Shown here: positions 1 through 64,000 of the stretch, in pieces
Position numbering within the stretch: position 1 is the first letter of the stretch
Layout: each line of letters starts with the position of its first letter
Source of the DNA: Fidelibacterota bacterium
GTDB taxonomy: Bacteria > Fidelibacterota > UBA8477 > JABMPR01
DNA: 64,000 bases
Direction: 5' to 3'
Assembly (NCBI GenBank): GCA_016845065.1
Contig: JAERTG010000092.1
Coordinates: 1-64,000 of the forward strand
Program-made: the position numbers and the translations under genes
Notes under the pieces: model-generated
Told to the model about the DNA's origin: nothing
What the model saw: only the letters and a program-made list of their open reading frames with translations
Database searches by the model: none

Positions 1-76
1 TGGTGGCCAGGGACGGAATTGAACCGCCGACACGGGGATTTTCAGTCCCCTGCTCTACCGACTGAGCTACCTGGCC
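1..76 (-). tRNA. tRNA-Phe (anticodon GAA)
   Basis: Read on the minus strand, the 76 bases fold as a complete cloverleaf. The acceptor stem pairs GGCCAGG with CCTGGCC, followed by discriminator A and an encoded CCA end. The anticodon stem GGGGA/TCCCC encloses the loop CTGAAAA, giving anticodon GAA (Phe). The T-arm contains GGTTCAATTCC. The encoded CCA ends exactly at window base 1, so the gene is complete. Confidence 0.97.
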
Positions 77-125
77 CACTTTTCAAAAGTGGCTCATTAA
101 TAAATGAGCGCGCAATAATAAGATA

Positions 126-140
126 TGGGGCCCCTCCCCA
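126..140 (-). terminator. weak hairpin after the lipoprotein protease gene
   Basis: TGGGG/CCCCA can pair around a CCCCT loop just downstream (minus strand) of the protease gene. The following minus-strand bases are AT-rich but hold no solid T run, so this is only a possible terminator. A second short hairpin (GCTCATT/AATGAGC, 92-109) lies closer to the tRNA and may sit in its promoter or leader. Confidence 0.3.
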
Positions 141-146
141 CAATAG

Positions 147-968
147 CTAAATTTTGCTAAGGCTATCTAGCGTCTCAAATGGCAAATCAGACATATGAAA
201 AATGTAATGCCAACCTGCTATATTGCGGGTCCTGCTGATTGAACTGAAAAGGCCGATGAGGCGACCATCCTTACCGAGAACCGGTGCGCCACTCATGCCC
301 TGTACTGGAATCGCACCAACCTTCGGTGCAAGCAGACCCGGTCTGGTGATTGAGCGCTCACATATCACAGCCAGGGGATACACCGAGCCATCTTCGACCT
401 CAAGGGCATGAACAACCCTGCTCGTATCATTCAACCCCATCCCACCTGGAAATCCAAGTATATAAGTATCCTTACCAGAATAACCAGTAGGTGCCATTGT
501 CAGGCTTTTTGTCCGACGCGTCTTTACAGGTTGCAGAATAGCCCAATCCTGGTTCGAAAACTCATCGCGAGTACTTCTCAATGCAACAACATTCAGATCA
601 AGCATCTGCCGAGATATAGTTTGTGCCTCCAGGTCAATCAACTTCCCGGACTCAACAAAAAACCCATGCCCGGCAGTTAGAATATATTGACCATTTAAAA
701 TGAAGCTACCACTCTGCTGAACCCTTTCCTTCTCACCATCATCATACTCTATGGTTAAAGTAATAAGCAGAGTCGCTGCCAGATTGCTATCAAGCATCCT
801 TCCCACAGATGGCTGGTTCTTCAAATAGGATTCAAGCTGCTCATGCCCAGCAGAGTACAAATCACTTATCTCGATTAGCAATTTTTCTTCTTCAATGCCA
901 TCCTGTGTTGATGGGATTGGACTACAAGCGACCAGAATGAATAGGCCAAGTAACATCAATTTCTGCAT
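147..968 (-). CDS. trypsin-like serine protease lipoprotein
   Basis: Predicted secreted lipoprotein of 273 residues. The N-terminus is hydrophobic and ends in a good lipobox (LVA before Cys15), so the mature protein should be membrane-anchored outside the cytoplasm. A chymotrypsin-fold catalytic triad is visible: His101 in LTAGHG, Asp141 in QDWAIL, Ser226 in GMSGAP. There is no PDZ domain, unlike HtrA. It begins 2 bases after the stop of the small membrane-protein gene upstream, so the two are probably co-transcribed. Natural substrate unknown; a role in envelope quality control or nutrient proteolysis is inference. Confidence 0.82.
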   Translation of the reverse strand: MQKLMLLGLFILVACSPIPSTQDGIEEEKLLIEISDLYSAGHEQLESYLKNQPSVGRMLDSNLAATLLITLTIEYDDGEKERVQQSGSFILNGQYILTAGHGFFVESGKLIDLEAQTISRQMLDLNVVALRSTRDEFSNQDWAILQPVKTRRTKSLTMAPTGYSGKDTYILGFPGGMGLNDTSRVVHALEVEDGSVYPLAVICERSITRPGLLAPKVGAIPVQGMSGAPVLGKDGRLIGLFSSISRTRNIAGWHYIFHMSDLPFETLDSLSKI

Positions 969-970
969 GG

Positions 971-1438
971 CTAGAACTTTTCTCCCCGTTTCTCACGAAT
1001 CTGACTTCCCACTGGTCGGATACGACCCCAGAGACTATAAACCAGGACAATACTGGCCACAACCTGAAGCACCGAGCACCAGAAACCCGCCTGAGTCGCC
1101 ACACTCTGAGGATAAAAACCCTGCAACACTTCAACAATAAAACGCAGAAGTGTAGCAAATGTGAAAACATAGTAGCTGACACGAATTATCGTTGGGTTGT
1201 AGCTTGTATCGTCTTTTTTAGCCCTGGGAAAGAACCAGACCGCCACACCCAGTATCATCATAAACACACCACCCATGAGCAAGACATGAGTATGTGCTTG
1301 GATCATGGTAAATGGCATAGACCAACCGAAGGCTCTTGCACCATACATATATAGCCCGGAGAGCAGTCCCAGAACAAAAAACCCGAAAGCAGTTTTTATG
1401 AAATATCTAGCATTGGTAAACAAAAGATATATCTCCAT
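971..1438 (-). CDS. small four-helix membrane protein, haem-copper oxidase subunit I-like
   Basis: A 155-residue integral membrane protein with about four hydrophobic segments (roughly 15-33, 52-70, 86-103, 118-137). The segment around residues 47-60 (QAHTHVLLMG) resembles the His-containing helices of haem-copper oxidase subunit I and NnrS-like proteins; His49 and His51 could ligate haem or metal. It is far too short to be a full oxidase subunit I (about 450-550 residues). Short proteins of this kind are often annotated as cytochrome c oxidase subunit I-like, without a known role. It precedes the lipoprotein protease gene by 2 bases. Confidence 0.6.
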   Translation of the reverse strand: MEIYLLFTNARYFIKTAFGFFVLGLLSGLYMYGARAFGWSMPFTMIQAHTHVLLMGGVFMMILGVAVWFFPRAKKDDTSYNPTIIRVSYYVFTFATLLRFIVEVLQGFYPQSVATQAGFWCSVLQVVASIVLVYSLWGRIRPVGSQIREKRGEKF

Positions 1439-1531
1439 ATCCGTTGGTTTGAGATTCTGGTTATAAAATAGACGTATTCTCAGAAATCAAAGAAGATGTT
1501 TCACTCCTGATGGCGTCGTGTATTTTCCTGC

Positions 1532-2572
1532 GTGGATGGAAAAAAAATAAATCTGAAGAATATGAGTCAGGCTGAGCTGGAAGCATTGGTCCAATCCTTG
1601 GGACACAAAGCCTTTCGTGGGCGTCAATTGTTTCAGTGGATCTGGGAGAAGGGGACCCAGAATTTTTCAGAAATGACTAACTTACCCAATGATTTTATCC
1701 AGGAGCTGGAAGCAAATAGTTCGCTTGAACTAAGTAGCGTCCATGAGGTGCAGACCTCGGAATCCCAGGGTACGTCAAAATTTTTAATTCGTCTGGATGA
1801 TGGAAAATTTGTCGAAACTGTCCTCATTCCTGAAGCCAAACGCACCACGGTTTGCCTTTCTTCACAGGTAGGATGCGCCCTGGATTGTGATTTCTGTGCA
1901 ACTGGGAAGATGGGTTTAAAACGTAATCTTACATCAGGTGAAATAGCGGATCAGCTGCTCCATGTCAGACGCTTTAGCGATAGGCCAATTACCAATATTG
2001 TCTTTATGGGCATGGGAGAACCCTTTCATAATTACGATCAGGTCATCAAGGCTGCTGACATTCTCAACTCTGAGTCAGGGTTTGCACACGGTGCTCGGAA
2101 GATCACCATTTCCACCAGTGGGATGGTACCTCAAATCCGTCGTTTTGCTGATGAGGGTCACCGCTATAAGCTTGCTGTGAGCCTCAATGCATCAGATGAT
2201 GAAAGCCGGGTACAAATTATGCCCATCAATAAAAAATGGGATATCGCTGAACTGGTCAAAGCCTGCAAGTACTATACTGAGAATTCTAAAAACATGCTCA
2301 CCTTTGAATACGTCCTGATGCAGGGTGTAAATGATAGCTCGGGTGATGCAAGACGCTTACTGAAAATTGCCAACCAGGTTTTTTGTAAGGTGAACGTCAT
2401 ACCCTATAATGAAGTGGCCGAGGGATATTTGCGACCCTCCAAAAAGCGAATCCAGAGTTTTCTTGAAGTTCTGGAAGGAGCCCGCTTTGGTGTTACAGTT
2501 CGATGGAGTCAGGGAGATGATATTGATGCAGCCTGTGGTCAATTGAGTACGGCCGCAGTGAGTGAAAATTGA
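1532..2572 (+). CDS. rlmN: 23S rRNA (adenine2503-C2)/tRNA (adenine37-C2) methyltransferase RlmN
   Basis: Radical SAM methyltransferase that methylates C2 of A2503 in 23S rRNA and, in many bacteria, A37 of some tRNAs. The [4Fe-4S] motif Cys115-x3-Cys119-x2-Cys122 (GCALDCDFC) has the RlmN spacing, and the catalytic Cys near residue 335 lies in the typical DIDAACGQL context. Length 346 is normal. The start given is GTG; an in-frame ATG ten codons downstream (1562) is an alternative, and neither has a clear ribosome-binding site. It is divergent from the preceding minus-strand pair, with promoters expected in 1439-1531. Confidence 0.95.
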   Translation: MDGKKINLKNMSQAELEALVQSLGHKAFRGRQLFQWIWEKGTQNFSEMTNLPNDFIQELEANSSLELSSVHEVQTSESQGTSKFLIRLDDGKFVETVLIPEAKRTTVCLSSQVGCALDCDFCATGKMGLKRNLTSGEIADQLLHVRRFSDRPITNIVFMGMGEPFHNYDQVIKAADILNSESGFAHGARKITISTSGMVPQIRRFADEGHRYKLAVSLNASDDESRVQIMPINKKWDIAELVKACKYYTENSKNMLTFEYVLMQGVNDSSGDARRLLKIANQVFCKVNVIPYNEVAEGYLRPSKKRIQSFLEVLEGARFGVTVRWSQGDDIDAACGQLSTAAVSEN

Positions 2573-2620
2573 TTTATCTAGAATGAATCCAGTCATGAAT
2601 TATCCACAACCCAATTACAG

Positions 2621-2698
2621 TCATTGCGAGAAGCAGAGCGACGAAGCAATCTCGAACTTGAGATCGCCGCGGTCGCGAAACTCCATCGCGAAGACATG
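2621..2698. repeat. degenerate dispersed palindromic repeat
   Basis: The left half begins TCATTGCGAG and contains GCGACGAAGCAATCTC. The right half (from about 2660) contains GAGATCGC, GGTCGCG and CGCGAAGACATGA. The two halves form an imperfect inverted repeat. This composition matches a widely seen class of interspersed extragenic palindromes built on the CATTGCGAG...GCAATCTC core. It lies between rlmN and the nucleoside phosphorylase gene, is more GC-rich than its surroundings, and I see no second copy in the window. It may form a transcript hairpin; its function is unknown. Confidence 0.6.
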
Positions 2699-2726
2699 AA
2701 ATTGAAAGTTTCTGCAAGGTAGACGA

Positions 2727-3521
2727 ATGAATATCAAAAGAATTAATGAAGCAGTCGAAGAAATTAGAAAACAAGGTGATTTCAAAGCCGATATCGCACT
2801 TGTGTTGGGATCAGGGTTGGGAAATTTCGTGGATGCCCTCTCCAAGACAACACGTATACCATTTGCTGATATTCCCGGGTTCCCCCTCTCCACAGTCGAA
2901 GGTCATTCTGGCGAACTTGTCCATGGTTTTCTGGGAAAAGTCCCGGTCCTAGTGAATTCAGGTCGAGTCCATTTCTATGAAGGTTATACCCTGGAGCAGG
3001 TTGTTTTCCCTATTCATATCCTGCAGGCACTAGGAGCGAAAACCATCATTCTTACCAATGCCGCCGGAAGTATCCGTGAAGACTATGCCCCAGGTGATCT
3101 CATGCTTATCACAAAGCTCCTGAACCTGACGGGCCATTCCGTCTTCCCCCCAGAATCAGAACCCTCAAATATCTTCAATACCGAGCTCCTAGATTCAGTA
3201 AAACAGGTGGCTCAACGGGTTGCTGTTCCATTGAAAAAGGGCTCGTATACCGGATTGAATGGACCATCCTATGAGACTCCAGCTGAAATCCGCTTTCTCA
3301 GGCTAAAGGAAGCAGATGCTGTGGGAATGTCCACAGTACATGAAAGTATGGCTGCCTTCCAACTCAATATGAAGGTTCTGTGCATCAGTTGTCTCACCAA
3401 TTATGCTGCAGGGATTCTGGATCAGCCCCTTAATCATGAAGAAGTCATGGAAACAGGTATAAGAGTACGTGAGGATTTCGCCAAATTATTAAGCGAATTG
3501 GTTCAGGAATTGACCGGTTAA
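2727..3521 (+). CDS. purine-nucleoside phosphorylase
   Basis: Trimeric-type (PNP/MTAP class) purine nucleoside phosphorylase of 264 residues, which splits purine nucleosides with phosphate in the salvage pathway. Family motifs are in order: LGSGLG near residue 28, GHSGELV near 59, GRVHFYEGY near 79, LTNAAGSI near 109, GPSYETPAE near 176 and VGMSTVHE near 199. The length matches the high-molecular-mass PunA type. It is probably its own transcription unit behind the palindromic repeat; the start has no strong Shine-Dalgarno sequence. Confidence 0.93.
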   Translation: MNIKRINEAVEEIRKQGDFKADIALVLGSGLGNFVDALSKTTRIPFADIPGFPLSTVEGHSGELVHGFLGKVPVLVNSGRVHFYEGYTLEQVVFPIHILQALGAKTIILTNAAGSIREDYAPGDLMLITKLLNLTGHSVFPPESEPSNIFNTELLDSVKQVAQRVAVPLKKGSYTGLNGPSYETPAEIRFLRLKEADAVGMSTVHESMAAFQLNMKVLCISCLTNYAAGILDQPLNHEEVMETGIRVREDFAKLLSELVQELTG

Positions 3522-3623
3522 CTTTGTGATTTAATTCCTCACGAACAGCCCATTTTTCAAGCGTTTCCGAGCATTTTCCAAACAAAATAGACCAAAACAT
3601 TTACCAATTAAAAACAGGTGCAT

Positions 3624-3655
3624 ATCAATCTGATATGGCGCTATATCAGATTGAT
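3624..3655. promoter_or_regulatory. 32-bp near-perfect palindrome, possible operator
   Basis: ATCAATCTGATAT (3624-3636) is repeated exactly inverted at 3643-3655, and the six central bases GGCGCT are themselves nearly symmetric. Only one base pair breaks the symmetry. No T run follows on either strand, so it does not look like a terminator. It lies about 20 bp upstream of a TTGACA box and 130 bp before the PDZ-barrel gene, fitting an activator or repressor site for a dimeric regulator. Confidence 0.5.
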
Positions 3656-3676
3656 GCTAAATTGGCCCCATGACAC

Positions 3677-3708
3677 TTGACAAAATGTACTAAATTTGGA
3701 TGTATAAG
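3677..3708 (+). promoter_or_regulatory. possible sigma-70-like promoter of the PDZ-barrel gene
   Basis: A perfect -35 box TTGACA (3677-3682) is followed by TATAAG (3703-3708). The 20-base spacer is longer than the optimal 17, which could mean dependence on an activator bound at the palindrome just upstream. No mapped start supports this. Confidence 0.35.
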
Positions 3709-3785
3709 CGGCTAATAATATAGCTACTTATCGTATGTTCGTTTCATTGTGGCATGGCAATTGTCCTTAAGGGGAGCAATTGAAA

Positions 3786-5162
3786 ATGGAAGAATCAATG
3801 AAAATGAATAACGATAGATTAGAAAGGACCCCGAAAATGACTAAAACAACAGATCATCTGGCAGCCTGGAGTAACCTCTCCGGAACATTGATCGCCTTAG
3901 CGAGCCATGGAGCTCTGGCGATAGTGATGACATTCGCAGTCTCACTACTGATCGCAAGCCCTGCCGTCGCGCAGGATGGAACCACAATCCAAATCGACCT
4001 CTCTCAAGACCTTGAACAGGAGCTTGAGGATGTTGCGCAAGAGGTGCAGGAAGCCCTCGATGAAATTGGAGTGGAGACAGGCATCAACATCAATATCGAT
4101 GACCATGATAGTGATTCACGACCCAAGCTTGGTGTTTATTTAAGCGACATGGATTTTGAAGATGCATACAAGATGCGTTACCCATATGCCCATGGTGTTT
4201 TGATTAACGGTACTGTAAATAATGGTGCAGCCGACCGAGCTGGAATCATTGAAGATGATATCATCATGTATTTTGATGGAACTAAAGTTCGCTATGAGGA
4301 TCACCTCGTACGCTTAATTCGCAGTAAAGATTTTGGTGATGAAGTAGCCATCGTATTCTGGAGAGATGAAGCCGTCGATTCTACAGTTGCTACTTTTGCA
4401 GCTCCCGAGAAAAAAGTTAAAGAAACTCAGCTGAAAATGACTGAAAAAGGTAAAAAAGAGAAAAAGCGCAAAAACTCCCGTGGCTATGGTGGTGGTGGTT
4501 TTACACCTATGCTGGTTCAGGATGAATTTGTGGATGTTGCCACTCTGATGACAGAGCTTGGTTTGAGCTCAACCCCTTTCCGCTCCGAAGGCATCGTATT
4601 GTGGGGAGGATCTGGACAGGGATATGTAGGTAATGGTTGGTTCCTGGGTGGTTTTGGTAATGGCGGTGGCTTGTCTAAGACTGTGAGTTATCCACTCAAT
4701 GATGGAAGTGGCAACTCGGTTGATCGCGATATCACCTTTGCCATGGGTTTTGGTGGATTGACCATTGAAAAAAGACTTGCTCCTTTTTCATGGGCCGTAC
4801 TTGGTGGTGGTGTTGGAATCGGTGGAGGTGGAATCGATTTGAGCGTCACACAACGTGATGGAGAATTTACCTGGACAGGTCTTGGAACCGAACTTTTAGA
4901 CACCAAGAGCACCACGGTAAACTTTTCAAAGAATTATGCCATTGTTCATCCCCGCGCCAGCGTCATGCTCAAATTGACCGGCTGGATGAGATTAAAGGCT
5001 GAATATGGTTACCTCTATGGCTATGCTTTCAACGATGGTTGGAAGACGACCCTCGGTGGAGGAAGCCTGGACGATAGAGACAATTCCTATGAATTAGTCG
5101 GAAGTCCTGACACTGAATTGAACGCCAGTACAGTTTCACTTGGTCTCTGGTTTGGATTCTAA
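3786..5162 (+). CDS. PDZ-domain protein with C-terminal predicted outer-membrane barrel
   Basis: Exported protein of about 458 residues with unassigned function. A long polar N-region precedes a hydrophobic signal segment (around residues 38-58) ending ASPAVAQ. An acidic stretch follows (DLEQELEDVAQEVQEALDE), then a PDZ domain (about 110-205; GAADRAGIIEDDIIMYFDG is the carboxylate-loop side). A Lys-rich, then Gly-rich linker follows near 212-240. The rest alternates polar and aromatic residues, with Gly-rich strands, and ends in LGLWFGF; a terminal Phe is typical of outer-membrane barrels. The ATG at 3786 is preferred over TTG 3780 because AGGGGAG (3770-3776) lies 9 bases upstream. A strong terminator follows. 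Confidence 0.65.
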   Translation: MEESMKMNNDRLERTPKMTKTTDHLAAWSNLSGTLIALASHGALAIVMTFAVSLLIASPAVAQDGTTIQIDLSQDLEQELEDVAQEVQEALDEIGVETGININIDDHDSDSRPKLGVYLSDMDFEDAYKMRYPYAHGVLINGTVNNGAADRAGIIEDDIIMYFDGTKVRYEDHLVRLIRSKDFGDEVAIVFWRDEAVDSTVATFAAPEKKVKETQLKMTEKGKKEKKRKNSRGYGGGGFTPMLVQDEFVDVATLMTELGLSSTPFRSEGIVLWGGSGQGYVGNGWFLGGFGNGGGLSKTVSYPLNDGSGNSVDRDITFAMGFGGLTIEKRLAPFSWAVLGGGVGIGGGGIDLSVTQRDGEFTWTGLGTELLDTKSTTVNFSKNYAIVHPRASVMLKLTGWMRLKAEYGYLYGYAFNDGWKTTLGGGSLDDRDNSYELVGSPDTELNASTVSLGLWFGF

Positions 5163-5184
5163 ACAGTACTAAACAATTAATACT

Positions 5185-5227
5185 CATGATGCCGATATCA
5201 CAGTGATGTCGGCATCGTGGTTTTTTT
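5185..5227 (+). terminator. rho-independent terminator after the PDZ-barrel gene
   Basis: CATGATGCCGATATCAC pairs with GTGATGTCGGCATCGTG (including G-T pairs), followed by seven T residues at 5221-5227. It isolates the PDZ-barrel gene from the genes downstream. Confidence 0.88.
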
Positions 5228-5243
5228 ACGTTAGGCAGAATAG

Positions 5244-5588
5244 ATGAAAATGATTATTAGAAATATTGGATTGATACTCCTGATAGCATCACCCTTATTT
5301 TCAGCCCTGCTAACAGATGATTTGGAAGTAATATCCCCAACGGGTATACCTCTATCTAATCATCATCGTGAGCACATTATTTTCACGCCTGGTTCAAGCT
5401 ATTCAATTACCATCCGCTTCATCGAGACATCAGTGGGCATTTTACTTGTTAGGGAGCATAGAAAGGGTGGAGTCGTACAACATTCTCAATCCATCCTCAA
5501 CCCCAGAACAAGTTTAGCTCTTTTTAAATCCTCCTCAGGAAATGTATGTGAGGAGGAAATTACAAATAAGAATGTGATTCTGGAATAA
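5244..5588 (+). CDS. small secreted protein of unknown function
   Basis: A 114-residue protein I do not recognise. It has a clear Sec signal peptide (MKMIIRNIGLILLIASPLFS) with likely cleavage near residue 20-21. The remainder is mostly beta-prone and carries one Cys near the C-terminus (NVCEEE). There is no strong ribosome-binding site before the ATG. It follows a terminator and precedes the DUF4390-like gene by 76 bases, so it may be the first gene of the NtrYX transcription unit or stand alone. Confidence 0.5.
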   Translation: MKMIIRNIGLILLIASPLFSALLTDDLEVISPTGIPLSNHHREHIIFTPGSSYSITIRFIETSVGILLVREHRKGGVVQHSQSILNPRTSLALFKSSSGNVCEEEITNKNVILE

Positions 5589-5664
5589 ACCAGTAACCCA
5601 AGTAGGCGACATCAGACCATGACACTCACGATGCACCTCAAGCTCGAACGACAGAAAGACCCCC

Positions 5665-6237
5665 ATGTTTCAGTTTCTATCTGAAAAACTGGGTGCTGGT
5701 GCACTCATTGTTTCTCAGCTGTTGCTGACGGCCTTTGTTGGGACCGATCCCTACTTCCACGATGTGAATCTGGAAGTGAAGGGCGATCGGCTTTTCTGTT
5801 CTGCAGTCCTCATGGAAAGCTTTACTCCAGATCTTGATATGCTGCTCCAATCAGGCGATACAGTCATCATTAACTTTGAGATTGATCTGGTGAATGCCTC
5901 TAATGACTCCATTGTTGCCATGGCGAATTGGCAGCATCATTTTCGCTATTCGCTCCTTGAAGATGAATATAGTGTTTACCGCAGTGAAGTAGACGAAACT
6001 CGACCGATTTACACTCTGGAAGCAGCAAAAGAGGAGTGGGTTAAGATTGAAAATGCTCTATTCTGTAGGATGCGTGTCATGGAAGATGATCAGTCCTACT
6101 ACCTGAGGATATCTGCCTTCATGGAAGAGATGGATATGCCTGGCATTACAGACAGAATTAATCTTATGTCATTCTGGAATCGAATCAGACCCATTCATAT
6201 TTCTGAACCCTTCGAAAAAAGGCAGCTGCTCCTGTGA
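5665..6237 (+). CDS. DUF4390-like exported protein linked to an NtrY/NtrX system
   Basis: A 190-residue protein with an N-terminal hydrophobic segment (residues 8-25; signal peptide or anchor). The body has features I associate with DUF4390: LLQSGDTVIINFEIDLV near 60-78, RYSLLEDEYSVYR near 99-111, and a late WNRIR. In Proteobacteria DUF4390 genes sit directly before ntrY-ntrX, and here the stop overlaps the kinase start by 4 bases (GTGA), giving the same order. The family assignment rests on motif resemblance and context. A plausible role is a periplasmic ligand or modulator of the kinase (inference). Confidence 0.55.
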   Translation: MFQFLSEKLGAGALIVSQLLLTAFVGTDPYFHDVNLEVKGDRLFCSAVLMESFTPDLDMLLQSGDTVIINFEIDLVNASNDSIVAMANWQHHFRYSLLEDEYSVYRSEVDETRPIYTLEAAKEEWVKIENALFCRMRVMEDDQSYYLRISAFMEEMDMPGITDRINLMSFWNRIRPIHISEPFEKRQLLL

Positions 6238-7454
6238 AATTGAGAGCCCCTTCATTTAGAATCCAGATCATGGTTCTGGTCAGTCTGGTAACATTAATTG
6301 CCGCCATGCTCATGCGTGATTTTTTTATAAGTAATCTTGCTTCCTATCAGGATCAGATTACCGATCTGTCAACCAAAGAGAAAGTCAGAGAATTACACAA
6401 ATCTTATAGTACTATACTCGATTCCAGCGAACTCGTAGTATTCAATCAGGAAATCGAGGGTGTCCTCAGGGATTTGCATAAAATCGATATTGCGGGAGAT
6501 TTTTATAGTCGCGATATCAAACGCTACTCCATTGGTATCGTCATCGTCATGATCGTGCTTACAGGAAGTATATTCCTATTTCTATTTATGATTATCACGC
6601 GTCCCTTGACGCGGCTTCTTTCTGCTACGGAGCAGTTGAAGGGTGGAGATTTTGATTTTCAAATAAAGGAGAGTTCATACTCACCCCTGAATGGTCTTAT
6701 CATTGCCTTTAATAACATGGTTTTTGAATTGAATCAGAGCAAGGAGCGTCTGATAGAGGCTGAGAAGCAGACCATCTGGCAAGAAATGGCTCGCGCCATG
6801 GCCCACGAAATCAAGAATCCATTGACACCCATTCGACTGGCAGCTCAACGCCTCGAAATGAAGTACTATGAAAAAGCTGATGACCTTCCAGAAATTTTGG
6901 AGAAATCATTGGGGATAGTCAATGAGGAGGTTGATAACCTTCAATCTTTGGTAACAGCATTCTCAGGTTTTGCTAAAATGCCTGAAGCTCAGTTTGCCAA
7001 CTATGATCTGAACAAACAACTACGTGATATATCAGATCAGTATTCCGATGATGCAACGATTGATCTGAATCTGGATTCAGACTTGAAGGAAATTTTTGCT
7101 GATACCATGCAGATGAAGCAAGTACTGGTAAACCTGATACAGAATGCCATTCAGGCTTGTGAAAAAGATCCCCATATTGAAGTTTCCACAAGTGTTCAAA
7201 ATCAATCTTGTACCATTGGTATCAAAGACCATGGTAAGGGCATATCCGAAGACGATTTGAGTAAAATATTTGAGCCTTATTTCACAACGAAGAAAAAGGG
7301 GACTGGCCTGGGATTGGCCATCACCCGTCGTATTATCAGACAACATGGTGGTGATATCAAAGCCACCAGTATTCTCGGCGAAGGTTCTACCTTTATTATT
7401 AGTTTCCCTTGTAACAGAGAGAACGAGCAACAAATAACCAAGCAGAATGGATAG
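6234..7454 (+). CDS. NtrY-like membrane sensor histidine kinase
   Basis: A 406-residue two-component kinase. TM1 (about 10-28) and TM2 (about 98-121) enclose a small external domain of about 70 residues. A HAMP linker (about 122-175) follows, then HisKA with phospho-acceptor His191 in AMAHEIKNPLTP. The ATPase domain has an N box (NLIQNAIQ near 300), a D box (DHGKGIS) and a G2 box (GTGLGLAI). The HEIKNPLTPI box is typical of NtrY/NtrB-like kinases. It starts with GTG overlapping the DUF4390-like gene and runs 8 bases into the regulator gene, indicating translational coupling. The signal sensed is unknown. Confidence 0.9.
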   Translation: MKLRAPSFRIQIMVLVSLVTLIAAMLMRDFFISNLASYQDQITDLSTKEKVRELHKSYSTILDSSELVVFNQEIEGVLRDLHKIDIAGDFYSRDIKRYSIGIVIVMIVLTGSIFLFLFMIITRPLTRLLSATEQLKGGDFDFQIKESSYSPLNGLIIAFNNMVFELNQSKERLIEAEKQTIWQEMARAMAHEIKNPLTPIRLAAQRLEMKYYEKADDLPEILEKSLGIVNEEVDNLQSLVTAFSGFAKMPEAQFANYDLNKQLRDISDQYSDDATIDLNLDSDLKEIFADTMQMKQVLVNLIQNAIQACEKDPHIEVSTSVQNQSCTIGIKDHGKGISEDDLSKIFEPYFTTKKKGTGLGLAITRRIIRQHGGDIKATSILGEGSTFIISFPCNRENEQQITKQNG

Positions 7455-8829
7455 TAAAATGGCTGATTACAAAATCAAAATTTTAATCATCGATGACGAA
7501 AAAAACATTCGTTTAACCCTCCGGGATATTCTGGAAGACGAGGGTCATCAGGTCCTGGAAGCCGGTACCGGTGAAGATGGGCTGGCACTTTTAAAGAATG
7601 AAAGTGTCAACTTGGTTCTGCTGGATGTCCGTTTGCCTGGTATGGATGGCATCGAAGTGTTGAAGGGGATTCGGGAGATCGATGAAACACTCGATGTTAT
7701 TATGATCTCTGGCCATGCTACCGTTGGTACTGCTGTGGATGCTTTGAGAATTGGGGCCTATGACTTCCTTGAAAAACCACTCTCGCTCGCCCGGGTAAAA
7801 CTGGCGATTCGAAATCTCTCTGAAAAACAAACTTTGGCAAAGAGATCTGCAGTCATTCAACAAACTCAGAAGGATAAATACCGTCTTGTTGGTTCTTCAC
7901 CTCAGATAGAGCAAGTCCTGGAGACTGCCCGTCGTGTCGGTCCAACTGCTGCAAAAGTACTCATCCGAGGTGAAAGTGGTACAGGTAAGGAATTGGTTGC
8001 TCACGCTATTCATGCTGCCAGTTCCAGGGCTGAAGACGCTTTTGTGAAATTTAATGCTGCAGCTATTCCCTCAGAATTAGTTGAAAGCGAGTTGTTTGGA
8101 CACGAGAAAGGTGCCTTTACGGGCGCTGTTGGCCAGAAAAAAGGTAAAATCGAGATGGCGAATGGGGGAACACTATTTCTTGACGAAATCGGTGATATGA
8201 GTCTTTCTGCACAGGCAAAGATTCTCCGCGTACTTGAAGATGGTAAATTCGAACGCGTCGGTGGAACCCAAACACAATCTGTTGATATTAGACTTTTGGC
8301 TGCAACCAACAAACCCCTTGAAGAGATGGTCGCCGAAGGAAGGTTTCGGGAGGATCTATTTTATCGTCTCAATGTGGTTCCCATTAATCTTCCACCTCTC
8401 CGCGAACGGGAAGGCGATATAAAAACCCTTCTCAATCATTTCCTGTCGCACTATGCCGCAGAGTTAAGTCTGTTACCAAAACAGTTTTCACGAGATGCCA
8501 TGAACATGTTGGTTGGTTATCCTTTCCCTGGAAACATCCGCGAGTTGAGAAATCTCATCGAGCGTCTATATATTCTGAGTCCTAATCAAGAGATCGACCT
8601 GCCTGAGGTCAAACCTCATTTGAATCAGGTTGTCTCTGCAGAAGGAGATTCTGCAATTTTTACTGAGACCCGTCCGTTTGCTGAAGCAAAAAGGATGTTT
8701 GAAGAGCGCTTTCTGGAGTCGCAACTCCGTCAGCATGCTGGTAACATCAGTCGGACTGCCAATAGTTTAGGTATGCAGCAATCAAATCTCTCACGGAAGT
8801 TAAAAGAATTGGGGTTGGGCAAATCCTGA
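7447..8829 (+). CDS. NtrC-family sigma-54-dependent response regulator
   Basis: A 460-residue activator. The receiver domain (about 8-125) has acidic Asp17-Asp18 and phospho-acceptor Asp60 (LLDVRLPGMDG). The AAA+ domain (about 148-380) has Walker A GESGTGKE (175-182), the sigma-54 contact loop GAFTGA (222-227) and Walker B LFLDEIGD (243-250). A Fis-type helix-turn-helix occupies about 425-458 (NISRTANSLGMQQSNLSRKL). It pairs with the overlapping NtrY-like kinase. ATG 7459 is an alternative start just after the kinase stop. Targets are not evident, though the DUF5916 gene follows by 33 bases. Nitrogen control should not be assumed from the family name. Confidence 0.93.
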   Translation: MDSKMADYKIKILIIDDEKNIRLTLRDILEDEGHQVLEAGTGEDGLALLKNESVNLVLLDVRLPGMDGIEVLKGIREIDETLDVIMISGHATVGTAVDALRIGAYDFLEKPLSLARVKLAIRNLSEKQTLAKRSAVIQQTQKDKYRLVGSSPQIEQVLETARRVGPTAAKVLIRGESGTGKELVAHAIHAASSRAEDAFVKFNAAAIPSELVESELFGHEKGAFTGAVGQKKGKIEMANGGTLFLDEIGDMSLSAQAKILRVLEDGKFERVGGTQTQSVDIRLLAATNKPLEEMVAEGRFREDLFYRLNVVPINLPPLREREGDIKTLLNHFLSHYAAELSLLPKQFSRDAMNMLVGYPFPGNIRELRNLIERLYILSPNQEIDLPEVKPHLNQVVSAEGDSAIFTETRPFAEAKRMFEERFLESQLRQHAGNISRTANSLGMQQSNLSRKLKELGLGKS

Positions 8830-8862
8830 CAACCTCCATCAATTAAAGAAAAGAGCCGCATA

Positions 8863-11310
8863 ATGAGATATAGCAAAGCCCTTGTCCTGGGCATGTTGTT
8901 TATAATAAGCACATCGATTGCCGAAGACAAAAAGAGTCTGAGCACAGTTAAAATCGTCGAAGTTCCTAGCATCGATGGTCGAATTGACGAAGTTGTTTGG
9001 CAATCTGTTCAACCAGCCACGGACTTTTATCGATTTGAGCCAGAGAGTGGGGGACATGCCCCAGTGAAAACGGAAGTCCGCGTTCTATACGATGATATCG
9101 CCCTGTATATAGCGGCGAAGATGTATGATCCTGATCCAACCGGGATTCCATCGCAGCTTGGCAAAAGAGATGATTGGGATGCTGTTGCTGACTGGATTGG
9201 GTTTTGGATAAATCCGTTTAATGATGGAGCCAATGAGCTCAATTTTGTTTTGACCTCTGCCGGTGTTCAGATTGATTCAAAGTGGAGTCCAAGTGGGAAC
9301 GATTTTAACTGGAATCCTGTGTGGCAAAGCGCAGCGAGAATCGATACCGAAGGTTGGAGTGTAGAACTAGCGATCCCCTTCAGTCAGATGCGCTTTCCAG
9401 CGAGGGAGATTCAGACCTGGGGTTTCAACATAGGTCGACATAGCGCTACCAGACAGGAAATGTATACCTGGACCTATTTGGATAAGGAAATGGGTAACTA
9501 TGCTCAGCAGGCTGGTCTTCTGGAAGGAATAAAAAATTTAGAAACTCCGCTTCGCCTCTCTTTTACACCCTATGCTTCAGCTTCTTCAGATCACTATCCT
9601 GTTGATGGTGAAATGGCATCCTCCACATCCTATCGGGGAGGTATGGATCTCCAGTATGGGATTAATGAAAGTTTTACTTTGGACATGACTCTGATTCCAG
9701 ATTTTGGACAGGTTCAATCAGATAATATAGAGCTGAATCTATCTCCGTTTGAAATCCGCCACAACGAACACCGTCCCTTTTTTACTGAAGGCACACAGCT
9801 GCTTCAAAAAGCAGGTTTGTTCTACTCCAGGCGAGTAGGATCAAAACCTGTGCGTTACTGGGATGTTTCCGATGATGATTTCCTCGAAGAGGGGGAATCT
9901 TTAAAGGCAAATCCAGATGTAACCCAATTAATTAACGCTACAAAGGTTACAGGACAGACCGTGAATGGACTCAGCCTGGGATTGTTCAATGCTATCACAG
10001 CCCCCATGCATGCTGTTATTGAGGATTCTCTGGGCAAGGAACGTGAATTCCTAACCAATCCCACATCAAATTATAATTTGCTCGTCGTGAGTAAGAATCT
10101 TCAGAACGGATCCGAGGTGAGCCTGACCAATAGCAATGTCCAACGATTTTCAGGCGATGATTCTACCAATGATTTTCGTGATGCCAATGTCATTGGCTAT
10201 GATGCTCGACTTTATACCAAGGACAACAAATGGCGCTTCGAATCATCAGGAGCCTACAATAAACTGAGTTATCCCGACAGTACTTCAACAGGATTCAAAT
10301 ACTTTTTCCACCTTGTTGAGGATCAAGGATCCATTCAGTATGGTATCGGTCACAACGTTGAGAGTGAATTTTTTAACCCCAATGACTTGGGTTTTTTACG
10401 TCAACCCAATGAGGTGGGGCAGTTCGGTTGGATCGAATTAAAAACCCTGAACCCCATATGGAAAGTAAACTCTGCAAATATCGAACTTGAGGCTAGATAT
10501 TCCCAACTATACAATCCACGGGTCTATACCAATTTCCACCTCAGTGCAAACTACAATGTGAACTTCAAGAACTATTATTCAATGGGTGGAGGAATGTCCT
10601 GGAGTCCTATGGAGGGTCACGACTACTATGAGACGCGGACGGAGGATCAATATTTTACAACACCTGTAGGTTTCGACACACACTTATGGATTGCCTCAAA
10701 TCGTAACAAACCGTTCTCAATGAGTGGTTGGTCAGGGATATCAGCTGTAACACGGAGGGGATCTCAATGGCAGGGTATGGGTCTCAATCCATCGTGGCGA
10801 GTCAACAATCAATTCATGATTCGCTACGAACTTGACCGACATAGAAGATCTAACAATCATGGTTTTGCTGACTTTGACGATAATGATGAGCCCATCTTTG
10901 GAAAACGTGATCATTTCACTACGACCAATGCCATTAATTCCCAATATATCTTTAGCAGAAACCTTGAGTCTGATATCAGAATCCGACATTATCGGTCAAC
11001 GGTGGAATACAAAGAATTCTTTGATCTAAAGGCAGATGGAAATCTGTCTCCAAGTAGTTTTAATGAAGACCTTAACACAGTGTTTAATGCATTGACGATT
11101 GATGCTGTCATGACCTGGCGCTTTGCACCAGGGAGTGAATTGACCGTTGCCTGGAAGAATGCCATATATTCGGATGGTGAAACTGAAGATCTGGAAAAAA
11201 GCTACTTCGAGGATCTTCAGGATGTTTGGAACCAGGATCAGAGCAATAGTATTTCTGTTAAACTATTATACTATGTCGATTCCTGGGCGCTGAGACATCG
11301 ATTGAAATAA
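8863..11310 (+). CDS. DUF5916-family outer-membrane protein with CBM9-like domain
   Basis: An 815-residue exported protein. A signal peptide (MRYSKALVLGMLFIISTSIA) precedes a carbohydrate-binding family 9-like beta-sandwich at about 35-220 (IDGRIDEVVWQSV, YDDIALYIAAKMYDP, NELNFVLTSAG). The remainder resembles the DUF5916 barrel region, with RPFFTEGTQLL near 305 and many alternating aromatic strands. The length is usual for the family, which is frequent in FCB bacteria and of unknown function, possibly glycan or polymer handling at the surface. It follows the response-regulator gene by 33 bases and ends at a strong terminator, so it may be the last gene of that operon. Confidence 0.85.
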   Translation: MRYSKALVLGMLFIISTSIAEDKKSLSTVKIVEVPSIDGRIDEVVWQSVQPATDFYRFEPESGGHAPVKTEVRVLYDDIALYIAAKMYDPDPTGIPSQLGKRDDWDAVADWIGFWINPFNDGANELNFVLTSAGVQIDSKWSPSGNDFNWNPVWQSAARIDTEGWSVELAIPFSQMRFPAREIQTWGFNIGRHSATRQEMYTWTYLDKEMGNYAQQAGLLEGIKNLETPLRLSFTPYASASSDHYPVDGEMASSTSYRGGMDLQYGINESFTLDMTLIPDFGQVQSDNIELNLSPFEIRHNEHRPFFTEGTQLLQKAGLFYSRRVGSKPVRYWDVSDDDFLEEGESLKANPDVTQLINATKVTGQTVNGLSLGLFNAITAPMHAVIEDSLGKEREFLTNPTSNYNLLVVSKNLQNGSEVSLTNSNVQRFSGDDSTNDFRDANVIGYDARLYTKDNKWRFESSGAYNKLSYPDSTSTGFKYFFHLVEDQGSIQYGIGHNVESEFFNPNDLGFLRQPNEVGQFGWIELKTLNPIWKVNSANIELEARYSQLYNPRVYTNFHLSANYNVNFKNYYSMGGGMSWSPMEGHDYYETRTEDQYFTTPVGFDTHLWIASNRNKPFSMSGWSGISAVTRRGSQWQGMGLNPSWRVNNQFMIRYELDRHRRSNNHGFADFDDNDEPIFGKRDHFTTTNAINSQYIFSRNLESDIRIRHYRSTVEYKEFFDLKADGNLSPSSFNEDLNTVFNALTIDAVMTWRFAPGSELTVAWKNAIYSDGETEDLEKSYFEDLQDVWNQDQSNSISVKLLYYVDSWALRHRLK

Positions 11311-11334
11311 CCTTTACATACACCAGTTTGACCG

Positions 11335-11368
11335 AGGGGTACCCATTTTTGAGTACCCCTCTTTTTTT
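11335..11368 (+). terminator. rho-independent terminator after the DUF5916 gene
   Basis: AGGGGTAC (11335-11342) pairs with GTACCCCT (11353-11360) around a CCATTTTTGA loop, followed by C and seven T residues. It separates this unit from the nfn operon. Confidence 0.92.
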
Positions 11369-11474
11369 AATTCTCACACCACTTGCTCACTCGTCTATCT
11401 AAAAATCATCTGCTCAGATTACATAATATGGCACAAGACTTGCCTTAAGCATGGATTGAAAACAGGAGTGAGAA

Positions 11475-12347
11475 ATGTATAAAATTATTAAGGCTGAGTT
11501 CATCGCATCTAATGTGAAAAGTTTCATTCTCGAAGCACCTCACATAGCAAAAAAACGTAAAGCAGGTCAATTCATTATTCTGCGTGTTCACGATAAAGGT
11601 GAACGTATTCCAATTACTATTGCTGATTCAAATACCGAAGAGGGTTGGATCAACATCATTGTCCAAGGCTTGGGGAAAACGAGTGTTCATTTAAATACGC
11701 TTGAAACTGGGGACTACCTGCAAGACCTGGTTGGCCCTCTGGGACTACCAACCCATATTGAGAATTGGGGCACCCTGGTTTGTATGAGCGGTGGTGTAGG
11801 TACTGCCGAGGCACTTCCCATTGCAGCAGCTGGCAAAGCTGCTGGTAATAGAGTGATTTCCATTATTGGTGCTCGCAATAAAGATTTGATTATTGCTGAG
11901 GAACAGATGGCGGAAGTTGTTGAGGAAGTGAGAATCTCTACAGATGATGGTTCTGCCGGACGTCACGGTCTTGTCACCGATGTGTTACAGGATCTCATCG
12001 ATGAGGGTATCACACCAGATATGATTGTCGCTATTGGACCCTTACCCATGATGGCTGCAGTCTCCAATCAGACCAAGGAAATTGGTATTCCCACTATGGT
12101 AAGCTTGAACGCTATTATGGTTGATGGAACAGGTATGTGCGGTGCCTGCCGTGCAACAGTAGGTGGAAAAACAGTATTTGTCTGCGTTGACGGACCAGAG
12201 TTTGATGGACATCAAGTCGATTTTAAAGAATTGGGTAGCCGCCAGAAAATGTATAAGAAGCAGGAAGAAGAATCTCACAAATGTTTCCTTGAACGACAGA
12301 TGAAGAAGGTGAAGGCTGAACAATTGAAAGAGGAGGTTGTATCATGA
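11475..12347 (+). CDS. nfnA: NfnA: NADH-dependent ferredoxin:NADP+ oxidoreductase, small subunit
   Basis: A 290-residue FAD/[2Fe-2S] subunit related to the dihydroorotate dehydrogenase electron-transfer subunit (also called sulfide dehydrogenase subunit beta). The FAD domain includes RIPITIAD near 44-51, and the NAD-binding domain includes MSGGVGTAEALP (about 104-115). The cluster site has Asp217 with Cys222, Cys225 and Cys237, the Asp plus three-Cys pattern known for NfnA. With NfnB it can bifurcate electrons from NADPH to ferredoxin and NAD+, or run in reverse. It overlaps nfnB by 4 bases (ATGA). AACAGGAGTGAG just before the ATG serves as ribosome-binding site. Confidence 0.92.
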   Translation: MYKIIKAEFIASNVKSFILEAPHIAKKRKAGQFIILRVHDKGERIPITIADSNTEEGWINIIVQGLGKTSVHLNTLETGDYLQDLVGPLGLPTHIENWGTLVCMSGGVGTAEALPIAAAGKAAGNRVISIIGARNKDLIIAEEQMAEVVEEVRISTDDGSAGRHGLVTDVLQDLIDEGITPDMIVAIGPLPMMAAVSNQTKEIGIPTMVSLNAIMVDGTGMCGACRATVGGKTVFVCVDGPEFDGHQVDFKELGSRQKMYKKQEEESHKCFLERQMKKVKAEQLKEEVVS

Positions 12348-13801
12348 AACGAGAACGTCCTCAATCATTCAACACCGTTCCTATGAAGGAGCGCATGATC
12401 ATCCCCCGGCAGGATATGCCCGAACAGGATGCAGGTATTCGAAGCGCAAATTTTCTCGAAGTAAATTTAGGTCTCACACCTGAGCAGGCTGTTGTTGAAG
12501 CTCAACGTTGTATCGAATGTAAAAGCCCGACTTGCATGGATGGATGCCCCGTCAATATCAAAATTCCTGATTTTATTCAGCTGATCTGCAAAGAGGATTT
12601 TGTCGGTGCTGCCCAAAAAATTAAGGAAGACAATTCACTCCCGGCCATCTGCGGACGCGTGTGTCCCCAGGAAACTCAGTGCGAAGAAGTTTGTGTCATG
12701 GGGAAACGCTTTGAACCGGTTGCAATCGGACGCCTTGAGAGGTTTGTTGCCGACTATGCCATGCAGCATGGTAACGGCTCCCAGGAGACCTTTGATAAAC
12801 CAGCCTCATCTGGACAAAAAGTTGCCATTGTTGGTTCAGGACCTGCGGGTTTAGCCGTTGCAAGTGACCTCATTAAAGAAGGTCATGAAGTCACCGTTTT
12901 TGAGGCTTTACATGAATTTGGCGGTGTCTTGGTATATGGTATCCCAGAATTTCGACTCCCTAAATCAATATTGCGGGAAGAAGTCGCTACCTTGGAAGCA
13001 ATGGGTGTGAAGTTCGTGAAGAATTTTATCGTTGGCCGTACCATGACGATACAGGAACTCATGGCTAACGAGGGTTATGATGCCGTATTCCTGGGCTTGG
13101 GTGCTGGCCTCCCTCGATTTATGAACATCCCGGGTGAAAATCTTAATGGAGTGTACTCAGCCAATGAGTTTTTAACTCGTTCAAATCTCATGCGGGGTTA
13201 TGACTTTCCAGAATGGGATACACCCCTTTATCGGGCTAAACATGCCATTATAGTTGGTGGTGGAAACACGGCTATGGATGCGGTCCGAACCGCCAAGCGT
13301 CTGGGAGCTGATGAAGCCTCGATTGTCTACCGTCGATCTGAAGAGGAAATGCCCGCCAGAAATGAAGAGATTCATCACGCCAAGGAAGAAGGCATCAAAT
13401 TTATGAATCTGGTTAATCCCATTGAGTTTATTAGTGATGACCAGGGCAGTGTAGTAGCAGCTAAGTGTCTACGTATGGAGCTGGGAGAACCTGATGAATC
13501 TGGTCGTCGTCGTCCTGTACCCATGGAAGGCTCCGAATTCGTCATGGATGTGGATATGGTGGTTATAGCAGTCGGGAATGGCTCTAACCCATTGATTTCA
13601 CAAACCACACCAGAAATCGAAACCAACAAGTGGGGCAATATTGTTGCTGATGAAGATGGCAGAACCTCAATGGATGGTGTATTTGCTGGTGGGGATATCG
13701 TCAGCGGTGGTGCCACAGTGATTTTAGCTATGGGGGCCGGTCGAAAATCAGCAGTTGCCATAAATGAGTATTTGAAAGCCAAGGTAGGGAGCCAAGCATG
13801 A
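12344..13801 (+). CDS. nfnB: NfnB: NADPH-binding large subunit (GltD-like)
   Basis: A 485-residue flavoprotein of the glutamate-synthase small-subunit family. The N-terminal domain holds the Cys sets for two [4Fe-4S] clusters: CIECKSPTCMDGCP (about 64-77) and CGRVCPQETQCEEVC (about 102-116). An FAD dinucleotide motif (GSGPAGLAVASDLI, about 163-176) and an NADPH motif (VGGGNTAMDAVRTAKRLGA, about 302-320) follow. Alone it could be mistaken for NADPH-dependent glutamate synthase. The directly overlapping NfnA gene and absence of a GltB gene here support NfnB. It overlaps the rubrerythrin gene by 4 bases, so the three are translationally coupled. Confidence 0.9.
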   Translation: MKRERPQSFNTVPMKERMIIPRQDMPEQDAGIRSANFLEVNLGLTPEQAVVEAQRCIECKSPTCMDGCPVNIKIPDFIQLICKEDFVGAAQKIKEDNSLPAICGRVCPQETQCEEVCVMGKRFEPVAIGRLERFVADYAMQHGNGSQETFDKPASSGQKVAIVGSGPAGLAVASDLIKEGHEVTVFEALHEFGGVLVYGIPEFRLPKSILREEVATLEAMGVKFVKNFIVGRTMTIQELMANEGYDAVFLGLGAGLPRFMNIPGENLNGVYSANEFLTRSNLMRGYDFPEWDTPLYRAKHAIIVGGGNTAMDAVRTAKRLGADEASIVYRRSEEEMPARNEEIHHAKEEGIKFMNLVNPIEFISDDQGSVVAAKCLRMELGEPDESGRRRPVPMEGSEFVMDVDMVVIAVGNGSNPLISQTTPEIETNKWGNIVADEDGRTSMDGVFAGGDIVSGGATVILAMGAGRKSAVAINEYLKAKVGSQA

Positions 13802-14262
13802 GCTTAAAGGATAAAATCAGTTCAATGGATATGGATGCTATTGTTGAAATGTGCATCAACCAGGAGCAACAGGCTATTGATCTATATACGCTTGCTAGAG
13901 ATCAGGCCAAGGATGAAGCCTCTCGCCAGAAATTTCAGGAATTAGTGGATATGGAGACAGCCCACAAAGTTTCCCTGAAAAATTTTGAGATCGAAAATTA
14001 CATCGAGCTTCCGCCTGCTGATCTTAAAGTCACCAATTACCTCATGGAACCTGAGCTCAAAGACAACATGACGACTCAAGAGATCATTATTCTGGCTGCT
14101 AAAAGAGAAGACAAGACTGCTCGAATGTATCAGGATTTAGCCGATCACTTCATCTCCGATAAGAAGCTGAATACCTTCTTCCAAATGATGGCCGATGAAG
14201 AGTTGCGCCATAAACACGATCTCGAAACTGAATACGAAAACGAATTCCTACAGGAAGGTTAG
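13798..14262 (+). CDS. rubrerythrin-type ferritin-like protein without rubredoxin domain
   Basis: A 154-residue di-iron four-helix-bundle protein. Candidate iron ligands are Glu23, Glu53-x2-His56 (METAH), Glu104 (KREDKTARMY) and Glu135-x2-His138 (DEELRH). The C-terminal rubredoxin domain of classical rubrerythrin is missing, so electrons must come from a separate partner. The start overlaps nfnB by 4 bases, which makes NfnAB-linked NAD(P)H or ferredoxin a plausible source. Likely role: peroxide reduction or iron handling in oxygen-stressed anaerobic metabolism (inference from family). A terminator follows. Confidence 0.85.
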   Translation: MSLKDKISSMDMDAIVEMCINQEQQAIDLYTLARDQAKDEASRQKFQELVDMETAHKVSLKNFEIENYIELPPADLKVTNYLMEPELKDNMTTQEIIILAAKREDKTARMYQDLADHFISDKKLNTFFQMMADEELRHKHDLETEYENEFLQEG

Positions 14263-14289
14263 TTTTCCTGACATTGCGACATTGAAAAG

Positions 14290-14319
14290 GCCCCGTCTAT
14301 GGCGGGGCTTTTTATTTTT
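14290..14319 (+). terminator. rho-independent terminator of the nfn-rubrerythrin operon
   Basis: GCCCCG (14290-14295) pairs with CGGGGC (14303-14308) around a TCTATGG loop, followed by TTTTTATTTTT. It also lies at the 3' end of the convergent minus-strand redox locus. Confidence 0.9.
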
Positions 14320-14331
14320 AAACAGATGGGT

Positions 14332-14853
14332 CTAATAGCTCTTTGATCGGATCAATCTATCCACACCAATAAGCATGATGGGCAATATGACCAAAGGAAT
14401 GAGCTGGTATGTGAATGCTGTTGAAACCAGGGCACCACCAAGCAGACCGATTGAGATAAAACCGAATTTCAAGAGATAGTAAAAAACTTTAGCGCATAGG
14501 ATGGATACGGTTCCAGCGAGGAGAAGGGAGTCCTTCTTTGAAAGTATCCAGTGAAACAGAACGACATTTAGACTCAGCTCAGAGGCGATTAGGATGTTCT
14601 TTGGAAAAACAGGGTGACCTGAAAACAAGGTGGACAGAAAGGGGATTGTGGCTGCTAACACGATGGAATTCATCCTGTGGGTCGTGAGCAACGTCAGAAA
14701 CAGAAGAAGACGCATTGGGTCGACCATATAAAGGGGGATGGGAAGAACATGGGTAAGTCCAGGAAGAATATACAGCGCTACAATTATTCCTAAATCCACC
14801 AGACTCGTTGTGGTGACCTCTCTTGACCATAGGGCGGTTTTTGTATAGTTCAT
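14332..14853 (-). CDS. ECF-transporter S-component-like membrane protein
   Basis: A 173-residue protein with five or six membrane helices. The segment PFLSTLFSGHPVFPKNILIASELSLNVV (given as positions about 69-96) recalls the SGHPxFP...ELS region of energy-coupling-factor S components of unknown substrate. I infer the family from this only. ATG 14853 is chosen because AGAGGA lies 7 bases upstream and the start falls 16 bases after the polyferredoxin stop; longer readings would run into that gene. No ECF ATPase or T subunit is nearby. Its association with the Tat/Fe-S genes upstream is unexplained. Confidence 0.55.
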   Translation of the reverse strand: MNYTKTALWSREVTTTSLVDLGIIVALYILPGLTHVLPIPLYMVDPMRLLLFLTLLTTHRMNSIVLAATIPFLSTLFSGHPVFPKNILIASELSLNVVLFHWILSKKDSLLLAGTVSILCAKVFYYLLKFGFISIGLLGGALVSTAFTYQLIPLVILPIMLIGVDRLIRSKSY

Positions 14854-14869
14854 GGGTAGTTCCTCTAGT

Positions 14870-16432
14870 TTAGCCGTAATATGTTGCATCCTCCTGGGGA
14901 TCAGCAGGTTTGGTAACGAAGATCCCTGCTTCTCCATCCAGTGGACATTTAAATTCACAAATTCCACAACCAATGCACAGTTCCGGTTCCAAATATGGAA
15001 GTTTTAACGCTCTCACTTCACCATGAGGCAGCTCTACATCCTTCGTCTCGAACTTGATTGCTTTTTCTGGAGTGGGGCAATGTTCTTCACATACAATACA
15101 ATCCTCATCCCGGGCGAATGGAATACACAGGTCTTCGCGAAAATATGCGGTCCCCATGACCCAGGCTTGTTTCTCATCCAGTGCTATAGGTTTGATGGCA
15201 TCAGTAGGACAGACCTCTGCGCAGAGATTGCAGTTGTACTCACAATACCCTGTTCTCATCTGTGCTGCCGGAAGCCATAGTTGGGTTAAGGAGCTGTGAA
15301 AAGCATCTGGTTGAAGGCAGCCCCCGTTGGATTCACAAATTCGCACACACTCCAGGCAGCGGATACATTTGTCTTCAAATTCAGATTCAGCGAGTGAACC
15401 AGGCGGTCTGATAAGATGCCGGGCATGATTCCTGTTGGGGAGACCTAGACTAAGTAGTCCCAGACCACCCAAACCTGTGAGCATGCCTCCCAGAACCTGC
15501 CGACGACTTAGATCCAGCTCGGTATGATAGGGTTTCCAGCTCCAGCGGTAGGTTATAGCCTTAGTTTTGGGTGGGCAGGCAGCACCACAGTTAAAACACT
15601 CGATACACTCAACTTTGTTTGTCCTTGAAACGTCGTCTTGTGGGATCGCATCCATTTTGCATTCGCTGATACACAGATTGCATGCCGGGCATTCCTCCCC
15701 AACCAGTCGTTCATAAAACCGGAATTGCGACAGGAACCCCAACAGAGCTCCTGCTGGACAAACATAGCGACACCAGAATCTTCTGGAAAGCTTCTCCGCA
15801 GCCAGGATTCCGCCACTGAATACGGAAATGAGCAAAACCTGCTGATAGTAAGCCTGTCCTTCAGGCATCATATTATCCTTGAACAGATCATACAGGTAAT
15901 ATGCGGGAGTCTCAAGGAAAGATATGCTGGAAAGCGCAATGAGTAGGTTCTCGGAAAACAAAGTAGCCAGGGGGTAAAGGATGACAGTGAGCATCCGATT
16001 AAATATTGAGAGTGGATCGAGGTATCCCCACAGATTCAGTGAGAGTACAGCCATTATGATCAGAGCAATGAGATTGGCAAACTTCAGATAACGCCAGCGA
16101 TCCCATGAGCGAGCAAGCTTATTTTTCGGAGTGTTTATTAGTTTGTCAGTTGCATCAAGACAGGTCCCTAAGGGGCAGATCCATGAGCAAAAGAACCGAC
16201 CGAGAAATGGGGTCAGAATAAGTATGATCAGACCAGGAATAACGAGAGGTGGTATGGAGAGGGTATCAATAAATGTGAAAAGTGGGATCAGGGGGCTCAA
16301 CCTCAACCCAAAATCCGAGCCCATAATGATCTCATATGGATAACGGGCAACTAGGAATAAGTATATGAAAAGAATGAAGAATGCGACCTGGACAAGTTTC
16401 CGTAGATTCTGCATGCTCATGGAGAAGTTCAT
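14870..16432 (-). CDS. NapH/NapG-like fused membrane polyferredoxin with internal twin-arginine motif
   Basis: About 520 residues (numbering from ATG 16432). The first 230 form a NapH/NosR-type membrane domain with about five helices and two CxxxCP motifs (CSWICP near 82, CRYVCP near 221). Two [4Fe-4S] sets follow (CPACNLCISEC, CIECFNCGAACP). Then LSRRQVLGGML (about 308-318), which looks like a Tat signal core, precedes a hydrophobic stretch. Four more ferredoxin-like Cys sets follow, as in periplasmic NapG/MauM. It reads as NapH fused to NapG. The DUF362 gene lies 10 bases upstream. Likely role: passing electrons between quinol and an extracytoplasmic acceptor (inference). A start at 16468 is possible but would overlap the DUF362 gene. 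Confidence 0.8.
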   Translation of the reverse strand: MNFSMSMQNLRKLVQVAFFILFIYLFLVARYPYEIIMGSDFGLRLSPLIPLFTFIDTLSIPPLVIPGLIILILTPFLGRFFCSWICPLGTCLDATDKLINTPKNKLARSWDRWRYLKFANLIALIIMAVLSLNLWGYLDPLSIFNRMLTVILYPLATLFSENLLIALSSISFLETPAYYLYDLFKDNMMPEGQAYYQQVLLISVFSGGILAAEKLSRRFWCRYVCPAGALLGFLSQFRFYERLVGEECPACNLCISECKMDAIPQDDVSRTNKVECIECFNCGAACPPKTKAITYRWSWKPYHTELDLSRRQVLGGMLTGLGGLGLLSLGLPNRNHARHLIRPPGSLAESEFEDKCIRCLECVRICESNGGCLQPDAFHSSLTQLWLPAAQMRTGYCEYNCNLCAEVCPTDAIKPIALDEKQAWVMGTAYFREDLCIPFARDEDCIVCEEHCPTPEKAIKFETKDVELPHGEVRALKLPYLEPELCIGCGICEFKCPLDGEAGIFVTKPADPQEDATYYG

Positions 16433-16442
16433 CCCTGTAGAC

Positions 16443-17342
16443 CTATCCCAGATCGATCCGTTCAACATTCAGATTGGTTGTATCATAGAGGGCTAATCCA
16501 CGTTTGACTGCCACATCGATCTGCTTGATGTCAGATACTGCGTGACCAAACAACTCGAGTCCAAGCACATCTGCGCTCACCGTACAAGGGCTAGCGATCA
16601 TAGCTCTTTCCATACGGACGTCGTCCAGGTCTCCACCTGAAGGTCCATTGTCCATGAGCATTCGGTAGGCATCGATCACGGTGAGAGTGGGCATTATGTG
16701 CTGTGTGATATCGGCCATTTTGTCGGCAAACTTCACATGTATCAATCCTCGTCTGCCTCCCATTACACCCATCAGGTTCTTCAAACCGAGGGACACTTTT
16801 GCCATTCCGTGATGTTTTGCGATGGGAATATTGATGACCTTATCTGCTTCGAGATAGTCTTTATAGATCGGCCATGAATCCAGGACCTCGCCCTTTAGCT
16901 CCAGATCTTCGTACCTGTTGCTTCTTACCTGGACTACATTGGCGCCAGCAGCAGTAGCTGCATCATTGATACCGGAATTTCGGTAGCATCGCCGAGGCTC
17001 ATTGCATGTGCGATCCAGCACTTTCACCTCAGTTGCTCCAGCGTTTAAACAAAGTCTTGTAATGGCAGCAACCACTTCAGGATTGGTATTGGCTGCATAG
17101 GCGGGACCACGATCCCAGGCCATATTGGGTTTAAGAAGAACCTTATCACCACGCTGGACAAAACGTTCAATCCCCCCCAAGGCTTTCATCGCCGCTGATA
17201 CCAATGATTCAGGTTCACCATTGCGGACGATAACTGCCTGGGGTAGCTCATTTACCTGGGCGAACAATTGCCACCTGGAAAGTGGTAAAGACATGGCCAT
17301 TGTACCAATTGCTGAAGTCTTTAAGAATTCACGACGCTTCAT
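16443..17342 (-). CDS. Tat-exported DUF362-family protein
   Basis: A 299-residue protein beginning MKRREFLKTSAIG, a textbook twin-arginine signal (RRxFLK), so it should be folded with cofactor before export. The body matches DUF362: VLLKPNMAWDRGPAYAANTNPEV near 68-90, INIPIAKHHGMAKVSLGLKN near 190, and GGRRGLIH near 217. This copy has no ferredoxin motif of its own; scattered Cys residues include CNEPRRC. AGGAGG sits 7 bases before the ATG. As first gene of a three-gene unit with the polyferredoxin and ECF-S-like genes, it is probably an exported partner of the redox chain. DUF362 chemistry is not established. Confidence 0.82.
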   Translation of the reverse strand: MKRREFLKTSAIGTMAMSLPLSRWQLFAQVNELPQAVIVRNGEPESLVSAAMKALGGIERFVQRGDKVLLKPNMAWDRGPAYAANTNPEVVAAITRLCLNAGATEVKVLDRTCNEPRRCYRNSGINDAATAAGANVVQVRSNRYEDLELKGEVLDSWPIYKDYLEADKVINIPIAKHHGMAKVSLGLKNLMGVMGGRRGLIHVKFADKMADITQHIMPTLTVIDAYRMLMDNGPSGGDLDDVRMERAMIASPCTVSADVLGLELFGHAVSDIKQIDVAVKRGLALYDTTNLNVERIDLG

Positions 17343-17404
17343 AGACTATCCTCCTGATTGGCATACCAAACCAATGATGGTTTATTAGATCAATATATGA
17401 TAGT

Positions 17405-17423
17405 GCTCGTTAATCTCACGAGC
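17405..17423 (-). terminator. short hairpin after argS
   Basis: GCTCGT (17405-17410) pairs with ACGAGC (17418-17423) around a 7-base loop, just downstream of argS on the minus strand. The following minus-strand sequence is AT-rich without a clean T run, so terminator activity is uncertain. Confidence 0.35.
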
Positions 17424-17440
17424 TTGGTATTCAGGAGGAA

Positions 17441-19072
17441 CTACATCTGATCAGGAGCATTGATGTCTAGCACTCTCAGACCATTTCTCAGCGTGACCTG
17501 GACAGCTTCTAAAAGAGCTAGTCTGGCCTTCGATAATTCAGGTTTTTCAAGATCGATCACTTTGTATTCAGTGTAAAACTTGTGTAAGGCTGTTGCAAGA
17601 TCAAAGAGGTAACTGGGTAGATGATGTACTTCCAGCGAACGACGACAGTGATCAAGGACTTCAGGAAACTCCAGCATCTTGTTTAGTAAAGCAACTGTGA
17701 ATTCTTCATTCAACAGGTCAAGATCTGCATTTACGGAGTCAGAGGCTAGACCTCGTTCTTCAGCGCGTCTAAAAATACTGGATATCCTGGCGTGTGCATA
17801 TTGGAGATAAAATACCGGATTCTCTTCGGTCTGTCTTTTAGCCAGATCGAGATCAAAGTTTAGGTGGCTGGATGCACTTCGCATGATATAGAAATAGCGT
17901 ACGACATCAGCCCCTACCTCATCAATAAGTTCATCAAGAGTCACAAAATTAGCTTTTCTTGTGGACATTTTAACCACTTCACCTGAACGTAAGAGAGTGA
18001 CGAATTGATGGATCACTACCTGAATATGTTCATGCTTCAGTCCCATGACCTTCAGGGCTGACAATACATCGGGATAGGCGTCAATATGATCCGCTCCAAA
18101 CACGTCAACGACCAGATCAAAGCCACGGGCGACTTTTTCGCGATGGTAGGCAATATCTGGGAGTCGATAGGTAGGTTCGCCGCTGGATTTTACCAGGACC
18201 CTATCCTGTTCAAAACCCAGCTCAGTTGTTTTGAACCAGGTAGCCCCATCCTTATCGTAAAGTAGATCCTTCTCTTTAAGAATATCTAGGACCTCATCGA
18301 TCTTACCCGCTTCATAGAGTGATCGCTCATTATAGAATACATCATGAACCACATTGATCCGTTCCAAACTGGATTTGATAATGCTGAAAATAGATGCTTC
18401 TGCAAAGGATTTAAAAAGGTCGATCTCGGTCTCATCCGTGAGATCTGGTTGCTCAGCCATGAGGGCTTTAGCAACTTCGATAAGATATCGGCCCTCATAT
18501 CCACCATCAGGCAATGTGATTGATTCACCCTTTAGCTCCAGGTAACGGGCCTTAAGAGATTCGCCAAGTAGACGCATCTGGCGACCGGCGTTATTAAAAT
18601 AGTATTCTCTCGTAACCTCGTACCCAGACCAGCTTAGAATGTTGGCCAGGGTATCGCCTAATACAGTTTGTCGTCCATGTCCAACTGTCAGAGGACCAGT
18701 GGGGTTGGCACTGACAAACTCAACCTGGGCGGTTTTTCCGTTTCCATAATCACCCTTACCAAAATCATCTTTTTCATTAAGGATGTTTCGTACCTGGGCA
18801 GTGAGATAGTCAGCTGATTGGAAGAAATTAATGAAGCCGGGATTCAAGATTTCATATTTGTCCACAATCCCTGAATCCAGTATTAGGTCATCCATGAGCT
18901 CTTCGGCAATCTGCATGGGAGCACGTTTCAAATCCCGGGCAAGTGCCATGGCTATATTACTGGCCCAATCCCCATTTTCAGCCTTTTTCGGTCGTGACAA
19001 CTGTAGCCGATCCGTCGGCCACCCCAATTGTTCTAATCTGGCAGTGAGCTGCGTTGTTAAGTATTCAAACAT
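17441..19072 (-). CDS. argS: arginyl-tRNA synthetase
   Basis: Class I synthetase charging tRNA-Arg; 543 residues from ATG 19072 (a TTG four codons upstream is less likely). The N-terminal Add-1 domain is followed by the nucleotide-binding motif in SANPTGPLTVGHGRQ (near residue 121-135), where Thr replaces the first His of HxGH. KMSTRKANF (about 362-370) is the usual ArgRS version of KMSKS. The C-terminal DALR anticodon-binding domain (about 425-543) ends GLRVLDI. It lies 19 bases after rsfS in the same orientation, probably one transcript. Confidence 0.95.
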   Translation of the reverse strand: MFEYLTTQLTARLEQLGWPTDRLQLSRPKKAENGDWASNIAMALARDLKRAPMQIAEELMDDLILDSGIVDKYEILNPGFINFFQSADYLTAQVRNILNEKDDFGKGDYGNGKTAQVEFVSANPTGPLTVGHGRQTVLGDTLANILSWSGYEVTREYYFNNAGRQMRLLGESLKARYLELKGESITLPDGGYEGRYLIEVAKALMAEQPDLTDETEIDLFKSFAEASIFSIIKSSLERINVVHDVFYNERSLYEAGKIDEVLDILKEKDLLYDKDGATWFKTTELGFEQDRVLVKSSGEPTYRLPDIAYHREKVARGFDLVVDVFGADHIDAYPDVLSALKVMGLKHEHIQVVIHQFVTLLRSGEVVKMSTRKANFVTLDELIDEVGADVVRYFYIMRSASSHLNFDLDLAKRQTEENPVFYLQYAHARISSIFRRAEERGLASDSVNADLDLLNEEFTVALLNKMLEFPEVLDHCRRSLEVHHLPSYLFDLATALHKFYTEYKVIDLEKPELSKARLALLEAVQVTLRNGLRVLDINAPDQM

Positions 19073-19091
19073 ATTTGGATTCAATCAATTC

Positions 19092-19493
19092 TTATAGATT
19101 ATCAAACAGAGGAGTCTCTGCACTTGGGGCATTCTCATCTTCACTTAGCTCAGTGACTTCAGCGTCGATCCAAAGGCGTTCTAGATCATAAAAATCTCGA
19201 CTTGCTTCATGAAAAATATGGACGACAACATTGATGTAATCAAGGAGGATCCATTCACGTGTATCATACCCTTCTTTGTTAAAGGGTCGCTCTTCAACAG
19301 CGATCTCATCCTCGATATGATCGGTAATGGCTTTCACCTGTACATCTGATCCACCAGAGCAGATCACAAAAAAATCAGTCATGGATGTGACTTTGTGAAC
19401 ATCCAGTATTTTTACACGATTTGCTTTTTTTTGAAGAGCGAGGTCACCAATGGCATACGCGAGTTTTTTTGAATCTGAGTAATTATCAGGCAT
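19092..19493 (-). CDS. rsfS: ribosomal silencing factor RsfS
   Basis: A 133-residue RsfS/Iojap protein, which binds uL14 on the large subunit and blocks subunit joining when nutrients are scarce. Motifs: TSMTDFFVICSGGSDVQVKAI (split here as residues 36-56), GYDTREWILLDYINVVVHIF (about 79-98), then FYDLERLW. The C-terminal tail is acidic and variable. In many genomes it sits beside a LytR_C-type or nucleotidyltransferase gene; here the LytR_C gene is 57 bases upstream. Confidence 0.94.
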   Translation of the reverse strand: MPDNYSDSKKLAYAIGDLALQKKANRVKILDVHKVTSMTDFFVICSGGSDVQVKAITDHIEDEIAVEERPFNKEGYDTREWILLDYINVVVHIFHEASRDFYDLERLWIDAEVTELSEDENAPSAETPLFDNL

Positions 19494-19550
19494 AAATCAT
19501 TTCAATTTTTTAATTAATGAGGGCTGGGCTAAGGAGCACAAAGGCAATAC

Positions 19551-20117
19551 TTACGACTTTTTCTCTTTATAGGCGGGTACTGACTTGTAATCATGACCAA
19601 TTATCATGGTGATATCCACTGCGAGAGAAGCATCTGCTTCCAGGCTGACATGTTCCCGGCTGATACCCAATTCTTCAGCGAGTTTGAAGGCAGCATCGAT
19701 ATTATCAGTTCGGGCAATGATAAGCGTATTTTCATAGTGAAAATGAGCCGCATTTTCTGTGTTCAATACATCAAAGGTCTTTTCATGCACAATATCTTTG
19801 TAAAGCGCTGCAACACCACCAATCCCACACCCATTGAGAATTTCAACGCTGACCTTGGTATATTTTTGCTTCGCAATCAGAGTTTCAGGGGTTGCTTCCT
19901 CAGGGATCTCAGCATAGTAGCGCATCTCTTCAGCAACATTTCTGTTATTGGTGTGACGATTCCAAAATGACCAGATAAAAGTCAATACCAGCACTGAAAG
20001 TGCCAGCATCAAGACATTTACTAACATATCAGCTGATTGGGCTGGTCGTTTCTTGCGATTTTTTTTGGTTGCTCGTCTGGACTGTTTGGAAGATTTGCTG
20101 TTAAGGACTTTTGCCAT
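19551..20117 (-). CDS. LytR C-terminal-domain membrane protein
   Basis: A 188-residue protein. The N-terminus is Lys/Arg-rich (1-27), followed by one membrane helix (about 30-48) and a LytR_C domain (about 90-178; VSVEILNGCGIGGVAA, then ITMIIGHDY). LytR_C domains are small alpha/beta folds found at the end of LCP wall-polymer ligases, but here the LCP catalytic domain is absent. The predicted orientation is cytoplasmic N-terminus with the domain outside. Its position directly upstream of rsfS recurs in several phyla; function unknown. Confidence 0.78.
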   Translation of the reverse strand: MAKVLNSKSSKQSRRATKKNRKKRPAQSADMLVNVLMLALSVLVLTFIWSFWNRHTNNRNVAEEMRYYAEIPEEATPETLIAKQKYTKVSVEILNGCGIGGVAALYKDIVHEKTFDVLNTENAAHFHYENTLIIARTDNIDAAFKLAEELGISREHVSLEADASLAVDITMIIGHDYKSVPAYKEKKS

Positions 20118-20123
20118 GAAAAA

Positions 20124-20627
20124 TTAATATCCCAATCGTCTGTAAGGGTAGGGTGAATAATATCGATTATATGCATTTGCAGGAAGTCTACTGAATCCAA
20201 TCTGGAATGACATATTTTCCTTGGGTTTATACGTAACTTCACCGCTATAGATAATGTTGTCAGCATTAAAACCATTCATCATGGAGGCCTGCTCATTCAT
20301 AGGTCCAATGCTTGAAAAAGGTGAGTGCATGAGACCAACAGATCCCTGAAAGCTTACCTGTGGATTAATGCTATACTCGAAACTTGTTTTCAGGAGACCC
20401 ATGGCCACAGCGTCATTTCCAAAAGAATTCACCTGCATTGAGTAACTGTGCTGAAAATTAATTTCAGACAAATCAATTCCGAAAAACGAAACAGAGCCAT
20501 TTGCGGTTCGAGTATTCAACCCAGGAAATTCAGGAACCTCTGTTTTAAATTGAGCTTGAACCAATAAGGGAAATATCAGAAATATGATAAAAATGGCAGT
20601 AATATATGGTTTTCTAACAACGTTCAT
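20124..20627 (-). CDS. exported protein of unknown function, probably small barrel
   Basis: A 167-residue protein with signal peptide (about residues 1-25, ending LLVQAQ). The body alternates polar and hydrophobic residues in strand-like stretches (SYSMQVNSF, KTSFEYSIN, NMSFQIGFSR), suggesting a small outer-membrane or periplasmic beta protein. The C-terminus is Tyr/Pro-rich (YNRYYSPYPYRRLGY). AGGAG precedes the ATG, and the upstream nucleotidyltransferase gene ends only 3 bases before it. I do not recognise the family. Confidence 0.6.
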   Translation of the reverse strand: MNVVRKPYITAIFIIFLIFPLLVQAQFKTEVPEFPGLNTRTANGSVSFFGIDLSEINFQHSYSMQVNSFGNDAVAMGLLKTSFEYSINPQVSFQGSVGLMHSPFSSIGPMNEQASMMNGFNADNIIYSGEVTYKPKENMSFQIGFSRLPANAYNRYYSPYPYRRLGY

Positions 20628-20630
20628 GGG

Positions 20631-21389
20631 TCACTCCTGCGAGGCTAAAATCTTCGCTTCCACTGTTTCTAATTCGTCTACAGTGTTGATACCCTGAATT
20701 TCAGAAAAAGTTTCGCAGATTTCAACACCTACCTTTGCACCAGACTTTTGAAGTAGAGGTAGGACATCGGGAAGATAATATTCGCCCTGAGCGTTGCTAT
20801 TCCCCACTTTGCTCAATTCTGCGAAGAGTTTTTTACTGTCGAAGACATAGATGCCAGAATTAATTTCAGCGATGCTAAGTTGATTTTCATTCGCATCCTT
20901 GTGCTCCACCACCTTATCGAAATAATCTTCCGAAGTGCGAACCACTCGGCCATAACCAGTAGGATTTTCTGCAATAGCAGTCAATACAGTGGCAGCAAGG
21001 TTACCGGAGTGATGCTTAGCCATTAAGGATCGAAGTGTACTTTCTCTTAATAGAGGAACATCTCCAGATAAAACGATGACATCACCATCAAAATCTGAAA
21101 GTAGGTCGGCAGTTTGTAATACGGCGTGACCGGTTCCCAATTGGTGAAGTTGTTCGGCAAAAAGTACTGGTTCATCCCTGAGAGCTTCACGTACAATTTC
21201 CTGCTTATGACCCACAATACAAATAATTTTTGTAGCGGATAAAACTTTAGCCTGATCCACAACATACTGAATCAATGGTTTACCTAAGATGAGATTGCAT
21301 ACTTTGGGGATATCATCGCGTTTCATGCGGGTACCTTTCCCCGCTGCCATGATCACTACTGCTAAATTTTGAGACATTTTCGTATCCAT
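20631..21389 (-). CDS. GlmU N-terminal-domain-like nucleotidyltransferase
   Basis: A 252-residue NTP transferase. MAAGKGTRMKRDDIPKV (near residues 14-30) is the nucleotide-binding signature, followed by GTGHAV near 86, LSGDVPLL near 107 and an ENPTGYGRVVR motif. It matches the uridyltransferase half of GlmU, but the C-terminal left-handed beta-helix acetyltransferase half is missing. It may make UDP-GlcNAc, with acetylation by another protein, or use another sugar phosphate. ATG 21377 is an alternative start. It runs with the exported-protein, LytR_C and rsfS genes. Confidence 0.83.
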   Translation of the reverse strand: MDTKMSQNLAVVIMAAGKGTRMKRDDIPKVCNLILGKPLIQYVVDQAKVLSATKIICIVGHKQEIVREALRDEPVLFAEQLHQLGTGHAVLQTADLLSDFDGDVIVLSGDVPLLRESTLRSLMAKHHSGNLAATVLTAIAENPTGYGRVVRTSEDYFDKVVEHKDANENQLSIAEINSGIYVFDSKKLFAELSKVGNSNAQGEYYLPDVLPLLQKSGAKVGVEICETFSEIQGINTVDELETVEAKILASQE

Positions 21390-21448
21390 TCGAGTTAATC
21401 GTGCATCAATTTAAGAGACATATAGTGAAGTGGTATGGATTTCAATTC

Positions 21449-22552
21449 CTAAACTGAATTAATGATACCACCACCAACTACTGCGTCACCCTGGAAAAAG
21501 ACTGCAGATTGTCCTGGTGTGATGGCACTCTCTGGTTTCTCAAAGATGACCTGTACCTCATCTGCTGATAAACGTGAAATTGTAGCCGGTTTTGCTGCAT
21601 GATTGTAGCGAATCTGAACATCAAGTCTCTCATCAAAAATGTAGGATTCTGGAATGAGCCAGTTGCATGAATTAACCGTAAAGTGGGTTGACTTTACCTC
21701 TGCTTTGCTGCCCACATGAACAGTATTGGTTTCAACATCAATCTTGTTAACAAAGATGCGCTCGCCAGTTGCCAAGCCTAGACCCTTGCGTTGACCTACT
21801 GTGTAATTGTGAATGCCCTGATGCTGGCCAATTACTTCACCCTGCGCATCCACAAAATCACCCTTTGGCGCTGCTTCGATAACTTCTGGATATTGTTCAG
21901 AAAGGAAGCGCCTATAGTCATTGTCTGGCACAAAACAGATTTCCATGCTTTCTGGAGTATCGGCGGTTCTCATATCTGCCTTGGCAGCCTGTTCACGCAC
22001 TTCCTGCTTTGAGAGATCTCCCAGAGGGAAAAGCGTTCGATCAAGTTCCTCAGGACGGATTCCCCAGAGCACATAAGATTGGTCCTTGCCTTGATCTTTG
22101 CCCCGACCGACCACCCATTTCCCTGAGTCTTCGTGCTTTACCTTACGCGCATAATGACCCGTCGCCAGGTATTGAACACCTAAATCATCAAGCTTGTTCA
22201 GGAGTGCATGCCATTTGATTTCTGTATTACAAATAATACATGGGTTAGGTGTCCTCCCAGCCTTGTATTCTGATACAAAATTTTGAATTACGATCTCTTT
22301 AAATTCTGCAGACATGTCCAGCGTATAATGAGGGATACCCAATGATGCGCACTCAGCTTTGGCATTGTTGATGTCATCTAATGAACAACAGTTACTATCA
22401 TGGGTAGGTCGTCCACCTGTATCGATATATCCCCAAAGCTTCATGGTGACACCCATGACATCATATCCCTGATCTACCAACAACCTTGCTGCCAGTGAAC
22501 TATCTACACCACCACTCATAGCGATGACGACTTTTTTATCTTTTGGTTCCAT
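21449..22552 (-). CDS. mnmA: tRNA-specific 2-thiouridylase MnmA
   Basis: A 367-residue enzyme that thiolates U34 of tRNA-Lys, -Glu and -Gln. It has the PP-loop SGGVDSS (residues 14-20), the catalytic Cys in NPCIICNTEIKW (about 102-113), ATGHYAR (about 131-137), the second catalytic Cys in MEICFVPD (about 204-211), and the C-terminal beta domain. Its ATG overlaps the stop of the cysteine desulfurase gene (TAATG), so sulfur donor and user are coupled in one transcript. Confidence 0.96.
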   Translation of the reverse strand: MEPKDKKVVIAMSGGVDSSLAARLLVDQGYDVMGVTMKLWGYIDTGGRPTHDSNCCSLDDINNAKAECASLGIPHYTLDMSAEFKEIVIQNFVSEYKAGRTPNPCIICNTEIKWHALLNKLDDLGVQYLATGHYARKVKHEDSGKWVVGRGKDQGKDQSYVLWGIRPEELDRTLFPLGDLSKQEVREQAAKADMRTADTPESMEICFVPDNDYRRFLSEQYPEVIEAAPKGDFVDAQGEVIGQHQGIHNYTVGQRKGLGLATGERIFVNKIDVETNTVHVGSKAEVKSTHFTVNSCNWLIPESYIFDERLDVQIRYNHAAKPATISRLSADEVQVIFEKPESAITPGQSAVFFQGDAVVGGGIINSV

Positions 22553-23706
22553 TATTCTGTGTCTCTATATATTGAAGTGACTATCTGCTTAAGCTCCTCA
22601 CAGAAGTCATCTATTTCATCTCTTGTTGTTCCTATTCCCATGGAAATACGCAAGGTTGCCTGGGCCAGTTTTTCATCAAAACCCAGGGCAGTTAGGACAT
22701 GTGATGGGGCCTGTGAGCCGGAGCTACAGGCAGCCCCATTTGATACAGCAATATTCTTCATGTCCAGTCTTATAAAAAGCGCCTCACCATCAACCTGTCT
22801 AAAAGAGCAACTCACGATGTTTGGGGTGTATTGTTTGCCCTGTCGATTTAACAGGATACCAGGCAGCGTCTTGAGTTGGTTCTGAAGATGCTTGGACAAC
22901 TCGTCATACTTGATCGTATTGGCATCCAGATTTTTGGCATGAGACTTAATGGCTGTACCCAGAGCCACAGCACCGATATGGTTGGGTGTACCTGCTCGTA
23001 CATTCTGCTCCTGACTCCCACCAAAACTCTTTCTGGAAATAGCATGTCCTTTCCTCAGATAGAGTGCACCTATACCTGCTGGCGCTCCCAGCTTATGACC
23101 TGATAAAGCCAGCGAGTCCACTACTGAGTTATGCAATTGAATATGGGTATGCCCAAAGGCCTGAACAGCATCACAGTGAAATCTGATACCTCTTGCGCGT
23201 GCTATTTCAGCAAGTTCTTCTATGGGATGTCTGATTCCGGTTTCATTATTTACCCACATGAAACTGGCCAGGATTGATTCATCTGTTATACTTGCACGGA
23301 AATCATCTGGATCAACATCACCATTGCCATCGACTTCAAGATAAGTTACCCGAAATCCATTCTTCTCAAGTGCCTTAAAACTCTCCAACACCGATGGATG
23401 CTCTGTTTCGCAGGTGATGATATGAGAACCTTTTTCCTTCAGCGCTTCAGCAGTTCCTAGGATAGCCAGATTGTTGGCTTCTGTACCTCCTGATGTAAAA
23501 AGAATCTCACTGGGTTTGCACCCCAATACATTGGCAATACCGGAGCGAGCCTCATCAAGGTCTGCAGCGGAACGCCGTCCTTCATTATGTATGCTGGATG
23601 GATTTGCCACGCTTGAATCAAGCCAATCTGAGAGTTGCTGTTTTACTTCTGGAAGCAGATTTGTCCCAGAGGCGTGATCCAGATATATGGTATTACTTCT
23701 CTTCAT
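22552..23706 (-). CDS. cysteine desulfurase (IscS/NifS family)
   Basis: A 384-residue PLP enzyme that removes sulfur from cysteine as an enzyme-bound persulfide. It has TSGGTEANN (71-79), PLP-lysine Lys205 in SGHKLGAP, and active-site Cys327 in GAACSSGS. The downstream mnmA overlap argues that its main job here is tRNA thiolation, as with dedicated desulfurases near mnmA in other bacteria; a general Fe-S role cannot be excluded. No IscU gene is adjacent. It is divergent from mgtE across a 155-base promoter region. Confidence 0.94.
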   Translation of the reverse strand: MKRSNTIYLDHASGTNLLPEVKQQLSDWLDSSVANPSSIHNEGRRSAADLDEARSGIANVLGCKPSEILFTSGGTEANNLAILGTAEALKEKGSHIITCETEHPSVLESFKALEKNGFRVTYLEVDGNGDVDPDDFRASITDESILASFMWVNNETGIRHPIEELAEIARARGIRFHCDAVQAFGHTHIQLHNSVVDSLALSGHKLGAPAGIGALYLRKGHAISRKSFGGSQEQNVRAGTPNHIGAVALGTAIKSHAKNLDANTIKYDELSKHLQNQLKTLPGILLNRQGKQYTPNIVSCSFRQVDGEALFIRLDMKNIAVSNGAACSSGSQAPSHVLTALGFDEKLAQATLRISMGIGTTRDEIDDFCEELKQIVTSIYRDTE

Positions 23707-23861
23707 CGTCTGAACATAGTTGAAAGGGGGGCTTGAGGGAATAAAGAATGAGTGTGACGAGCTATAGAAGAAAATGGGTCAATTCACCCCAGCAAGATTT
23801 CCTCGATCCACGTTTTCCTGCTTCTTTAAACTTCAATCCCGCTTAATTTCCAAGCACTGAA

Positions 23862-25235
23862 ATGAAAGATCTACACCTCCATATTGACACTGTTAGACGC
23901 CTGTTACGTCGCCATGCCAAGAGCAACCTGGAAAATATGCTGGCCAAGATGCACGCTGCTGAATTAGCGCTGATCTTTCGTCATATCACTCCGGAAGAGC
24001 GTATCGAAGCTTTTCTTACTATTGCTGATGTTGATCATGCAGCTGCTGTGATGTCCGAGATGGATGAGCACCTTATTGAGGAGCTGATTACAGAGCTTCC
24101 CATCGATAAAACCATGCTTCTCATGAAGGCCATGTCCCCTGATGATGAAGCCGATATCCTGCAACTGCTGCCAGAGGAATTAGCTGAAGACATCCTCAAT
24201 CGACTGAAATCTAGTGAGTCTGAAGAGATGGAAACGTTAATGGCGTATCCTGAAAACTCGGCTGGTGGTTTGATGATTCCAGATGTTTTTGCCCTCCACG
24301 AGGATATCGCTGTCGGGGAGGCCATTGCTTCGATTCAAAATCAGGATGAACAGGAGATGGTATTCTATCTCTATGTGGTAGATGATCGTCAGCATCTTGT
24401 GGGTGTTATTTCCTTAAGGGATTTGATTACCTCTAAACCCAAGAAAAAACTAAGCGAGATGATGATCACCAGGGTCCATTCAGTGAACCCTCTGACTGAT
24501 CAGGAAGAGGTAGCCCAGATCGTCTCACGCTACAATATTCTAGCTGTTCCCGTTGTTGACGAATCCAATAAGCTGATGGGGATCATTACCGTCGATGATG
24601 TAATCGACGTCATCCGTGAAGAAGCTACAGAAGATTTCCTGCAAATGGCGGGTGCTGGTCGCGACCGTGATATCCTCATGAAAAGCGCATTTTCAAATGC
24701 CAAGACGCGTGTCCCTTGGCTATTCGCCAGTTGGATCGGTGGGATGCTGGTTGCCAGCATAATTACAACCTACGAGGAAACGCTGGGACAGGTCCTTGCT
24801 CTCATCGCCTTTTTACCCATAATAATTGGTATGGCTGGAAACGTAGGTACTCAGACAGCTACCATCATTGTGCGTGGAATAGCTACGGGACGTGTTTCAA
24901 CTACCAATGCACTGAAACTGGTGTTTAAAGAATTGCAGGTCGGTTTTCTCCTGGGTGGTCTGTATGGATTGCTCCTGGGTGGCTCTGGTTATCTACTCAG
25001 TTATCTCGGTTACATGGATATTGGTGTCATGACTTCAATTGAATTGGGTGTGACCGTTGGCCTGGGTATCATTCTATCCATGGCTACTGCTGCCTTTGTA
25101 GGTGCCCTCGTTCCTGTCTTGCTGCATCGCATTAACCTGGATCCAGCCGTAGCAACCGGACCCTTTGTGACAACCAGCGTTGATATCCTTGGTGTTGTGG
25201 TCTACTTCATCGTTGCTGGATTTTTTATACTCTAA
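23862..25235 (+). CDS. mgtE: magnesium transporter MgtE
   Basis: A 457-residue Mg2+ channel. It has a cytoplasmic MgtE N domain (about 1-125, rich in Asp/Glu/Leu superhelix), then a CBS pair (about 135-255; GVISLRDL and GIITVDDVIDVI). Five membrane helices follow (about 283-456), with the pore helix signature AGNVGTQTATI (near 327). The first CBS follows the conserved PENSAGGLM motif. In the family, Mg2+ binding between the N and CBS domains closes the channel. The glycosyltransferase gene begins 5 bases later. Confidence 0.95.
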   Translation: MKDLHLHIDTVRRLLRRHAKSNLENMLAKMHAAELALIFRHITPEERIEAFLTIADVDHAAAVMSEMDEHLIEELITELPIDKTMLLMKAMSPDDEADILQLLPEELAEDILNRLKSSESEEMETLMAYPENSAGGLMIPDVFALHEDIAVGEAIASIQNQDEQEMVFYLYVVDDRQHLVGVISLRDLITSKPKKKLSEMMITRVHSVNPLTDQEEVAQIVSRYNILAVPVVDESNKLMGIITVDDVIDVIREEATEDFLQMAGAGRDRDILMKSAFSNAKTRVPWLFASWIGGMLVASIITTYEETLGQVLALIAFLPIIIGMAGNVGTQTATIIVRGIATGRVSTTNALKLVFKELQVGFLLGGLYGLLLGGSGYLLSYLGYMDIGVMTSIELGVTVGLGIILSMATAAFVGALVPVLLHRINLDPAVATGPFVTTSVDILGVVVYFIVAGFFIL

Positions 25236-25240
25236 AATCA

Positions 25241-26341
25241 ATGCCCCTCTTTTTTGGATTTCTGCTGATTCTCGGAGCTATTCCCTATTTCACATTTGTG
25301 GTAATCATGATCCTGGGTCTCCGGAAAGCCAGAATTACGTCAAATTCAAATGAGTTACCACGAGTTGCTGTCATTGTTGCAGCTCGAGATGAAGCAAAAA
25401 ATCTTCCAGATCTCCTGGAGGATCTGCTTGCACAAAACTATGCAGGAGAACATTCCTTTATTGTTGCAGATGATCGTTCCCTTGATGATACCTGGAGCAT
25501 TATTCACAAATTCAGTAAAGCCCATCCCCAGTTTACTGCGATTCGCATTGTAGAAGAATCGTCAGAGATGACAGGTAAGAAAAATGCCCTCACTCAATGC
25601 ATAAAAAATACAACGGCTCCTATCCTCATCGAGACAGATGCGGATTGTCGCATGGGTCCAGATTGGTTGAGTACTATGGTTTCAGCATTTGATGATGATA
25701 CCGGACTAGTTGTTGGCTTTTCCAGTGTCAGAAAGAGATCCCTGTTTGCGATCTATCAGGCTTTGGACTTTTTAGGAATCATGATGACCAATGCAGGAAT
25801 GATGGAATATGATAAAACCTGGAGTGGTTCAGGACAGAATCTGGCATTTAAAAGACTGCATTTTACCGCAATTGGTGGATTTACAGGAGATCCTAACCAA
25901 AGTATCGGAGATGACTTCTACCTTGTTCAAAAGATTGGTAAGCTGAGGGGTGTAAAAGCAAAATTCTCCTGGGATCCTAAAAGTTTTGTGACAACTGCAC
26001 CAGCAAAATCCATGGTGGCATTTTACAGGCAGAGAAAAAGGTGGGCTTCGGACTCACGGGGACTCCATCTAAAAGATCCCCTCTTCTTTGGATTTCTCGT
26101 CTCTGCATTTGTATTAAACACGGCAATTTTACTCAACTTAATGAGTCTTCAGTTGTCCGGTTTATTCTGGTTAGTAGTTGGTATAAAATTTTTCATAGAA
26201 TTGACCATTCTTCTCATAGGTCTCAATAAAATGAACCGATTGACCGATATAAGCGTATTTCTATTGTGGTTTATAATTCAACCGTTCTACATCCCTGTCA
26301 TGGGGATTTCAGGACTGGTTGGCAAGGTGCCCTGGAAATAA
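25241..26341 (+). CDS. family 2 glycosyltransferase, membrane-embedded, processive type
   Basis: A 366-residue GT2 enzyme. The N-terminal membrane helix (about 3-27) is followed by the GT-A domain: VAARDEAKNLP (near 44), VADDRSLDDTW (near 76), and ETDADC (near 130) carrying the DxD. A catalytic Asp (IGDDFYL) and RQRKRW (about 263-268), the QxxRW-type motif of processive enzymes, follow. Two or three C-terminal helices complete it. The donor sugar and acceptor are not readable from sequence. It is tightly spaced after mgtE and just before the DUF3108 gene. Confidence 0.87.
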   Translation: MPLFFGFLLILGAIPYFTFVVIMILGLRKARITSNSNELPRVAVIVAARDEAKNLPDLLEDLLAQNYAGEHSFIVADDRSLDDTWSIIHKFSKAHPQFTAIRIVEESSEMTGKKNALTQCIKNTTAPILIETDADCRMGPDWLSTMVSAFDDDTGLVVGFSSVRKRSLFAIYQALDFLGIMMTNAGMMEYDKTWSGSGQNLAFKRLHFTAIGGFTGDPNQSIGDDFYLVQKIGKLRGVKAKFSWDPKSFVTTAPAKSMVAFYRQRKRWASDSRGLHLKDPLFFGFLVSAFVLNTAILLNLMSLQLSGLFWLVVGIKFFIELTILLIGLNKMNRLTDISVFLLWFIIQPFYIPVMGISGLVGKVPWK

Positions 26342-26346
26342 TAGTA

Positions 26347-27090
26347 GTGAAGCATAATTGGTCTTTTTTACGAGTTTTATTGGTAATCCTTTTCACAGCA
26401 GGTTTTTACTCAGAAAGTCGTGCGACGGAAAGGACAGTTATCCCTTATGAAGCTTCATATATGGGGATAGCTTTACTGAATATGACCTTAACCTGGGAGG
26501 ATCTGGATAGTACGGTTCAGATCACATACGACAATCAACTCAAACCCTTTATAGCCTATTTTCATCCTATCCATAATATTTACCGCGTTCACTTCGATAA
26601 AGAGAGCTATAAACCACTGTCCTGGTCAAAAGATGTCTCAGAAGGCTCTAAAAGATTTTTGTTAGAGGCAAATCGCTCAGTCCATGGTCGGGATGTGCAT
26701 TATTCAAATGGGCAGGTTAGAACCTTTCCTGAAGGAGCCCTTACCGTATTTTCAGCAACCCACTTTCTGGCGTCCAAGGCCAAAACACCAGCCTTCTTCC
26801 CAATAGATCTAAAGGTCTTTATTGATGGTGAAATATGGAAGGCCACAGCCACGCGATATTCAGCGAATCAGCCTCATCCTGAGATTGAGTTGGATCAAAA
26901 TCAGGTTTTGATACAGACGGATCTTCACTATGTAAAAGGGGGGAGGGTTATGGATGAAAATGACATTCTCATGGATGTCATCGCCACCGAAGGAACCCAA
27001 TTCATGCTCTGGGTTGAGCAGGATGGCAGTTACAGTAGGGCTCAATTTGGAAAGTTTCCCAAGGCAGTGGTTTTAAAACGTCTGAGATAA
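26347..27090 (+). CDS. DUF3108-family exported protein
   Basis: About 247 residues from GTG 26347, just after the glycosyltransferase stop; an upstream reading would overlap that gene by 76 bases with no signal peptide at its start. From the GTG, the sequence starts as a signal peptide (VKHNWSFLRVLLVILFTAGFYS). The body is DUF3108-like: PYEASYMGIALLNMTLTWED, then LSWSKDVSEGSKRF, and the late YVKGGRVMDENDILMDV. DUF3108 proteins are periplasmic beta proteins found in many Gram-negatives, of unknown role. Confidence 0.72.
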   Translation: MKHNWSFLRVLLVILFTAGFYSESRATERTVIPYEASYMGIALLNMTLTWEDLDSTVQITYDNQLKPFIAYFHPIHNIYRVHFDKESYKPLSWSKDVSEGSKRFLLEANRSVHGRDVHYSNGQVRTFPEGALTVFSATHFLASKAKTPAFFPIDLKVFIDGEIWKATATRYSANQPHPEIELDQNQVLIQTDLHYVKGGRVMDENDILMDVIATEGTQFMLWVEQDGSYSRAQFGKFPKAVVLKRLR

Positions 27091-27210
27091 GATCTCAACT
27101 CATGCTTTTATCCCTACACCGTCAATCTTTCGTGATCTCAAATATTTTGACTTCACAAATGGCCAGGTTATCTTGCAGTTCTAAAATGGAACCACACTTA
27201 GGAGTCACGA

Positions 27211-28884
27211 ATGTTAAATAGATTGTTAGTTATTATCTTATTATTGGTTACAGGAAATCTTCTAGCCTCAACCACAATGATAGCTATTGAAGAAGCGTAT
27301 AACCGCGGTGAGTTGACTCAAGATGAGAGAATCTTGAATAAAATTTATGCCATGCTCGAACCAAACCTCCTCTATTCTCGCTTTCAGGCTATTGAAAGCG
27401 GATCAATAAAGTGTGGAACCCCTATTTTAATGGAGTATGAGGCTTTACAACCAGAACTAGCACAATCTACAATCGACATTATTGAAGAAATCCTTTTACC
27501 CAATACAGAGGGACTCCGAGAAATCTATATCAGCCCAGGAGGTCATTTTTCTTTAGAGTATTCAACCACTGGGACAAACGGGGTTTCAGCCACAGATACA
27601 GATGTTAATGGTGTCCCTGACTTTGTTGAATGGGCAGCAACTTATCTTGATTACACATGGGCTCAGGAAGTAGATAGCGCTGGATTTGCCGGTCCAAATC
27701 ATGTCGGTGGCGATGGCTATTACAATGTTTCTTTCGAAAATATGGGCCCCTACGGATATTGCACAACCAGTTCTGTGGATGGTTCAGAACTCACACGTCT
27801 GGTGTTGCACAATTCATATATAGGTTTTGGTGCGAATCAGGATCCAGAAGGTAATGTTAAAGGCGCAATGAAAGTTACTTGTGCTCATGAGTTCAAGCAT
27901 GCAAGTCAGCGTTCGGAATCAAGTTGGTCAGAAGGTGGCTGGGTTGAGCTGGATGCTACCTGGGCTGAAGAATTTGTCTACGATTATGTCAATGATTCTA
28001 TGCTCAATTTTATGGGATCGGGCGATCCATATTCACATCCTCATTGGGGTCTTGATCATAATGGAACAGGTTCATATGAAGATTATGCCTGGGAAGATTA
28101 CATGCATCAACGCTTTGATAACAACTCATATGTCGAAGCACCCATCCTGGAATATTTTTGGAACTGGCGTCAGACCCATACAACCCAGAATGTCATGGAA
28201 AGCTACGCACAAGCACTTACCCAATATGGTAGTTCCCTTCAAGAGGCTTTTGGTGAATATGTTGTATGGAATTTTTTCACTGGATCCCGTGCAGTAATGG
28301 CCGATGGCGTTAGTCAGTTCGGTTATGATGATGCTGGAATTAACGGGTATCCTACTGCCTCCCTGGCCTTTACACACAATAGTTATCCAGTATCTTCAAG
28401 TGTATCAGGGATAGAAAATCTTGCATGTAAAATGATTCGATTGAATACATCAAACCAACTTGGTCTGGAAATTGAATTTGACGGCCAGGATGGTGTGCAA
28501 ATGTCAGCTATGTGGGCCATCCGACAAGATGACAACACAGTTGATTGGGGCAGTATTGATCTGGATGGTAATAACGATGGTTCAATTGTATTAGATGTCA
28601 GGGATGCCACTATGGCTGCCTTGATTCCAGTTGTCACTCAAATCACAGGTACCACCTATGGAGCCAGTTATAATATCGATTTGAATTCATTGGCCACATG
28701 TGACCCAGGTGATATTAACGATGATGGCGGTCTCGATGTATCTGATCTGGTTCGTCTCGTAGCCATTATTCTCGGAAATGGTTCTCCACCAAATGATGTT
28801 GAATTATGCGCGGCTGATGTGAATGATGATGGTCAATCCAATATACAGGATGTGATTACCCTGGTAGACAATATCATCCAATAG
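27211..28884 (+). CDS. secreted zinc-metalloprotease-like protein with C-terminal dockerin-type domain
   Basis: A 557-residue exported protein. A signal peptide (1-19) precedes a catalytic-type region with His226-Glu227-x2-His230 (CAHEFKHASQ). This resembles MXAN_6640-type putative metalloproteases; the preceding DGYYNVSFENMGPYGYC and following WVELDATWAEEF also fit. I cannot assign the third zinc ligand securely. Residues 493-557 form a dockerin type I-like Ca-binding pair (GDINDDGGLDVSDLVRLV and ADVNDDGQSNIQDVITLV). The dockerin is the last element, with no recognisable type 9 sorting domain after it. It may bind surface proteins bearing cohesins or act as a stabilising Ca module. Confidence 0.75.
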   Translation: MLNRLLVIILLLVTGNLLASTTMIAIEEAYNRGELTQDERILNKIYAMLEPNLLYSRFQAIESGSIKCGTPILMEYEALQPELAQSTIDIIEEILLPNTEGLREIYISPGGHFSLEYSTTGTNGVSATDTDVNGVPDFVEWAATYLDYTWAQEVDSAGFAGPNHVGGDGYYNVSFENMGPYGYCTTSSVDGSELTRLVLHNSYIGFGANQDPEGNVKGAMKVTCAHEFKHASQRSESSWSEGGWVELDATWAEEFVYDYVNDSMLNFMGSGDPYSHPHWGLDHNGTGSYEDYAWEDYMHQRFDNNSYVEAPILEYFWNWRQTHTTQNVMESYAQALTQYGSSLQEAFGEYVVWNFFTGSRAVMADGVSQFGYDDAGINGYPTASLAFTHNSYPVSSSVSGIENLACKMIRLNTSNQLGLEIEFDGQDGVQMSAMWAIRQDDNTVDWGSIDLDGNNDGSIVLDVRDATMAALIPVVTQITGTTYGASYNIDLNSLATCDPGDINDDGGLDVSDLVRLVAIILGNGSPPNDVELCAADVNDDGQSNIQDVITLVDNIIQ

Positions 28885-28913
28885 TATAACTGAGCGACTA
28901 TCTCGAGGTGATT

Positions 28914-29468
28914 ATGAAAGAGAAGGCCAATATCTCCTATCCATTATTTGAGAGCTTTAAGGATAAACTAAAGCCCAAACGAAGCCAGGCTCAAATGGCT
29001 CTTTCTCAAGTCAATGTATTCAGTCGCTTATCGTGGCAGGAAATAAAAATTGTAGAAAATGCTGTGCATATCCGCAATTATGCCCCCGGAGAACCTGTTT
29101 TTAAGCAGGGCGATCCAGGAAGTGGTATGTATGTCATAATCGAAGGGTGTGTCGGTATTTTTCTCGATATCCCTTCACAGACTCCGAAACAGCTTTCATC
29201 GCTGGGTGATGGAGATTTTTTTGGTGAAATAGCCCTCCTCGATGCATCTCCGAGAACAGCGGCTGCCACAGCAATTGAGAATAGCACCATTATTGGGTTT
29301 TACCGACCAGATCTCATGGATATTCTAAAAACAAAACCAGCGCTAGGTGGTAAGATTTTATTGGCCCTCTCTGAAGTACTGGCTGTGCGATTACGAAGTA
29401 CCAATGGTGAGTTGGTCAAAGCGTCACGAAAACTTGAAGCTTTCCTAGACTCCGAGGCAAATGAGTAA
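28914..29468 (+). CDS. stand-alone cyclic-nucleotide-binding protein
   Basis: A 184-residue protein with one cNMP-binding beta-roll (about 32-145). The phosphate-binding cassette FFGEIALLDASPRTAAA keeps the Glu and Arg that bind the cyclic nucleotide in CAP-like sensors. There is no helix-turn-helix or enzymatic domain, only a short helical tail. ATG 28914 is preferred over GTG 28908 because GAGG (28905-28908) sits 5 bases before it. The stop overlaps the next gene by 8 bases, hinting that it regulates that permease (inference). Confidence 0.8.
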   Translation: MKEKANISYPLFESFKDKLKPKRSQAQMALSQVNVFSRLSWQEIKIVENAVHIRNYAPGEPVFKQGDPGSGMYVIIEGCVGIFLDIPSQTPKQLSSLGDGDFFGEIALLDASPRTAAATAIENSTIIGFYRPDLMDILKTKPALGGKILLALSEVLAVRLRSTNGELVKASRKLEAFLDSEANE

Positions 29469-30585
29469 TCCTGATTTTATCAACATCGCACCTCAATCGG
29501 TGCGTTTGTTTTTCCAGAGTTTTTTTAAAACCCTGGTTTATTTTATTGTACTCATATTGGCTCTGGCAGGTGTTTACAAGGCCTTTCCCCTTGTTGTAGA
29601 TGCCCTCTTCTTAATTATCATTGCAGCTATACTTACAGCCGTATTCAACCCCCTGGTGGACCGCCTGGAATCTTCTGGATTAAGACGTCTCTACGGTACA
29701 TTATTGATGTTTGGCGGAATATTTGGACTTGTTGCGCTGGGAGTTGTTAAGGGCATACCAACCTTACTCAATGAGGTGGGTCGTATCAAGGATGTTATTC
29801 AGGAAACCTCAGCAACAGAATCTCTCAACTCCATGATGGGTGATATAAACTCTCGGATTGCAGAATACATACCCGGTTTTCAACTGGATTTAGACCTCAT
29901 TTCCAGCCTGTCAGCCCAATTTTTTGGTCAACTGGGCTCCCTACTTGCTGGAGCACTTGACACACTGGCCACCATCATTTTCATTCTGATTATAACCATG
30001 TTTTTTCTTGTGGATGGAAAGCGTATGACCAAGCAATTGATCGGGATGGTACCCAATCGCTATTTTGAAATGTCACTAAATATTACATACAAAACAAAAC
30101 AGCAGCTGACCAATTTTCTACGTGGTCAATTATTGGCTGCATTGGGCGTTGGCATACAATCATTCATTGGCCTCAGTTTATTGAACTGGATATTTGACAC
30201 CAATATTTCAGGGGTGCTGCTAATTAGTACCATTGCAGGTATGGCCAACATGATTCCATTTGTGGGTCCTTTCATGGGCATGGTACCGGCAATCATCGTG
30301 AGCCTGTTTAATAACCTGGGTGATCCAATAGCTGCCTCTCATTTCTACTATATCATCCATATCATAAGTATGTTTCTCATTGTCCAGATTATTGATAATA
30401 ATATCATTTCACCCATCGTGGTTTCAGGATCAATGGAGATGCACCCACTTACAGTGATATTGCTGATCCTGGTTGGTTCACAAATTGGGGTCTTAGGTAT
30501 GTTTCTGGCAGTTCCTGCCTGGGGAATTTCAAAAGTGATTATTCAGGAAGTGTATCAGGGTTTAAAGGGTCACCACCTGATATAG
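29461..30585 (+). CDS. AI-2E (PerM/YhhT) family transporter
   Basis: A 374-residue membrane protein with about seven or eight helices: two N-terminal hairpins (about 18-95), a central soluble segment (about 100-150), then helices from about 160, with the signature region MANMIPFVGPFMGMVPAI (about 260-277) and IIDNNIISPIVVSGSM near 310. Family members include the AI-2 exporter TqsA and Na+(Li+)/H+ antiporters, so the substrate cannot be named. It is translationally coupled to the cyclic-nucleotide-binding protein gene. Confidence 0.88.
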   Translation: MSNPDFINIAPQSVRLFFQSFFKTLVYFIVLILALAGVYKAFPLVVDALFLIIIAAILTAVFNPLVDRLESSGLRRLYGTLLMFGGIFGLVALGVVKGIPTLLNEVGRIKDVIQETSATESLNSMMGDINSRIAEYIPGFQLDLDLISSLSAQFFGQLGSLLAGALDTLATIIFILIITMFFLVDGKRMTKQLIGMVPNRYFEMSLNITYKTKQQLTNFLRGQLLAALGVGIQSFIGLSLLNWIFDTNISGVLLISTIAGMANMIPFVGPFMGMVPAIIVSLFNNLGDPIAASHFYYIIHIISMFLIVQIIDNNIISPIVVSGSMEMHPLTVILLILVGSQIGVLGMFLAVPAWGISKVIIQEVYQGLKGHHLI

Positions 30586-33045
30586 TTATTTCTTTTGCTT
30601 ATTCTGATATTCGATTTTCTCAATATTTCCATCTTTTAAATACAACCATATATCAACAGTCTCAGATTTTGGATAGACGTATAGTTCGTATTCACCCTCT
30701 TTAAATTTCCGTTCTGGTGGACCAATATATCTGACGATGAGTGATCCCTTCATGCCCAGCTTGGGAATAAAGTTTTCCGGATTCAAATTATCAATATCAT
30801 CCATCAAATTGTCGAGAGCCATCCGCTTCATAGGTGCAATTTTCTGCTCATCAGCATATTGAATGGCTTGTTCCAAATCCTTTAAGTGGTCGTCCACAAT
30901 ATCTGATAGTACTGGATTCAGGTCCTTGGCTTCCTTCATTGACTCATACACCATCTGACGATCTTCCTTCAGGATACCTTCGTTGGCATCATCAAGACGA
31001 CCATCTCCAACCTTCTGCCGCAATTCTGAAGTAACCATTCGATAGCGGTCAGTGAGACCATCTGATTGTTTGAGCCAATAGAGACTCCGACCATAGACTC
31101 CTGACTGATAAAGTACCGTCGCCCGAATGATGTAAGATCGGGCGAGAAGAACTTTGGCAATAGAGTAGGATGAGGGATCGCTTTTTAGTGCAAGCAGAAT
31201 CAAATCCTCGGCCAATTCATAATCGAGCATTTTGAGAGCTTCAGCTGCCCCCTCAAGGGCACGATCAGTAATTTCCACCTCCATATTCTTTACTGCAATT
31301 TCAACGGCTTTGCTGGGTGGCATTTCACCCTGCTGAATTAGGGCATGTGCATCACCAATTTTCCCCTGCGATAGAATGGTGCGTACATCTCTATAGTATC
31401 TGGTTACCAGTGAATCTTCCACCAACTGCTTCTGGATGAGAACTGCCTCTTTATTATGGTGGTTGGGCGTGAATTGCAGAAGTTCCTGCATGATTTCCAG
31501 AGAGCCGCTAAAATGTTTGTCCTTAAATGCTTCGTAGGCCTTCATGGCAGCATTAGGATAGCCTCCAAAAATTAAACCAATGTGTAGCGAGATAACCGGT
31601 TGACTCAAGTCAATAAATTTGATGGGAATAATCTCATCTGGCTCTACAGCAGACAGATTGGATGCACTCATGTCAATCTCGAAGGCTTGATGATAATAAT
31701 CTAAATTAACACCAAATGATACTCTCGAGCTGCCATCTCCCTTGATTGTATAACTTGCCCCAGAGCCAATATGCCAGGTAAAACCACTGGCATCAATTAA
31801 CCTGTCTAACACCTTATTCTCGTACAACGTCATCGAGGCGAACCCGGTTCCGCCCCGTATTTTCGTAAATAATTTTGGTCCGAATGGATAAATGATTTCG
31901 TGATCCAGATAGATGTCAAAAACGCGTGGTGATAAGCTCAAATTCTCAAAAATTGTCGTACCATCAGATAAGCTGCGAGCCCACCCTGAAGGCAGTGATA
32001 TAGGGGTTGTCATTTTCCAGAGACGAGCACCAATACCGCTAAAAACATCAACATTGGCTTGACGAATAAAGTGGAATGGCCAGTTGTACTTGAAGATTTG
32101 AAGATCATAATTTTGACTCACAGCCGACATGATTGGAATGCTCAATTCTGTTCCAACAGAATCATATTGAATGGAAACACCTGTTTTATAGGTGAGGAGA
32201 CCAGCACCTGCACTCACATTGAACAAACCCAGTTTATAAGGATCTCTAAAGGGCGTATAGGCCCCAAAGAACATCTCGCCGAATTCAAGGCTCACATTTA
32301 AATCTGGTGTGTTGAGTGAAAGCGACTGAATCGGTGAAATCGCTCCAGAGGCACCACCTGGCAACTTTACGCTTTCATCTTGATCTGTAAGGTCAAATCC
32401 TTCCATTGTGTAACCCAGGTCAACACCAATGCGAAATCGTTTTCCAAGGCGTCCAAAGAGCGTTGTTTTCCAGCCAAAACCAAAATTTGCATGAAAACCG
32501 TTTGATTCCAGAACCCTGACATTATTGCCGTTCTTGTATAAACTCAGATGAGAAAGACCCAAACCAATCCGAGCATGGAGACTGCCTCTGTTGCTGTATT
32601 CATAGACAAAGTTATTTTTTAGTGAAAACCCACGAATCAGCATATTCATCCTGAAACCAGTTAAATCAGTACCATTTACTTCCAGTGCCGATGGATATGC
32701 AGAGGGTAGGGAAGTAGCACCAATCTGATTGCGAATACTGTAATGCAAGCTGGAATAAGCATCAAATTTTGATGCTGACTGGAAATGATCCCACCATCTA
32801 TAGCGTACTATTTCCAGATCTACCGATGCAAGAACACCCCGCATGGTATCTGCGAAGGTCCAACCACCTGGGACTGAAGTGATATCCATGTTCTCAGTAG
32901 GTTTTAATGAGTAGTATGATAACCCGGTGTTGATACCTGGGAAGGGTAGCAAATGGGGAGAGACGATGGGGATTTCTTGAGCTATAACCAATGCGGAGAC
33001 TAAAAGCCCAGCGTGTGTAATACTCCTAAGTAATTCACGAATCAT
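30586..33045 (-). CDS. large exported barrel protein with helical-repeat C-terminal half
   Basis: About 819 residues, no recognised family. A signal-like segment (IRELLRSITHAGLLVSALVIAQE) is followed by about 470 residues of strand-rich sequence with many Tyr/Phe/Gly (predicted outer-membrane barrel, in two similar halves). Roughly 250 helical residues with TPR-like A/L/Y spacing come next (AFKDKHFSGSLEIMQELL, ALEGAAEALKMLDYELAEDLI). A small terminal beta domain follows (ELYVYPKSETVDIWLYLKDG). ATG 33045 is chosen because the upstream ATG at 33072 would lie inside a terminator. No Shine-Dalgarno is obvious. Confidence 0.62.
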   Translation of the reverse strand: MIRELLRSITHAGLLVSALVIAQEIPIVSPHLLPFPGINTGLSYYSLKPTENMDITSVPGGWTFADTMRGVLASVDLEIVRYRWWDHFQSASKFDAYSSLHYSIRNQIGATSLPSAYPSALEVNGTDLTGFRMNMLIRGFSLKNNFVYEYSNRGSLHARIGLGLSHLSLYKNGNNVRVLESNGFHANFGFGWKTTLFGRLGKRFRIGVDLGYTMEGFDLTDQDESVKLPGGASGAISPIQSLSLNTPDLNVSLEFGEMFFGAYTPFRDPYKLGLFNVSAGAGLLTYKTGVSIQYDSVGTELSIPIMSAVSQNYDLQIFKYNWPFHFIRQANVDVFSGIGARLWKMTTPISLPSGWARSLSDGTTIFENLSLSPRVFDIYLDHEIIYPFGPKLFTKIRGGTGFASMTLYENKVLDRLIDASGFTWHIGSGASYTIKGDGSSRVSFGVNLDYYHQAFEIDMSASNLSAVEPDEIIPIKFIDLSQPVISLHIGLIFGGYPNAAMKAYEAFKDKHFSGSLEIMQELLQFTPNHHNKEAVLIQKQLVEDSLVTRYYRDVRTILSQGKIGDAHALIQQGEMPPSKAVEIAVKNMEVEITDRALEGAAEALKMLDYELAEDLILLALKSDPSSYSIAKVLLARSYIIRATVLYQSGVYGRSLYWLKQSDGLTDRYRMVTSELRQKVGDGRLDDANEGILKEDRQMVYESMKEAKDLNPVLSDIVDDHLKDLEQAIQYADEQKIAPMKRMALDNLMDDIDNLNPENFIPKLGMKGSLIVRYIGPPERKFKEGEYELYVYPKSETVDIWLYLKDGNIEKIEYQNKQKK

Positions 33046-33070
33046 GTCTATGAAATTAGCTTTGATGTAC

Positions 33071-33101
33071 AAATAAAAAAGCCGAATCCTTGGATTCGGC
33101 T
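33071..33101 (-). terminator. rho-independent terminator after the choice-of-anchor-V gene
   Basis: AGCCGAATCC (33080-33089) pairs with GGATTCGGCT (33092-33101); on the minus strand it is followed by TTTTTTATTT. It ends the upstream 190-residue gene and shows that the barrel gene downstream must start after it. Confidence 0.9.
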
Positions 33102-33120
33102 TTGGCTTGATAATGTCGAA

Positions 33121-33693
33121 TTATTTTTTGGGTGGAGCTACTGTCACTTCTCGAGTATAAATATAATCCCCGGTCTTCTTCTTGTTTCCATTGCCGGCAT
33201 TGAAGGCAAAATAGAAGGAAGAACTTGATGCAGCTTCATCAGGTGCCTGCCACTGAAATGTCCAGGCTTGTGACTCGCCCTTTTTAGCGCTTTTAATACC
33301 TTTTTGTGTGTGAGATAGATAGCGACGAGAGGTGCGTTTTTTAGTTTTTGTATCCGGGATGAGTTGGGTGGGCTGCGACTCTAATGAAACCAAGGTCCCC
33401 TGTCCATTTCCTTCCTCATCAGCTACGGTTGCAACAAATCCAAAAGTCTTAGCTCCCTTTTGCTGCAGGCTGAGTGTGATATCATAAATCTCGTTGGGCT
33501 TGTATACTTTGGGTAGACCTTGAATGGAAATTTCAGCTCCACCCGAATTAATTTCATTTCCAGCATGACATTTACTCGTATGACAGGTTCTATCTCCAGG
33601 AGCACCTGATGTCATGGGAGGAGCACCCTTTTTTTTAGCACTGAGAGAGACAGTAAGAGACAAGGACAGAGCAAATATTAATAGGTGACGCAT
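33121..33693 (-). CDS. secreted choice-of-anchor-V-like protein with CX4CH motif
   Basis: A 190-residue exported protein. The signal peptide (MRHLLIFALSLSLTVSLSA) precedes a GAPPMTSGAPGDRTCHTSKCHAG segment, given here as residues about 23-45. TGAPG plus Cys/CH is the hallmark of choice-of-anchor-V domains in FCB bacteria. Cys-x4-Cys-His departs from the usual c-type haem CxxCH, so haem binding is uncertain. A beta-sandwich follows (ISIQGLPKVYKPNEIYDITLSL). AAGGA precedes the ATG. It is bracketed by terminators on both sides, so it forms a single-gene unit. Confidence 0.68.
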   Translation of the reverse strand: MRHLLIFALSLSLTVSLSAKKKGAPPMTSGAPGDRTCHTSKCHAGNEINSGGAEISIQGLPKVYKPNEIYDITLSLQQKGAKTFGFVATVADEEGNGQGTLVSLESQPTQLIPDTKTKKRTSRRYLSHTQKGIKSAKKGESQAWTFQWQAPDEAASSSSFYFAFNAGNGNKKKTGDYIYTREVTVAPPKK

Positions 33694-33758
33694 AGTTAAA
33701 TCCTTTCGTTGAAATTGAATTTGATCTGGAAAAATAAGGTGAGTTTGAGGAGATGAAA

Positions 33759-33787
33759 CAAAAAAACCCCGCCTTTCTGAGGGGTTT
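33759..33787 (-). terminator. second terminator after the TPR lipoprotein gene
   Basis: AAACCCC (33764-33770) pairs with GGGGTTT (33781-33787) around a 10-base loop, followed on the minus strand by a T-rich tract (33759-33766). It is a backup about 100 bases beyond the first terminator, and lies just upstream of the choice-of-anchor-V gene. Confidence 0.65.
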
Positions 33788-33858
33788 ATTTAGGGGAAAT
33801 AGTGGGGAATCGCTCGGCAATTTCCATTTTATTTGGAGTTTATCACTTAATAACAGAA

Positions 33859-33886
33859 ACAAAAAACCCCGCGTTTAGCGGGGTTT
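33859..33886 (-). terminator. first terminator after the TPR lipoprotein gene
   Basis: AAACCCCGC (33864-33872) pairs with GCGGGGTTT (33878-33886) around GTTTA; the minus strand continues TTTTTTGTTTC. It begins 22 bases downstream of the TPR gene stop. Confidence 0.9.
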
Positions 33887-33907
33887 AATTGTTGAAAAAG
33901 CTAAGAT

Positions 33908-34957
33908 CTATTTAAGGCTTTTCTCGTTCTTTTCCATCTCTTTAAATCGTTTGTCATTCGTACCGTAAAGCTGGTAGTATGTCATTTTTAACTCATGAAC
34001 AACGTCAAGACTCTCAGGAGTCAGCTCGTAAGCCAAAACTAGATATTTTTCAGCTTCAGTAAAGTTTTTCATGCGACCAAAGGCAAGACCGGCATTAAAT
34101 AATGCATCGGCTTCAGTGGGTGCGATTTCAGAAACTTTGATAAACTCATTTGCTGCATCCTGCCATTTTTCCTGCTGGAAATAAAGAACACCAAGATTGT
34201 AATGGAGATCTGTACTATTTGGATCCATCTCAATGGCATTAATGTAGGCTGAAGCAGCAGTTTCTTTTTCACCCTTGGCATCATAAACAAATGCAATTTG
34301 CTTGATGGCATTCAGGTTAGTTGGATCCACCTCTAGCGCACGTTTCATATACACGAGCGCATCATCATAGCTTTTTTCACGGAAATAAATCAGACCAAGG
34401 TTAACCAGAGAAGTTATATCCTTAGGATTTTTCTCAACTGAAAGGACCATGTACTCTTTACCCTTTTCAAACTCTTCTTTAAAAAGATAGACCTGAGCGA
34501 GGGTACTATAGGCCTCAGGTTTTTCAGGGCTTAATGAGATACAATCAAGGAAAGCTTTTTCTGTAGAGACATAAAGCTCATCTGCATCTTTGGCCTCACC
34601 TTTGATGAGAGCATTGTAGCCTTTTGCACCAAAGTTAAAATTGTCAACCCAATATTTTTCACGGGCGTGTTTGATTTTCTCTGCAAATTTGGCATCGATT
34701 GAAGCTGATTTGGCCAGATATTCTGAAACTTTATCCCAGGTTTTTGTGCGGGAGTAGATTTCTGTAGCCAGTAAGAATGCAGGTTCTGAATTCATTGGTT
34801 CTTTTGCAGAGGCAGCCAATAACATTTCTTCTGCTTTTTCATAGTTCTTTTGTTGCAGGTAAACTTTGGCTGAAGTCATATCTGTGGAATCACATCCCAG
34901 AATCGTCAGCAGCAAGAGCCCCACAACCCAGATCATTAGGTTTCTTGATTGTTTCAT
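33908..34957 (-). CDS. TPR-repeat lipoprotein
   Basis: A 349-residue lipoprotein from ATG 34957, chosen because AAGGAG stands 6 bases upstream and a signal peptide starts there. The lipobox is ILG before Cys22 (LLLLTILGC). The rest consists of tetratricopeptide repeats, clearest between about 130 and 330 (EAYSTLAQVYLFKEEFEKG, SLVNLGLIYFREKSYDDAL, NAIKQIAFVYDAKGEKETA, DLHYNLGVLYFQQEKWQDA, DALFNAGLAFGRMKNFTEA). It is likely a protein-protein scaffold facing the periplasm; partners are unknown. Confidence 0.85.
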   Translation of the reverse strand: MKQSRNLMIWVVGLLLLTILGCDSTDMTSAKVYLQQKNYEKAEEMLLAASAKEPMNSEPAFLLATEIYSRTKTWDKVSEYLAKSASIDAKFAEKIKHAREKYWVDNFNFGAKGYNALIKGEAKDADELYVSTEKAFLDCISLSPEKPEAYSTLAQVYLFKEEFEKGKEYMVLSVEKNPKDITSLVNLGLIYFREKSYDDALVYMKRALEVDPTNLNAIKQIAFVYDAKGEKETAASAYINAIEMDPNSTDLHYNLGVLYFQQEKWQDAANEFIKVSEIAPTEADALFNAGLAFGRMKNFTEAEKYLVLAYELTPESLDVVHELKMTYYQLYGTNDKRFKEMEKNEKSLK

Positions 34958-35197
34958 TGAATCTCCTTGTATAGATAAAGTACTTATTTTGGATGTCGGT
35001 TTCATGCAGGCGCAAATATATTCGTCCGCCCCACCTAAGGCAACTATTTCAAAAGACCTTTTTAGCTCAATTGATATATATCCGCCGCCCTTAAAAGCAG
35101 TTGGATTTTACTGCCCGCCGAGAGATATTTGTCCCTCGATATTAAGGAGCCAGCACGAACTACAAAAATTATCATGTACAAGTCGGGGGTCTGATTC

Positions 35198-35998
35198 ATG
35201 TCTAATAGCGACGGAAGAGCAACTTGCTTTGCTATTTTGACAGATATCCATGGGAATATCAATGCCCTTAATGAAGCAATCCGTGTTATTGATGAACGTT
35301 CTGATGTTGACAAGGTAATCTGTTTAGGTGATAATTTTTCACTGGGTTCTGCACCTGTAGAAGTACTAAAAAAACTCCAATCACTTGCAGACCCTATTTT
35401 CATTCGCGGCAATCATGATCGCTATCTTGTAGAACGAATCTGGGAATACGATCGACCCACAATTGAGGGGATGGATCCAGATGATCCAGTTTGCATCGAT
35501 ATCGTAGCAAATGAAAAATGGACAGCAGACCGGTTGGGTTCAGAGGGCCAGGATTTTATTCGCAATATGAAGAGGTCCCATTTTGTAAACATCAATGGAG
35601 TGTATGCAGAATTTACCCATGCCTGGTTTGGTCGCGATGAATTACCTCCAAGTCTGGACGAGGCAAAAAAATGGCGTGATCATGAGCAAATCAAACACGA
35701 CAAGGCCAAATCCTTCGTCTTTACTCATGGGCACACCCATATCCCTCGCCATGACCACTTTGGTAATTTGAGAGTTTTCTGTCCAGGCTCAACAGGCCTG
35801 CCATTCGATGAGGACAAGCGCGGTGTTGTAGCATTTTTAACCCTCGAAAATGGGACTGCACATTGGGAAGTTAAGCGCTTCGACTATGACTTTGAAGCTG
35901 CACTTGAGCATATGGAAAAGGTGCAACCACCATTTTACAGAAATCTTCATTCAACATTGAAGTATGCCAGCATCAGAAACGATCTGGTAGAAAACTAA
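35198..35998 (+). CDS. calcineurin-like metallophosphoesterase
   Basis: A 266-residue phosphoesterase of the YfcE/MJ0936-like type. The metal-ligand blocks are all present: TDIHGN (residues 15-20), LGDN (near 45), RGNHDR (near 69) and HGHTHIPRH (near 176). It is a cytoplasmic enzyme; phosphodiesterase or phosphatase activity on nucleotides is typical, but the substrate is not predictable. GGGGG about 9 bases before the ATG may serve as ribosome-binding site. It converges with the downstream glycosyltransferase gene, only 5 bases apart, with no terminator between. Confidence 0.88.
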   Translation: MSNSDGRATCFAILTDIHGNINALNEAIRVIDERSDVDKVICLGDNFSLGSAPVEVLKKLQSLADPIFIRGNHDRYLVERIWEYDRPTIEGMDPDDPVCIDIVANEKWTADRLGSEGQDFIRNMKRSHFVNINGVYAEFTHAWFGRDELPPSLDEAKKWRDHEQIKHDKAKSFVFTHGHTHIPRHDHFGNLRVFCPGSTGLPFDEDKRGVVAFLTLENGTAHWEVKRFDYDFEAALEHMEKVQPPFYRNLHSTLKYASIRNDLVEN

Positions 35999-36003
35999 AC
36001 TAA

Positions 36004-36858
36004 CTACCACGGGTTTTTTCGTTTTTCAGGATCTAGGATTTCTTGAATGATTCGCTGTTTCTCATAATAAAGATCAGCTGTTTCCATGTTTCTTCTTTTT
36101 TTTGCCCCTGCTGCCACAACACCGCACTTAAATTCAAGTTCCTTTAACAAAGTTTTCTTCCATTTCAGGTCAATATCACTCTCAATATGTTTTTCCATTG
36201 AAGTAATCCTGAACCTGTCCATACCCCAATATTTCCGACTCAACTGGTCCTCATGTCCACCATAACGTGTCACTAGTTTTTCGTTAAGGAGTCCAATCTT
36301 ATAATAGGGGGCGATACGAAGCCAGAGATCATAGTCTTCACATGCAGGAAGATTGACATCAAACAATCCCACTTTTTTAAAAATTTCGCTATGTATGATC
36401 ACAGCACTGGGGCTCACCACACATAGCGGGACACAGGCTTCGAAGATCCAACCACCTTGCTTGGCGTGCTTATCCATGGGATTAACTCTCACGCCATTTC
36501 GAATCCAGATTTCATCACATTGGCTGATTAACTCGTCAGGATGAACCGCATGATAGTCCTTTTGCTTTTTAAGTTTGCTAGCGTCCCATTCATCATCTGA
36601 GTCCAAAAATGTAATCCACTCACCTCTTGCCCTTTGAATGCCTGCATTTCGTGAGAAGGAAACTCCCTTGTTCGCGTCATTGATAACATGGAAGATTTTG
36701 TCAGAATACTTCTTCAGAATTTCTTTCGTTGAGTCAGTCGAGGCATCGTCTACCACTATGATTTCATAGGGTGGAAAGGTTTGGTTTATGACTGAATGCA
36801 GTGCCCTCTCAAGAGTATTGGCTCTGTTGTAGGTCGGAATGATAACTGAGATGTTCAT
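36004..36858 (-). CDS. family 2 glycosyltransferase (soluble GT-A)
   Basis: A 284-residue GT2 enzyme without membrane helices. ISVIIPTYNRANTLERALHS (near 3-22), IIVVDDASTDST (near 34-45), NKGVSFSRNAG (near 63-73) and FLDSDDEWD (about 83-91, DxD metal site) are the standard blocks; CEDYDLWLRIAP supplies the catalytic acid region. It probably transfers a sugar to a cell-surface glycan. Its start overlaps the nucleosidase stop by 4 bases, an odd pairing without obvious functional link. Confidence 0.88.
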   Translation of the reverse strand: MNISVIIPTYNRANTLERALHSVINQTFPPYEIIVVDDASTDSTKEILKKYSDKIFHVINDANKGVSFSRNAGIQRARGEWITFLDSDDEWDASKLKKQKDYHAVHPDELISQCDEIWIRNGVRVNPMDKHAKQGGWIFEACVPLCVVSPSAVIIHSEIFKKVGLFDVNLPACEDYDLWLRIAPYYKIGLLNEKLVTRYGGHEDQLSRKYWGMDRFRITSMEKHIESDIDLKWKKTLLKELEFKCGVVAAGAKKRRNMETADLYYEKQRIIQEILDPEKRKNPW

Positions 36859-37508
36859 ATGGATGCAGGCAACCGGGTCAATATCTTTTCCAGAAGATAG
36901 TTTTGCAGAGTTTGAGCAGCATGTGAATAATTTTGCCTAAAATCTTCAGGTGTTGAAACACCCGCACGATCAGAGATGCATCTGATGGCCAAGAGAGCGA
37001 GATCCCGTTTCTGACAAAATTGAGCAATGGAATAGGATTCCATGTCAACCGCTTGTGCACCAGTTGCTTTTGTTGAATTTCTCATCGCTTCATCGGTAAT
37101 CGCATGGTAGCTAGAATAGAAACCTATTTTTGGAAGTTCCAAATCACCAAACATTTCACTAGGGGTCATGGCAATATCAGAATTGTTATGACAGGAAAAT
37201 TTTGTGCCCTCTACGATTTGCATCACTGGGATATCAACGGACAGAGAACCACTAACCCCAAAATGAATGATTAAGTCATATTGACCGGGGTCCACATGAG
37301 TTGACATAGCCGTTTTGGCGAGTGCTAATCCCATCCCTGTCCTGAGTAAGTGCAGATGCTGGTTAAGTCGAATCAACTCTTGGCCGTTCTCTCGCACCAG
37401 AGTTTTTGCCTCTGGGTAATATTGTTTGATGATTCCAGCTTCTGATTTCAGAGCATGGGCTAATAAAATCTGCATGTCGAAATCTAGTTTCCACCCCGAT
37501 GAATCCAT
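36855..37508 (-). CDS. nucleoside phosphorylase-superfamily hydrolase (MTA/SAH nucleosidase- or futalosine hydrolase-like)
   Basis: A 217-residue PNP_UDP_1-fold enzyme. It has LLAHALKSEAGII near the N-terminus, a central IIHFGVSGSL, and the ribose-binding AVDMESYSIAQFC (about 163-175), with the catalytic Asp/Glu region near RCISDRAG. The family includes MTA/SAH nucleosidase and MqnB futalosine hydrolase, which I cannot separate by eye. An AhcY gene elsewhere in the window already handles SAH, so MTA or futalosine is more likely. ATG 37478 (MQILLAHAL) may be the true start. Confidence 0.72.
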   Translation of the reverse strand: MDSSGWKLDFDMQILLAHALKSEAGIIKQYYPEAKTLVRENGQELIRLNQHLHLLRTGMGLALAKTAMSTHVDPGQYDLIIHFGVSGSLSVDIPVMQIVEGTKFSCHNNSDIAMTPSEMFGDLELPKIGFYSSYHAITDEAMRNSTKATGAQAVDMESYSIAQFCQKRDLALLAIRCISDRAGVSTPEDFRQNYSHAAQTLQNYLLEKILTRLPASI

Positions 37509-37725
37509 GAATTAATTCGTTTCAATGAAGTAAATTTATAGTAAAGCGCGCAGGGATAGGGCATGAGTATGATCGATCTGATTCTTGAAAATGTTTGAAA
37601 ATAGTGGCAAATCGTTGCGAAAAGGGTTTAATTCCGCGCATGGCAATACGTCACTCTGATCTGAGACACGATTTATTTTACACCCAACTCTTATATATTT
37701 TTTGATTTGAAAGGATTATTTAATC

Positions 37726-40434
37726 ATGACTAAACGCGTTTACACATTTGGAGGTGGAAAAGCTGAGGGAGATGCTACCCAAAGGAATCTCCTGGGCGGT
37801 AAAGGTGCCAACCTGGCCGAAATGAGTGGTCTTGGCATTCCTGTTCCAGCTGGATTTACAATCACCACCGAAGTTTGTACAGAGTATAATAAAGTTGGGC
37901 TCGATCAGACTGTTCAGCTCATCAAGGCAGAAGTTGAAGCAGCCGTTAAAGAAGTTGAGTCTGTCATGGGAGCAAAGTTTTGCGACGAGGAGAACCCACT
38001 GCTACTTTCAGTTCGTTCTGGTGCCCGTGTATCAATGCCCGGAATGATGGATACTGTCTTGAATCTTGGATTAAATGACAGCGCGGTTCTAGCGTTGGCC
38101 AAAAAATCTGGTAACGAGCGGTTCGCTTGGGATTCCTACCGACGATTTGTACAGATGTATGGCGATGTTGTGCTTGGAATGAAACCAGAGTCAAAAGAAG
38201 ACATCGATCCCTTTGAAGAGATCATGGAAGAGCTCAAGGAAACCAAAGGTTATGAGCTTGATACTGAATTTACCGTAGAAGATCTCAAACAACTGGTTAC
38301 TGAATTCAAAGCCGCTGTAACGAAAAAAACTGGTAAATCATTTCCAGATGATCCATGGGATCAGCTCTGGGGTTCAGTCATGGCTGTGTTTGACTCGTGG
38401 GAAACACCTCGCGCAGTTTACTACCGCATGTTGAACAAAATTCCTGGAGATTGGGGAACTGCCGTAAATGTCCAAGCCATGGTGTTTGGAAATATGGGCG
38501 ATAATTCTGGTACGGGAGTAGCATTTACCCGTGACGCTGGAACTGGTGAAGACCAATTTAATGGTGAATATCTCATCAATGCTCAGGGGGAAGATGTTGT
38601 TGCAGGTGTTCGAACTCCTCAACAGATCACAAAGATTGGTTCAGAGCGTTGGGCTGTACTGGCTGGTGTCTCTGAAGAAGAAAGAAAAAGAGATTTTCCT
38701 TCATTAGAAGAGCTCATGCCTGAGATATATGCTGAACTCCACGATATTGAACAGAGACTCGAAGACCACTACAAAGATATGCAGGATATTGAGTTTACCA
38801 TGCAAGATGGCAAGCTATGGATGCTCCAGACACGTAGTGGAAAAAGAACTGGTTTCGCCATGGTTCGTATTGCCATGGAACAGCTCGCAGCCGGAGAGAT
38901 CGATGAAAAAGAAGCTCTTATGCGCGTAGAGCCAAACAAATTGGATGAGCTGCTTCACCCAGTATTTGATAAAGAAGCTATGGCTACAGCACGTGTCCTT
39001 ACCAAAGGGTTACCTGCATCACCAGGTGCGGCTACAGGACAGCTCGTTTTCCATGCTGACGAAGCCAATAAATATGAAAATTCAATTCTAGCCAGAATTG
39101 AGACCTCACCTGAAGATCTCGAGGGTATGAATATTGCCAACGGAATTCTTACAGCTCGTGGTGGAATGACCTCCCACGCCGCGGTTGTTGCTCGCGGAAT
39201 GGGTAAATGCTGTGTCTCTGGTGCTGGTGAAATCAAAATTGACTATAAGGCCAGAACCCTGACCGTTCTAGGTGATGTATTTAAAGAAGGAGATTGGGTC
39301 TCATTAAATGGGTCTTCTGGTGAGATATATGAAGACAAGATCAAAACCATCGATCCTGAAGTGAGTGGTGATTTTGGAAAACTTATGGAGTTGACCAACA
39401 ATTTTACAAGAATGTATGTCCGTACCAATGCTGATACACCTCGTGAGAGCAAGATCGCCCGAGAGTTTGGCGCCAAGGGTATCGGTCTATGTCGTACAGA
39501 GCATATGTTCTTTGAAGGTGATAAGATTGTTGCCATGCGCGAGATGATCCTTGCCGAAGACAAAGCTGGTCGTGAAGCCGCCCTGGAACGTCTCCTACCC
39601 ATACAGCAGAAAGATTTTGAAGGTATCTTTGAAGCCATGCAGGATCTTCCTGTGACAGTCCGGCTTCTGGATCCACCCCTGCATGAGTTTGTTCCACATG
39701 ATGAAAAAGGGCAGCAGGAAATGGCTGATGTCATGGGTGTCGATTTGAAGGTTATTTCTGAAAAAGTGGAAGATCTTGCTGAATTCAACCCCATGTTAGG
39801 ACACCGTGGATGTCGCTTAGGAAATACCTATCCTGAAATAACCGTGATGCAGACCAAGGCTATTATGGGTGCTGCACTCGCGCTGAAAGCCAAGGGAATT
39901 GTGGCAAAGCCGGAAATAATGATTCCGCTTACTGGCACGTTGGCTGAAATGGAGCTTCAGGAAAAGATTGTACGCGATACGATCAAAGACTTATTCGCAG
40001 AAGTTGGAGATACAGTTGATCATCTCGTTGGAACCATGATCGAGATTCCGCGTGCAGCCTTGACGGCAGATAAAATCGCAACCAGTGCAGAATTCTTCTC
40101 ATTTGGTACAAATGATCTAACACAAATGACCTTTGGTTACTCCCGTGATGATGCTGGAAAATTCCTACCCGTCTATCTCGAAAAGGGTCTCCTGAAGAAC
40201 GATCCTTTCGAAGTCCTTGATCAGGAAGGTGTTGGCCAGTTGGTCGAAACTGCCTGTAAATTGGGTAAAGAGACACGACCTGACATCAAGCTGGGTATCT
40301 GTGGAGAACATGGTGGTGAACCAAGTTCCGTTGAATTTTGTCACAGAGCTGGCCTCGAATATGTGAGTTGTTCACCTTTTCGCGTGCCGATCGCAAGATT
40401 AGCTGCAGCGCAGGCGGCTGCTCGCGAACTTTAA
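37726..40434 (+). CDS. ppdK: pyruvate, phosphate dikinase
   Basis: A 902-residue enzyme interconverting pyruvate, ATP and Pi with PEP, AMP and PPi. The N-terminal ATP-grasp domain (about 1-340) starts TFGGGKAEGDATQRNLLGGKGANLAEM (given as residues about 7-33). The swivelling domain has phospho-His484 in GGMTSHAAVVARGMGK. The C-terminal PEP/pyruvate barrel (about 530-900) has GLCRTEHMF and the Cys in KLGICGEHGG. Length is normal. A putative AAGGA site lies before the ATG and a strong terminator follows, so it is monocistronic. Confidence 0.97.
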   Translation: MTKRVYTFGGGKAEGDATQRNLLGGKGANLAEMSGLGIPVPAGFTITTEVCTEYNKVGLDQTVQLIKAEVEAAVKEVESVMGAKFCDEENPLLLSVRSGARVSMPGMMDTVLNLGLNDSAVLALAKKSGNERFAWDSYRRFVQMYGDVVLGMKPESKEDIDPFEEIMEELKETKGYELDTEFTVEDLKQLVTEFKAAVTKKTGKSFPDDPWDQLWGSVMAVFDSWETPRAVYYRMLNKIPGDWGTAVNVQAMVFGNMGDNSGTGVAFTRDAGTGEDQFNGEYLINAQGEDVVAGVRTPQQITKIGSERWAVLAGVSEEERKRDFPSLEELMPEIYAELHDIEQRLEDHYKDMQDIEFTMQDGKLWMLQTRSGKRTGFAMVRIAMEQLAAGEIDEKEALMRVEPNKLDELLHPVFDKEAMATARVLTKGLPASPGAATGQLVFHADEANKYENSILARIETSPEDLEGMNIANGILTARGGMTSHAAVVARGMGKCCVSGAGEIKIDYKARTLTVLGDVFKEGDWVSLNGSSGEIYEDKIKTIDPEVSGDFGKLMELTNNFTRMYVRTNADTPRESKIAREFGAKGIGLCRTEHMFFEGDKIVAMREMILAEDKAGREAALERLLPIQQKDFEGIFEAMQDLPVTVRLLDPPLHEFVPHDEKGQQEMADVMGVDLKVISEKVEDLAEFNPMLGHRGCRLGNTYPEITVMQTKAIMGAALALKAKGIVAKPEIMIPLTGTLAEMELQEKIVRDTIKDLFAEVGDTVDHLVGTMIEIPRAALTADKIATSAEFFSFGTNDLTQMTFGYSRDDAGKFLPVYLEKGLLKNDPFEVLDQEGVGQLVETACKLGKETRPDIKLGICGEHGGEPSSVEFCHRAGLEYVSCSPFRVPIARLAAAQAAAREL

Positions 40435-40462
40435 GCACATTGCTCCAAGCTGGTATTTGACT

Positions 40463-40492
40463 GCCCTCTCAGTTTTCTGAGGGGGCTTTTTA
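40463..40492 (+). terminator. rho-independent terminator of ppdK
   Basis: GCCCTCTCAG (40463-40472) pairs with CTGAGGGGGC (40477-40486) around TTTT, followed by TTTTTATT. Confidence 0.93.
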
Positions 40493-40783
40493 TTGCCTGG
40501 AGTTTTCATTGGTCGGATGTAGAAGTGAGCTTGCTCGAATAGTATTCCGGGTCTGATAACTGATTCATAGTTTGAAACTTGACAAAAGAAATTACTTTAA
40601 CAGATTGAAATATTTGCTGTTATTTACAAGGCTGAGAACTTAAAATATTTGTTTGACCAAGCTGCATTATAATCGTTTCAATGATAATGCTTTGATTAAC
40701 CTAGGTCTTCAAATCCACTTGATGCTTAAAATATGGTGAAATTGATAAATCATGTATGAAACTCGCAATAGAACTGACGCAGT
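40493..40783. other. AT-rich intergenic region between ppdK and the kinase pair
   Basis: The stretch between ppdK and the first kinase gene (40435-40783) has no convincing gene. After the terminator it is AT-rich. A TTGACA box (40579-40584) and a TATAAT (40668-40673) are present but not in register with each other. It probably carries the kinase promoter, which I cannot place. Confidence 0.4.
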
Positions 40784-42022
40784 ATGAAGCGAATTGAGAA
40801 ACCAGCGCTTAATGCTCTGAAAAAGTGGAAAATATTTGAGCATATTCCAGATAATGAGCTCAAGCAGATTCACTCGAAAATTGAGTATTGTCATTACGAT
40901 CATGAAGAATCCATAATTCATGAAAATTCAATTGGCGATCATATTTTTATCCTGGCCTCTGGAAAAGTGAGAATTGAGAAACAAGTAGGAGAAAACGAAT
41001 CTGAGGTCCTGGGGTTTTACGATGAGGTGGGCGGTCTTTTTGGAGAAATGGCTCTTCTGGAGGACAAGCCCCGAAGTGCAGGCATGATAGCAGATAGTGA
41101 TTGTGAAGTATTGGCTGTGTCCAAGGAAGATTTTCTTGATCTGGTGCATTCTGTCCCTCTTTTTACCCTGTCAGTTGCTAAAAACATTTCACAGTTTCTG
41201 AGAGAAACTGATGAAAGGCTTATCAATAAATTGAGAAAAGAAAATGATGAGCTGCGCCACATGAATTTTCGCCTTCAAGAAACCCAGGAAGAGCTTATTG
41301 GTAAGGAGCGCCTTTCTTTGATTGGCCGAATGGCTTCAACTATTCTACATGACATGAAAAATCCCATGTCTACCATCGGCGGCTATGCCCAATTGATAAA
41401 AATGAAAAAGCACAGTAGGGAGCAATTAGCGAAATATGCTGACATTATTGCCAAACAGGTCATCCAATTCACAACAATGACCCAGGATCTTCTGTCCTTT
41501 GCCCAGGGTGGTGAACAGATGCGTTTAAGGTCCGTACAAATGGCTGGATATCTACAGGAATGTTGCGATTCCCTTATTCTGAAATTTGAAGAACGTGGCA
41601 TCTCCTTCGTGAGAGACTTGCACTTTGAGGGAGAAGTTAGAATAGATAATGGTCGCTTTTTCAGGGTCTTGGAAAATATTGCCAACAATGCTCTGGACGT
41701 ACTAGATGAAGATGGAACTTTTACTGTACATAGCATGGAAGTAGAAACAGGCATTCGCATCATTCTTGAGGATGATGGTTTTGGTATGTCTGATGAAGTC
41801 AAGGAAAACGCATTTAAAGAATTTTACACCCATGGGAAGCGCAAGGGAACTGGATTGGGATTGGCCATTGTTAAGCGTATCGTGGATGAACATGATGGAC
41901 TTATCAATATTGAGAGTGACGATGGAGTTGGTACCAAGTTCATCATTGATCTGCCAGCTGTAGGTTACAATCTCCTGCCAAAATCTAAACACCAGATTCC
42001 CATTCCTTTCGATGGTTCATAA
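40784..42022 (+). CDS. soluble sensor histidine kinase with cyclic-nucleotide-binding domain (copy 1)
   Basis: A 412-residue protein with no membrane helix. The cNMP-binding domain (about 15-140) keeps FGEMALLEDKPRSA. A coiled-coil linker (about 145-178) leads to HisKA, with the phospho-acceptor His in MASTILHDMKNPMSTI (near 193). The HATPase domain has ENIANNALDVL, EDDGFGMS and GTGLGLAI. It closely resembles the next gene in order and motifs, so the pair is a tandem duplication. No response regulator is adjacent. Likely signal: a cyclic nucleotide or similar small ligand (inference). Confidence 0.88.
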   Translation: MKRIEKPALNALKKWKIFEHIPDNELKQIHSKIEYCHYDHEESIIHENSIGDHIFILASGKVRIEKQVGENESEVLGFYDEVGGLFGEMALLEDKPRSAGMIADSDCEVLAVSKEDFLDLVHSVPLFTLSVAKNISQFLRETDERLINKLRKENDELRHMNFRLQETQEELIGKERLSLIGRMASTILHDMKNPMSTIGGYAQLIKMKKHSREQLAKYADIIAKQVIQFTTMTQDLLSFAQGGEQMRLRSVQMAGYLQECCDSLILKFEERGISFVRDLHFEGEVRIDNGRFFRVLENIANNALDVLDEDGTFTVHSMEVETGIRIILEDDGFGMSDEVKENAFKEFYTHGKRKGTGLGLAIVKRIVDEHDGLINIESDDGVGTKFIIDLPAVGYNLLPKSKHQIPIPFDGS

Positions 42023-42037
42023 CTGCTAAGTTTGCCT

Positions 42038-43219
42038 ATGCGCATTCTCGCTCCACCGCCCATACCACTTTTACAAGGATTAGAACCCTTCTCAGGAATT
42101 AATCCAGAAGAGCTAGAGAAAATAAGCAGCCTGATGCAAAGGCAATTATTTGCCCCCGGAGAAATACTCATCAATGAGGGCTCTGTTGCGACCAAGTTCT
42201 TTGTAATGATTAGTGGGCAGTTGGAAGTCATCAAATCCATTGAAGGTGATGAACAGGAAGTGCTGAATATCATCGATAAATCTGGTGAACTCTTTGGTGA
42301 AATGGCACTGGTGGAGGACACAGTCCGCAGCGCTGGAATTATAGCCAGGAAGGAAAGTGAAGTCCTGGTTGTCCAGAAAGAAGGTTTCCTTGAACTGGTA
42401 AACCACTTCCCACAGTTCACGCTTGAAGTTGCTCGAAGCATTTCTCACTACTTGCGTAAAACAGATACAACACTCATCGGTACACTCGAAGTAAAAAATC
42501 GAGAACTCAATAGCACCATTGAAGAATTGAATGCTACACGCGAAGCCCTTTTGGAAAATGAGCGCTTATCTATCGTAGGTCGTATGGCATCTACGATTTT
42601 GCACGATTTGAAGAATCCCATGACAACAATCGCCGGATTTGCACAGCTTATTGGATTAAAAGAAATGGCGCATGAAGATGTAGTCAAATATACCAGGATT
42701 ATTTCACAGCAGGTCAATCAGTTCAATACACTCGCCCAGGAGCTCCTCGCTTTTGCCAAAGGAAGTTCAACGCTGCAATTAGAGGAAATGGATTTTCCTG
42801 CTTGTATCGAAGACTCACTTACGAGTTTGCAGCACAACCTGGTACAGCAGGGGATGAAATTTGAAACCAATTTTCAAGGTGAGGCAAAGATTCAAATTGA
42901 CCCCGGTCGATTTTATAGAGTTTATGAGAACCTGGCCAACAATGCCATAGAAGCCATGGATGCCGGCGGAACGCTCACAATTACCAGTAAGGTTGAAGAT
43001 GATCATCTCATTATGGCCATTTCTGATACAGGCCATGGAATGGATGCGGAAGTTCTCTCAAAGGTGTTTGATGAATTTTTCACACACAAAAAACATGGTG
43101 GTACAGGGCTGGGTCTGGCGATTGTGAAAAGTATCGTCACAGATCATAATGGTGAAATTACTGTAGAGAGCAAATTAGATCAGGGAACGACCTTCTCCAT
43201 CACACTACCAATATTATAA
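42038..43219 (+). CDS. soluble sensor histidine kinase with cyclic-nucleotide-binding domain (copy 2)
   Basis: A 393-residue paralogue of the preceding gene (ATG 42038; a TTG two codons upstream is less likely). The cNMP domain (about 10-130) has FGEMALVEDTVRSA. HisKA contains MASTILHDLKNPMTTIAGFAQLI (residues split; phospho-His near 185), and HATPase contains ENLANNAIEAM, SDTGHGMD and GTGLGLAIV. The linker helix differs most from copy 1, fitting divergence in signalling output. It is 15 bases after copy 1, so co-transcribed, and converges with yaaA 14 bases later. Confidence 0.88.
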   Translation: MRILAPPPIPLLQGLEPFSGINPEELEKISSLMQRQLFAPGEILINEGSVATKFFVMISGQLEVIKSIEGDEQEVLNIIDKSGELFGEMALVEDTVRSAGIIARKESEVLVVQKEGFLELVNHFPQFTLEVARSISHYLRKTDTTLIGTLEVKNRELNSTIEELNATREALLENERLSIVGRMASTILHDLKNPMTTIAGFAQLIGLKEMAHEDVVKYTRIISQQVNQFNTLAQELLAFAKGSSTLQLEEMDFPACIEDSLTSLQHNLVQQGMKFETNFQGEAKIQIDPGRFYRVYENLANNAIEAMDAGGTLTITSKVEDDHLIMAISDTGHGMDAEVLSKVFDEFFTHKKHGGTGLGLAIVKSIVTDHNGEITVESKLDQGTTFSITLPIL

Positions 43220-43233
43220 ATCTGAATTATTGA

Positions 43234-44010
43234 TTAATCAGGTCGCGGTCGTGTAAACACCCAGTTTGAACCCCCTGAATCATTCATGGAAAACTGATAC
43301 TCAGATATATTGAACGCCTTGAGCTGATCAGGTTCATTTAAATTGTTTTGGATGACATAGTCTGCCATCATTCCACGAGCCCACTTGGCAAAAATGGCTA
43401 TGACCTTGGCTTTGCCATTTTCGACTTCCTTAAATTCGATATTGTATACAGGTGCCTTGAGTGACTTAAAATCAACTACCCGAGCATATTCCCGGGAGGC
43501 AAGATTTATGATTGCCGGGGATGAGTCTGTTTTGATTTCCCTGTTTAGTGCTCTGGTAATTCGCTTATCCCAAAACTGATACAAATTATCACCACGTTTA
43601 GTTTTTAGGGGTGTTTTCATTTCCAGACGATACGCTTGAATTAAATCTAATGGACGCAGGTAACCATACAGTCCTGAAAGAATTCTCAAATGATTCTGGG
43701 CAAATTCTAGTTTTTCAGAATCATAGGTATTCATCCGCATGTGACGATACACATCCCCTGTGAAGGCAAAAAGAGCCTGCTTGGCATTATCTAAACTAAA
43801 AGGAGGCTTGAATTCCTTATATCTAGGGATATTAAGGTCAGCGAGACTCTCACTGATTGACATGAGTTTCATCAGGTCAGGTTTTTTTATGCGCTTTAAT
43901 TGGGTGATGAGTTGCTTACTCTGACTTAACATTTCAGGAGTTGTAAACAATTCCGTCGGAGCGGGCTCGCTAAAATTGACACTTTTAGCCGGTGAAATGA
44001 GAGTGATCAT
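43234..44010 (-). CDS. yaaA: peroxide stress protein YaaA (DUF328/UPF0246)
   Basis: A 258-residue YaaA-family protein. In E. coli YaaA lowers free iron during peroxide stress and limits oxidative DNA damage. Conserved blocks: MITLISPAKSVNF at the start, FTGDVYRHM near 85, LRILSGLYGYLRPLDLIQAYRLEM (residues about 108-131), NLASREYARV near 168 and FAKWARGMMADY near 208. The length is typical. It stands next to corrinoid methyltransferase genes, with 43 bases between, and may share their transcript. Confidence 0.92.
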   Translation of the reverse strand: MITLISPAKSVNFSEPAPTELFTTPEMLSQSKQLITQLKRIKKPDLMKLMSISESLADLNIPRYKEFKPPFSLDNAKQALFAFTGDVYRHMRMNTYDSEKLEFAQNHLRILSGLYGYLRPLDLIQAYRLEMKTPLKTKRGDNLYQFWDKRITRALNREIKTDSSPAIINLASREYARVVDFKSLKAPVYNIEFKEVENGKAKVIAIFAKWARGMMADYVIQNNLNEPDQLKAFNISEYQFSMNDSGGSNWVFTRPRPD

Positions 44011-44053
44011 AGTTTTTCCAGTTTACTAGATATTTATTGAAGTATAATTTCCA

Positions 44054-44686
44054 TTACTCACAAAATTGCTGTACTTGCTCAACGGCTGCGGGAGCTGTTG
44101 GTGCATATCCATCCGCACCAATACTTTGTGAGAACTCACGACTAACGGGCGCACCACCAATCAGAATTTTCGTTTCCTTCAAGTCTTCGTGATTTCTGAA
44201 CGCCAGTACAACTTCCCTCATGTTGTTCATGGTGGATGACAATAGAGCAGACAGACAGACGATACCAGCCTGATGTTTCAAGCTTTCATCTACAAAACGC
44301 TGAGCTGGTACATTTACACCGAGATCAACAACCTCAAACCCAGCGCCAATAAGCATGATTCGAACCAGATTCTTACCAATATCATGCATGTCCCCCTTTA
44401 CTGTACCAATGATTATTGCTTCGCGATGATGGGCTTCTGAATTTCCGGCCAAATGAGGTTTCAGGATATCAATGGCTGTCTGCATAGCTTGTGCAGACAT
44501 GAGTACCTGGGGTAAAAACATTTCATTGTGCTTAAAACGTTCTCCCACAATAGCCATTCCAGGCAGAAGCTGTTCATCCAGGATTTGTTGACCGTTTACA
44601 CCCTCACCCAACAGTTGGTTCACATCAGCGGAAATTGAGGCCACATTTCCCCTAATAATGGCTTGTTGAATGGAATCAGAGGACAT
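44054..44686 (-). CDS. corrinoid (B12-binding) protein of a methyltransferase system
   Basis: A 210-residue cobalamin carrier related to MtbC/MttC and the MetH B12 module. A helical cap (about 1-85) is followed by a Rossmann domain with the lower-ligand motif Asp99-x-His101-x2-Gly104 (GDMHDIGKNL), then CLSALLSSTM near 144 and ILIGGAPVS near 176. It carries the methyl group as methyl-Co(III) between substrate and acceptor. Its start directly abuts the methyltransferase stop. The reductive activator (RamA-like) usually needed is not in the window. Confidence 0.9.
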   Translation of the reverse strand: MSSDSIQQAIIRGNVASISADVNQLLGEGVNGQQILDEQLLPGMAIVGERFKHNEMFLPQVLMSAQAMQTAIDILKPHLAGNSEAHHREAIIIGTVKGDMHDIGKNLVRIMLIGAGFEVVDLGVNVPAQRFVDESLKHQAGIVCLSALLSSTMNNMREVVLAFRNHEDLKETKILIGGAPVSREFSQSIGADGYAPTAPAAVEQVQQFCE

Positions 44687-45742
44687 TTACTTCAACTCCT
44701 TATGAGCGACTGCATACATCGCTTTCAAATTTTCAGGTTGACAGTATGAAGCAACCACATTGCTGGTCCCCAAGATAAATCCACCTGCATTTCTTGCATC
44801 ATGGATAAGATTACGGGTTGTATTTTTGACCTCATTTACCGTGCCGTTTGCCAGCAGATCCACATCTATATTGCCCATAAATGCGAGATCTTGTCCATAT
44901 TCTTTCTTAAGGGACGGAATATCCATATTCGCATTGGGATCACATGACTGTAAAACATCAATTCCACACTCAATGAGGTCAGGGATGACATTCCTGAGAT
45001 CTCCATCAGAATGAAAGAACACGGGTAGCCCCCGTTTTTTAATTTCAGCTACCATATTCTTTAAGGCAGGGAAGTAGTCACTCCTTAAATATTCTGGGTC
45101 AACGAAAGTACCGGTGTTGAATGCCAAGTCATCTGCGATGAGTATGGCATCGGCTCCAGCCTCTGCACTCATAAATGCCAGGTTCAAATTTGTCTCTATA
45201 AGTTTCTCATAATATCTTTTCATTATTTCTCGCGCTTGAATCGTCCACATCATAAAGCGTTCAAAACCCAACAGTTCATAACCAAGATCAAATCCTGCAT
45301 TCAAGGTTGCCAGGACAAAAAAATCAGTGGTGTTGCTCCATCGGTTCACCTGGGATGAGTCAAAACTACTTACATCTGGTGGCCTCCACGAATCCAGCTC
45401 TTCGGGACTATGAGCAATAGGATCTACAAGCTGTACTGTGGCATCCGGGGGTTGTGTGTGTGTTGCTCCCCAGTAATCTCTAAAAGTTTCAGTACCCCAG
45501 TCCTCGTGAACTCCGACCATCTCAACGGGTGGACCTGTCACCCGGGCACCGACAATATCAGCCCCCAACGTTTCGCGTATTCGTTTGTGGTTCAAATAAA
45601 CCGCATCTGGTCCCAGATCATATCTATCACCTAAAATGGCCTGAATGATTACATCTGTATATCCTCCACCAATCTCACCAATGGGAACCCTGGATGTCTC
45701 AATCCTTTTTAGCGCTGATAATACTCTATCTCTCCCAGTCAT
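44687..45742 (-). CDS. uroporphyrinogen decarboxylase-fold corrinoid methyltransferase (MtaA/CmuA-like)
   Basis: A 351-residue TIM-barrel protein of the UroD/MtaA family. HSDGDL (near 244) and the Cys in VLQSCDPN (near 266), with a late Cys in VVASYCQPE, are candidate zinc ligands. The FMGNID block (near 290) and LGTSNVV (near 328) are family features. The adjacent corrinoid protein indicates methyl transfer to or from corrinoid rather than haem synthesis. The methyl donor cannot be told from sequence; methoxylated aromatics, methylamines and glycine betaine are all possible. It is first in this minus-strand pair. Confidence 0.86.
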   Translation of the reverse strand: MTGRDRVLSALKRIETSRVPIGEIGGGYTDVIIQAILGDRYDLGPDAVYLNHKRIRETLGADIVGARVTGPPVEMVGVHEDWGTETFRDYWGATHTQPPDATVQLVDPIAHSPEELDSWRPPDVSSFDSSQVNRWSNTTDFFVLATLNAGFDLGYELLGFERFMMWTIQAREIMKRYYEKLIETNLNLAFMSAEAGADAILIADDLAFNTGTFVDPEYLRSDYFPALKNMVAEIKKRGLPVFFHSDGDLRNVIPDLIECGIDVLQSCDPNANMDIPSLKKEYGQDLAFMGNIDVDLLANGTVNEVKNTTRNLIHDARNAGGFILGTSNVVASYCQPENLKAMYAVAHKELK

Positions 45743-45925
45743 GGCAGCAAGCTAATAAAAAAGATTTGGTGGGGATAGTAGATAGTTGATTCAAAGTGAA
45801 TCAGAGCTTATTCAGATCAATATTTACTCTTTATCCTACTTACCGCTCAGTCAGCATAGAAATTAAACTTTTTGTGCTCTATCACATTTTGAATGCTAGA
45901 TTTCAGAATCGGATTGAATCATCGC

Positions 45926-45947
45926 TTCATATATAAAATTATATGAA
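45926..45947. promoter_or_regulatory. inverted repeat upstream of the HtrA gene
   Basis: TTCATATA (45926-45933) and TATATGAA (45940-45947) form a perfect inverted repeat around TAAAAT, with a further TCATAT half-site shortly after (near 45952). It lies about 50 bases before the protease start and could be a regulator site; AT-richness makes chance occurrence possible. Confidence 0.35.
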
Positions 45948-45998
45948 ACCTTTCATATCATCCGGCATAAAAAGCTTTGTCAAATGATTGGAGACTAC

Positions 45999-47432
45999 AT
46001 GAAAAAACATTTACTACTAATTACACCACTATTAATAATTGCTCTTGCATTCCCAGCAAATTTGAATGCATCGGATCTTGGTGTGGCCAAAGCCTTAAGT
46101 AACGCTTTTGCTGATATCGCTGAAGAAGTTTCTCCTTCAGTTGTTACTATCACCAGTGAGCATGTATATACACATCCTGCCATGGGCCAATACAAAGGTT
46201 TCCAAGAGATGTTTCCTAAACAACTCTGGCCCTTTTTACCTGAGGGTGATCGTGAAATGAAAAGCACCTCCCTGGGTTCGGGAATAATCATTAGCAAGGA
46301 TGGATATATTCTTACGAATAATCATGTCGTTGAAAAAGGTGAAAACATAAAAGTCAAAATTTCGGACAATAAAGAATATGATGCAGAGATAATAGGAGCT
46401 GACCCAAAGACGGACGTCGCCTTGATAAAAGTCGATGCAAAAAAGCTCAGACCTATCAAAATGGGAAACTCAGATAGGATCAGAGTGGGGGAATGGGTCC
46501 TCGCGGTGGGGAGTCCCTTCTCAGGCAGCTTGTCGCAAACGGTAACGCAGGGAATTGTGAGCGCGACGGGTCGATCATCTGTCGGACTCAATGATTATGA
46601 GAACTTTATTCAAACTGATGCCGCCATCAATCCTGGAAACTCAGGAGGAGCTCTGGTTAATCTGGACGGTGAACTGGTTGGTATGAATTCCGCCATTGCC
46701 TCAAGGAGTGGTGGATATCAGGGTATCGGGTTTGCCATTCCCATCAACCTGGTAAATCGAATCGTAGAAGATTTACAGACCAACGGGCGTGTGACTCGCG
46801 CCTGGCTCGGAGTTTACGTTCAACCAGTGAGTGCAGCTATGGCTAAAACGCTGGGAATGGATATTGCTAAGGGCGCTCTGATACAACAGGTTGTAGAAGG
46901 CAGTCCTGCTGATGATGCAAACTTAAAGCAGTTAGATGTAATCATCGAATTTGATGGGAAGGATGTAGAAAATTCTAGAAAACTACCCATTCTCGTTTCA
47001 ACTCAACGACCGAATGAAAAGAAAAAGCTGAAGGTTTTACGAGAGGGCAAGGTAAAGACCATTACTGTGAAACTGGGTGAATTGCCAGACGAGGTGATGG
47101 CAGCCGGACCCCTTGAGGTGGAAAAATCTGATATTGGTCTTACTGTTGAAACAGCAAGTGCTGAACGCCTAAGGTTTTACAATTTTTCTCCAGGGGCTGA
47201 AGGTGTTTTGGTAACCGCCATCGAACGAGATAGCGAGGCTTTTGAGAAAAATATCCGCAAGGGATATCTCATTCAGAAGATGGGTCCAAATGTGAAAAAT
47301 TTAACAAAGGTTACTACATCTCGTGCCTTTGAGAAAAACCTGAACTCATATAAACCCGATGACACCATTCTGCTGTTGGTAAGACGAGACAACTCCAACA
47401 CATTTTTTGTGGCCCTCACTATCCCAGAGTAA
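45999..47432 (+). CDS. HtrA/DegP-family periplasmic serine protease with two PDZ domains
   Basis: 477 residues from ATG 45999 (GGAG 5 bases upstream; an earlier ATG at 45984 precedes this site). The signal peptide ends near PANLNA. Protease domain residues by this numbering: His109 (TNNHVV), Asp139 (KTDVALI), Ser215 (NPGNSGGAL). PDZ1 spans about 260-345 (WLGVYVQPV, GALIQQVVEGSPADDANL). PDZ2 is divergent (about 370-475; GVLVTAIERDSEAFEKNI). Function: degradation or refolding of damaged envelope proteins. A terminator follows. Confidence 0.95.
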   Translation: MKKHLLLITPLLIIALAFPANLNASDLGVAKALSNAFADIAEEVSPSVVTITSEHVYTHPAMGQYKGFQEMFPKQLWPFLPEGDREMKSTSLGSGIIISKDGYILTNNHVVEKGENIKVKISDNKEYDAEIIGADPKTDVALIKVDAKKLRPIKMGNSDRIRVGEWVLAVGSPFSGSLSQTVTQGIVSATGRSSVGLNDYENFIQTDAAINPGNSGGALVNLDGELVGMNSAIASRSGGYQGIGFAIPINLVNRIVEDLQTNGRVTRAWLGVYVQPVSAAMAKTLGMDIAKGALIQQVVEGSPADDANLKQLDVIIEFDGKDVENSRKLPILVSTQRPNEKKKLKVLREGKVKTITVKLGELPDEVMAAGPLEVEKSDIGLTVETASAERLRFYNFSPGAEGVLVTAIERDSEAFEKNIRKGYLIQKMGPNVKNLTKVTTSRAFEKNLNSYKPDDTILLLVRRDNSNTFFVALTIPE

Positions 47433-47485
47433 TGAGGACAGCCCCTCAGATTATACTCAAGAGCTAATCTTTCCTCCAAACCCCC

Positions 47486-47525
47486 GAGACCCCAGATACA
47501 TCTATAGTATTTTGGGGTCTCTTTT
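47486..47525 (+). terminator. rho-independent terminator of the HtrA gene
   Basis: GAGACCCCA (47486-47494) pairs with TGGGGTCTC (47513-47521), followed by TTTT. The loop region can pair further. Confidence 0.87.
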
Positions 47526-47616
47526 GTAATGCACGTACAATCTGTTAACTCGAAAAGCCATCCAAATTCAATAGAATTATCAATACAAAGTAGTTTACAG
47601 ATTTATGGGGATAACA

Positions 47617-47646
47617 TTGACATGCCGAAAATGCGGCGATTATATT
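47617..47646 (+). promoter_or_regulatory. sigma-70-like promoter of ileS
   Basis: TTGACA (47617-47622) and TATATT (47641-47646) are separated by 18 bases, a good consensus match. Transcription would start near 47653, giving a leader of about 64 bases before the ileS ATG. The leader is too short for a T-box and shows no obvious riboswitch. Confidence 0.65.
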
Positions 47647-47716
47647 GCGCGGCTAAAAAAGGATTGAAGGATAGCAATGAAAGCTATGGGAAATTAAGAC
47701 GGGAAAAGTACAAACC

Positions 47717-50700
47717 ATGATGAAGGAAGTATCGAGTAAAGTAGATTTTATCAGCCTGGAACATGACATGCTCAAGTTTTGGGAAGATGAAGATATTTTC
47801 AACAAACTCAGGGCTCAGAACGCTGGCAAACCACGTTGGTCATTTCTTGATGGTCCCATTACAGCTAATAATCCCATGGGCGTTCACCATGCCTGGGGTC
47901 GTACCTACAAAGATTTGTACCAGCGATATCATGCCATGCTCGGAATGGAATTGCGCTATCAGAATGGCTTTGATTGTCAAGGCTTGTGGGTAGAAGTTGA
48001 AGTTGAAAAAGAGCTGGGTTTCAAATCTAAAACTGATATTGAAGCATATGGAATAGAAGCATTTGTAAATAAGTGTAAAGAACGTGTCCGTAAATTCTCA
48101 GCTGTTCAGACAGAACAGTCCAAAAGGATGGGCTATTGGATGGATTGGGACAATTCCTATTTCACAATGTCCGATGAAAACAATTACACCATCTGGGCCT
48201 TTCTAAAAAAATGTTTTGACCGTGGATTTATCTACAAGGGTTACGATGTGATGCCATGGTGTACCCGTTGCGGATCTGCACTTTCTGAACATGAAATTGC
48301 TACGGAAGGTTATAAAGAACTTACTCATACATCAATCTATTTGAAATTTCCCCTCAAGGACCGCGACAATGAGTCATTATTGGTGTGGACAACTACACCC
48401 TGGACACTATCATCTAACATTATGGCAGCAGTTCACCCCGATCTTGACTATGTCAAAGTCAAGCAGGGAGATGATACTTATTATCTCGTAGAGGGGCGAC
48501 TCTCGATATTGCAAGGAGATTACGAAGTACTTGAAACCCTCAAGGGTAAAGAGATGTTGGGTTGGGAATATCATGGACCATATGATGAACTGCCGGTACA
48601 GAAGGACATCCATCATGCCATTATCTTTTGGGATGAGATCTCCGAAAATGATGGTACTGGAATTGTACATATTGCCCCTGGTTGTGGTAAGGAAGACAAT
48701 GCTCTAGCTAAGGAACTGGGTTTTCAGGTTATCAAACCCATCGATGAGTTTGGTGCTTACTACGAAGGATTTGGTAAGTGGACTGGAAAGAATGTGATGG
48801 AAATTGGTGACCAGGTAATCGACGACTTGTCCCAAAAAGGGTTGCGCTATAAGCGTGAGCCTATCACTCACAGATATCCTTGTTGCTGGCGACATGGCAC
48901 TGAATTGGTTTTTCGACCGGTTGATGAATGGTTTATCCGAATGGATGAATTAAGAGGAGAAATCGCTGAAGTAACGACCAAAGTCAATTGGATTCCATCC
49001 TACGGCAAAGAACGCGAATTGGATTGGCTCAAGAATATGCATGATTGGATGATTTCCAAGAAACGCTATTGGGGTCTTGCTTTGCCAATATGGACCTTTG
49101 AGGATGGTTCCTTCTATGTCGTTGGTTCTGAAACCGAATTGAAAGAACTGGCTGTGGAAGGATGGGAAGATTTTGAAGGACAAAGTCCTCATAAACCATG
49201 GATTGATAATGTTAAAATTAAGCACCCTGAGTCAGGTCTTATTGGAACCAGGGTTCCTGATGTGGGAAACCCCTGGCTTGATGCTGGAATCGTGCCCTAT
49301 TCGACGCTAGGGTATCGGAACGATCCTGACTATTGGGAAAAATGGTTTCCTGCAGATTTCATAGTTGAATCACTCCCTGGGCAATTTCGCAACTGGTTTT
49401 ACGCTATTCTTGCTATGAGCACGGTGATGGAAAACACTCCTCCCATCAAAACCATTATGGGACATGCCCTGGTAAAAGACGAGAATGGTGATGATATGCA
49501 CAAATCAGCTGGAAATGCCATCTGGTTTGAAGATGCAGCAGAAAAAATGGGTGTGGATGTCATGCGCTGGATGTATGCCTCCCAGGTACCAGTAAATAAC
49601 TTGAATTTTGGCTATCATGCTGCTGATGAAGTTCGTCGCAAAGTACTCACATTGTGGAATACCTACTCTTTCTTTGTAACCTATGCACGACTTGACAAGT
49701 TTGATCCCATGTCAGAGTTAGATGAATCAACCCTGACAGAATTGGATAGATGGATTCTGGCACGTTTAAATCAACTGGTTGGTCAGGCTCGAAAAGACTA
49801 TGATGGTTTTCAGGCTGACAAACTCATGCTCAAAATCAATCGTTTTGTAGATGAACTCTCCAATTGGTACGTACGTCGGTCCAGACGTCGTTTCTGGAAA
49901 AGTGAAAATGATACTGATAAATGGGCTGCCTATCATACACTCTATCAGGCATTGGTAACAATATCAAAGTTAATTGCTCCCATATCTCCATTTTTCACTG
50001 AATCTCTCTATCAAAATCTGGTTGTTGCTCTGGATCCAGATGCACCTCAAAGTATACACCTATGTAAATTTCCTGAAGTGGACAAGCGCTGGCTGGATGA
50101 CGAATTGCTCAGACGTGTGGATGTGGTCATAAAAACCGTTGAGTTGGGAAGAGCTGCCAGGAATAAAGCCAACCTGAAGGTGCGTCAACCACTTGCTAAA
50201 ATATCAGTTTACTTCCCAAGTGAAAATGACAGAGCTTTTGCCAGCGATCTTCAAGATCAGATCCTGGAGGAGCTGAATATCAAAACTCTAACAGTGGTTG
50301 AGAATGCAGAGTCATTGGTTCAATATGTAGTAAAACCAAATCTTGGTAAACTAGGACCAAAATACGGGAAAGATATTGGGTGGATTAGACAGGTTATTGA
50401 AACCACTGATCCGCAGAAGTTGGTTAAATTATCAAAGGCAGGTGATAGTGTTTTCATTACTGATGGTGAGAAGGAACTAGAGCTTGAGCCTGATGAGTTG
50501 TTAGCATCTACCATCGAACCTGAGGGACAAGCAGTAGTTGAAGAGGCTGGTGTTGTGGTTGCCGTAGAAACTGAACTCTCTGAAGCTTTGATTAGTGAAG
50601 GTATGGCGAGGGATTTTATCCGGAATGTTCAAAATATGCGCAAAGATGCAGAATTTGATGTTTCTGACAGGATAAGCATCTTTGTTGAGGTCGACGAATT

Positions 50701-50848
50701 CCTCAAGAACATGATACGGGAGCACCAAGACTACATCGCAAATGAAACTCTGGCTGAGGAATTAAATTTTGCAGCAGGAGAGGATACCTTTCAGGCTGAA
50801 TTCAAAATTGGTAAAAGCACTTTTTCCGTAGGAATTAAACGCTATTAA
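47717..50848 (+). CDS. ileS: isoleucyl-tRNA synthetase with atypical signature motifs
   Basis: A 1043-residue class I synthetase charging tRNA-Ile. The N-terminal motif reads MGVHHAWGR (about 55-63) where HxGH is expected, and the KMSKS position reads MHKSAGN (about 594-600). The editing domain (about 190-390; WTTTPWTLSSN) and the anticodon domain (about 640-800; DRWILARLNQL, SNWYVRRSRRRFWK) are normal. The C-terminus lacks a zinc ribbon. I infer it is the cellular IleRS of a divergent type. It is followed by lspA after 4 bases, the common ileS-lspA arrangement. Confidence 0.9.
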   Translation: MMKEVSSKVDFISLEHDMLKFWEDEDIFNKLRAQNAGKPRWSFLDGPITANNPMGVHHAWGRTYKDLYQRYHAMLGMELRYQNGFDCQGLWVEVEVEKELGFKSKTDIEAYGIEAFVNKCKERVRKFSAVQTEQSKRMGYWMDWDNSYFTMSDENNYTIWAFLKKCFDRGFIYKGYDVMPWCTRCGSALSEHEIATEGYKELTHTSIYLKFPLKDRDNESLLVWTTTPWTLSSNIMAAVHPDLDYVKVKQGDDTYYLVEGRLSILQGDYEVLETLKGKEMLGWEYHGPYDELPVQKDIHHAIIFWDEISENDGTGIVHIAPGCGKEDNALAKELGFQVIKPIDEFGAYYEGFGKWTGKNVMEIGDQVIDDLSQKGLRYKREPITHRYPCCWRHGTELVFRPVDEWFIRMDELRGEIAEVTTKVNWIPSYGKERELDWLKNMHDWMISKKRYWGLALPIWTFEDGSFYVVGSETELKELAVEGWEDFEGQSPHKPWIDNVKIKHPESGLIGTRVPDVGNPWLDAGIVPYSTLGYRNDPDYWEKWFPADFIVESLPGQFRNWFYAILAMSTVMENTPPIKTIMGHALVKDENGDDMHKSAGNAIWFEDAAEKMGVDVMRWMYASQVPVNNLNFGYHAADEVRRKVLTLWNTYSFFVTYARLDKFDPMSELDESTLTELDRWILARLNQLVGQARKDYDGFQADKLMLKINRFVDELSNWYVRRSRRRFWKSENDTDKWAAYHTLYQALVTISKLIAPISPFFTESLYQNLVVALDPDAPQSIHLCKFPEVDKRWLDDELLRRVDVVIKTVELGRAARNKANLKVRQPLAKISVYFPSENDRAFASDLQDQILEELNIKTLTVVENAESLVQYVVKPNLGKLGPKYGKDIGWIRQVIETTDPQKLVKLSKAGDSVFITDGEKELELEPDELLASTIEPEGQAVVEEAGVVVAVETELSEALISEGMARDFIRNVQNMRKDAEFDVSDRISIFVEVDEFLKNMIREHQDYIANETLAEELNFAAGEDTFQAEFKIGKSTFSVGIKRY

Positions 50849-50852
50849 AAAG

Positions 50853-51374
50853 ATGTTGAAATTTCTGAGTATCAGCGCCGTCCTGGTTGTCCTGGATCAT
50901 GCCACAAAATACTGGGCAATCGTTGCCTTAAAGGGTAAACACTACTGGCCGGCAAATGGGGAGCTGTTCCGTCTCGATTATGCCGAAAACTACAATATGA
51001 TATTCAGTTTATCATTTATTCCCATGCCATTGGTTAATGCCTTGGCAATAGGAGCCATTGGCCTGCTATTTTACCTCCTTTATCAGTATAAGGATCAACA
51101 CGTATTACCCAGTGTAGGTCTGGCTTTTATTCTGGGAGGTGCATTTGGTAATATACCTGAGCGATTGATTCGGGGATATGTCGTGGATTTTATCAGTTTT
51201 GATTGGCCTGATTGGCTCTTTTTCACTCGCTGGCCAACCTTCAATGTTGCTGACACAGCTGTGAATATTGGAATGATTCTCTATCTGGGTTATGTCTTTT
51301 TTATTGAAGGAAAAGAACAGAATTCCGAATCAGTTGAACCGACGATTGAGACGGATAAGCCAGCTGCATCGTAG
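50853..51374 (+). CDS. lspA: lipoprotein signal peptidase (signal peptidase II)
   Basis: A 173-residue aspartyl protease of the inner membrane that cleaves prolipoproteins before the lipidated Cys. It has four membrane helices. The catalytic Asp pair is Asp112 (GYVVDFI) and Asp134 (FNVADTAVN), and GGAFGNIPERL (95-105) is the family block; DHATKYWA near 15 corresponds to the usual DQxTK. An acidic tail follows helix 4. It fits the lipoproteins in this window and follows ileS directly. Confidence 0.94.
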   Translation: MLKFLSISAVLVVLDHATKYWAIVALKGKHYWPANGELFRLDYAENYNMIFSLSFIPMPLVNALAIGAIGLLFYLLYQYKDQHVLPSVGLAFILGGAFGNIPERLIRGYVVDFISFDWPDWLFFTRWPTFNVADTAVNIGMILYLGYVFFIEGKEQNSESVEPTIETDKPAAS

Positions 51375-51619
51375 CACCAGACTTCATTAAAAGTATTCGT
51401 TCAATAATCTTTCTATTTTGAGGCCTTCGCGCTATATTTGCCAAAGCGATTTCTAAGTGCAAATATTGAAAATATCCACCTCCATAATACCCACAAAATT
51501 TCAAAACTAGTTAGGAATGTCTAAAGCTGATTAATCAGACTGATCAACGCAGTTCGACCAATGAAACTTTTGAAGTAACCATAGACAACTTCCAAAGACC
51601 AGTTCGTATTGATAAATTC

Positions 51620-52534
51620 TTGTCAACTCGGTTACCTACACACATCACACGCAATCAGGTGCAAAAACTACTAAAAGCTGGTAAGATTCAAGCTGATGGA
51701 AAACCAGTGAAAGCCAGCCATCTTGTTGAACCGGGTGAGCATATTACCGTTCTATATGAGACGCAAAACGCACCTACACTTTATGCAGAGAACATCGCAC
51801 TGGATATTGTATATGAGGATGATTATCTCATTGTTGTAAATAAGCAACCTGGTCTTATTGTGCATCCTGGAGCTGGCAATTCGACAGGTACCCTTGTGAA
51901 CGCTTTGATTTATCATTGTGAACATCTCTCCAATGAAAATGGGTTGTTGCGACCGGGAATTGTTCATCGGTTGGATAAAGATACGTCAGGTTTACTCATC
52001 TCAGCCAAAGACAACAGTATTCATGGTAATCTCCGATCTCAATTCTCGAAACGGACCATAGAAAAATATTATTATGCCCTCGTCTGGGGAAGGTTTGATG
52101 AGGATAAGGGTGAAATCAACGCTCCAATCGGACGGTCTCCAAAGAATCGGAAAAAATTCACAGTGATAGAGTCTGGTAGAGACTCACTATCACTATACGA
52201 GGTAGTGGAGCGATTTGAATTTCTGACTCTGGTAAGGGTAAAGCTCGAAACCGGTCGCACGCACCAGATTCGAGTGCACATGACACATGTAAACCATCCT
52301 ATTTTCGGTGATCCCTATTATGGTGGGCGGAATTCAAAGATTATTACACTTAACCTACGCAACAGACAACTTGCAGCAAGACTACTGGGTATGCTCAATC
52401 GACAGGCTTTGCACGCCCGCCGGTTAATTTTTAAACATCCCATTTCTGATGAGATTATGGACTTGCGAGCTCCCATGCATGATGACTATGAACAGGTTTT
52501 AAAAGTGCTGAGAGAAGAAAGTCAGTACATATGA
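51620..52534 (+). CDS. rluD: RluD-type 23S rRNA pseudouridine synthase (start anomalous)
   Basis: RluA-family synthase of 304 residues as read from TTG 51620. It has an S4 RNA-binding domain (about 1-55; HITRNQVQKLLKAGKI), then the catalytic domain with Asp in HRLDKDTSGLL (near 115-125), ETGRTHQIRVH near 211 and HPIFGDP. The usual S4 opening (RIDKF) is encoded in frame just upstream of 51620, and the frame is open back to 51515 but has no ATG, GTG or TTG there. True translation probably begins near 51517-51530; see findings. It overlaps the Xer gene by 4 bases. Confidence 0.85.
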   Translation: MSTRLPTHITRNQVQKLLKAGKIQADGKPVKASHLVEPGEHITVLYETQNAPTLYAENIALDIVYEDDYLIVVNKQPGLIVHPGAGNSTGTLVNALIYHCEHLSNENGLLRPGIVHRLDKDTSGLLISAKDNSIHGNLRSQFSKRTIEKYYYALVWGRFDEDKGEINAPIGRSPKNRKKFTVIESGRDSLSLYEVVERFEFLTLVRVKLETGRTHQIRVHMTHVNHPIFGDPYYGGRNSKIITLNLRNRQLAARLLGMLNRQALHARRLIFKHPISDEIMDLRAPMHDDYEQVLKVLREESQYI

Positions 52535-53454
52535 GCTCTTTACTACATACTCAAATTAACCATTTCTTAGCATGGATTGAAGTGGAGAAGCGTTATTCTC
52601 CAGAAACTTTGAGGGGATATCAGATTGATCTCACTCAGTTTTGCGATTTCCTCGAGAATTATGATGTGGAATGTCTAAACAAGCCTACTCATATTAATCG
52701 AGGAGTTATTCGTAGTTTTTTAGGCTATTTATCAGGAGAGTTAAATCAGCAACCTCGGTCCGTTGCGAGGAAACTTGCCGCCCTCAAATCATTTTTTAAG
52801 TATATGCACCGCGAAGGTATTGTGACATTGAACATTGCAGCTTATGTGCATACACCCAAACTTCCAGGAGTTATTCCGAGCTATTTGTCAGAGAATCAAA
52901 TCGTCGCTGTTTTAGACAGACTGGGATCATCGGATAGTTGGATGGGAAAGCGTGACCTGGCTATGGTCGAATTATTTTATTCGACGGGAATGCGAATTTC
53001 TGAATTGGCCGGTCTCAAAACAAGCGACTTGAATACTCGAAAAAGTACTGTTACTGTGTTGGGGAAGGGATCCAAACAAAGGATAATCCCTGTTGGCCAA
53101 TATGCCTGGGAGGCAATTGAAAATTATCAATATGCTACCAAACATAAATTTGGGACAAGAGGGAGAGACGAAGCACTGTTTTTGGGAAAAAATGGAACAG
53201 CTCTAGGTAACGATGGGATACGCCGACGGGTAAAAAAAGCCATACAAGCAATTGCAGAACTAAAAAAGATGAGTCCCCATGTATTGCGCCATACTTTTGC
53301 AACACACCTTTTAAATACTGGAGCTGATTTAATGGCTCTTAAGGATTTGTTGGGTCATGCGAACTTGTCAACGACTCAGGTGTATACACATGTGCAAGTT
53401 GATAAAATGAAAAAAGCTTTCCAGATGGCCCATCCCAGGGCAGGAAAAAAGTAG
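52531..53454 (+). CDS. XerC/XerD-type tyrosine recombinase
   Basis: A 307-residue recombinase. The N-terminal SAM-like core-binding domain (about 5-95) is followed by the catalytic domain with the complete set Arg154 (GMRISE), Lys179 (LGKGSK), His250-x2-Arg253 (HVLRHTF), His276 (LGHANL) and Tyr285 (VYTHVQV). Length and motifs match chromosome-dimer-resolution Xer proteins rather than phage integrases, and no phage genes or attachment site are nearby. Its start overlaps the pseudouridine synthase gene by ATGA. Whether it is XerC or XerD cannot be settled here. Confidence 0.92.
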   Translation: MSSLLHTQINHFLAWIEVEKRYSPETLRGYQIDLTQFCDFLENYDVECLNKPTHINRGVIRSFLGYLSGELNQQPRSVARKLAALKSFFKYMHREGIVTLNIAAYVHTPKLPGVIPSYLSENQIVAVLDRLGSSDSWMGKRDLAMVELFYSTGMRISELAGLKTSDLNTRKSTVTVLGKGSKQRIIPVGQYAWEAIENYQYATKHKFGTRGRDEALFLGKNGTALGNDGIRRRVKKAIQAIAELKKMSPHVLRHTFATHLLNTGADLMALKDLLGHANLSTTQVYTHVQVDKMKKAFQMAHPRAGKK

Positions 53455-53490
53455 TATGTTAACAACACACCATAAAAACAGGAGGAGCCA

Positions 53491-53823
53491 ATGAAGGTAA
53501 ACATCGTCGCCCGACATTTTGACATTTCGGAGAAAACACGGGACTATATTCAGGCTGAAATAGACCACCGTCTGGAACCTGTCTATGATCGAACTGTTAA
53601 TTGCAAGATGATCGTTGACAAGGTTAAAAATGATTATATTGCTGAGGTGATTTTGAATGTACCAGGTGAAACGTTAACGGCCAAAGAAACCTCAGATGAT
53701 CTTTCGAAATCTGTGGATTTTGTGGTTAAAAAGATGAGAAAACAACTTACGAAGCATAAAAATAAATGGAAACGTCCCATTGACCCGAATAAACAGTTTG
53801 TAGAATCCTTAGACGATGAGTAA
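53491..53823 (+). CDS. hpf: ribosome hibernation-promoting factor, short type
   Basis: A 110-residue HPF/RaiA-family protein that binds the decoding region of idle 30S subunits. It starts MKVNIVARHFDISEKTRDYI and has KVKNDYIAEVIL in the middle and VDFVVKKMRKQLTKHKNKW near the C-terminus. The long-HPF dimerisation domain is absent. A strong AGGAGG site precedes the ATG. Downstream, a small duplicated sequence leads into the MCE gene. Confidence 0.92.
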   Translation: MKVNIVARHFDISEKTRDYIQAEIDHRLEPVYDRTVNCKMIVDKVKNDYIAEVILNVPGETLTAKETSDDLSKSVDFVVKKMRKQLTKHKNKWKRPIDPNKQFVESLDDE

Positions 53824-53881
53824 ATGAGACCAGAAAGTAATTAACAATATGAGACCTGAGGAAAAAAGACAAGAAGTAATT
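53824..53881 (+). repeat. partial tandem duplication at the MCE gene start
   Basis: ATGAGACCAGAAAGTAATTAA (at 53824-53844) directly follows the hpf stop, and a related ATGAGACCTGA...GTAATTG run (53849-53881) begins the MCE gene. The first copy encodes only six codons (MRPESN) before a stop. The two share the first four codons, and the AGTAATT block recurs after extra bases in the second. Confidence 0.55.
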
Positions 53882-54808
53882 GTAGGTGTTGTCGTTCTGA
53901 TAATTCTGGTGGCAACCGTCATGGGAATTATGTGGGGAAATAAGGCCGACATCTTTTCCTCAAGGAGCTATTATACGGTACGGGTCGCTCGAGCCAGTGG
54001 ACTGGAAGAGGGCGACCCGGTTACCGTATCGGGAGTTCCCAAAGGTGTTGTTGATGATTTTATTGTTAGAGAGGATTCTGTAGACATAATCATTGGTGTT
54101 GATAAGGACATTACCCTATACAGTGATGCCTATGCCATCATCTCGAATCAAGAGCTCCTGGGGTCTAAAAAGGTTGAAGTAAGTCCAGGAAGCTCCGGTA
54201 GGCACCTTGGTGAACATGGTGTGTTCAGGGGAACCTTTGCAGGAGGCCTTGAGGATATCTTTGAAACAACAGGTGCCATTTCAACTGATTTTCAGACACT
54301 ACTTGGGAACTTTAACAAAACGCTACTCCTCCTAAATAAAGCCATGGAGGAGGATGTCCAGGCTAGCCTGCATTCCATTCACAACACATCAAAATTAATA
54401 GATTCACTCATGGTTGCAGATATTCAACCGGGATTGTTGGCTATGAAGGGGGCTCTTCAGCAAGCTGAAAATATGGTTGATACAAAAAGAGGTGATATTG
54501 ATACTATCGTGACTAACCTGAAAACGGTCTCATTTACCTTAAACAAGGTTGTGGATGACAATAAATCCAAGCTGAATCGTTCCCTGGCCAGTCTTGATAA
54601 AATCGGAGAGGATTTGAACCACCTGAGTGTGCGACTTAAAGATCCTAAATCAAGTCTTGGGAGATTGACAAATTCTGACTCACTTTACCAAAGATTAGAC
54701 AGCATCTCCTACAACATCAATGCGATTGTGAAGGAAATTAAAGATAATCCCAAAAAATATCTCGAACATGTAAATGTGAATGTGGATATGTTTGGCGGAG
54801 GTAAATAG
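53849..54808 (+). CDS. MCE/MlaD-family phospholipid-transport protein
   Basis: A 319-residue protein with one N-terminal membrane helix (about 9-28). An MCE domain follows (about 38-120; YTVRVARASGLEEGDPVTVSG, NQELLGSKKVEVSPG), then a long helical tail (about 135-310) with heptad-like Leu spacing. MCE proteins form hexameric rings carrying lipids between the membranes. The MlaE permease and MlaF ATPase genes that usually precede are not in the window. It follows hpf by 25 bases and precedes a nucleotidyltransferase gene by 3. Confidence 0.86.
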   Translation: MRPEEKRQEVIVGVVVLIILVATVMGIMWGNKADIFSSRSYYTVRVARASGLEEGDPVTVSGVPKGVVDDFIVREDSVDIIIGVDKDITLYSDAYAIISNQELLGSKKVEVSPGSSGRHLGEHGVFRGTFAGGLEDIFETTGAISTDFQTLLGNFNKTLLLLNKAMEEDVQASLHSIHNTSKLIDSLMVADIQPGLLAMKGALQQAENMVDTKRGDIDTIVTNLKTVSFTLNKVVDDNKSKLNRSLASLDKIGEDLNHLSVRLKDPKSSLGRLTNSDSLYQRLDSISYNINAIVKEIKDNPKKYLEHVNVNVDMFGGGK

Positions 54809-54811
54809 TTT

Positions 54812-55789
54812 ATGAGAGCTGTCATCCCTGCAGCGGGTATAGGAAAACGACTCAGGCCACACACTTTGAATGTCCCTAAAGTGATGATTAACCTCGCTGG
54901 AAGACGACTGATTGGCCATGTTCTTGATGCTGTAGAGTCTGCTGGAGTGGATTCAGTTTCAATTATCGTGGGATACAAAGGTGAACAAGTAGAAGAATAT
55001 GTGAATAGATTTTATTCACATTTGCGTCTAGACTTTCCCTACCAGGCAGAGCGCAAAGGCTTAGGACATGCTGTATTGGAAGGTCTCGAGGACAAAGATG
55101 AAGGTGTCCTCATATTACTTGGCGACACCGTTTTTGATGTAAATTTTAACGAATTTGTAGCAAATAAAAATAATGCAATTGCTGTAGTAAAAGTAGATGA
55201 TCCACGTCGATTCGGTGTTGCAGAAATAGACTCAAACCATAGAATTAGCAGGCTGGTGGAGAAACCAGAGCAACCCAAATCAGATCTTGCGCTTGCTGGT
55301 ATGTACTACATTAAAGATCAACGTGTTCTGAAGGCTGCGATTGAAAAACTTATCACAGATGATATTAGAACCAGGGGAGAATATCAATTAACCGATGCCT
55401 TGCAGCTGATGATCGAAAATGATGAGCATATCGAAGCAGTTGAAATTAATGGCTGGTATGATTGTGGAACCAAGGAATCTCTGCTAGATTCTCACCGTTT
55501 TTTGCTCAAGCATCATTTATCGACTGAGCACAGCAAAGGATCAATTATACATCCACCTGTTTTCATTCATGAGGAAGCCAAGGTGAGTAACTCGGTAATT
55601 GGTCCAAATGTTACCATCGATAAAGGTGCTGAGATAAATGGTACCATTTTATCTGAGACTATTGTGGGCAAGGGTGCTCACGTAAACAACATGATTCTGG
55701 ACAATTCGCTGATTGGTGATCAAGCACTGGTCGAAGGTCAAAAGAGAATTGTAAACGTTGGTGATTATTCAGAATTAAAATTGAACTAA
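54812..55789 (+). CDS. sugar-1-phosphate nucleotidyltransferase with C-terminal beta-helix repeats
   Basis: A 325-residue enzyme. The catalytic domain begins MRAVIPAAGIGKRLRPHT, with PKVMINLAGRRLI (near 23-35), LLGDTVF (near 103-109) and EKPEQPKSDLALAGMYYI (near 150-167). The C-terminal part (about 245-320) shows hexapeptide-like left-handed beta-helix turns (VIGPNVTIDKGAEINGTIL). The layout fits glucose-1-phosphate thymidylyl- or uridylyltransferase-like enzymes of the long type; the sugar and nucleotide are not determined. Expected product: an activated sugar for surface polysaccharide. Confidence 0.86.
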   Translation: MRAVIPAAGIGKRLRPHTLNVPKVMINLAGRRLIGHVLDAVESAGVDSVSIIVGYKGEQVEEYVNRFYSHLRLDFPYQAERKGLGHAVLEGLEDKDEGVLILLGDTVFDVNFNEFVANKNNAIAVVKVDDPRRFGVAEIDSNHRISRLVEKPEQPKSDLALAGMYYIKDQRVLKAAIEKLITDDIRTRGEYQLTDALQLMIENDEHIEAVEINGWYDCGTKESLLDSHRFLLKHHLSTEHSKGSIIHPPVFIHEEAKVSNSVIGPNVTIDKGAEINGTILSETIVGKGAHVNNMILDNSLIGDQALVEGQKRIVNVGDYSELKLN

Positions 55790-55801
55790 TTGTTTAACCA
55801 T

Positions 55802-55822
55802 CCAAATCCGGAATGGGTTTGG
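55802..55822 (+). promoter_or_regulatory. hairpin upstream of metK
   Basis: CCAAATCC (55802-55809) pairs with GGGTTTGG (55815-55822), one G-T pair, loop of five. It lies 27 bases before the metK ATG and just ahead of the GGAG ribosome-binding site. No T run follows. It might end the upstream transcript weakly or affect metK translation; it does not match a SAM riboswitch I know, being too short. Confidence 0.35.
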
Positions 55823-55848
55823 CCTAAATAGTAAAGTTGGAGAACTAG

Positions 55849-57006
55849 ATGTCATATTTGTTTTCATCGGAATCAGTAACTGAGGGTCATCCAGATAAGA
55901 TAGCTGACCAGATATCAGATGCGATTCTTGATGCCATATTAGAGAAGGATCCTCAAGGTAGAGTAGCCTGTGAGACCTTTGTAACCACTGGACTGGTCAT
56001 GGTAGGTGGTGAGATCACTACCTCAGCCTATGTAGATATCCAGCGTATTGCCCGTGGAACCATCAAGCGTATCGGTTATACAGATTCACAAATGGGTTTT
56101 GATTACAAGACCTGTGCAGTGTTGGTAAGCATCGATAAACAGTCCAGTGATATCTCCCAGGGTGTTGATGATGATGAGCACGAACAAGGTGCCGGCGATC
56201 AGGGTATGATGTTTGGCTATGCCACTGATGAGACAGATGCCTATATGCCCATGCCTATCTATCTGGCTCACGAGCTCACCAAGAGACTGGCCGAAGTTCG
56301 TAAGAATGGAAAACTGCCTTATCTCCGTCCTGATGGTAAATCTCAGGTAACTGTTCAGTACAACTCTGAAACCCACCTACCCGAAGCCATTACGGCTGTA
56401 GTTATTTCTAATCAGCATGAAGACGGTGTGGATGTGAAGGAAGAGATGTATGCTGATGTCCTGGAACATGTCATCAAGCCTGTCCTGCCTGCAAAATTGG
56501 TAGACTATAACACACTCAAGACTTTTGTGAACCCCACAGGTCGCTTTGTAGTAGGTGGACCCCAGGGTGATGCTGGACTTACAGGACGTAAGATTATTGT
56601 GGACACCTATGGTGGTTATGCTCCCCATGGTGGTGGTGCCTTCTCTGGAAAAGATCCCAGCAAGGTTGATCGCTCCGCAGCTTATATGTCCAGATACATT
56701 GCCAAGAACATTGTAGCTGCCAAGGTCGCCCAGCGCTGTACAGTACAGCTGGCCTATGCCATTGGTGTGGCTGAGCCTATCTCTATCCTGGTTGACTCAC
56801 ATGGGACATCTGAGCATAGTAATAGTGAGCTTGAAGCCATGGTAAGAGAGGTCTTCCCACTGAAACCAGCTGAGATTATCAGTCACCTCAAGCTGAAACG
56901 ACCGCTTTATCAAAAAACGGCCTCTTATGGCCACTTCGGGAGAGATGAGTTCCCCTGGGAAAAGACCAACTTAACAACAGAAGTAAAAAAGGTTCTAGGC
57001 AAATAA
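55849..57006 (+). CDS. metK: S-adenosylmethionine synthetase
   Basis: A 385-residue enzyme making SAM from methionine and ATP. It starts [22 protein letters not shown] (residues 3-24), with [15 protein letters not shown] (about 117-131), [13 protein letters not shown] near 238 and [19 protein letters not shown] (about 262-280, P-loop). GGAG lies upstream of the ATG. The next gene, ahcY, begins directly after its stop, so SAM synthesis and SAH removal are co-expressed. Confidence 0.97.
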
Positions 57007-58305
57007 ATGGAAGCAAAGACGATAGATTACAAAGTAGCAGATATAAGTCAGGCCACCTATGGCCGTGATGAGATACTTCTGGCTGAAAAAGAGATGCCAG
57101 GACTCATGGAGTTAAAGGCACGCTATGGAGATACCAGGCCATTGGAGGGAGCTCGCATTGCTGGCTGTATCCACATGACCATCCAGACCGCTGTCTTGAT
57201 CGAGACACTCACAGCATTGGGTGCTGAAGTACGCTGGTCCAGCTGTAATATATATTCAACCCAGGATCATGCAGCCGCAGCTATCGCCGCTACTGGTGTT
57301 CCTGTCTTCGCCTGGAAGGGTGAGACAGAAGAGGAGTACTGGTGGTGTATTGATCAGACTCTGGACTTTGATGGTAAGGGTCCCAATCTGCTATTAGATG
57401 ATGGGGGAGACTTAACCCAGGTCATCCTGGAACAGCATCCTGAATGGCATGATCAGATTAAGGGAGTCTCTGAAGAGACCACTACAGGTGTTCATCGTCT
57501 ATATCAGTTGATGGAGGAGGGTGGTCTCCCATTTCCTGCAATCAATGTGAATGACTCGGTTACCAAATCTAAATTTGATAATAAGTATGGCTGTCGTGAA
57601 TCTTTGGCTGATGGTATCAAACGTGGTACTGACATCATGCTGGCTGGTAAAAAGATCATTGTTGCTGGCTATGGAGACGTTGGTAAGGGTTCAGCCCAGT
57701 CCATGGCTGGTTATGGGGCTCAGGTCTTTGTAACTGAAATCGACCCCATCTGTGCCCTGCAGGCTGCTATGGAAGGCTTCTCTGTCGTTACCATGGAAGA
57801 GGCTGCCAGTTTTGGTGATATCTTTGTAACCACCACTGGTTGTAAAGATGTGATCACCGGTGAGCATATGGAAAAGATGAAGGACAATGCCGTCCTGGCT
57901 AATATTGGTCATTTTGATCATGAGATTGATGTGGCCTGGCTGGAGAACCATTCCGGTATCACTGAAACCAATATCAAGCCTCAGGTTGATAAGTTTGAGT
58001 TTCCTGATGGCAAATCAATCGTACTGCTCTCTCGTGGTCGTTTGGTAAACCTTGGCAATGCTACGGGTCACTCATCCTTTGTGATGTCAACATCCTTTAC
58101 CAACCAGGTTCTGGCTCAGATGGCTTTATATGAAGGTGGTGTTGCAGATGGTGTTCAAGTTCTATCCAAGGAGCTTGATGAAGAGGTGGCCAGACTGCAC
58201 CTTGCCCACCTTGATGCTAACCTAACCAAGCTATCGGATGATCAGGCTGAATATCTAGGGCTAAAAAAAGAAGGTCCGTTCAAACCAGAGCATTACAGGT
58301 ACTAG
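57007..58305 (+). CDS. ahcY: adenosylhomocysteinase
   Basis: A 432-residue NAD-dependent SAH hydrolase, splitting S-adenosylhomocysteine to adenosine and homocysteine. It has [18 protein letters not shown] (about 50-67), [17 protein letters not shown] (about 78-94), [16 protein letters not shown] (about 185-200, with the catalytic Lys), the NAD motif [13 protein letters not shown] (about 219-231), and [12 protein letters not shown]. The C-terminus ends KPEHYRY as usual. It begins at the base after the metK stop. Having AhcY rather than only an SAH nucleosidase implies adenosine recycling. Confidence 0.97.
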
Positions 58306-58371
58306 GTAAGGATTATTCCTATCAAACTTCATAAATTTAAAGGACGGTCAGCAGGATTTGTACTGGCCACA

Positions 58372-61284
58372 TTGTGGGGTTTGCTCGTTCTGCAATGTGA
58401 TTTCGGACTGCCTACCAAGGTTGTATTGCCAACCTGGCAAATGACTCTGACCATTCCTTTGGTTTCTGAAAATTACCCCTTTGATGGTTTGTTGGGTTCT
58501 GATACGACTGGAACCATCAAGGTGTATGGTGATTCAGTTGATACAGATGGCGATGGGATCATGGATATTTTATTACCTGATACTTTGGCGGACTATCCAG
58601 GGGGGCTTTATATCACCCTGGAGAACGATCTGCCACCCATAACGCTTCCAGAAGATATGTTCGTCATTCCAGGTCAAGATCCAATGGCTCTAGGTGTTGG
58701 CCCAATTAACATTGGCTCCCTGCTGCCAGCAGCTCTGGATTCAGGTATTCATATGGGTCCCATTGATACAGTCATCAGCATGACAGCAATGGGTTTTGAA
58801 CTACCTGATATATTTATCAATAGTATTCCCGATGCTACATGTGATGACATCCTGGCTACCCGCTCAGAAAACATCTCCTTTACCTTTGGATCGGCAGATA
58901 CAAATATTAATACGGATGAAGATGTATCTATACCTGGGTATACTCGGACGATTGTAGCTCGGATTCCTTCCACAGATGGAAGCGGAGATAACTGCGAGAC
59001 CTGTCCAACTCCACCTCCGGCATTTATCTGTGATTCCTCATACACTTATGAAATGACAGCCACCATTGAAGTGGAAGAGGCACAATTACCTGGGATCCGT
59101 CAGGCATTTGCTCTTTTACCTGATCCATCTACCCTGCCATCCGATGTACCGATTGAAGGATTCGAATCAGTAACCATATCAACTGGATCTATTAGTTCAA
59201 CTATCAACAGTCAGATGCCATTGACCTCTTCAAATACAGGACTTATTGTCTACACAAAGCGGGCAGATGGGTCCTCTGACACACTTCATAACCACTTCTT
59301 CGAAGATATATCCCAATACATGACCAATGGTGAGGATAGTACGTTGGTGTCTTCCCTGGATGGTGTAGCAGTATATGATTCTCTGATTTTTGAATTCGGA
59401 GGGACTATCGATGCCTCCAACGGAGACACTCTCTTCTTTCCACAAGATGTGAATCCATTTTTCCACTACAATTTTTCATTGGATATAGACGGCTTCGAAA
59501 GTGTTCAACTGAATATGCGCGACACAACGATGTCTATATATCAGGATATGAACACGACTTCCCCGGATGCTGCATTTAGTGTTCAGATCGTCAAGGCAAC
59601 TTTTAAGGATGAAGTGGATCATGCTGATACCAATCGTCTGAGCATTTCATTAGAAAATCAAATGGGTCTCGATATTGATGTATTACGGATAAAGCTCAGG
59701 AACTTTTACGAACATCAAGACAGTTTGGATGCCGGAATTTATGAGGTTTTAACTTTTGACTTACCGGATGGAGAAACCAAAGATACTATTGTCGTATTAG
59801 ATGGCCATTTGCTTAGTAATCTCACAGGTGATGATACTCCTTTGGATTCACTGTTGATTGAAACTGAAATACGATTTAGCTCAGATGGTGGTCCAACCAC
59901 TATCCCGTATCCACCCCCGGAAGAGATGGCCATAGATGTAAATGTACTCATGACTTCATTGAGAATCGAAGATCTGGTTGGATTGTTTGATATTAATTTT
60001 GGATTAAGTGATCAAGAACAACCTCTGAGTTTACCTGGACTCGTCGGTGGTGTCACCTTTGGAGAAGCTATTCTTGCCATTACCATGGAGAATGAGTTTG
60101 GAGTTTCACCTGGATTAGGATTAGAGGTGAAGGGTTTCAGAGATGGTGATAGTGTTGTAGTCGCCCTTGATCCGGATTCCGTAACCTTCCAATCAGGATC
60201 CCCTGATGAACCCGTGTCTACGGAAATCCGCATAAGTCGTGACTATGTGCGAAGAACAGTTGCAGGCGATGCAACCATTGTCCAGCATTTCCCTGAGGAC
60301 AACAATATCGTAAATCTAATGGCAATGATGCCTGATATTGTTTCAGTAGGTGGGGATGCCAGTATTTCACCTGATGGCCTTACCTCCATTACTGCCGGAG
60401 CTGAGATATCAGGGACGTGGCGCTTTGAAATTCCATTTTACCTGACTATTGCTTCTGGTGGAGTTGAGTTTATGCCGCCGACATTTTCAAAAATGGCTGC
60501 TTTGGATTCCAGCACGATCAAGCAACTAGTGGGTGCCAATGGTATTCCTGATGAATCTGATATGCTGCTTAGTTCCACGATCAACACCATCATATTCAGT
60601 GATATAGGACTCGGTTTTGGATTAGAGATTCTTGTATCAGATATTCAATATTTCCCATTCTACAGTTCCTTGGAAAATAAGGTTCTGGTTTCTGCTGACC
60701 TGGATGATGATGGCACGGCAGATACACTGGATCTGAATCTTGATACCCTCATCATGCATCCACTGGTGAGAACGCTTCAGCTTGAAATTCCAGCTGGAAT
60801 AGCTGATCCCAATACAGGTTTGGTGATTCCTGGCATGGAGGGTTCAGGTGAGTTTAGCTATTCAGCAGATTTTAATTTGACTGATATGGAAGGTGATTCT
60901 ACCTACGGTACACTGAAGCACAAGAAATACGCCTTTCTGGATACATTTCTGCTGGCTCGATCTGATTCAGGCTTTGCAGATGTTGCTTCTGCGCTGGAAT
61001 TTGTTGAATTAGATGCACCAACTGTCCCGGATTCTCTATACAATTTGACTTTGAATAGTACTGGTACTGAGCTGTGGCTTATCCAGGATGTAACATCTTA
61101 TGGTGAATTGGGATGGTTAGTTGAACCAAAAGATCATTACATCGCAACGAAATTTATCATGGAAGAGACACCCAATCCTGCCTTGTTACCGTTCTCAGCT
61201 GGAATCGATGTAACCGCATTTATGCAATTCATTTTGAATTCTGGTCCCATGTTTTCAACCGCTGATGAAGATACCACACAATGA
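58372..61284 (+). CDS. large exported beta-rich protein, probable lipoprotein (start anomalous)
   Basis: 970 residues from TTG 58372, but that start leaves only half a signal peptide (MWGLLVLQC). The frame is open from the ahcY stop, and from ATC 58321 it reads a full signal with basic N-region (IKLHKFKGRSAGFVLATLWG) and a Cys at position 26 in LVLQC. AAGGA stands 8 bases before that ATC. The lipobox has an unusual Gln before Cys. The body is acidic and strand-rich, with repeated Asp/Ser/Thr segments (DTDGDGIMDIL resembles a Ca-binding loop). No family recognised. It overlaps the DUF5723-like gene by 4 bases. Confidence 0.7.
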   Translation: MWGLLVLQCDFGLPTKVVLPTWQMTLTIPLVSENYPFDGLLGSDTTGTIKVYGDSVDTDGDGIMDILLPDTLADYPGGLYITLENDLPPITLPEDMFVIPGQDPMALGVGPINIGSLLPAALDSGIHMGPIDTVISMTAMGFELPDIFINSIPDATCDDILATRSENISFTFGSADTNINTDEDVSIPGYTRTIVARIPSTDGSGDNCETCPTPPPAFICDSSYTYEMTATIEVEEAQLPGIRQAFALLPDPSTLPSDVPIEGFESVTISTGSISSTINSQMPLTSSNTGLIVYTKRADGSSDTLHNHFFEDISQYMTNGEDSTLVSSLDGVAVYDSLIFEFGGTIDASNGDTLFFPQDVNPFFHYNFSLDIDGFESVQLNMRDTTMSIYQDMNTTSPDAAFSVQIVKATFKDEVDHADTNRLSISLENQMGLDIDVLRIKLRNFYEHQDSLDAGIYEVLTFDLPDGETKDTIVVLDGHLLSNLTGDDTPLDSLLIETEIRFSSDGGPTTIPYPPPEEMAIDVNVLMTSLRIEDLVGLFDINFGLSDQEQPLSLPGLVGGVTFGEAILAITMENEFGVSPGLGLEVKGFRDGDSVVVALDPDSVTFQSGSPDEPVSTEIRISRDYVRRTVAGDATIVQHFPEDNNIVNLMAMMPDIVSVGGDASISPDGLTSITAGAEISGTWRFEIPFYLTIASGGVEFMPPTFSKMAALDSSTIKQLVGANGIPDESDMLLSSTINTIIFSDIGLGFGLEILVSDIQYFPFYSSLENKVLVSADLDDDGTADTLDLNLDTLIMHPLVRTLQLEIPAGIADPNTGLVIPGMEGSGEFSYSADFNLTDMEGDSTYGTLKHKKYAFLDTFLLARSDSGFADVASALEFVELDAPTVPDSLYNLTLNSTGTELWLIQDVTSYGELGWLVEPKDHYIATKFIMEETPNPALLPFSAGIDVTAFMQFILNSGPMFSTADEDTTQ

Positions 61285-62654
61285 GAATGTTGATTACCAT
61301 TCTCATTAGTTCATTGGCGTTGGTAGCCTCTGGTTTTGGACAAGCTCACATTGATGCCAGGGGGCTGGGTTTATGTAATGCATACACGGTTTCCTCAAGG
61401 GGTATCTCATCCATAGGATATAACCCGGCCAACCTTGGATATACTGAGGATCTAACTTTTAGTGCAGATCTCCTGGATTTTAAAATTACAGCATTCAATA
61501 ATTTTATGTCTCTTGCTCTTTTCAATCGCTATTTCTCAGGTGATAAGGACGGTAAACCATTTGACCTGGAACAGAAAATGCTGGGAAGTCAGAAGACCCA
61601 TAAAGAATTTCTACTTTCTGAGCTTTCCGAGGATGGCTTCGCATTTGGCCTCGGTGTAAGTGTTCCCATACCAGTGTTGAACGTCTCGCTGGGAAATTAT
61701 GCTTTCACTTCCGGTGTTGAGTATTACATGCAGAACTCCTTACCCTACGGTCTATTTGAAATGGTCATGGAAGGCAATCAGGTGGGTAGGTCCTTTGATT
61801 TATCGCTCCGCCAGGATGTGCTTATGGTGACCAACTTTGGTTTTTCGTTTGCAATACCATTTGAGAAGTACAATGTGGGAGCCACTGTTAAGTATTTAGC
61901 CGGGATCGGTTTTGCCGGTGTAGACTCTTCTGGTGGTGCATTTAGTACACAACCCACTGGACTCGAGTCTGATGGTTTTTACAGGTACACACGAGCGATT
62001 GGTGGAAATGGTCTAGCAGTGGATCTGGGCTTCAATACCCGGAAGATAAATAATTGGCAATTTGGATTTGCAATCAATAATGTCATTGGGTTCATCAATT
62101 GGGGCAACGATGATAATTTCATCGCCAAGAATATCGGAATTATCGAAGGTCTGGTTCCAATACGCGACCTCTTACAGATATCCAGCGACAGCACAACTTT
62201 CTCAGCCAGCACCCTATATAACATGGAGATAGAGGGAGTGAATGTTACTGGTGCGTTAGCTGATTCGGATAGCCTGTTCAAGTTTGATGAAACAAACGTT
62301 CCTCGACCTGATAGTATCCGAATGAATTACCCTGCGATGTTTCGTCTGGGAGGGAGTTACCAATACAAAAATGATTTTATCATCATGGCCGATCTTTCAG
62401 CAGGTTTGGATGATTATTATTTTGCCGATAGGTCCTGGAGATTGGCTCTGGCAGCAGAGTGGATCCGTTTTGGGATGGTGCCGATCAGATCGGGTATGGC
62501 CTTTGGTGGCCCTTATGGGAGTGAAGCCTCCATCGGGGCAGGAGTTCACCTTATCTGGTTTGATGCTGATCTCGCTCTGAAATTGTTGGGTGGGATGTCG
62601 TTCGCCAATGCTGAAGGTATCGAATTCGGAATCAGTTTTCAGTTTAAACGTTAA
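61281..62654 (+). CDS. DUF5723-like outer-membrane protein
   Basis: A 457-residue exported protein with a signal peptide (MRMLITILISSLALVASGFG). Then comes the ARGLGLCNAYTVSSRG...GYNPANLGY pattern seen in DUF5723, PorV-like and FadL-like outer-membrane proteins of FCB bacteria. Gly- and aromatic-rich strands fill the rest, and the terminus GISFQFKR is strand-like. The 4-base overlap with the 970-residue gene suggests that the barrel anchors, exports or partners that protein (inference). Confidence 0.72.
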   Translation: MRMLITILISSLALVASGFGQAHIDARGLGLCNAYTVSSRGISSIGYNPANLGYTEDLTFSADLLDFKITAFNNFMSLALFNRYFSGDKDGKPFDLEQKMLGSQKTHKEFLLSELSEDGFAFGLGVSVPIPVLNVSLGNYAFTSGVEYYMQNSLPYGLFEMVMEGNQVGRSFDLSLRQDVLMVTNFGFSFAIPFEKYNVGATVKYLAGIGFAGVDSSGGAFSTQPTGLESDGFYRYTRAIGGNGLAVDLGFNTRKINNWQFGFAINNVIGFINWGNDDNFIAKNIGIIEGLVPIRDLLQISSDSTTFSASTLYNMEIEGVNVTGALADSDSLFKFDETNVPRPDSIRMNYPAMFRLGGSYQYKNDFIIMADLSAGLDDYYFADRSWRLALAAEWIRFGMVPIRSGMAFGGPYGSEASIGAGVHLIWFDADLALKLLGGMSFANAEGIEFGISFQFKR

Positions 62655-62745
62655 CTACTCAGATCAAGACACAAATAATTACCCCCATCCGTAAACTGGA
62701 TGAGGATAAACATGTTTTCAATACACAAAGAGAGAGGAATATTAA

Positions 62746-62958
62746 ATGCAGAAAAATGTAGGTTCACTCGATAAAATTATTCGACTCATCCTGGCTGCTG
62801 GTCTGTTTAGTCTGTTCTTCATATTAGATGGAAACGCAAGATACTGGGCCCTTCTTGGCTTAATTCCTCTTACTACTGGACTGCTGAATTCTTGCCCAGT
62901 CTGGACTGTTTTTGGTATTAATACTGTCAAGGCGAAGACGGAAAAGTATAAGTCTTAG
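62746..62958 (+). CDS. DUF2892-family small membrane protein
   Basis: A 70-residue protein with two membrane helices (about 10-26 and 31-47). MQKNVGSLDKIIRLILAAG at the start and NSCPVWTVFGINT near the C-terminus match DUF2892, also the membrane part of the YgaP rhodanese. The Cys in SCPVW is family-conserved. It probably stands alone, with AGAGAGGAAT before the ATG; function unknown. Confidence 0.83.
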   Translation: MQKNVGSLDKIIRLILAAGLFSLFFILDGNARYWALLGLIPLTTGLLNSCPVWTVFGINTVKAKTEKYKS

Positions 62959-62994
62959 CTGAAGCACCCAACAGAGGTTAAGGCTGGCAGCGAA

Positions 62995-64000
62995 CTATTT
63001 TTTAGCTGTTTGGTAAAACAGCCAGGCCCCGGCAATAAAAAGGACCACATTTCCAAACCAGACAGCGAAAGCTGGGTGGAGTGAACTGTTATAGCCTATC
63101 TTTTGTCCACCGATGAGCAAAATATAGTAGACAAATAGTGCCAACACACTTTTCCCCACTCCTACAGCCAAATTCTCCCGCGTCCCTTGTAGGGCAAAAC
63201 TAATCCCTAGAAAAATCACAATAAATCCTGTCATCACAAACGCCAGCTTGAAATGGAAATCCACGATCCAACGATGTGGGTTTAAACCAAGCAGTTTTTT
63301 CTTCTCGATAAACTCCACAAGTTGAAAAACATTCATTTCATTTGGTCGGATCTGTTCTTTGACGATATCAGCCGGTGTTAAAGTGATTGGAAGTTCATCA
63401 CTGAGGTTCATCTCTGAAAACAATAGTTTTCCAGCTGCATCAAAGCGACGATTCAATCCTTCAGATTTATCCCAGCTTTGCAAAGAATCAATCCACTCAA
63501 GCTTTGCATAATCCCAACGCTCAGTAATCCCGGAGTCCTGATATGCCAGGATCGAAACATCTGTACATTTATTATTAGGTACGTCATAAACTTTGATGAC
63601 CATGATATTGCCATTTATATCCTGGCGAACTACTTCCTTCATCTTTCGGGGACTCTTTTTCGGCTTCAAAATATTGCGTGTAATCTCTTTTTGCTGATGA
63701 TTAAACGGCATGACCACCAGATTTTGAAAAATGAATTGGAAAACGGTAAATAATAGACCCAGGATCAACAGGGGACGTGCGATTCGAAGCATACTGATCC
63801 CTGAAGCTCGCATCGCTGCGATCTCATAATTTTTATTGAGAGTCCCTAATGAGAAGACTGTAGCCAGTAGCATGCTCATCGGCAGGGCCATATCAATGAA
63901 ATAGGGGAGACTATAACCATAATAAACCAGCATCAGATTAGCCCCAGCGCCAGCATCTACGAAGTTGTCAATTTTTTCCACAAAATCAGCAATGGTGAAT
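62995..64000 (-). CDS. LptF/LptG-family LPS export permease (5' end beyond window)
   Basis: A YjgP/YjgQ permease that, with LptB, extracts lipopolysaccharide for transport to the outer membrane. At least 335 residues are visible. An in-frame GTG occurs at 63981, but the frame stays open to the window edge (reading FTIADFV before it), so the N-terminus and first helix lie outside. It has membrane helices around residues 25-45 and 66-88, the periplasmic beta-jellyroll (about 100-215), and C-terminal helices (about 240-325). MRASGISMLRIARPLL and ILLIGGQKIG are family blocks. LptF and LptG cannot be told apart here. Confidence 0.87.
   Translation of the reverse strand, partial: FTIADFVEKIDNFVDAGAGANLMLVYYGYSLPYFIDMALPMSMLLATVFSLGTLNKNYEIAAMRASGISMLRIARPLLILGLLFTVFQFIFQNLVVMPFNHQQKEITRNILKPKKSPRKMKEVVRQDINGNIMVIKVYDVPNNKCTDVSILAYQDSGITERWDYAKLEWIDSLQSWDKSEGLNRRFDAAGKLLFSEMNLSDELPITLTPADIVKEQIRPNEMNVFQLVEFIEKKKLLGLNPHRWIVDFHFKLAFVMTGFIVIFLGISFALQGTRENLAVGVGKSVLALFVYYILLIGGQKIGYNSSLHPAFAVWFGNVVLFIAGAWLFYQTAKK

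Follow-up and report, generated by a model that had tools for sequence, protein, structure and literature searches.

On the minus strand of the Fidelibacterota contig stretch analyzed here (64,000 nucleotides; the window), a membrane polyferredoxin gene lies between a DUF362 protein gene and a small hydrophobic gene. A preliminary description had treated positions 14332–17342 as an undescribed three-gene membrane redox module with no catalytic reductase nearby, in which the DUF362 protein might be the terminal enzyme or a cofactor carrier. All three genes are real: D362 (DUF362 protein, 299 aa, 16443..17342), FdM (NapH-NapG fusion polyferredoxin, 532 aa, 14870..16468, with M13 at 16432 also possible as the start) and S (small membrane protein without known family, 173 aa, 14332..14853). 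The TTG start first proposed for S, at 14973, falls inside the FdM gene, and the ATG at 14853 is the most likely start. A terminator-like hairpin (14285..14313) separates the module operon from a convergent operon with an NfnAB-like flavoprotein pair and a ferritin-like gene; such hairpins show no enrichment in the region (three, against a shuffle mean of 2.9). The lack of a catalytic reductase holds true of the operon itself, the NfnAB-like pair lying only beyond it, on the opposite strand.

The polyferredoxin and its conserved DUF362 partner

FdM matches the NapG model (1.7e-23 over residues 318–518) and the NapH/MauN model (6e-13), both below curated cut-offs, and Fer4_5 above cut-off. Its NapH-like part (15569..16411, minus strand), delimited by hydropathy and conserved cysteines, contains four hydrophobic regions, two CxxxCP motifs (Cys 94/98/233/237) and two [4Fe-4S] motifs predicted to be cytoplasmic (Cys 260–270 and 288–298). 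The NapG-like part (14915..15433, minus strand; mauM_napG 2.6e-17 over 346–517, below cut-off) carries four further [4Fe-4S] motifs, predicted to lie outside the membrane (Cys 368–378, 409–420, 448–464 and 498–508). The cluster cysteines are near-invariant across the alignment. A twin arginine, R322-R323 (15500..15505, minus strand), stands just ahead of a fifth hydrophobic region (325–343), and of 81 aligned sequences, 80 cover that position, 73 of these having the internal RR. The NapH/NapG fusion was correctly recognized at the outset; the estimate of about six clusters is replaced by seven, as six classical four-Cys sets are joined by the pair of CxxxCP motifs, the number also given for the PFD family in the available text of PMC5449189.

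PFD is a dual Sec-Tat polyferredoxin family (Tooke et al. 2017, PMC5449189); in the text available to us, reporters fused behind the transmembrane region of its MLMS-1 member (Q1NSB0) were exported in a Tat-dependent manner. FdM shares with it the NapH-NapG fusion, five transmembrane segments, the twin arginine before the fifth, and a predicted split of the clusters into three on the cytoplasmic side and four on the outer side. Judged by this architecture, FdM would be a PFD member. Unlike in the present locus, where the partner was identified from the gene neighborhood, the available text of PMC5449189 names no DUF362 partner. FdM also resembles NapGH (and MauMN) in cluster layout and in a likely electron path from quinol to periplasm; however, it is fused in one protein, its operon lacks NapA or another terminal reductase, and its partner is a predicted LarA-fold protein.

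Of at least 545 FdM loci, the 80 best by FdM similarity, from many phyla, were compared, and at 69 of these the gene immediately upstream on the same strand is D362. Among the remaining 11, D362 is partial at a contig edge in two (L040, L045), downstream or one to three genes off in four (L036, L038, L044, L057) and not found upstream in three (L050, L077, L079), while two loci begin within FdM (L025, L072). The pair also occurs in Parabacteroides distasonis, where D362 is WP_005857469.1; this is a culturable gut bacterium, which makes the module testable. Geotalea toluenoxydans is a further, non-pathogenic carrier. For five weaker FdM matches within the phylum, D362 adjoins in three (G238, G227, G040); in the other two, G228 and G229, the gene preceding FdM does not match D362 and by inspection looks PfkB sugar kinase-like. 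The D362 and FdM distance matrices are correlated (Mantel r 0.81, n=67, 0/2000 permutations), a correlation that shared species descent would also yield. D362 and FdM form a conserved two-gene core, paired more often than by chance and recurring in several phyla beyond this genome. Of the proposed three-gene module, this pair stands and S drops out, since it adjoins FdM in only 4/25 FdM-bearing genomes of the phylum.

Of 65 operonic neighbors listed, 56 were scanned, and within the 25 leading families of the 102 tallied no terminal-reductase family was common to three or more of them. The nine omitted, in a choice made without a fixed rule, were a protein of 1104 aa (L077) and eight of 130–163 aa. 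Apart from D362 and the AmmeMemoRadiSam genes, the recurring families in this tally are all small: DUF3047 and OpuAC (four each), Amidase_3 (three) and aldo-keto reductase (two). At three loci, genes resembling aldo-keto reductases occur close to the pair. Neighbors vary by lineage and thus point to no substrate. The most widespread other neighbor cluster occurs at 19 loci, on both strands and at scattered positions.

Because no terminal reductase was observed to recur beside the D362-FdM unit, and no pairing of the two-gene core with a known one was seen elsewhere, D362 itself is the natural candidate for the terminal partner, as initially suggested; the predicted fold described below would fit an enzyme or a cofactor carrier. 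The label "undescribed" applies in part: the polyferredoxin family was already known (PMC5449189), whereas its pairing with a DUF362 partner is the new element, no paper on such a pair having been found in the literature searched. Linking D362 to a defined polyferredoxin gives each orphan a partner.

Predicted fold and conserved residues of D362

D362 matches Pfam DUF362 at 1.5e-50. Its N-terminus, MKRREFLK, opens a predicted twin-arginine signal of about residues 1–28 (17259..17342, minus strand), and export as a Tat substrate is likewise a prediction, the Pfam TAT_signal match (E 0.02) being below cut-off. The motif is nonetheless well conserved: R3 is aligned in 70/70 and R4 in 67/70 homologs, and a strict RRx-hydrophobic pattern occurs within the first 75 residues of 64/70 D362 sequences. 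Fourteen columns are invariant among 67 sequences, including K71-P72-N73, K176, H178, K188, H202 and D224. H178, K188 and H202 (stretch 16737..16811, minus strand), each present in 70/70 aligned sequences, keep a nearly fixed spacing (H-x9-K in 68/70; K-x13-H in 59 and K-x12-H in 11), and the two histidines are the only invariant ones. No cysteine is invariant, the best column being C98 (59/70), which counts against the electron-accepting role proposed below.

No PDB entry matches this subfamily significantly by sequence. An AF2 model of D362 (mean pLDDT 93.5) was compared with the PDB by Foldseek, and all 19 matches at E<=0.001 were LarA-type enzymes, whose cofactor is the nickel-pincer nucleotide (NPN). 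The best E-value was 1.4e-7, with moderate TM-scores of 0.42–0.54. D362 therefore appears, from the predicted model, to have a LarA fold, and DUF362 shares Pfam clan CL0471 with the LarA superfamily. D362 has no match to the Lar_N profile, its only profile hits being DUF362 and the weak Tat signal, and hhalign against LarA alignments was not significant, so that fold and spacing are the basis for mapping residues between the two. According to the text available from PMC7583248, K184 and H200 of LarA are NPN ligands, and H108 and H174 form the catalytic pair. The H178-K188-H202 spacing of D362 resembles that of LarA H174-K184-H200, and we propose these residues as putative counterparts; with two invariant histidines in D362, a third histidine of LarA would have no invariant counterpart. 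Besides having no Lar_N match and only two invariant histidines, D362 differs from LarA in its predicted export, in its pairing with an Fe-S conduit and in the scarcity of LarC and LarE in the phylum. The predicted LarA fold offers a concrete pocket for testing D362.

Endogenous NPN was considered as the cofactor of the D362 subfamily and, judged by LarC and LarE, rejected. The genome of the window has no LarC and no LarE above cut-off; among 245 genomes of the phylum, LarC was found in 9 and LarE above cut-off in 8, all within those 9. LarC and LarE are missing in 23/25 FdM genomes of the phylum, being present only in G028 and G216, and home-made NPN is therefore unlikely there. A cofactor of D362 in Fidelibacterota would most likely be something other than endogenously made NPN. 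Outside the phylum, LarC occurs in 34/50 module genomes, at first sight an association; the list from which these 50 were drawn held 65 of the 80 loci. In the phylum of one deltaproteobacterial module locus this co-occurrence is background, because 252/297 genomes carry LarC anyway. LarC lies beside the module at 1/80 loci (L084, searched with a partial LarC query).

Proposed electron route, possible cofactor supply and accessory genes

We hypothesize, at roughly even chances, that the two proteins D362 and FdM work together as an extracytoplasmic redox module, in which FdM is the electron conduit and D362, exported and with a LarA fold, receives what it delivers. Insertion of FdM would begin with Sec, for four helices, and be completed by Tat, for the fifth. 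Electrons would enter on its NapH-like side from quinol or a cytoplasmic donor, cross the membrane through the seven [4Fe-4S] clusters to the NapG-like outer domain, and pass to D362, which FdM would contact there. D362 would fold in the cytoplasm, be exported by Tat and act as terminal partner and catalyst, its His/Lys/His set probably holding a cofactor or metal. S would be a lineage-specific accessory to the pair.

The same proteins could be connected in a different way, with FdM as a maintenance donor that reductively activates or repairs a non-redox D362, for instance one catalyzing a LarA-type hidden-redox isomerization of a periplasmic hydroxy acid. According to the text available from PMC12611868, LarA reactions involve no net redox change; the predicted D362 fold is that of LarA, and two invariant histidines are compatible with a modified LarA-like reaction. 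However, a seven-cluster wire kept across phyla would be costly for rare repair, and the absence of both LarC and LarE from nearly all FdM genomes of the phylum also weighs against this reading, which we consider unlikely. A role for D362 in binding or assembling an exported substrate, with expression as its only link to FdM, is quite improbable. The heterogeneous neighbors, several of them typically extracytoplasmic (OpuAC-like, NosD-like beta-helix, amidase), would suit such a function, but the fourteen invariant columns suggest a catalytic or cofactor-binding site, and it is FdM, rather than these neighbors, that recurs with D362.

A maturation role, in which FdM electrons feed AmmeMemoRadiSam enzymes (TIGR04335/04336/04337) whose task is to mature D362, or else its cofactor, ahead of export by Tat, has some genomic basis. 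In 13/25 FdM genomes of the phylum, radical SAM (rSAM) genes, Memo-AMMECR1 genes or both come after FdM on its contig and strand, and Memo is enriched in FdM genomes (23/25 FdM genomes against 62/220 others; 13/14 FdM genera against 24/70 others). Against it, the 13 genomes fall in two families only (f5, f9), these Memo and rSAM counts may reflect shared ancestry, and rSAM matches occur at just 3/80 loci (L028, L029, L068), two of them in genomes already among the 13 and the one at L068 on the opposite strand. In the genome of the window the AmmeMemoRadiSam genes are outside the operon, on another contig, and we give this role little credence.

For the conduit-fed module itself, a more specific version can be drawn, though we hold it to be a doubtful one. 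D362 would be an exported LarA-fold oxidoreductase whose cofactor, tethered to a lysine and different from endogenous NPN, is loaded in the cytoplasm; AmmeMemoRadiSam might assist in certain lineages. FdM would wire this enzyme to the quinone pool, and LarA-type hydride chemistry would become a net redox reaction beyond the cell membrane. If true, such a tethered cofactor would add a new branch to the chemistry of pincer-type cofactors.

S was described as ECF-S-like, and it could in principle be an S-component binding a vitamin- or quinone-like cofactor for the module, being small and hydrophobic with conserved H/K/Y/R positions. This assignment finds no support and is highly improbable: S belongs to no Pfam or NCBIfam family, hhalign against 12 PF12822-type proteins of relatives gave no match (0.4%, run without a positive control), and the genome, 93% complete, has no match to EcfT (PF02361) or PF12822. 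An AF2 model of S built with 3 sequences reached a pLDDT of 43.8. FdM is absent from 11/15 S-bearing genomes of the phylum, and S looks like a lineage-specific accessory or local add-on. In the doubtful version just outlined, it may supply the cofactor or a precursor in the few lineages that have it, because it also adjoins LarA homologs in seven genomes without detected LarC or LarE; in one further genome (G116), S lies beside a LarA homolog where both LarC and LarE were found.

Organization and distribution of the D362–FdM pair

In the window, a DUF362 protein of 299 aa with predicted Tat export (D362), a NapH–NapG fusion polyferredoxin of 532 aa (FdM) and a small membrane protein of 173 aa, counted from the ATG at 14853 (S), are encoded by three genes on the minus strand (14332-17342). 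With the longest start, the FdM gene shares 26 bases with that of D362, an overlap that disappears with the M13 start. A terminator-like hairpin (14285-14313) separates these genes from a convergent operon, in which an NfnAB/sulfide-dehydrogenase-like pair is followed by a ferritin-like gene (11475-14262). The ferritin-like gene shows weak similarity (E 0.0089) to the terminal part of the trifunctional PRK12775 model, so that the three genes may represent a split form of that protein.

A scan with the FdM alignment, employing one genome per species across 84,980 species, detected at least 545 relatives, of which the best 80 were used. Among these 80 loci, D362 was located immediately upstream of FdM and on the same strand in 69. 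The 11 exceptions comprise two loci in which D362 is incomplete because the contig ends there (L040, L045), one with D362 downstream of FdM (L036), three with D362 one to three genes away (L038, L044, L057), two whose sequence starts inside FdM (L025, L072), and three in which no D362 was found upstream (L050, L077 and L079, the last with just 423 upstream bases). These best 80 loci span, among others, Neomarinimicrobiota, KSB1, Deltaproteobacteria, Nitrospirae, Chloroflexi, Acidobacteria, Aminicenantes, Spirochaetes, Planctomycetota and a Methanoperedens archaeon. Parabacteroides distasonis carries the pair on a record labelled plasmid 5, annotated as a DUF362 protein and a 4Fe-4S dicluster protein (39% and 28% identity to D362 and FdM, respectively). 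Within the window's phylum, FdM was detected at E≤1e-60 in 25 of 245 genomes, four of which appear to be shared with the 80-locus set (L016, L017, L028, L029).

FdM architecture and the predicted LarA-type fold of D362

FdM matches the NapG (1.7e-23) and NapH/MauN (6e-13) models, both under the curated cut-offs. In an alignment of 81 sequences (the window and the best 80 of at least 545 relatives), the cluster cysteines are near-invariant and form two CxxxCP motifs (C94/C98 and C233/C237) and six four-Cys sets. Hydropathy reveals five hydrophobic regions, the fifth (325-343) immediately following R322-R323, a twin arginine shared by 73 of the 80 aligned sequences that have letters at this site. 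The same architecture is described for the dual Sec-Tat polyferredoxin (PFD) family (Tooke et al. 2017, PMC5449189), where Tat export of reporters was demonstrated for the MLMS-1 member; the comparison is by architecture. The FdM conduit is a variant of the NapGH/PFD kind.

A PDB sequence search with D362 yielded no significant match. The AF2 model, built from 67 sequences, reached a mean pLDDT of 93.5, and all 19 Foldseek matches at E≤0.001 were to LarA-type enzymes, the top one at 1.4e-7, with TM-scores, taken on the query, of 0.42-0.54. This agrees with the Pfam clan shared by DUF362 and DUF2088 (PMC11770544). The 67-sequence alignment contains 14 invariant columns. D362 has only two invariant histidines, and no cysteine column exceeds 59 of 70 sequences. 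H178 and K188 are separated by 9 residues in 68 of 70 sequences, and K188 and H202 by 13 (59/70) or 12 (11/70); in LarA, H174, K184 and H200 are separated by 9 and 15 residues in all 12 sequences examined. According to PMC7583248, R75, K184 and H200 of LarA contact the nickel-pincer nucleotide (NPN), and D72, H108, H174 and K298 are catalytic. From the fold and the similar spacing we infer that H178/K188/H202 are the counterparts of H174/K184/H200. Since the sequence-profile alignment of D362 with LarA was not significant and the active-site match is undecided, D362 is not assigned to LarA proper.

In the most likely scheme, the NapH-like side of FdM would take up electrons, its clusters would carry them across the membrane, and the NapG-like side would pass them to D362, which would catalyse a reaction or become activated by them. 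The structural and genomic parts of this scheme are computed; we infer the electron flow, the D362–FdM contact and the catalysis.

Cofactor supply

In the window's own genome, the NPN synthesis protein LarC was not found and LarE had no match above the cut-off. Across the phylum, LarC occurs in 9 and LarE in 8 of 245 genomes, and both together in just 2 of the 25 FdM genomes. LarC was detected in 34 of 50 tested module-bearing genomes elsewhere; this says nothing, however, because 252 of 297 genomes carry LarC in the phylum to which one of these belongs. Given the scarcity of both genes in the window's phylum and the 16 of 50 genomes elsewhere without detected LarC (completeness unstated), the module does not seem to need endogenously made NPN. 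NPN may be imported, or D362 may use another cofactor. Many Tat substrates cross the membrane folded with the cofactor inside, as PMC5449189 describes, and by analogy export of D362 in loaded form would fit. Separately, a LarC-like gene lies close to the pair in one locus (L084, 9791-10984), the sole such neighbour found with a partial LarC query among the best 80 of at least 545 loci.

Genes accompanying the pair

No family was found for S; the preliminary description had called it ECF-S-like, and it gave no ECF-S profile match, nor was EcfT found in its own genome. Profile relatives of S occur in 15 of 245 genomes of the phylum. Four of these also encode FdM (G000, G003, G006, G040), and S adjoins the pair in each, divergently in G040. 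In 9 of the 11 S genomes without FdM, S ends a cluster of HAD and kinase genes (L151-L153, L155, L156, L158-L161), with product names taken from L155 only and the other loci assigned via gene order, length and LarA alignment. Eight of the nine, those where the contig reaches, include a LarA-like gene retaining H-x9-K-x15-H, and most also contain a 489-aa gene, which in L155 is 6-phosphogluconate dehydrogenase. LarC or LarE exceeded the cut-off in only one of these nine genomes (G116).

AmmeMemoRadiSam genes, coding for a radical SAM protein and/or Memo-AMMECR1, lie downstream of FdM on its contig and in its orientation in 13 of the phylum's 25 FdM-bearing genomes (G025, G030, G035, G039, G233, G234, G235, G236, G237, G240, G242, G243, G244), which fall within two families only; the L012 copies match TIGR04335/04336/04337. 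Memo is present in 23 of 25 FdM genomes (absent from G003 and G040) versus 62 of 220 others, or, by genus, in 13 of 14 versus 24 of 70, counts uncorrected for shared ancestry. In the window's own genome, the Memo, AMMECR1 and radical SAM set lies on another contig (C82; L123, 8255-10740). A DUF6599-like gene recurs between FdM and the radical SAM gene in several loci, and a putative fusion of part of this gene to FdM gave only a weak signal in L074 and L079 (44 and 32 bits; two-sequence model).

In five loci (L037, L054, L056, L066, L083), the pair lies near several members of one BLAST-defined gene group, possibly an exported system; the names, taken from L066 only, are NosD-like beta-helix, carboxypeptidase-regulatory-like, DUF3467, OpuAC-like and DUF3047. 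Related aldo-keto reductase genes are located near the pair in L011 (5944-7125), L035 (7840-8838) and L078 (7803-9038), the L011 protein having a ferredoxin-like C-terminus.
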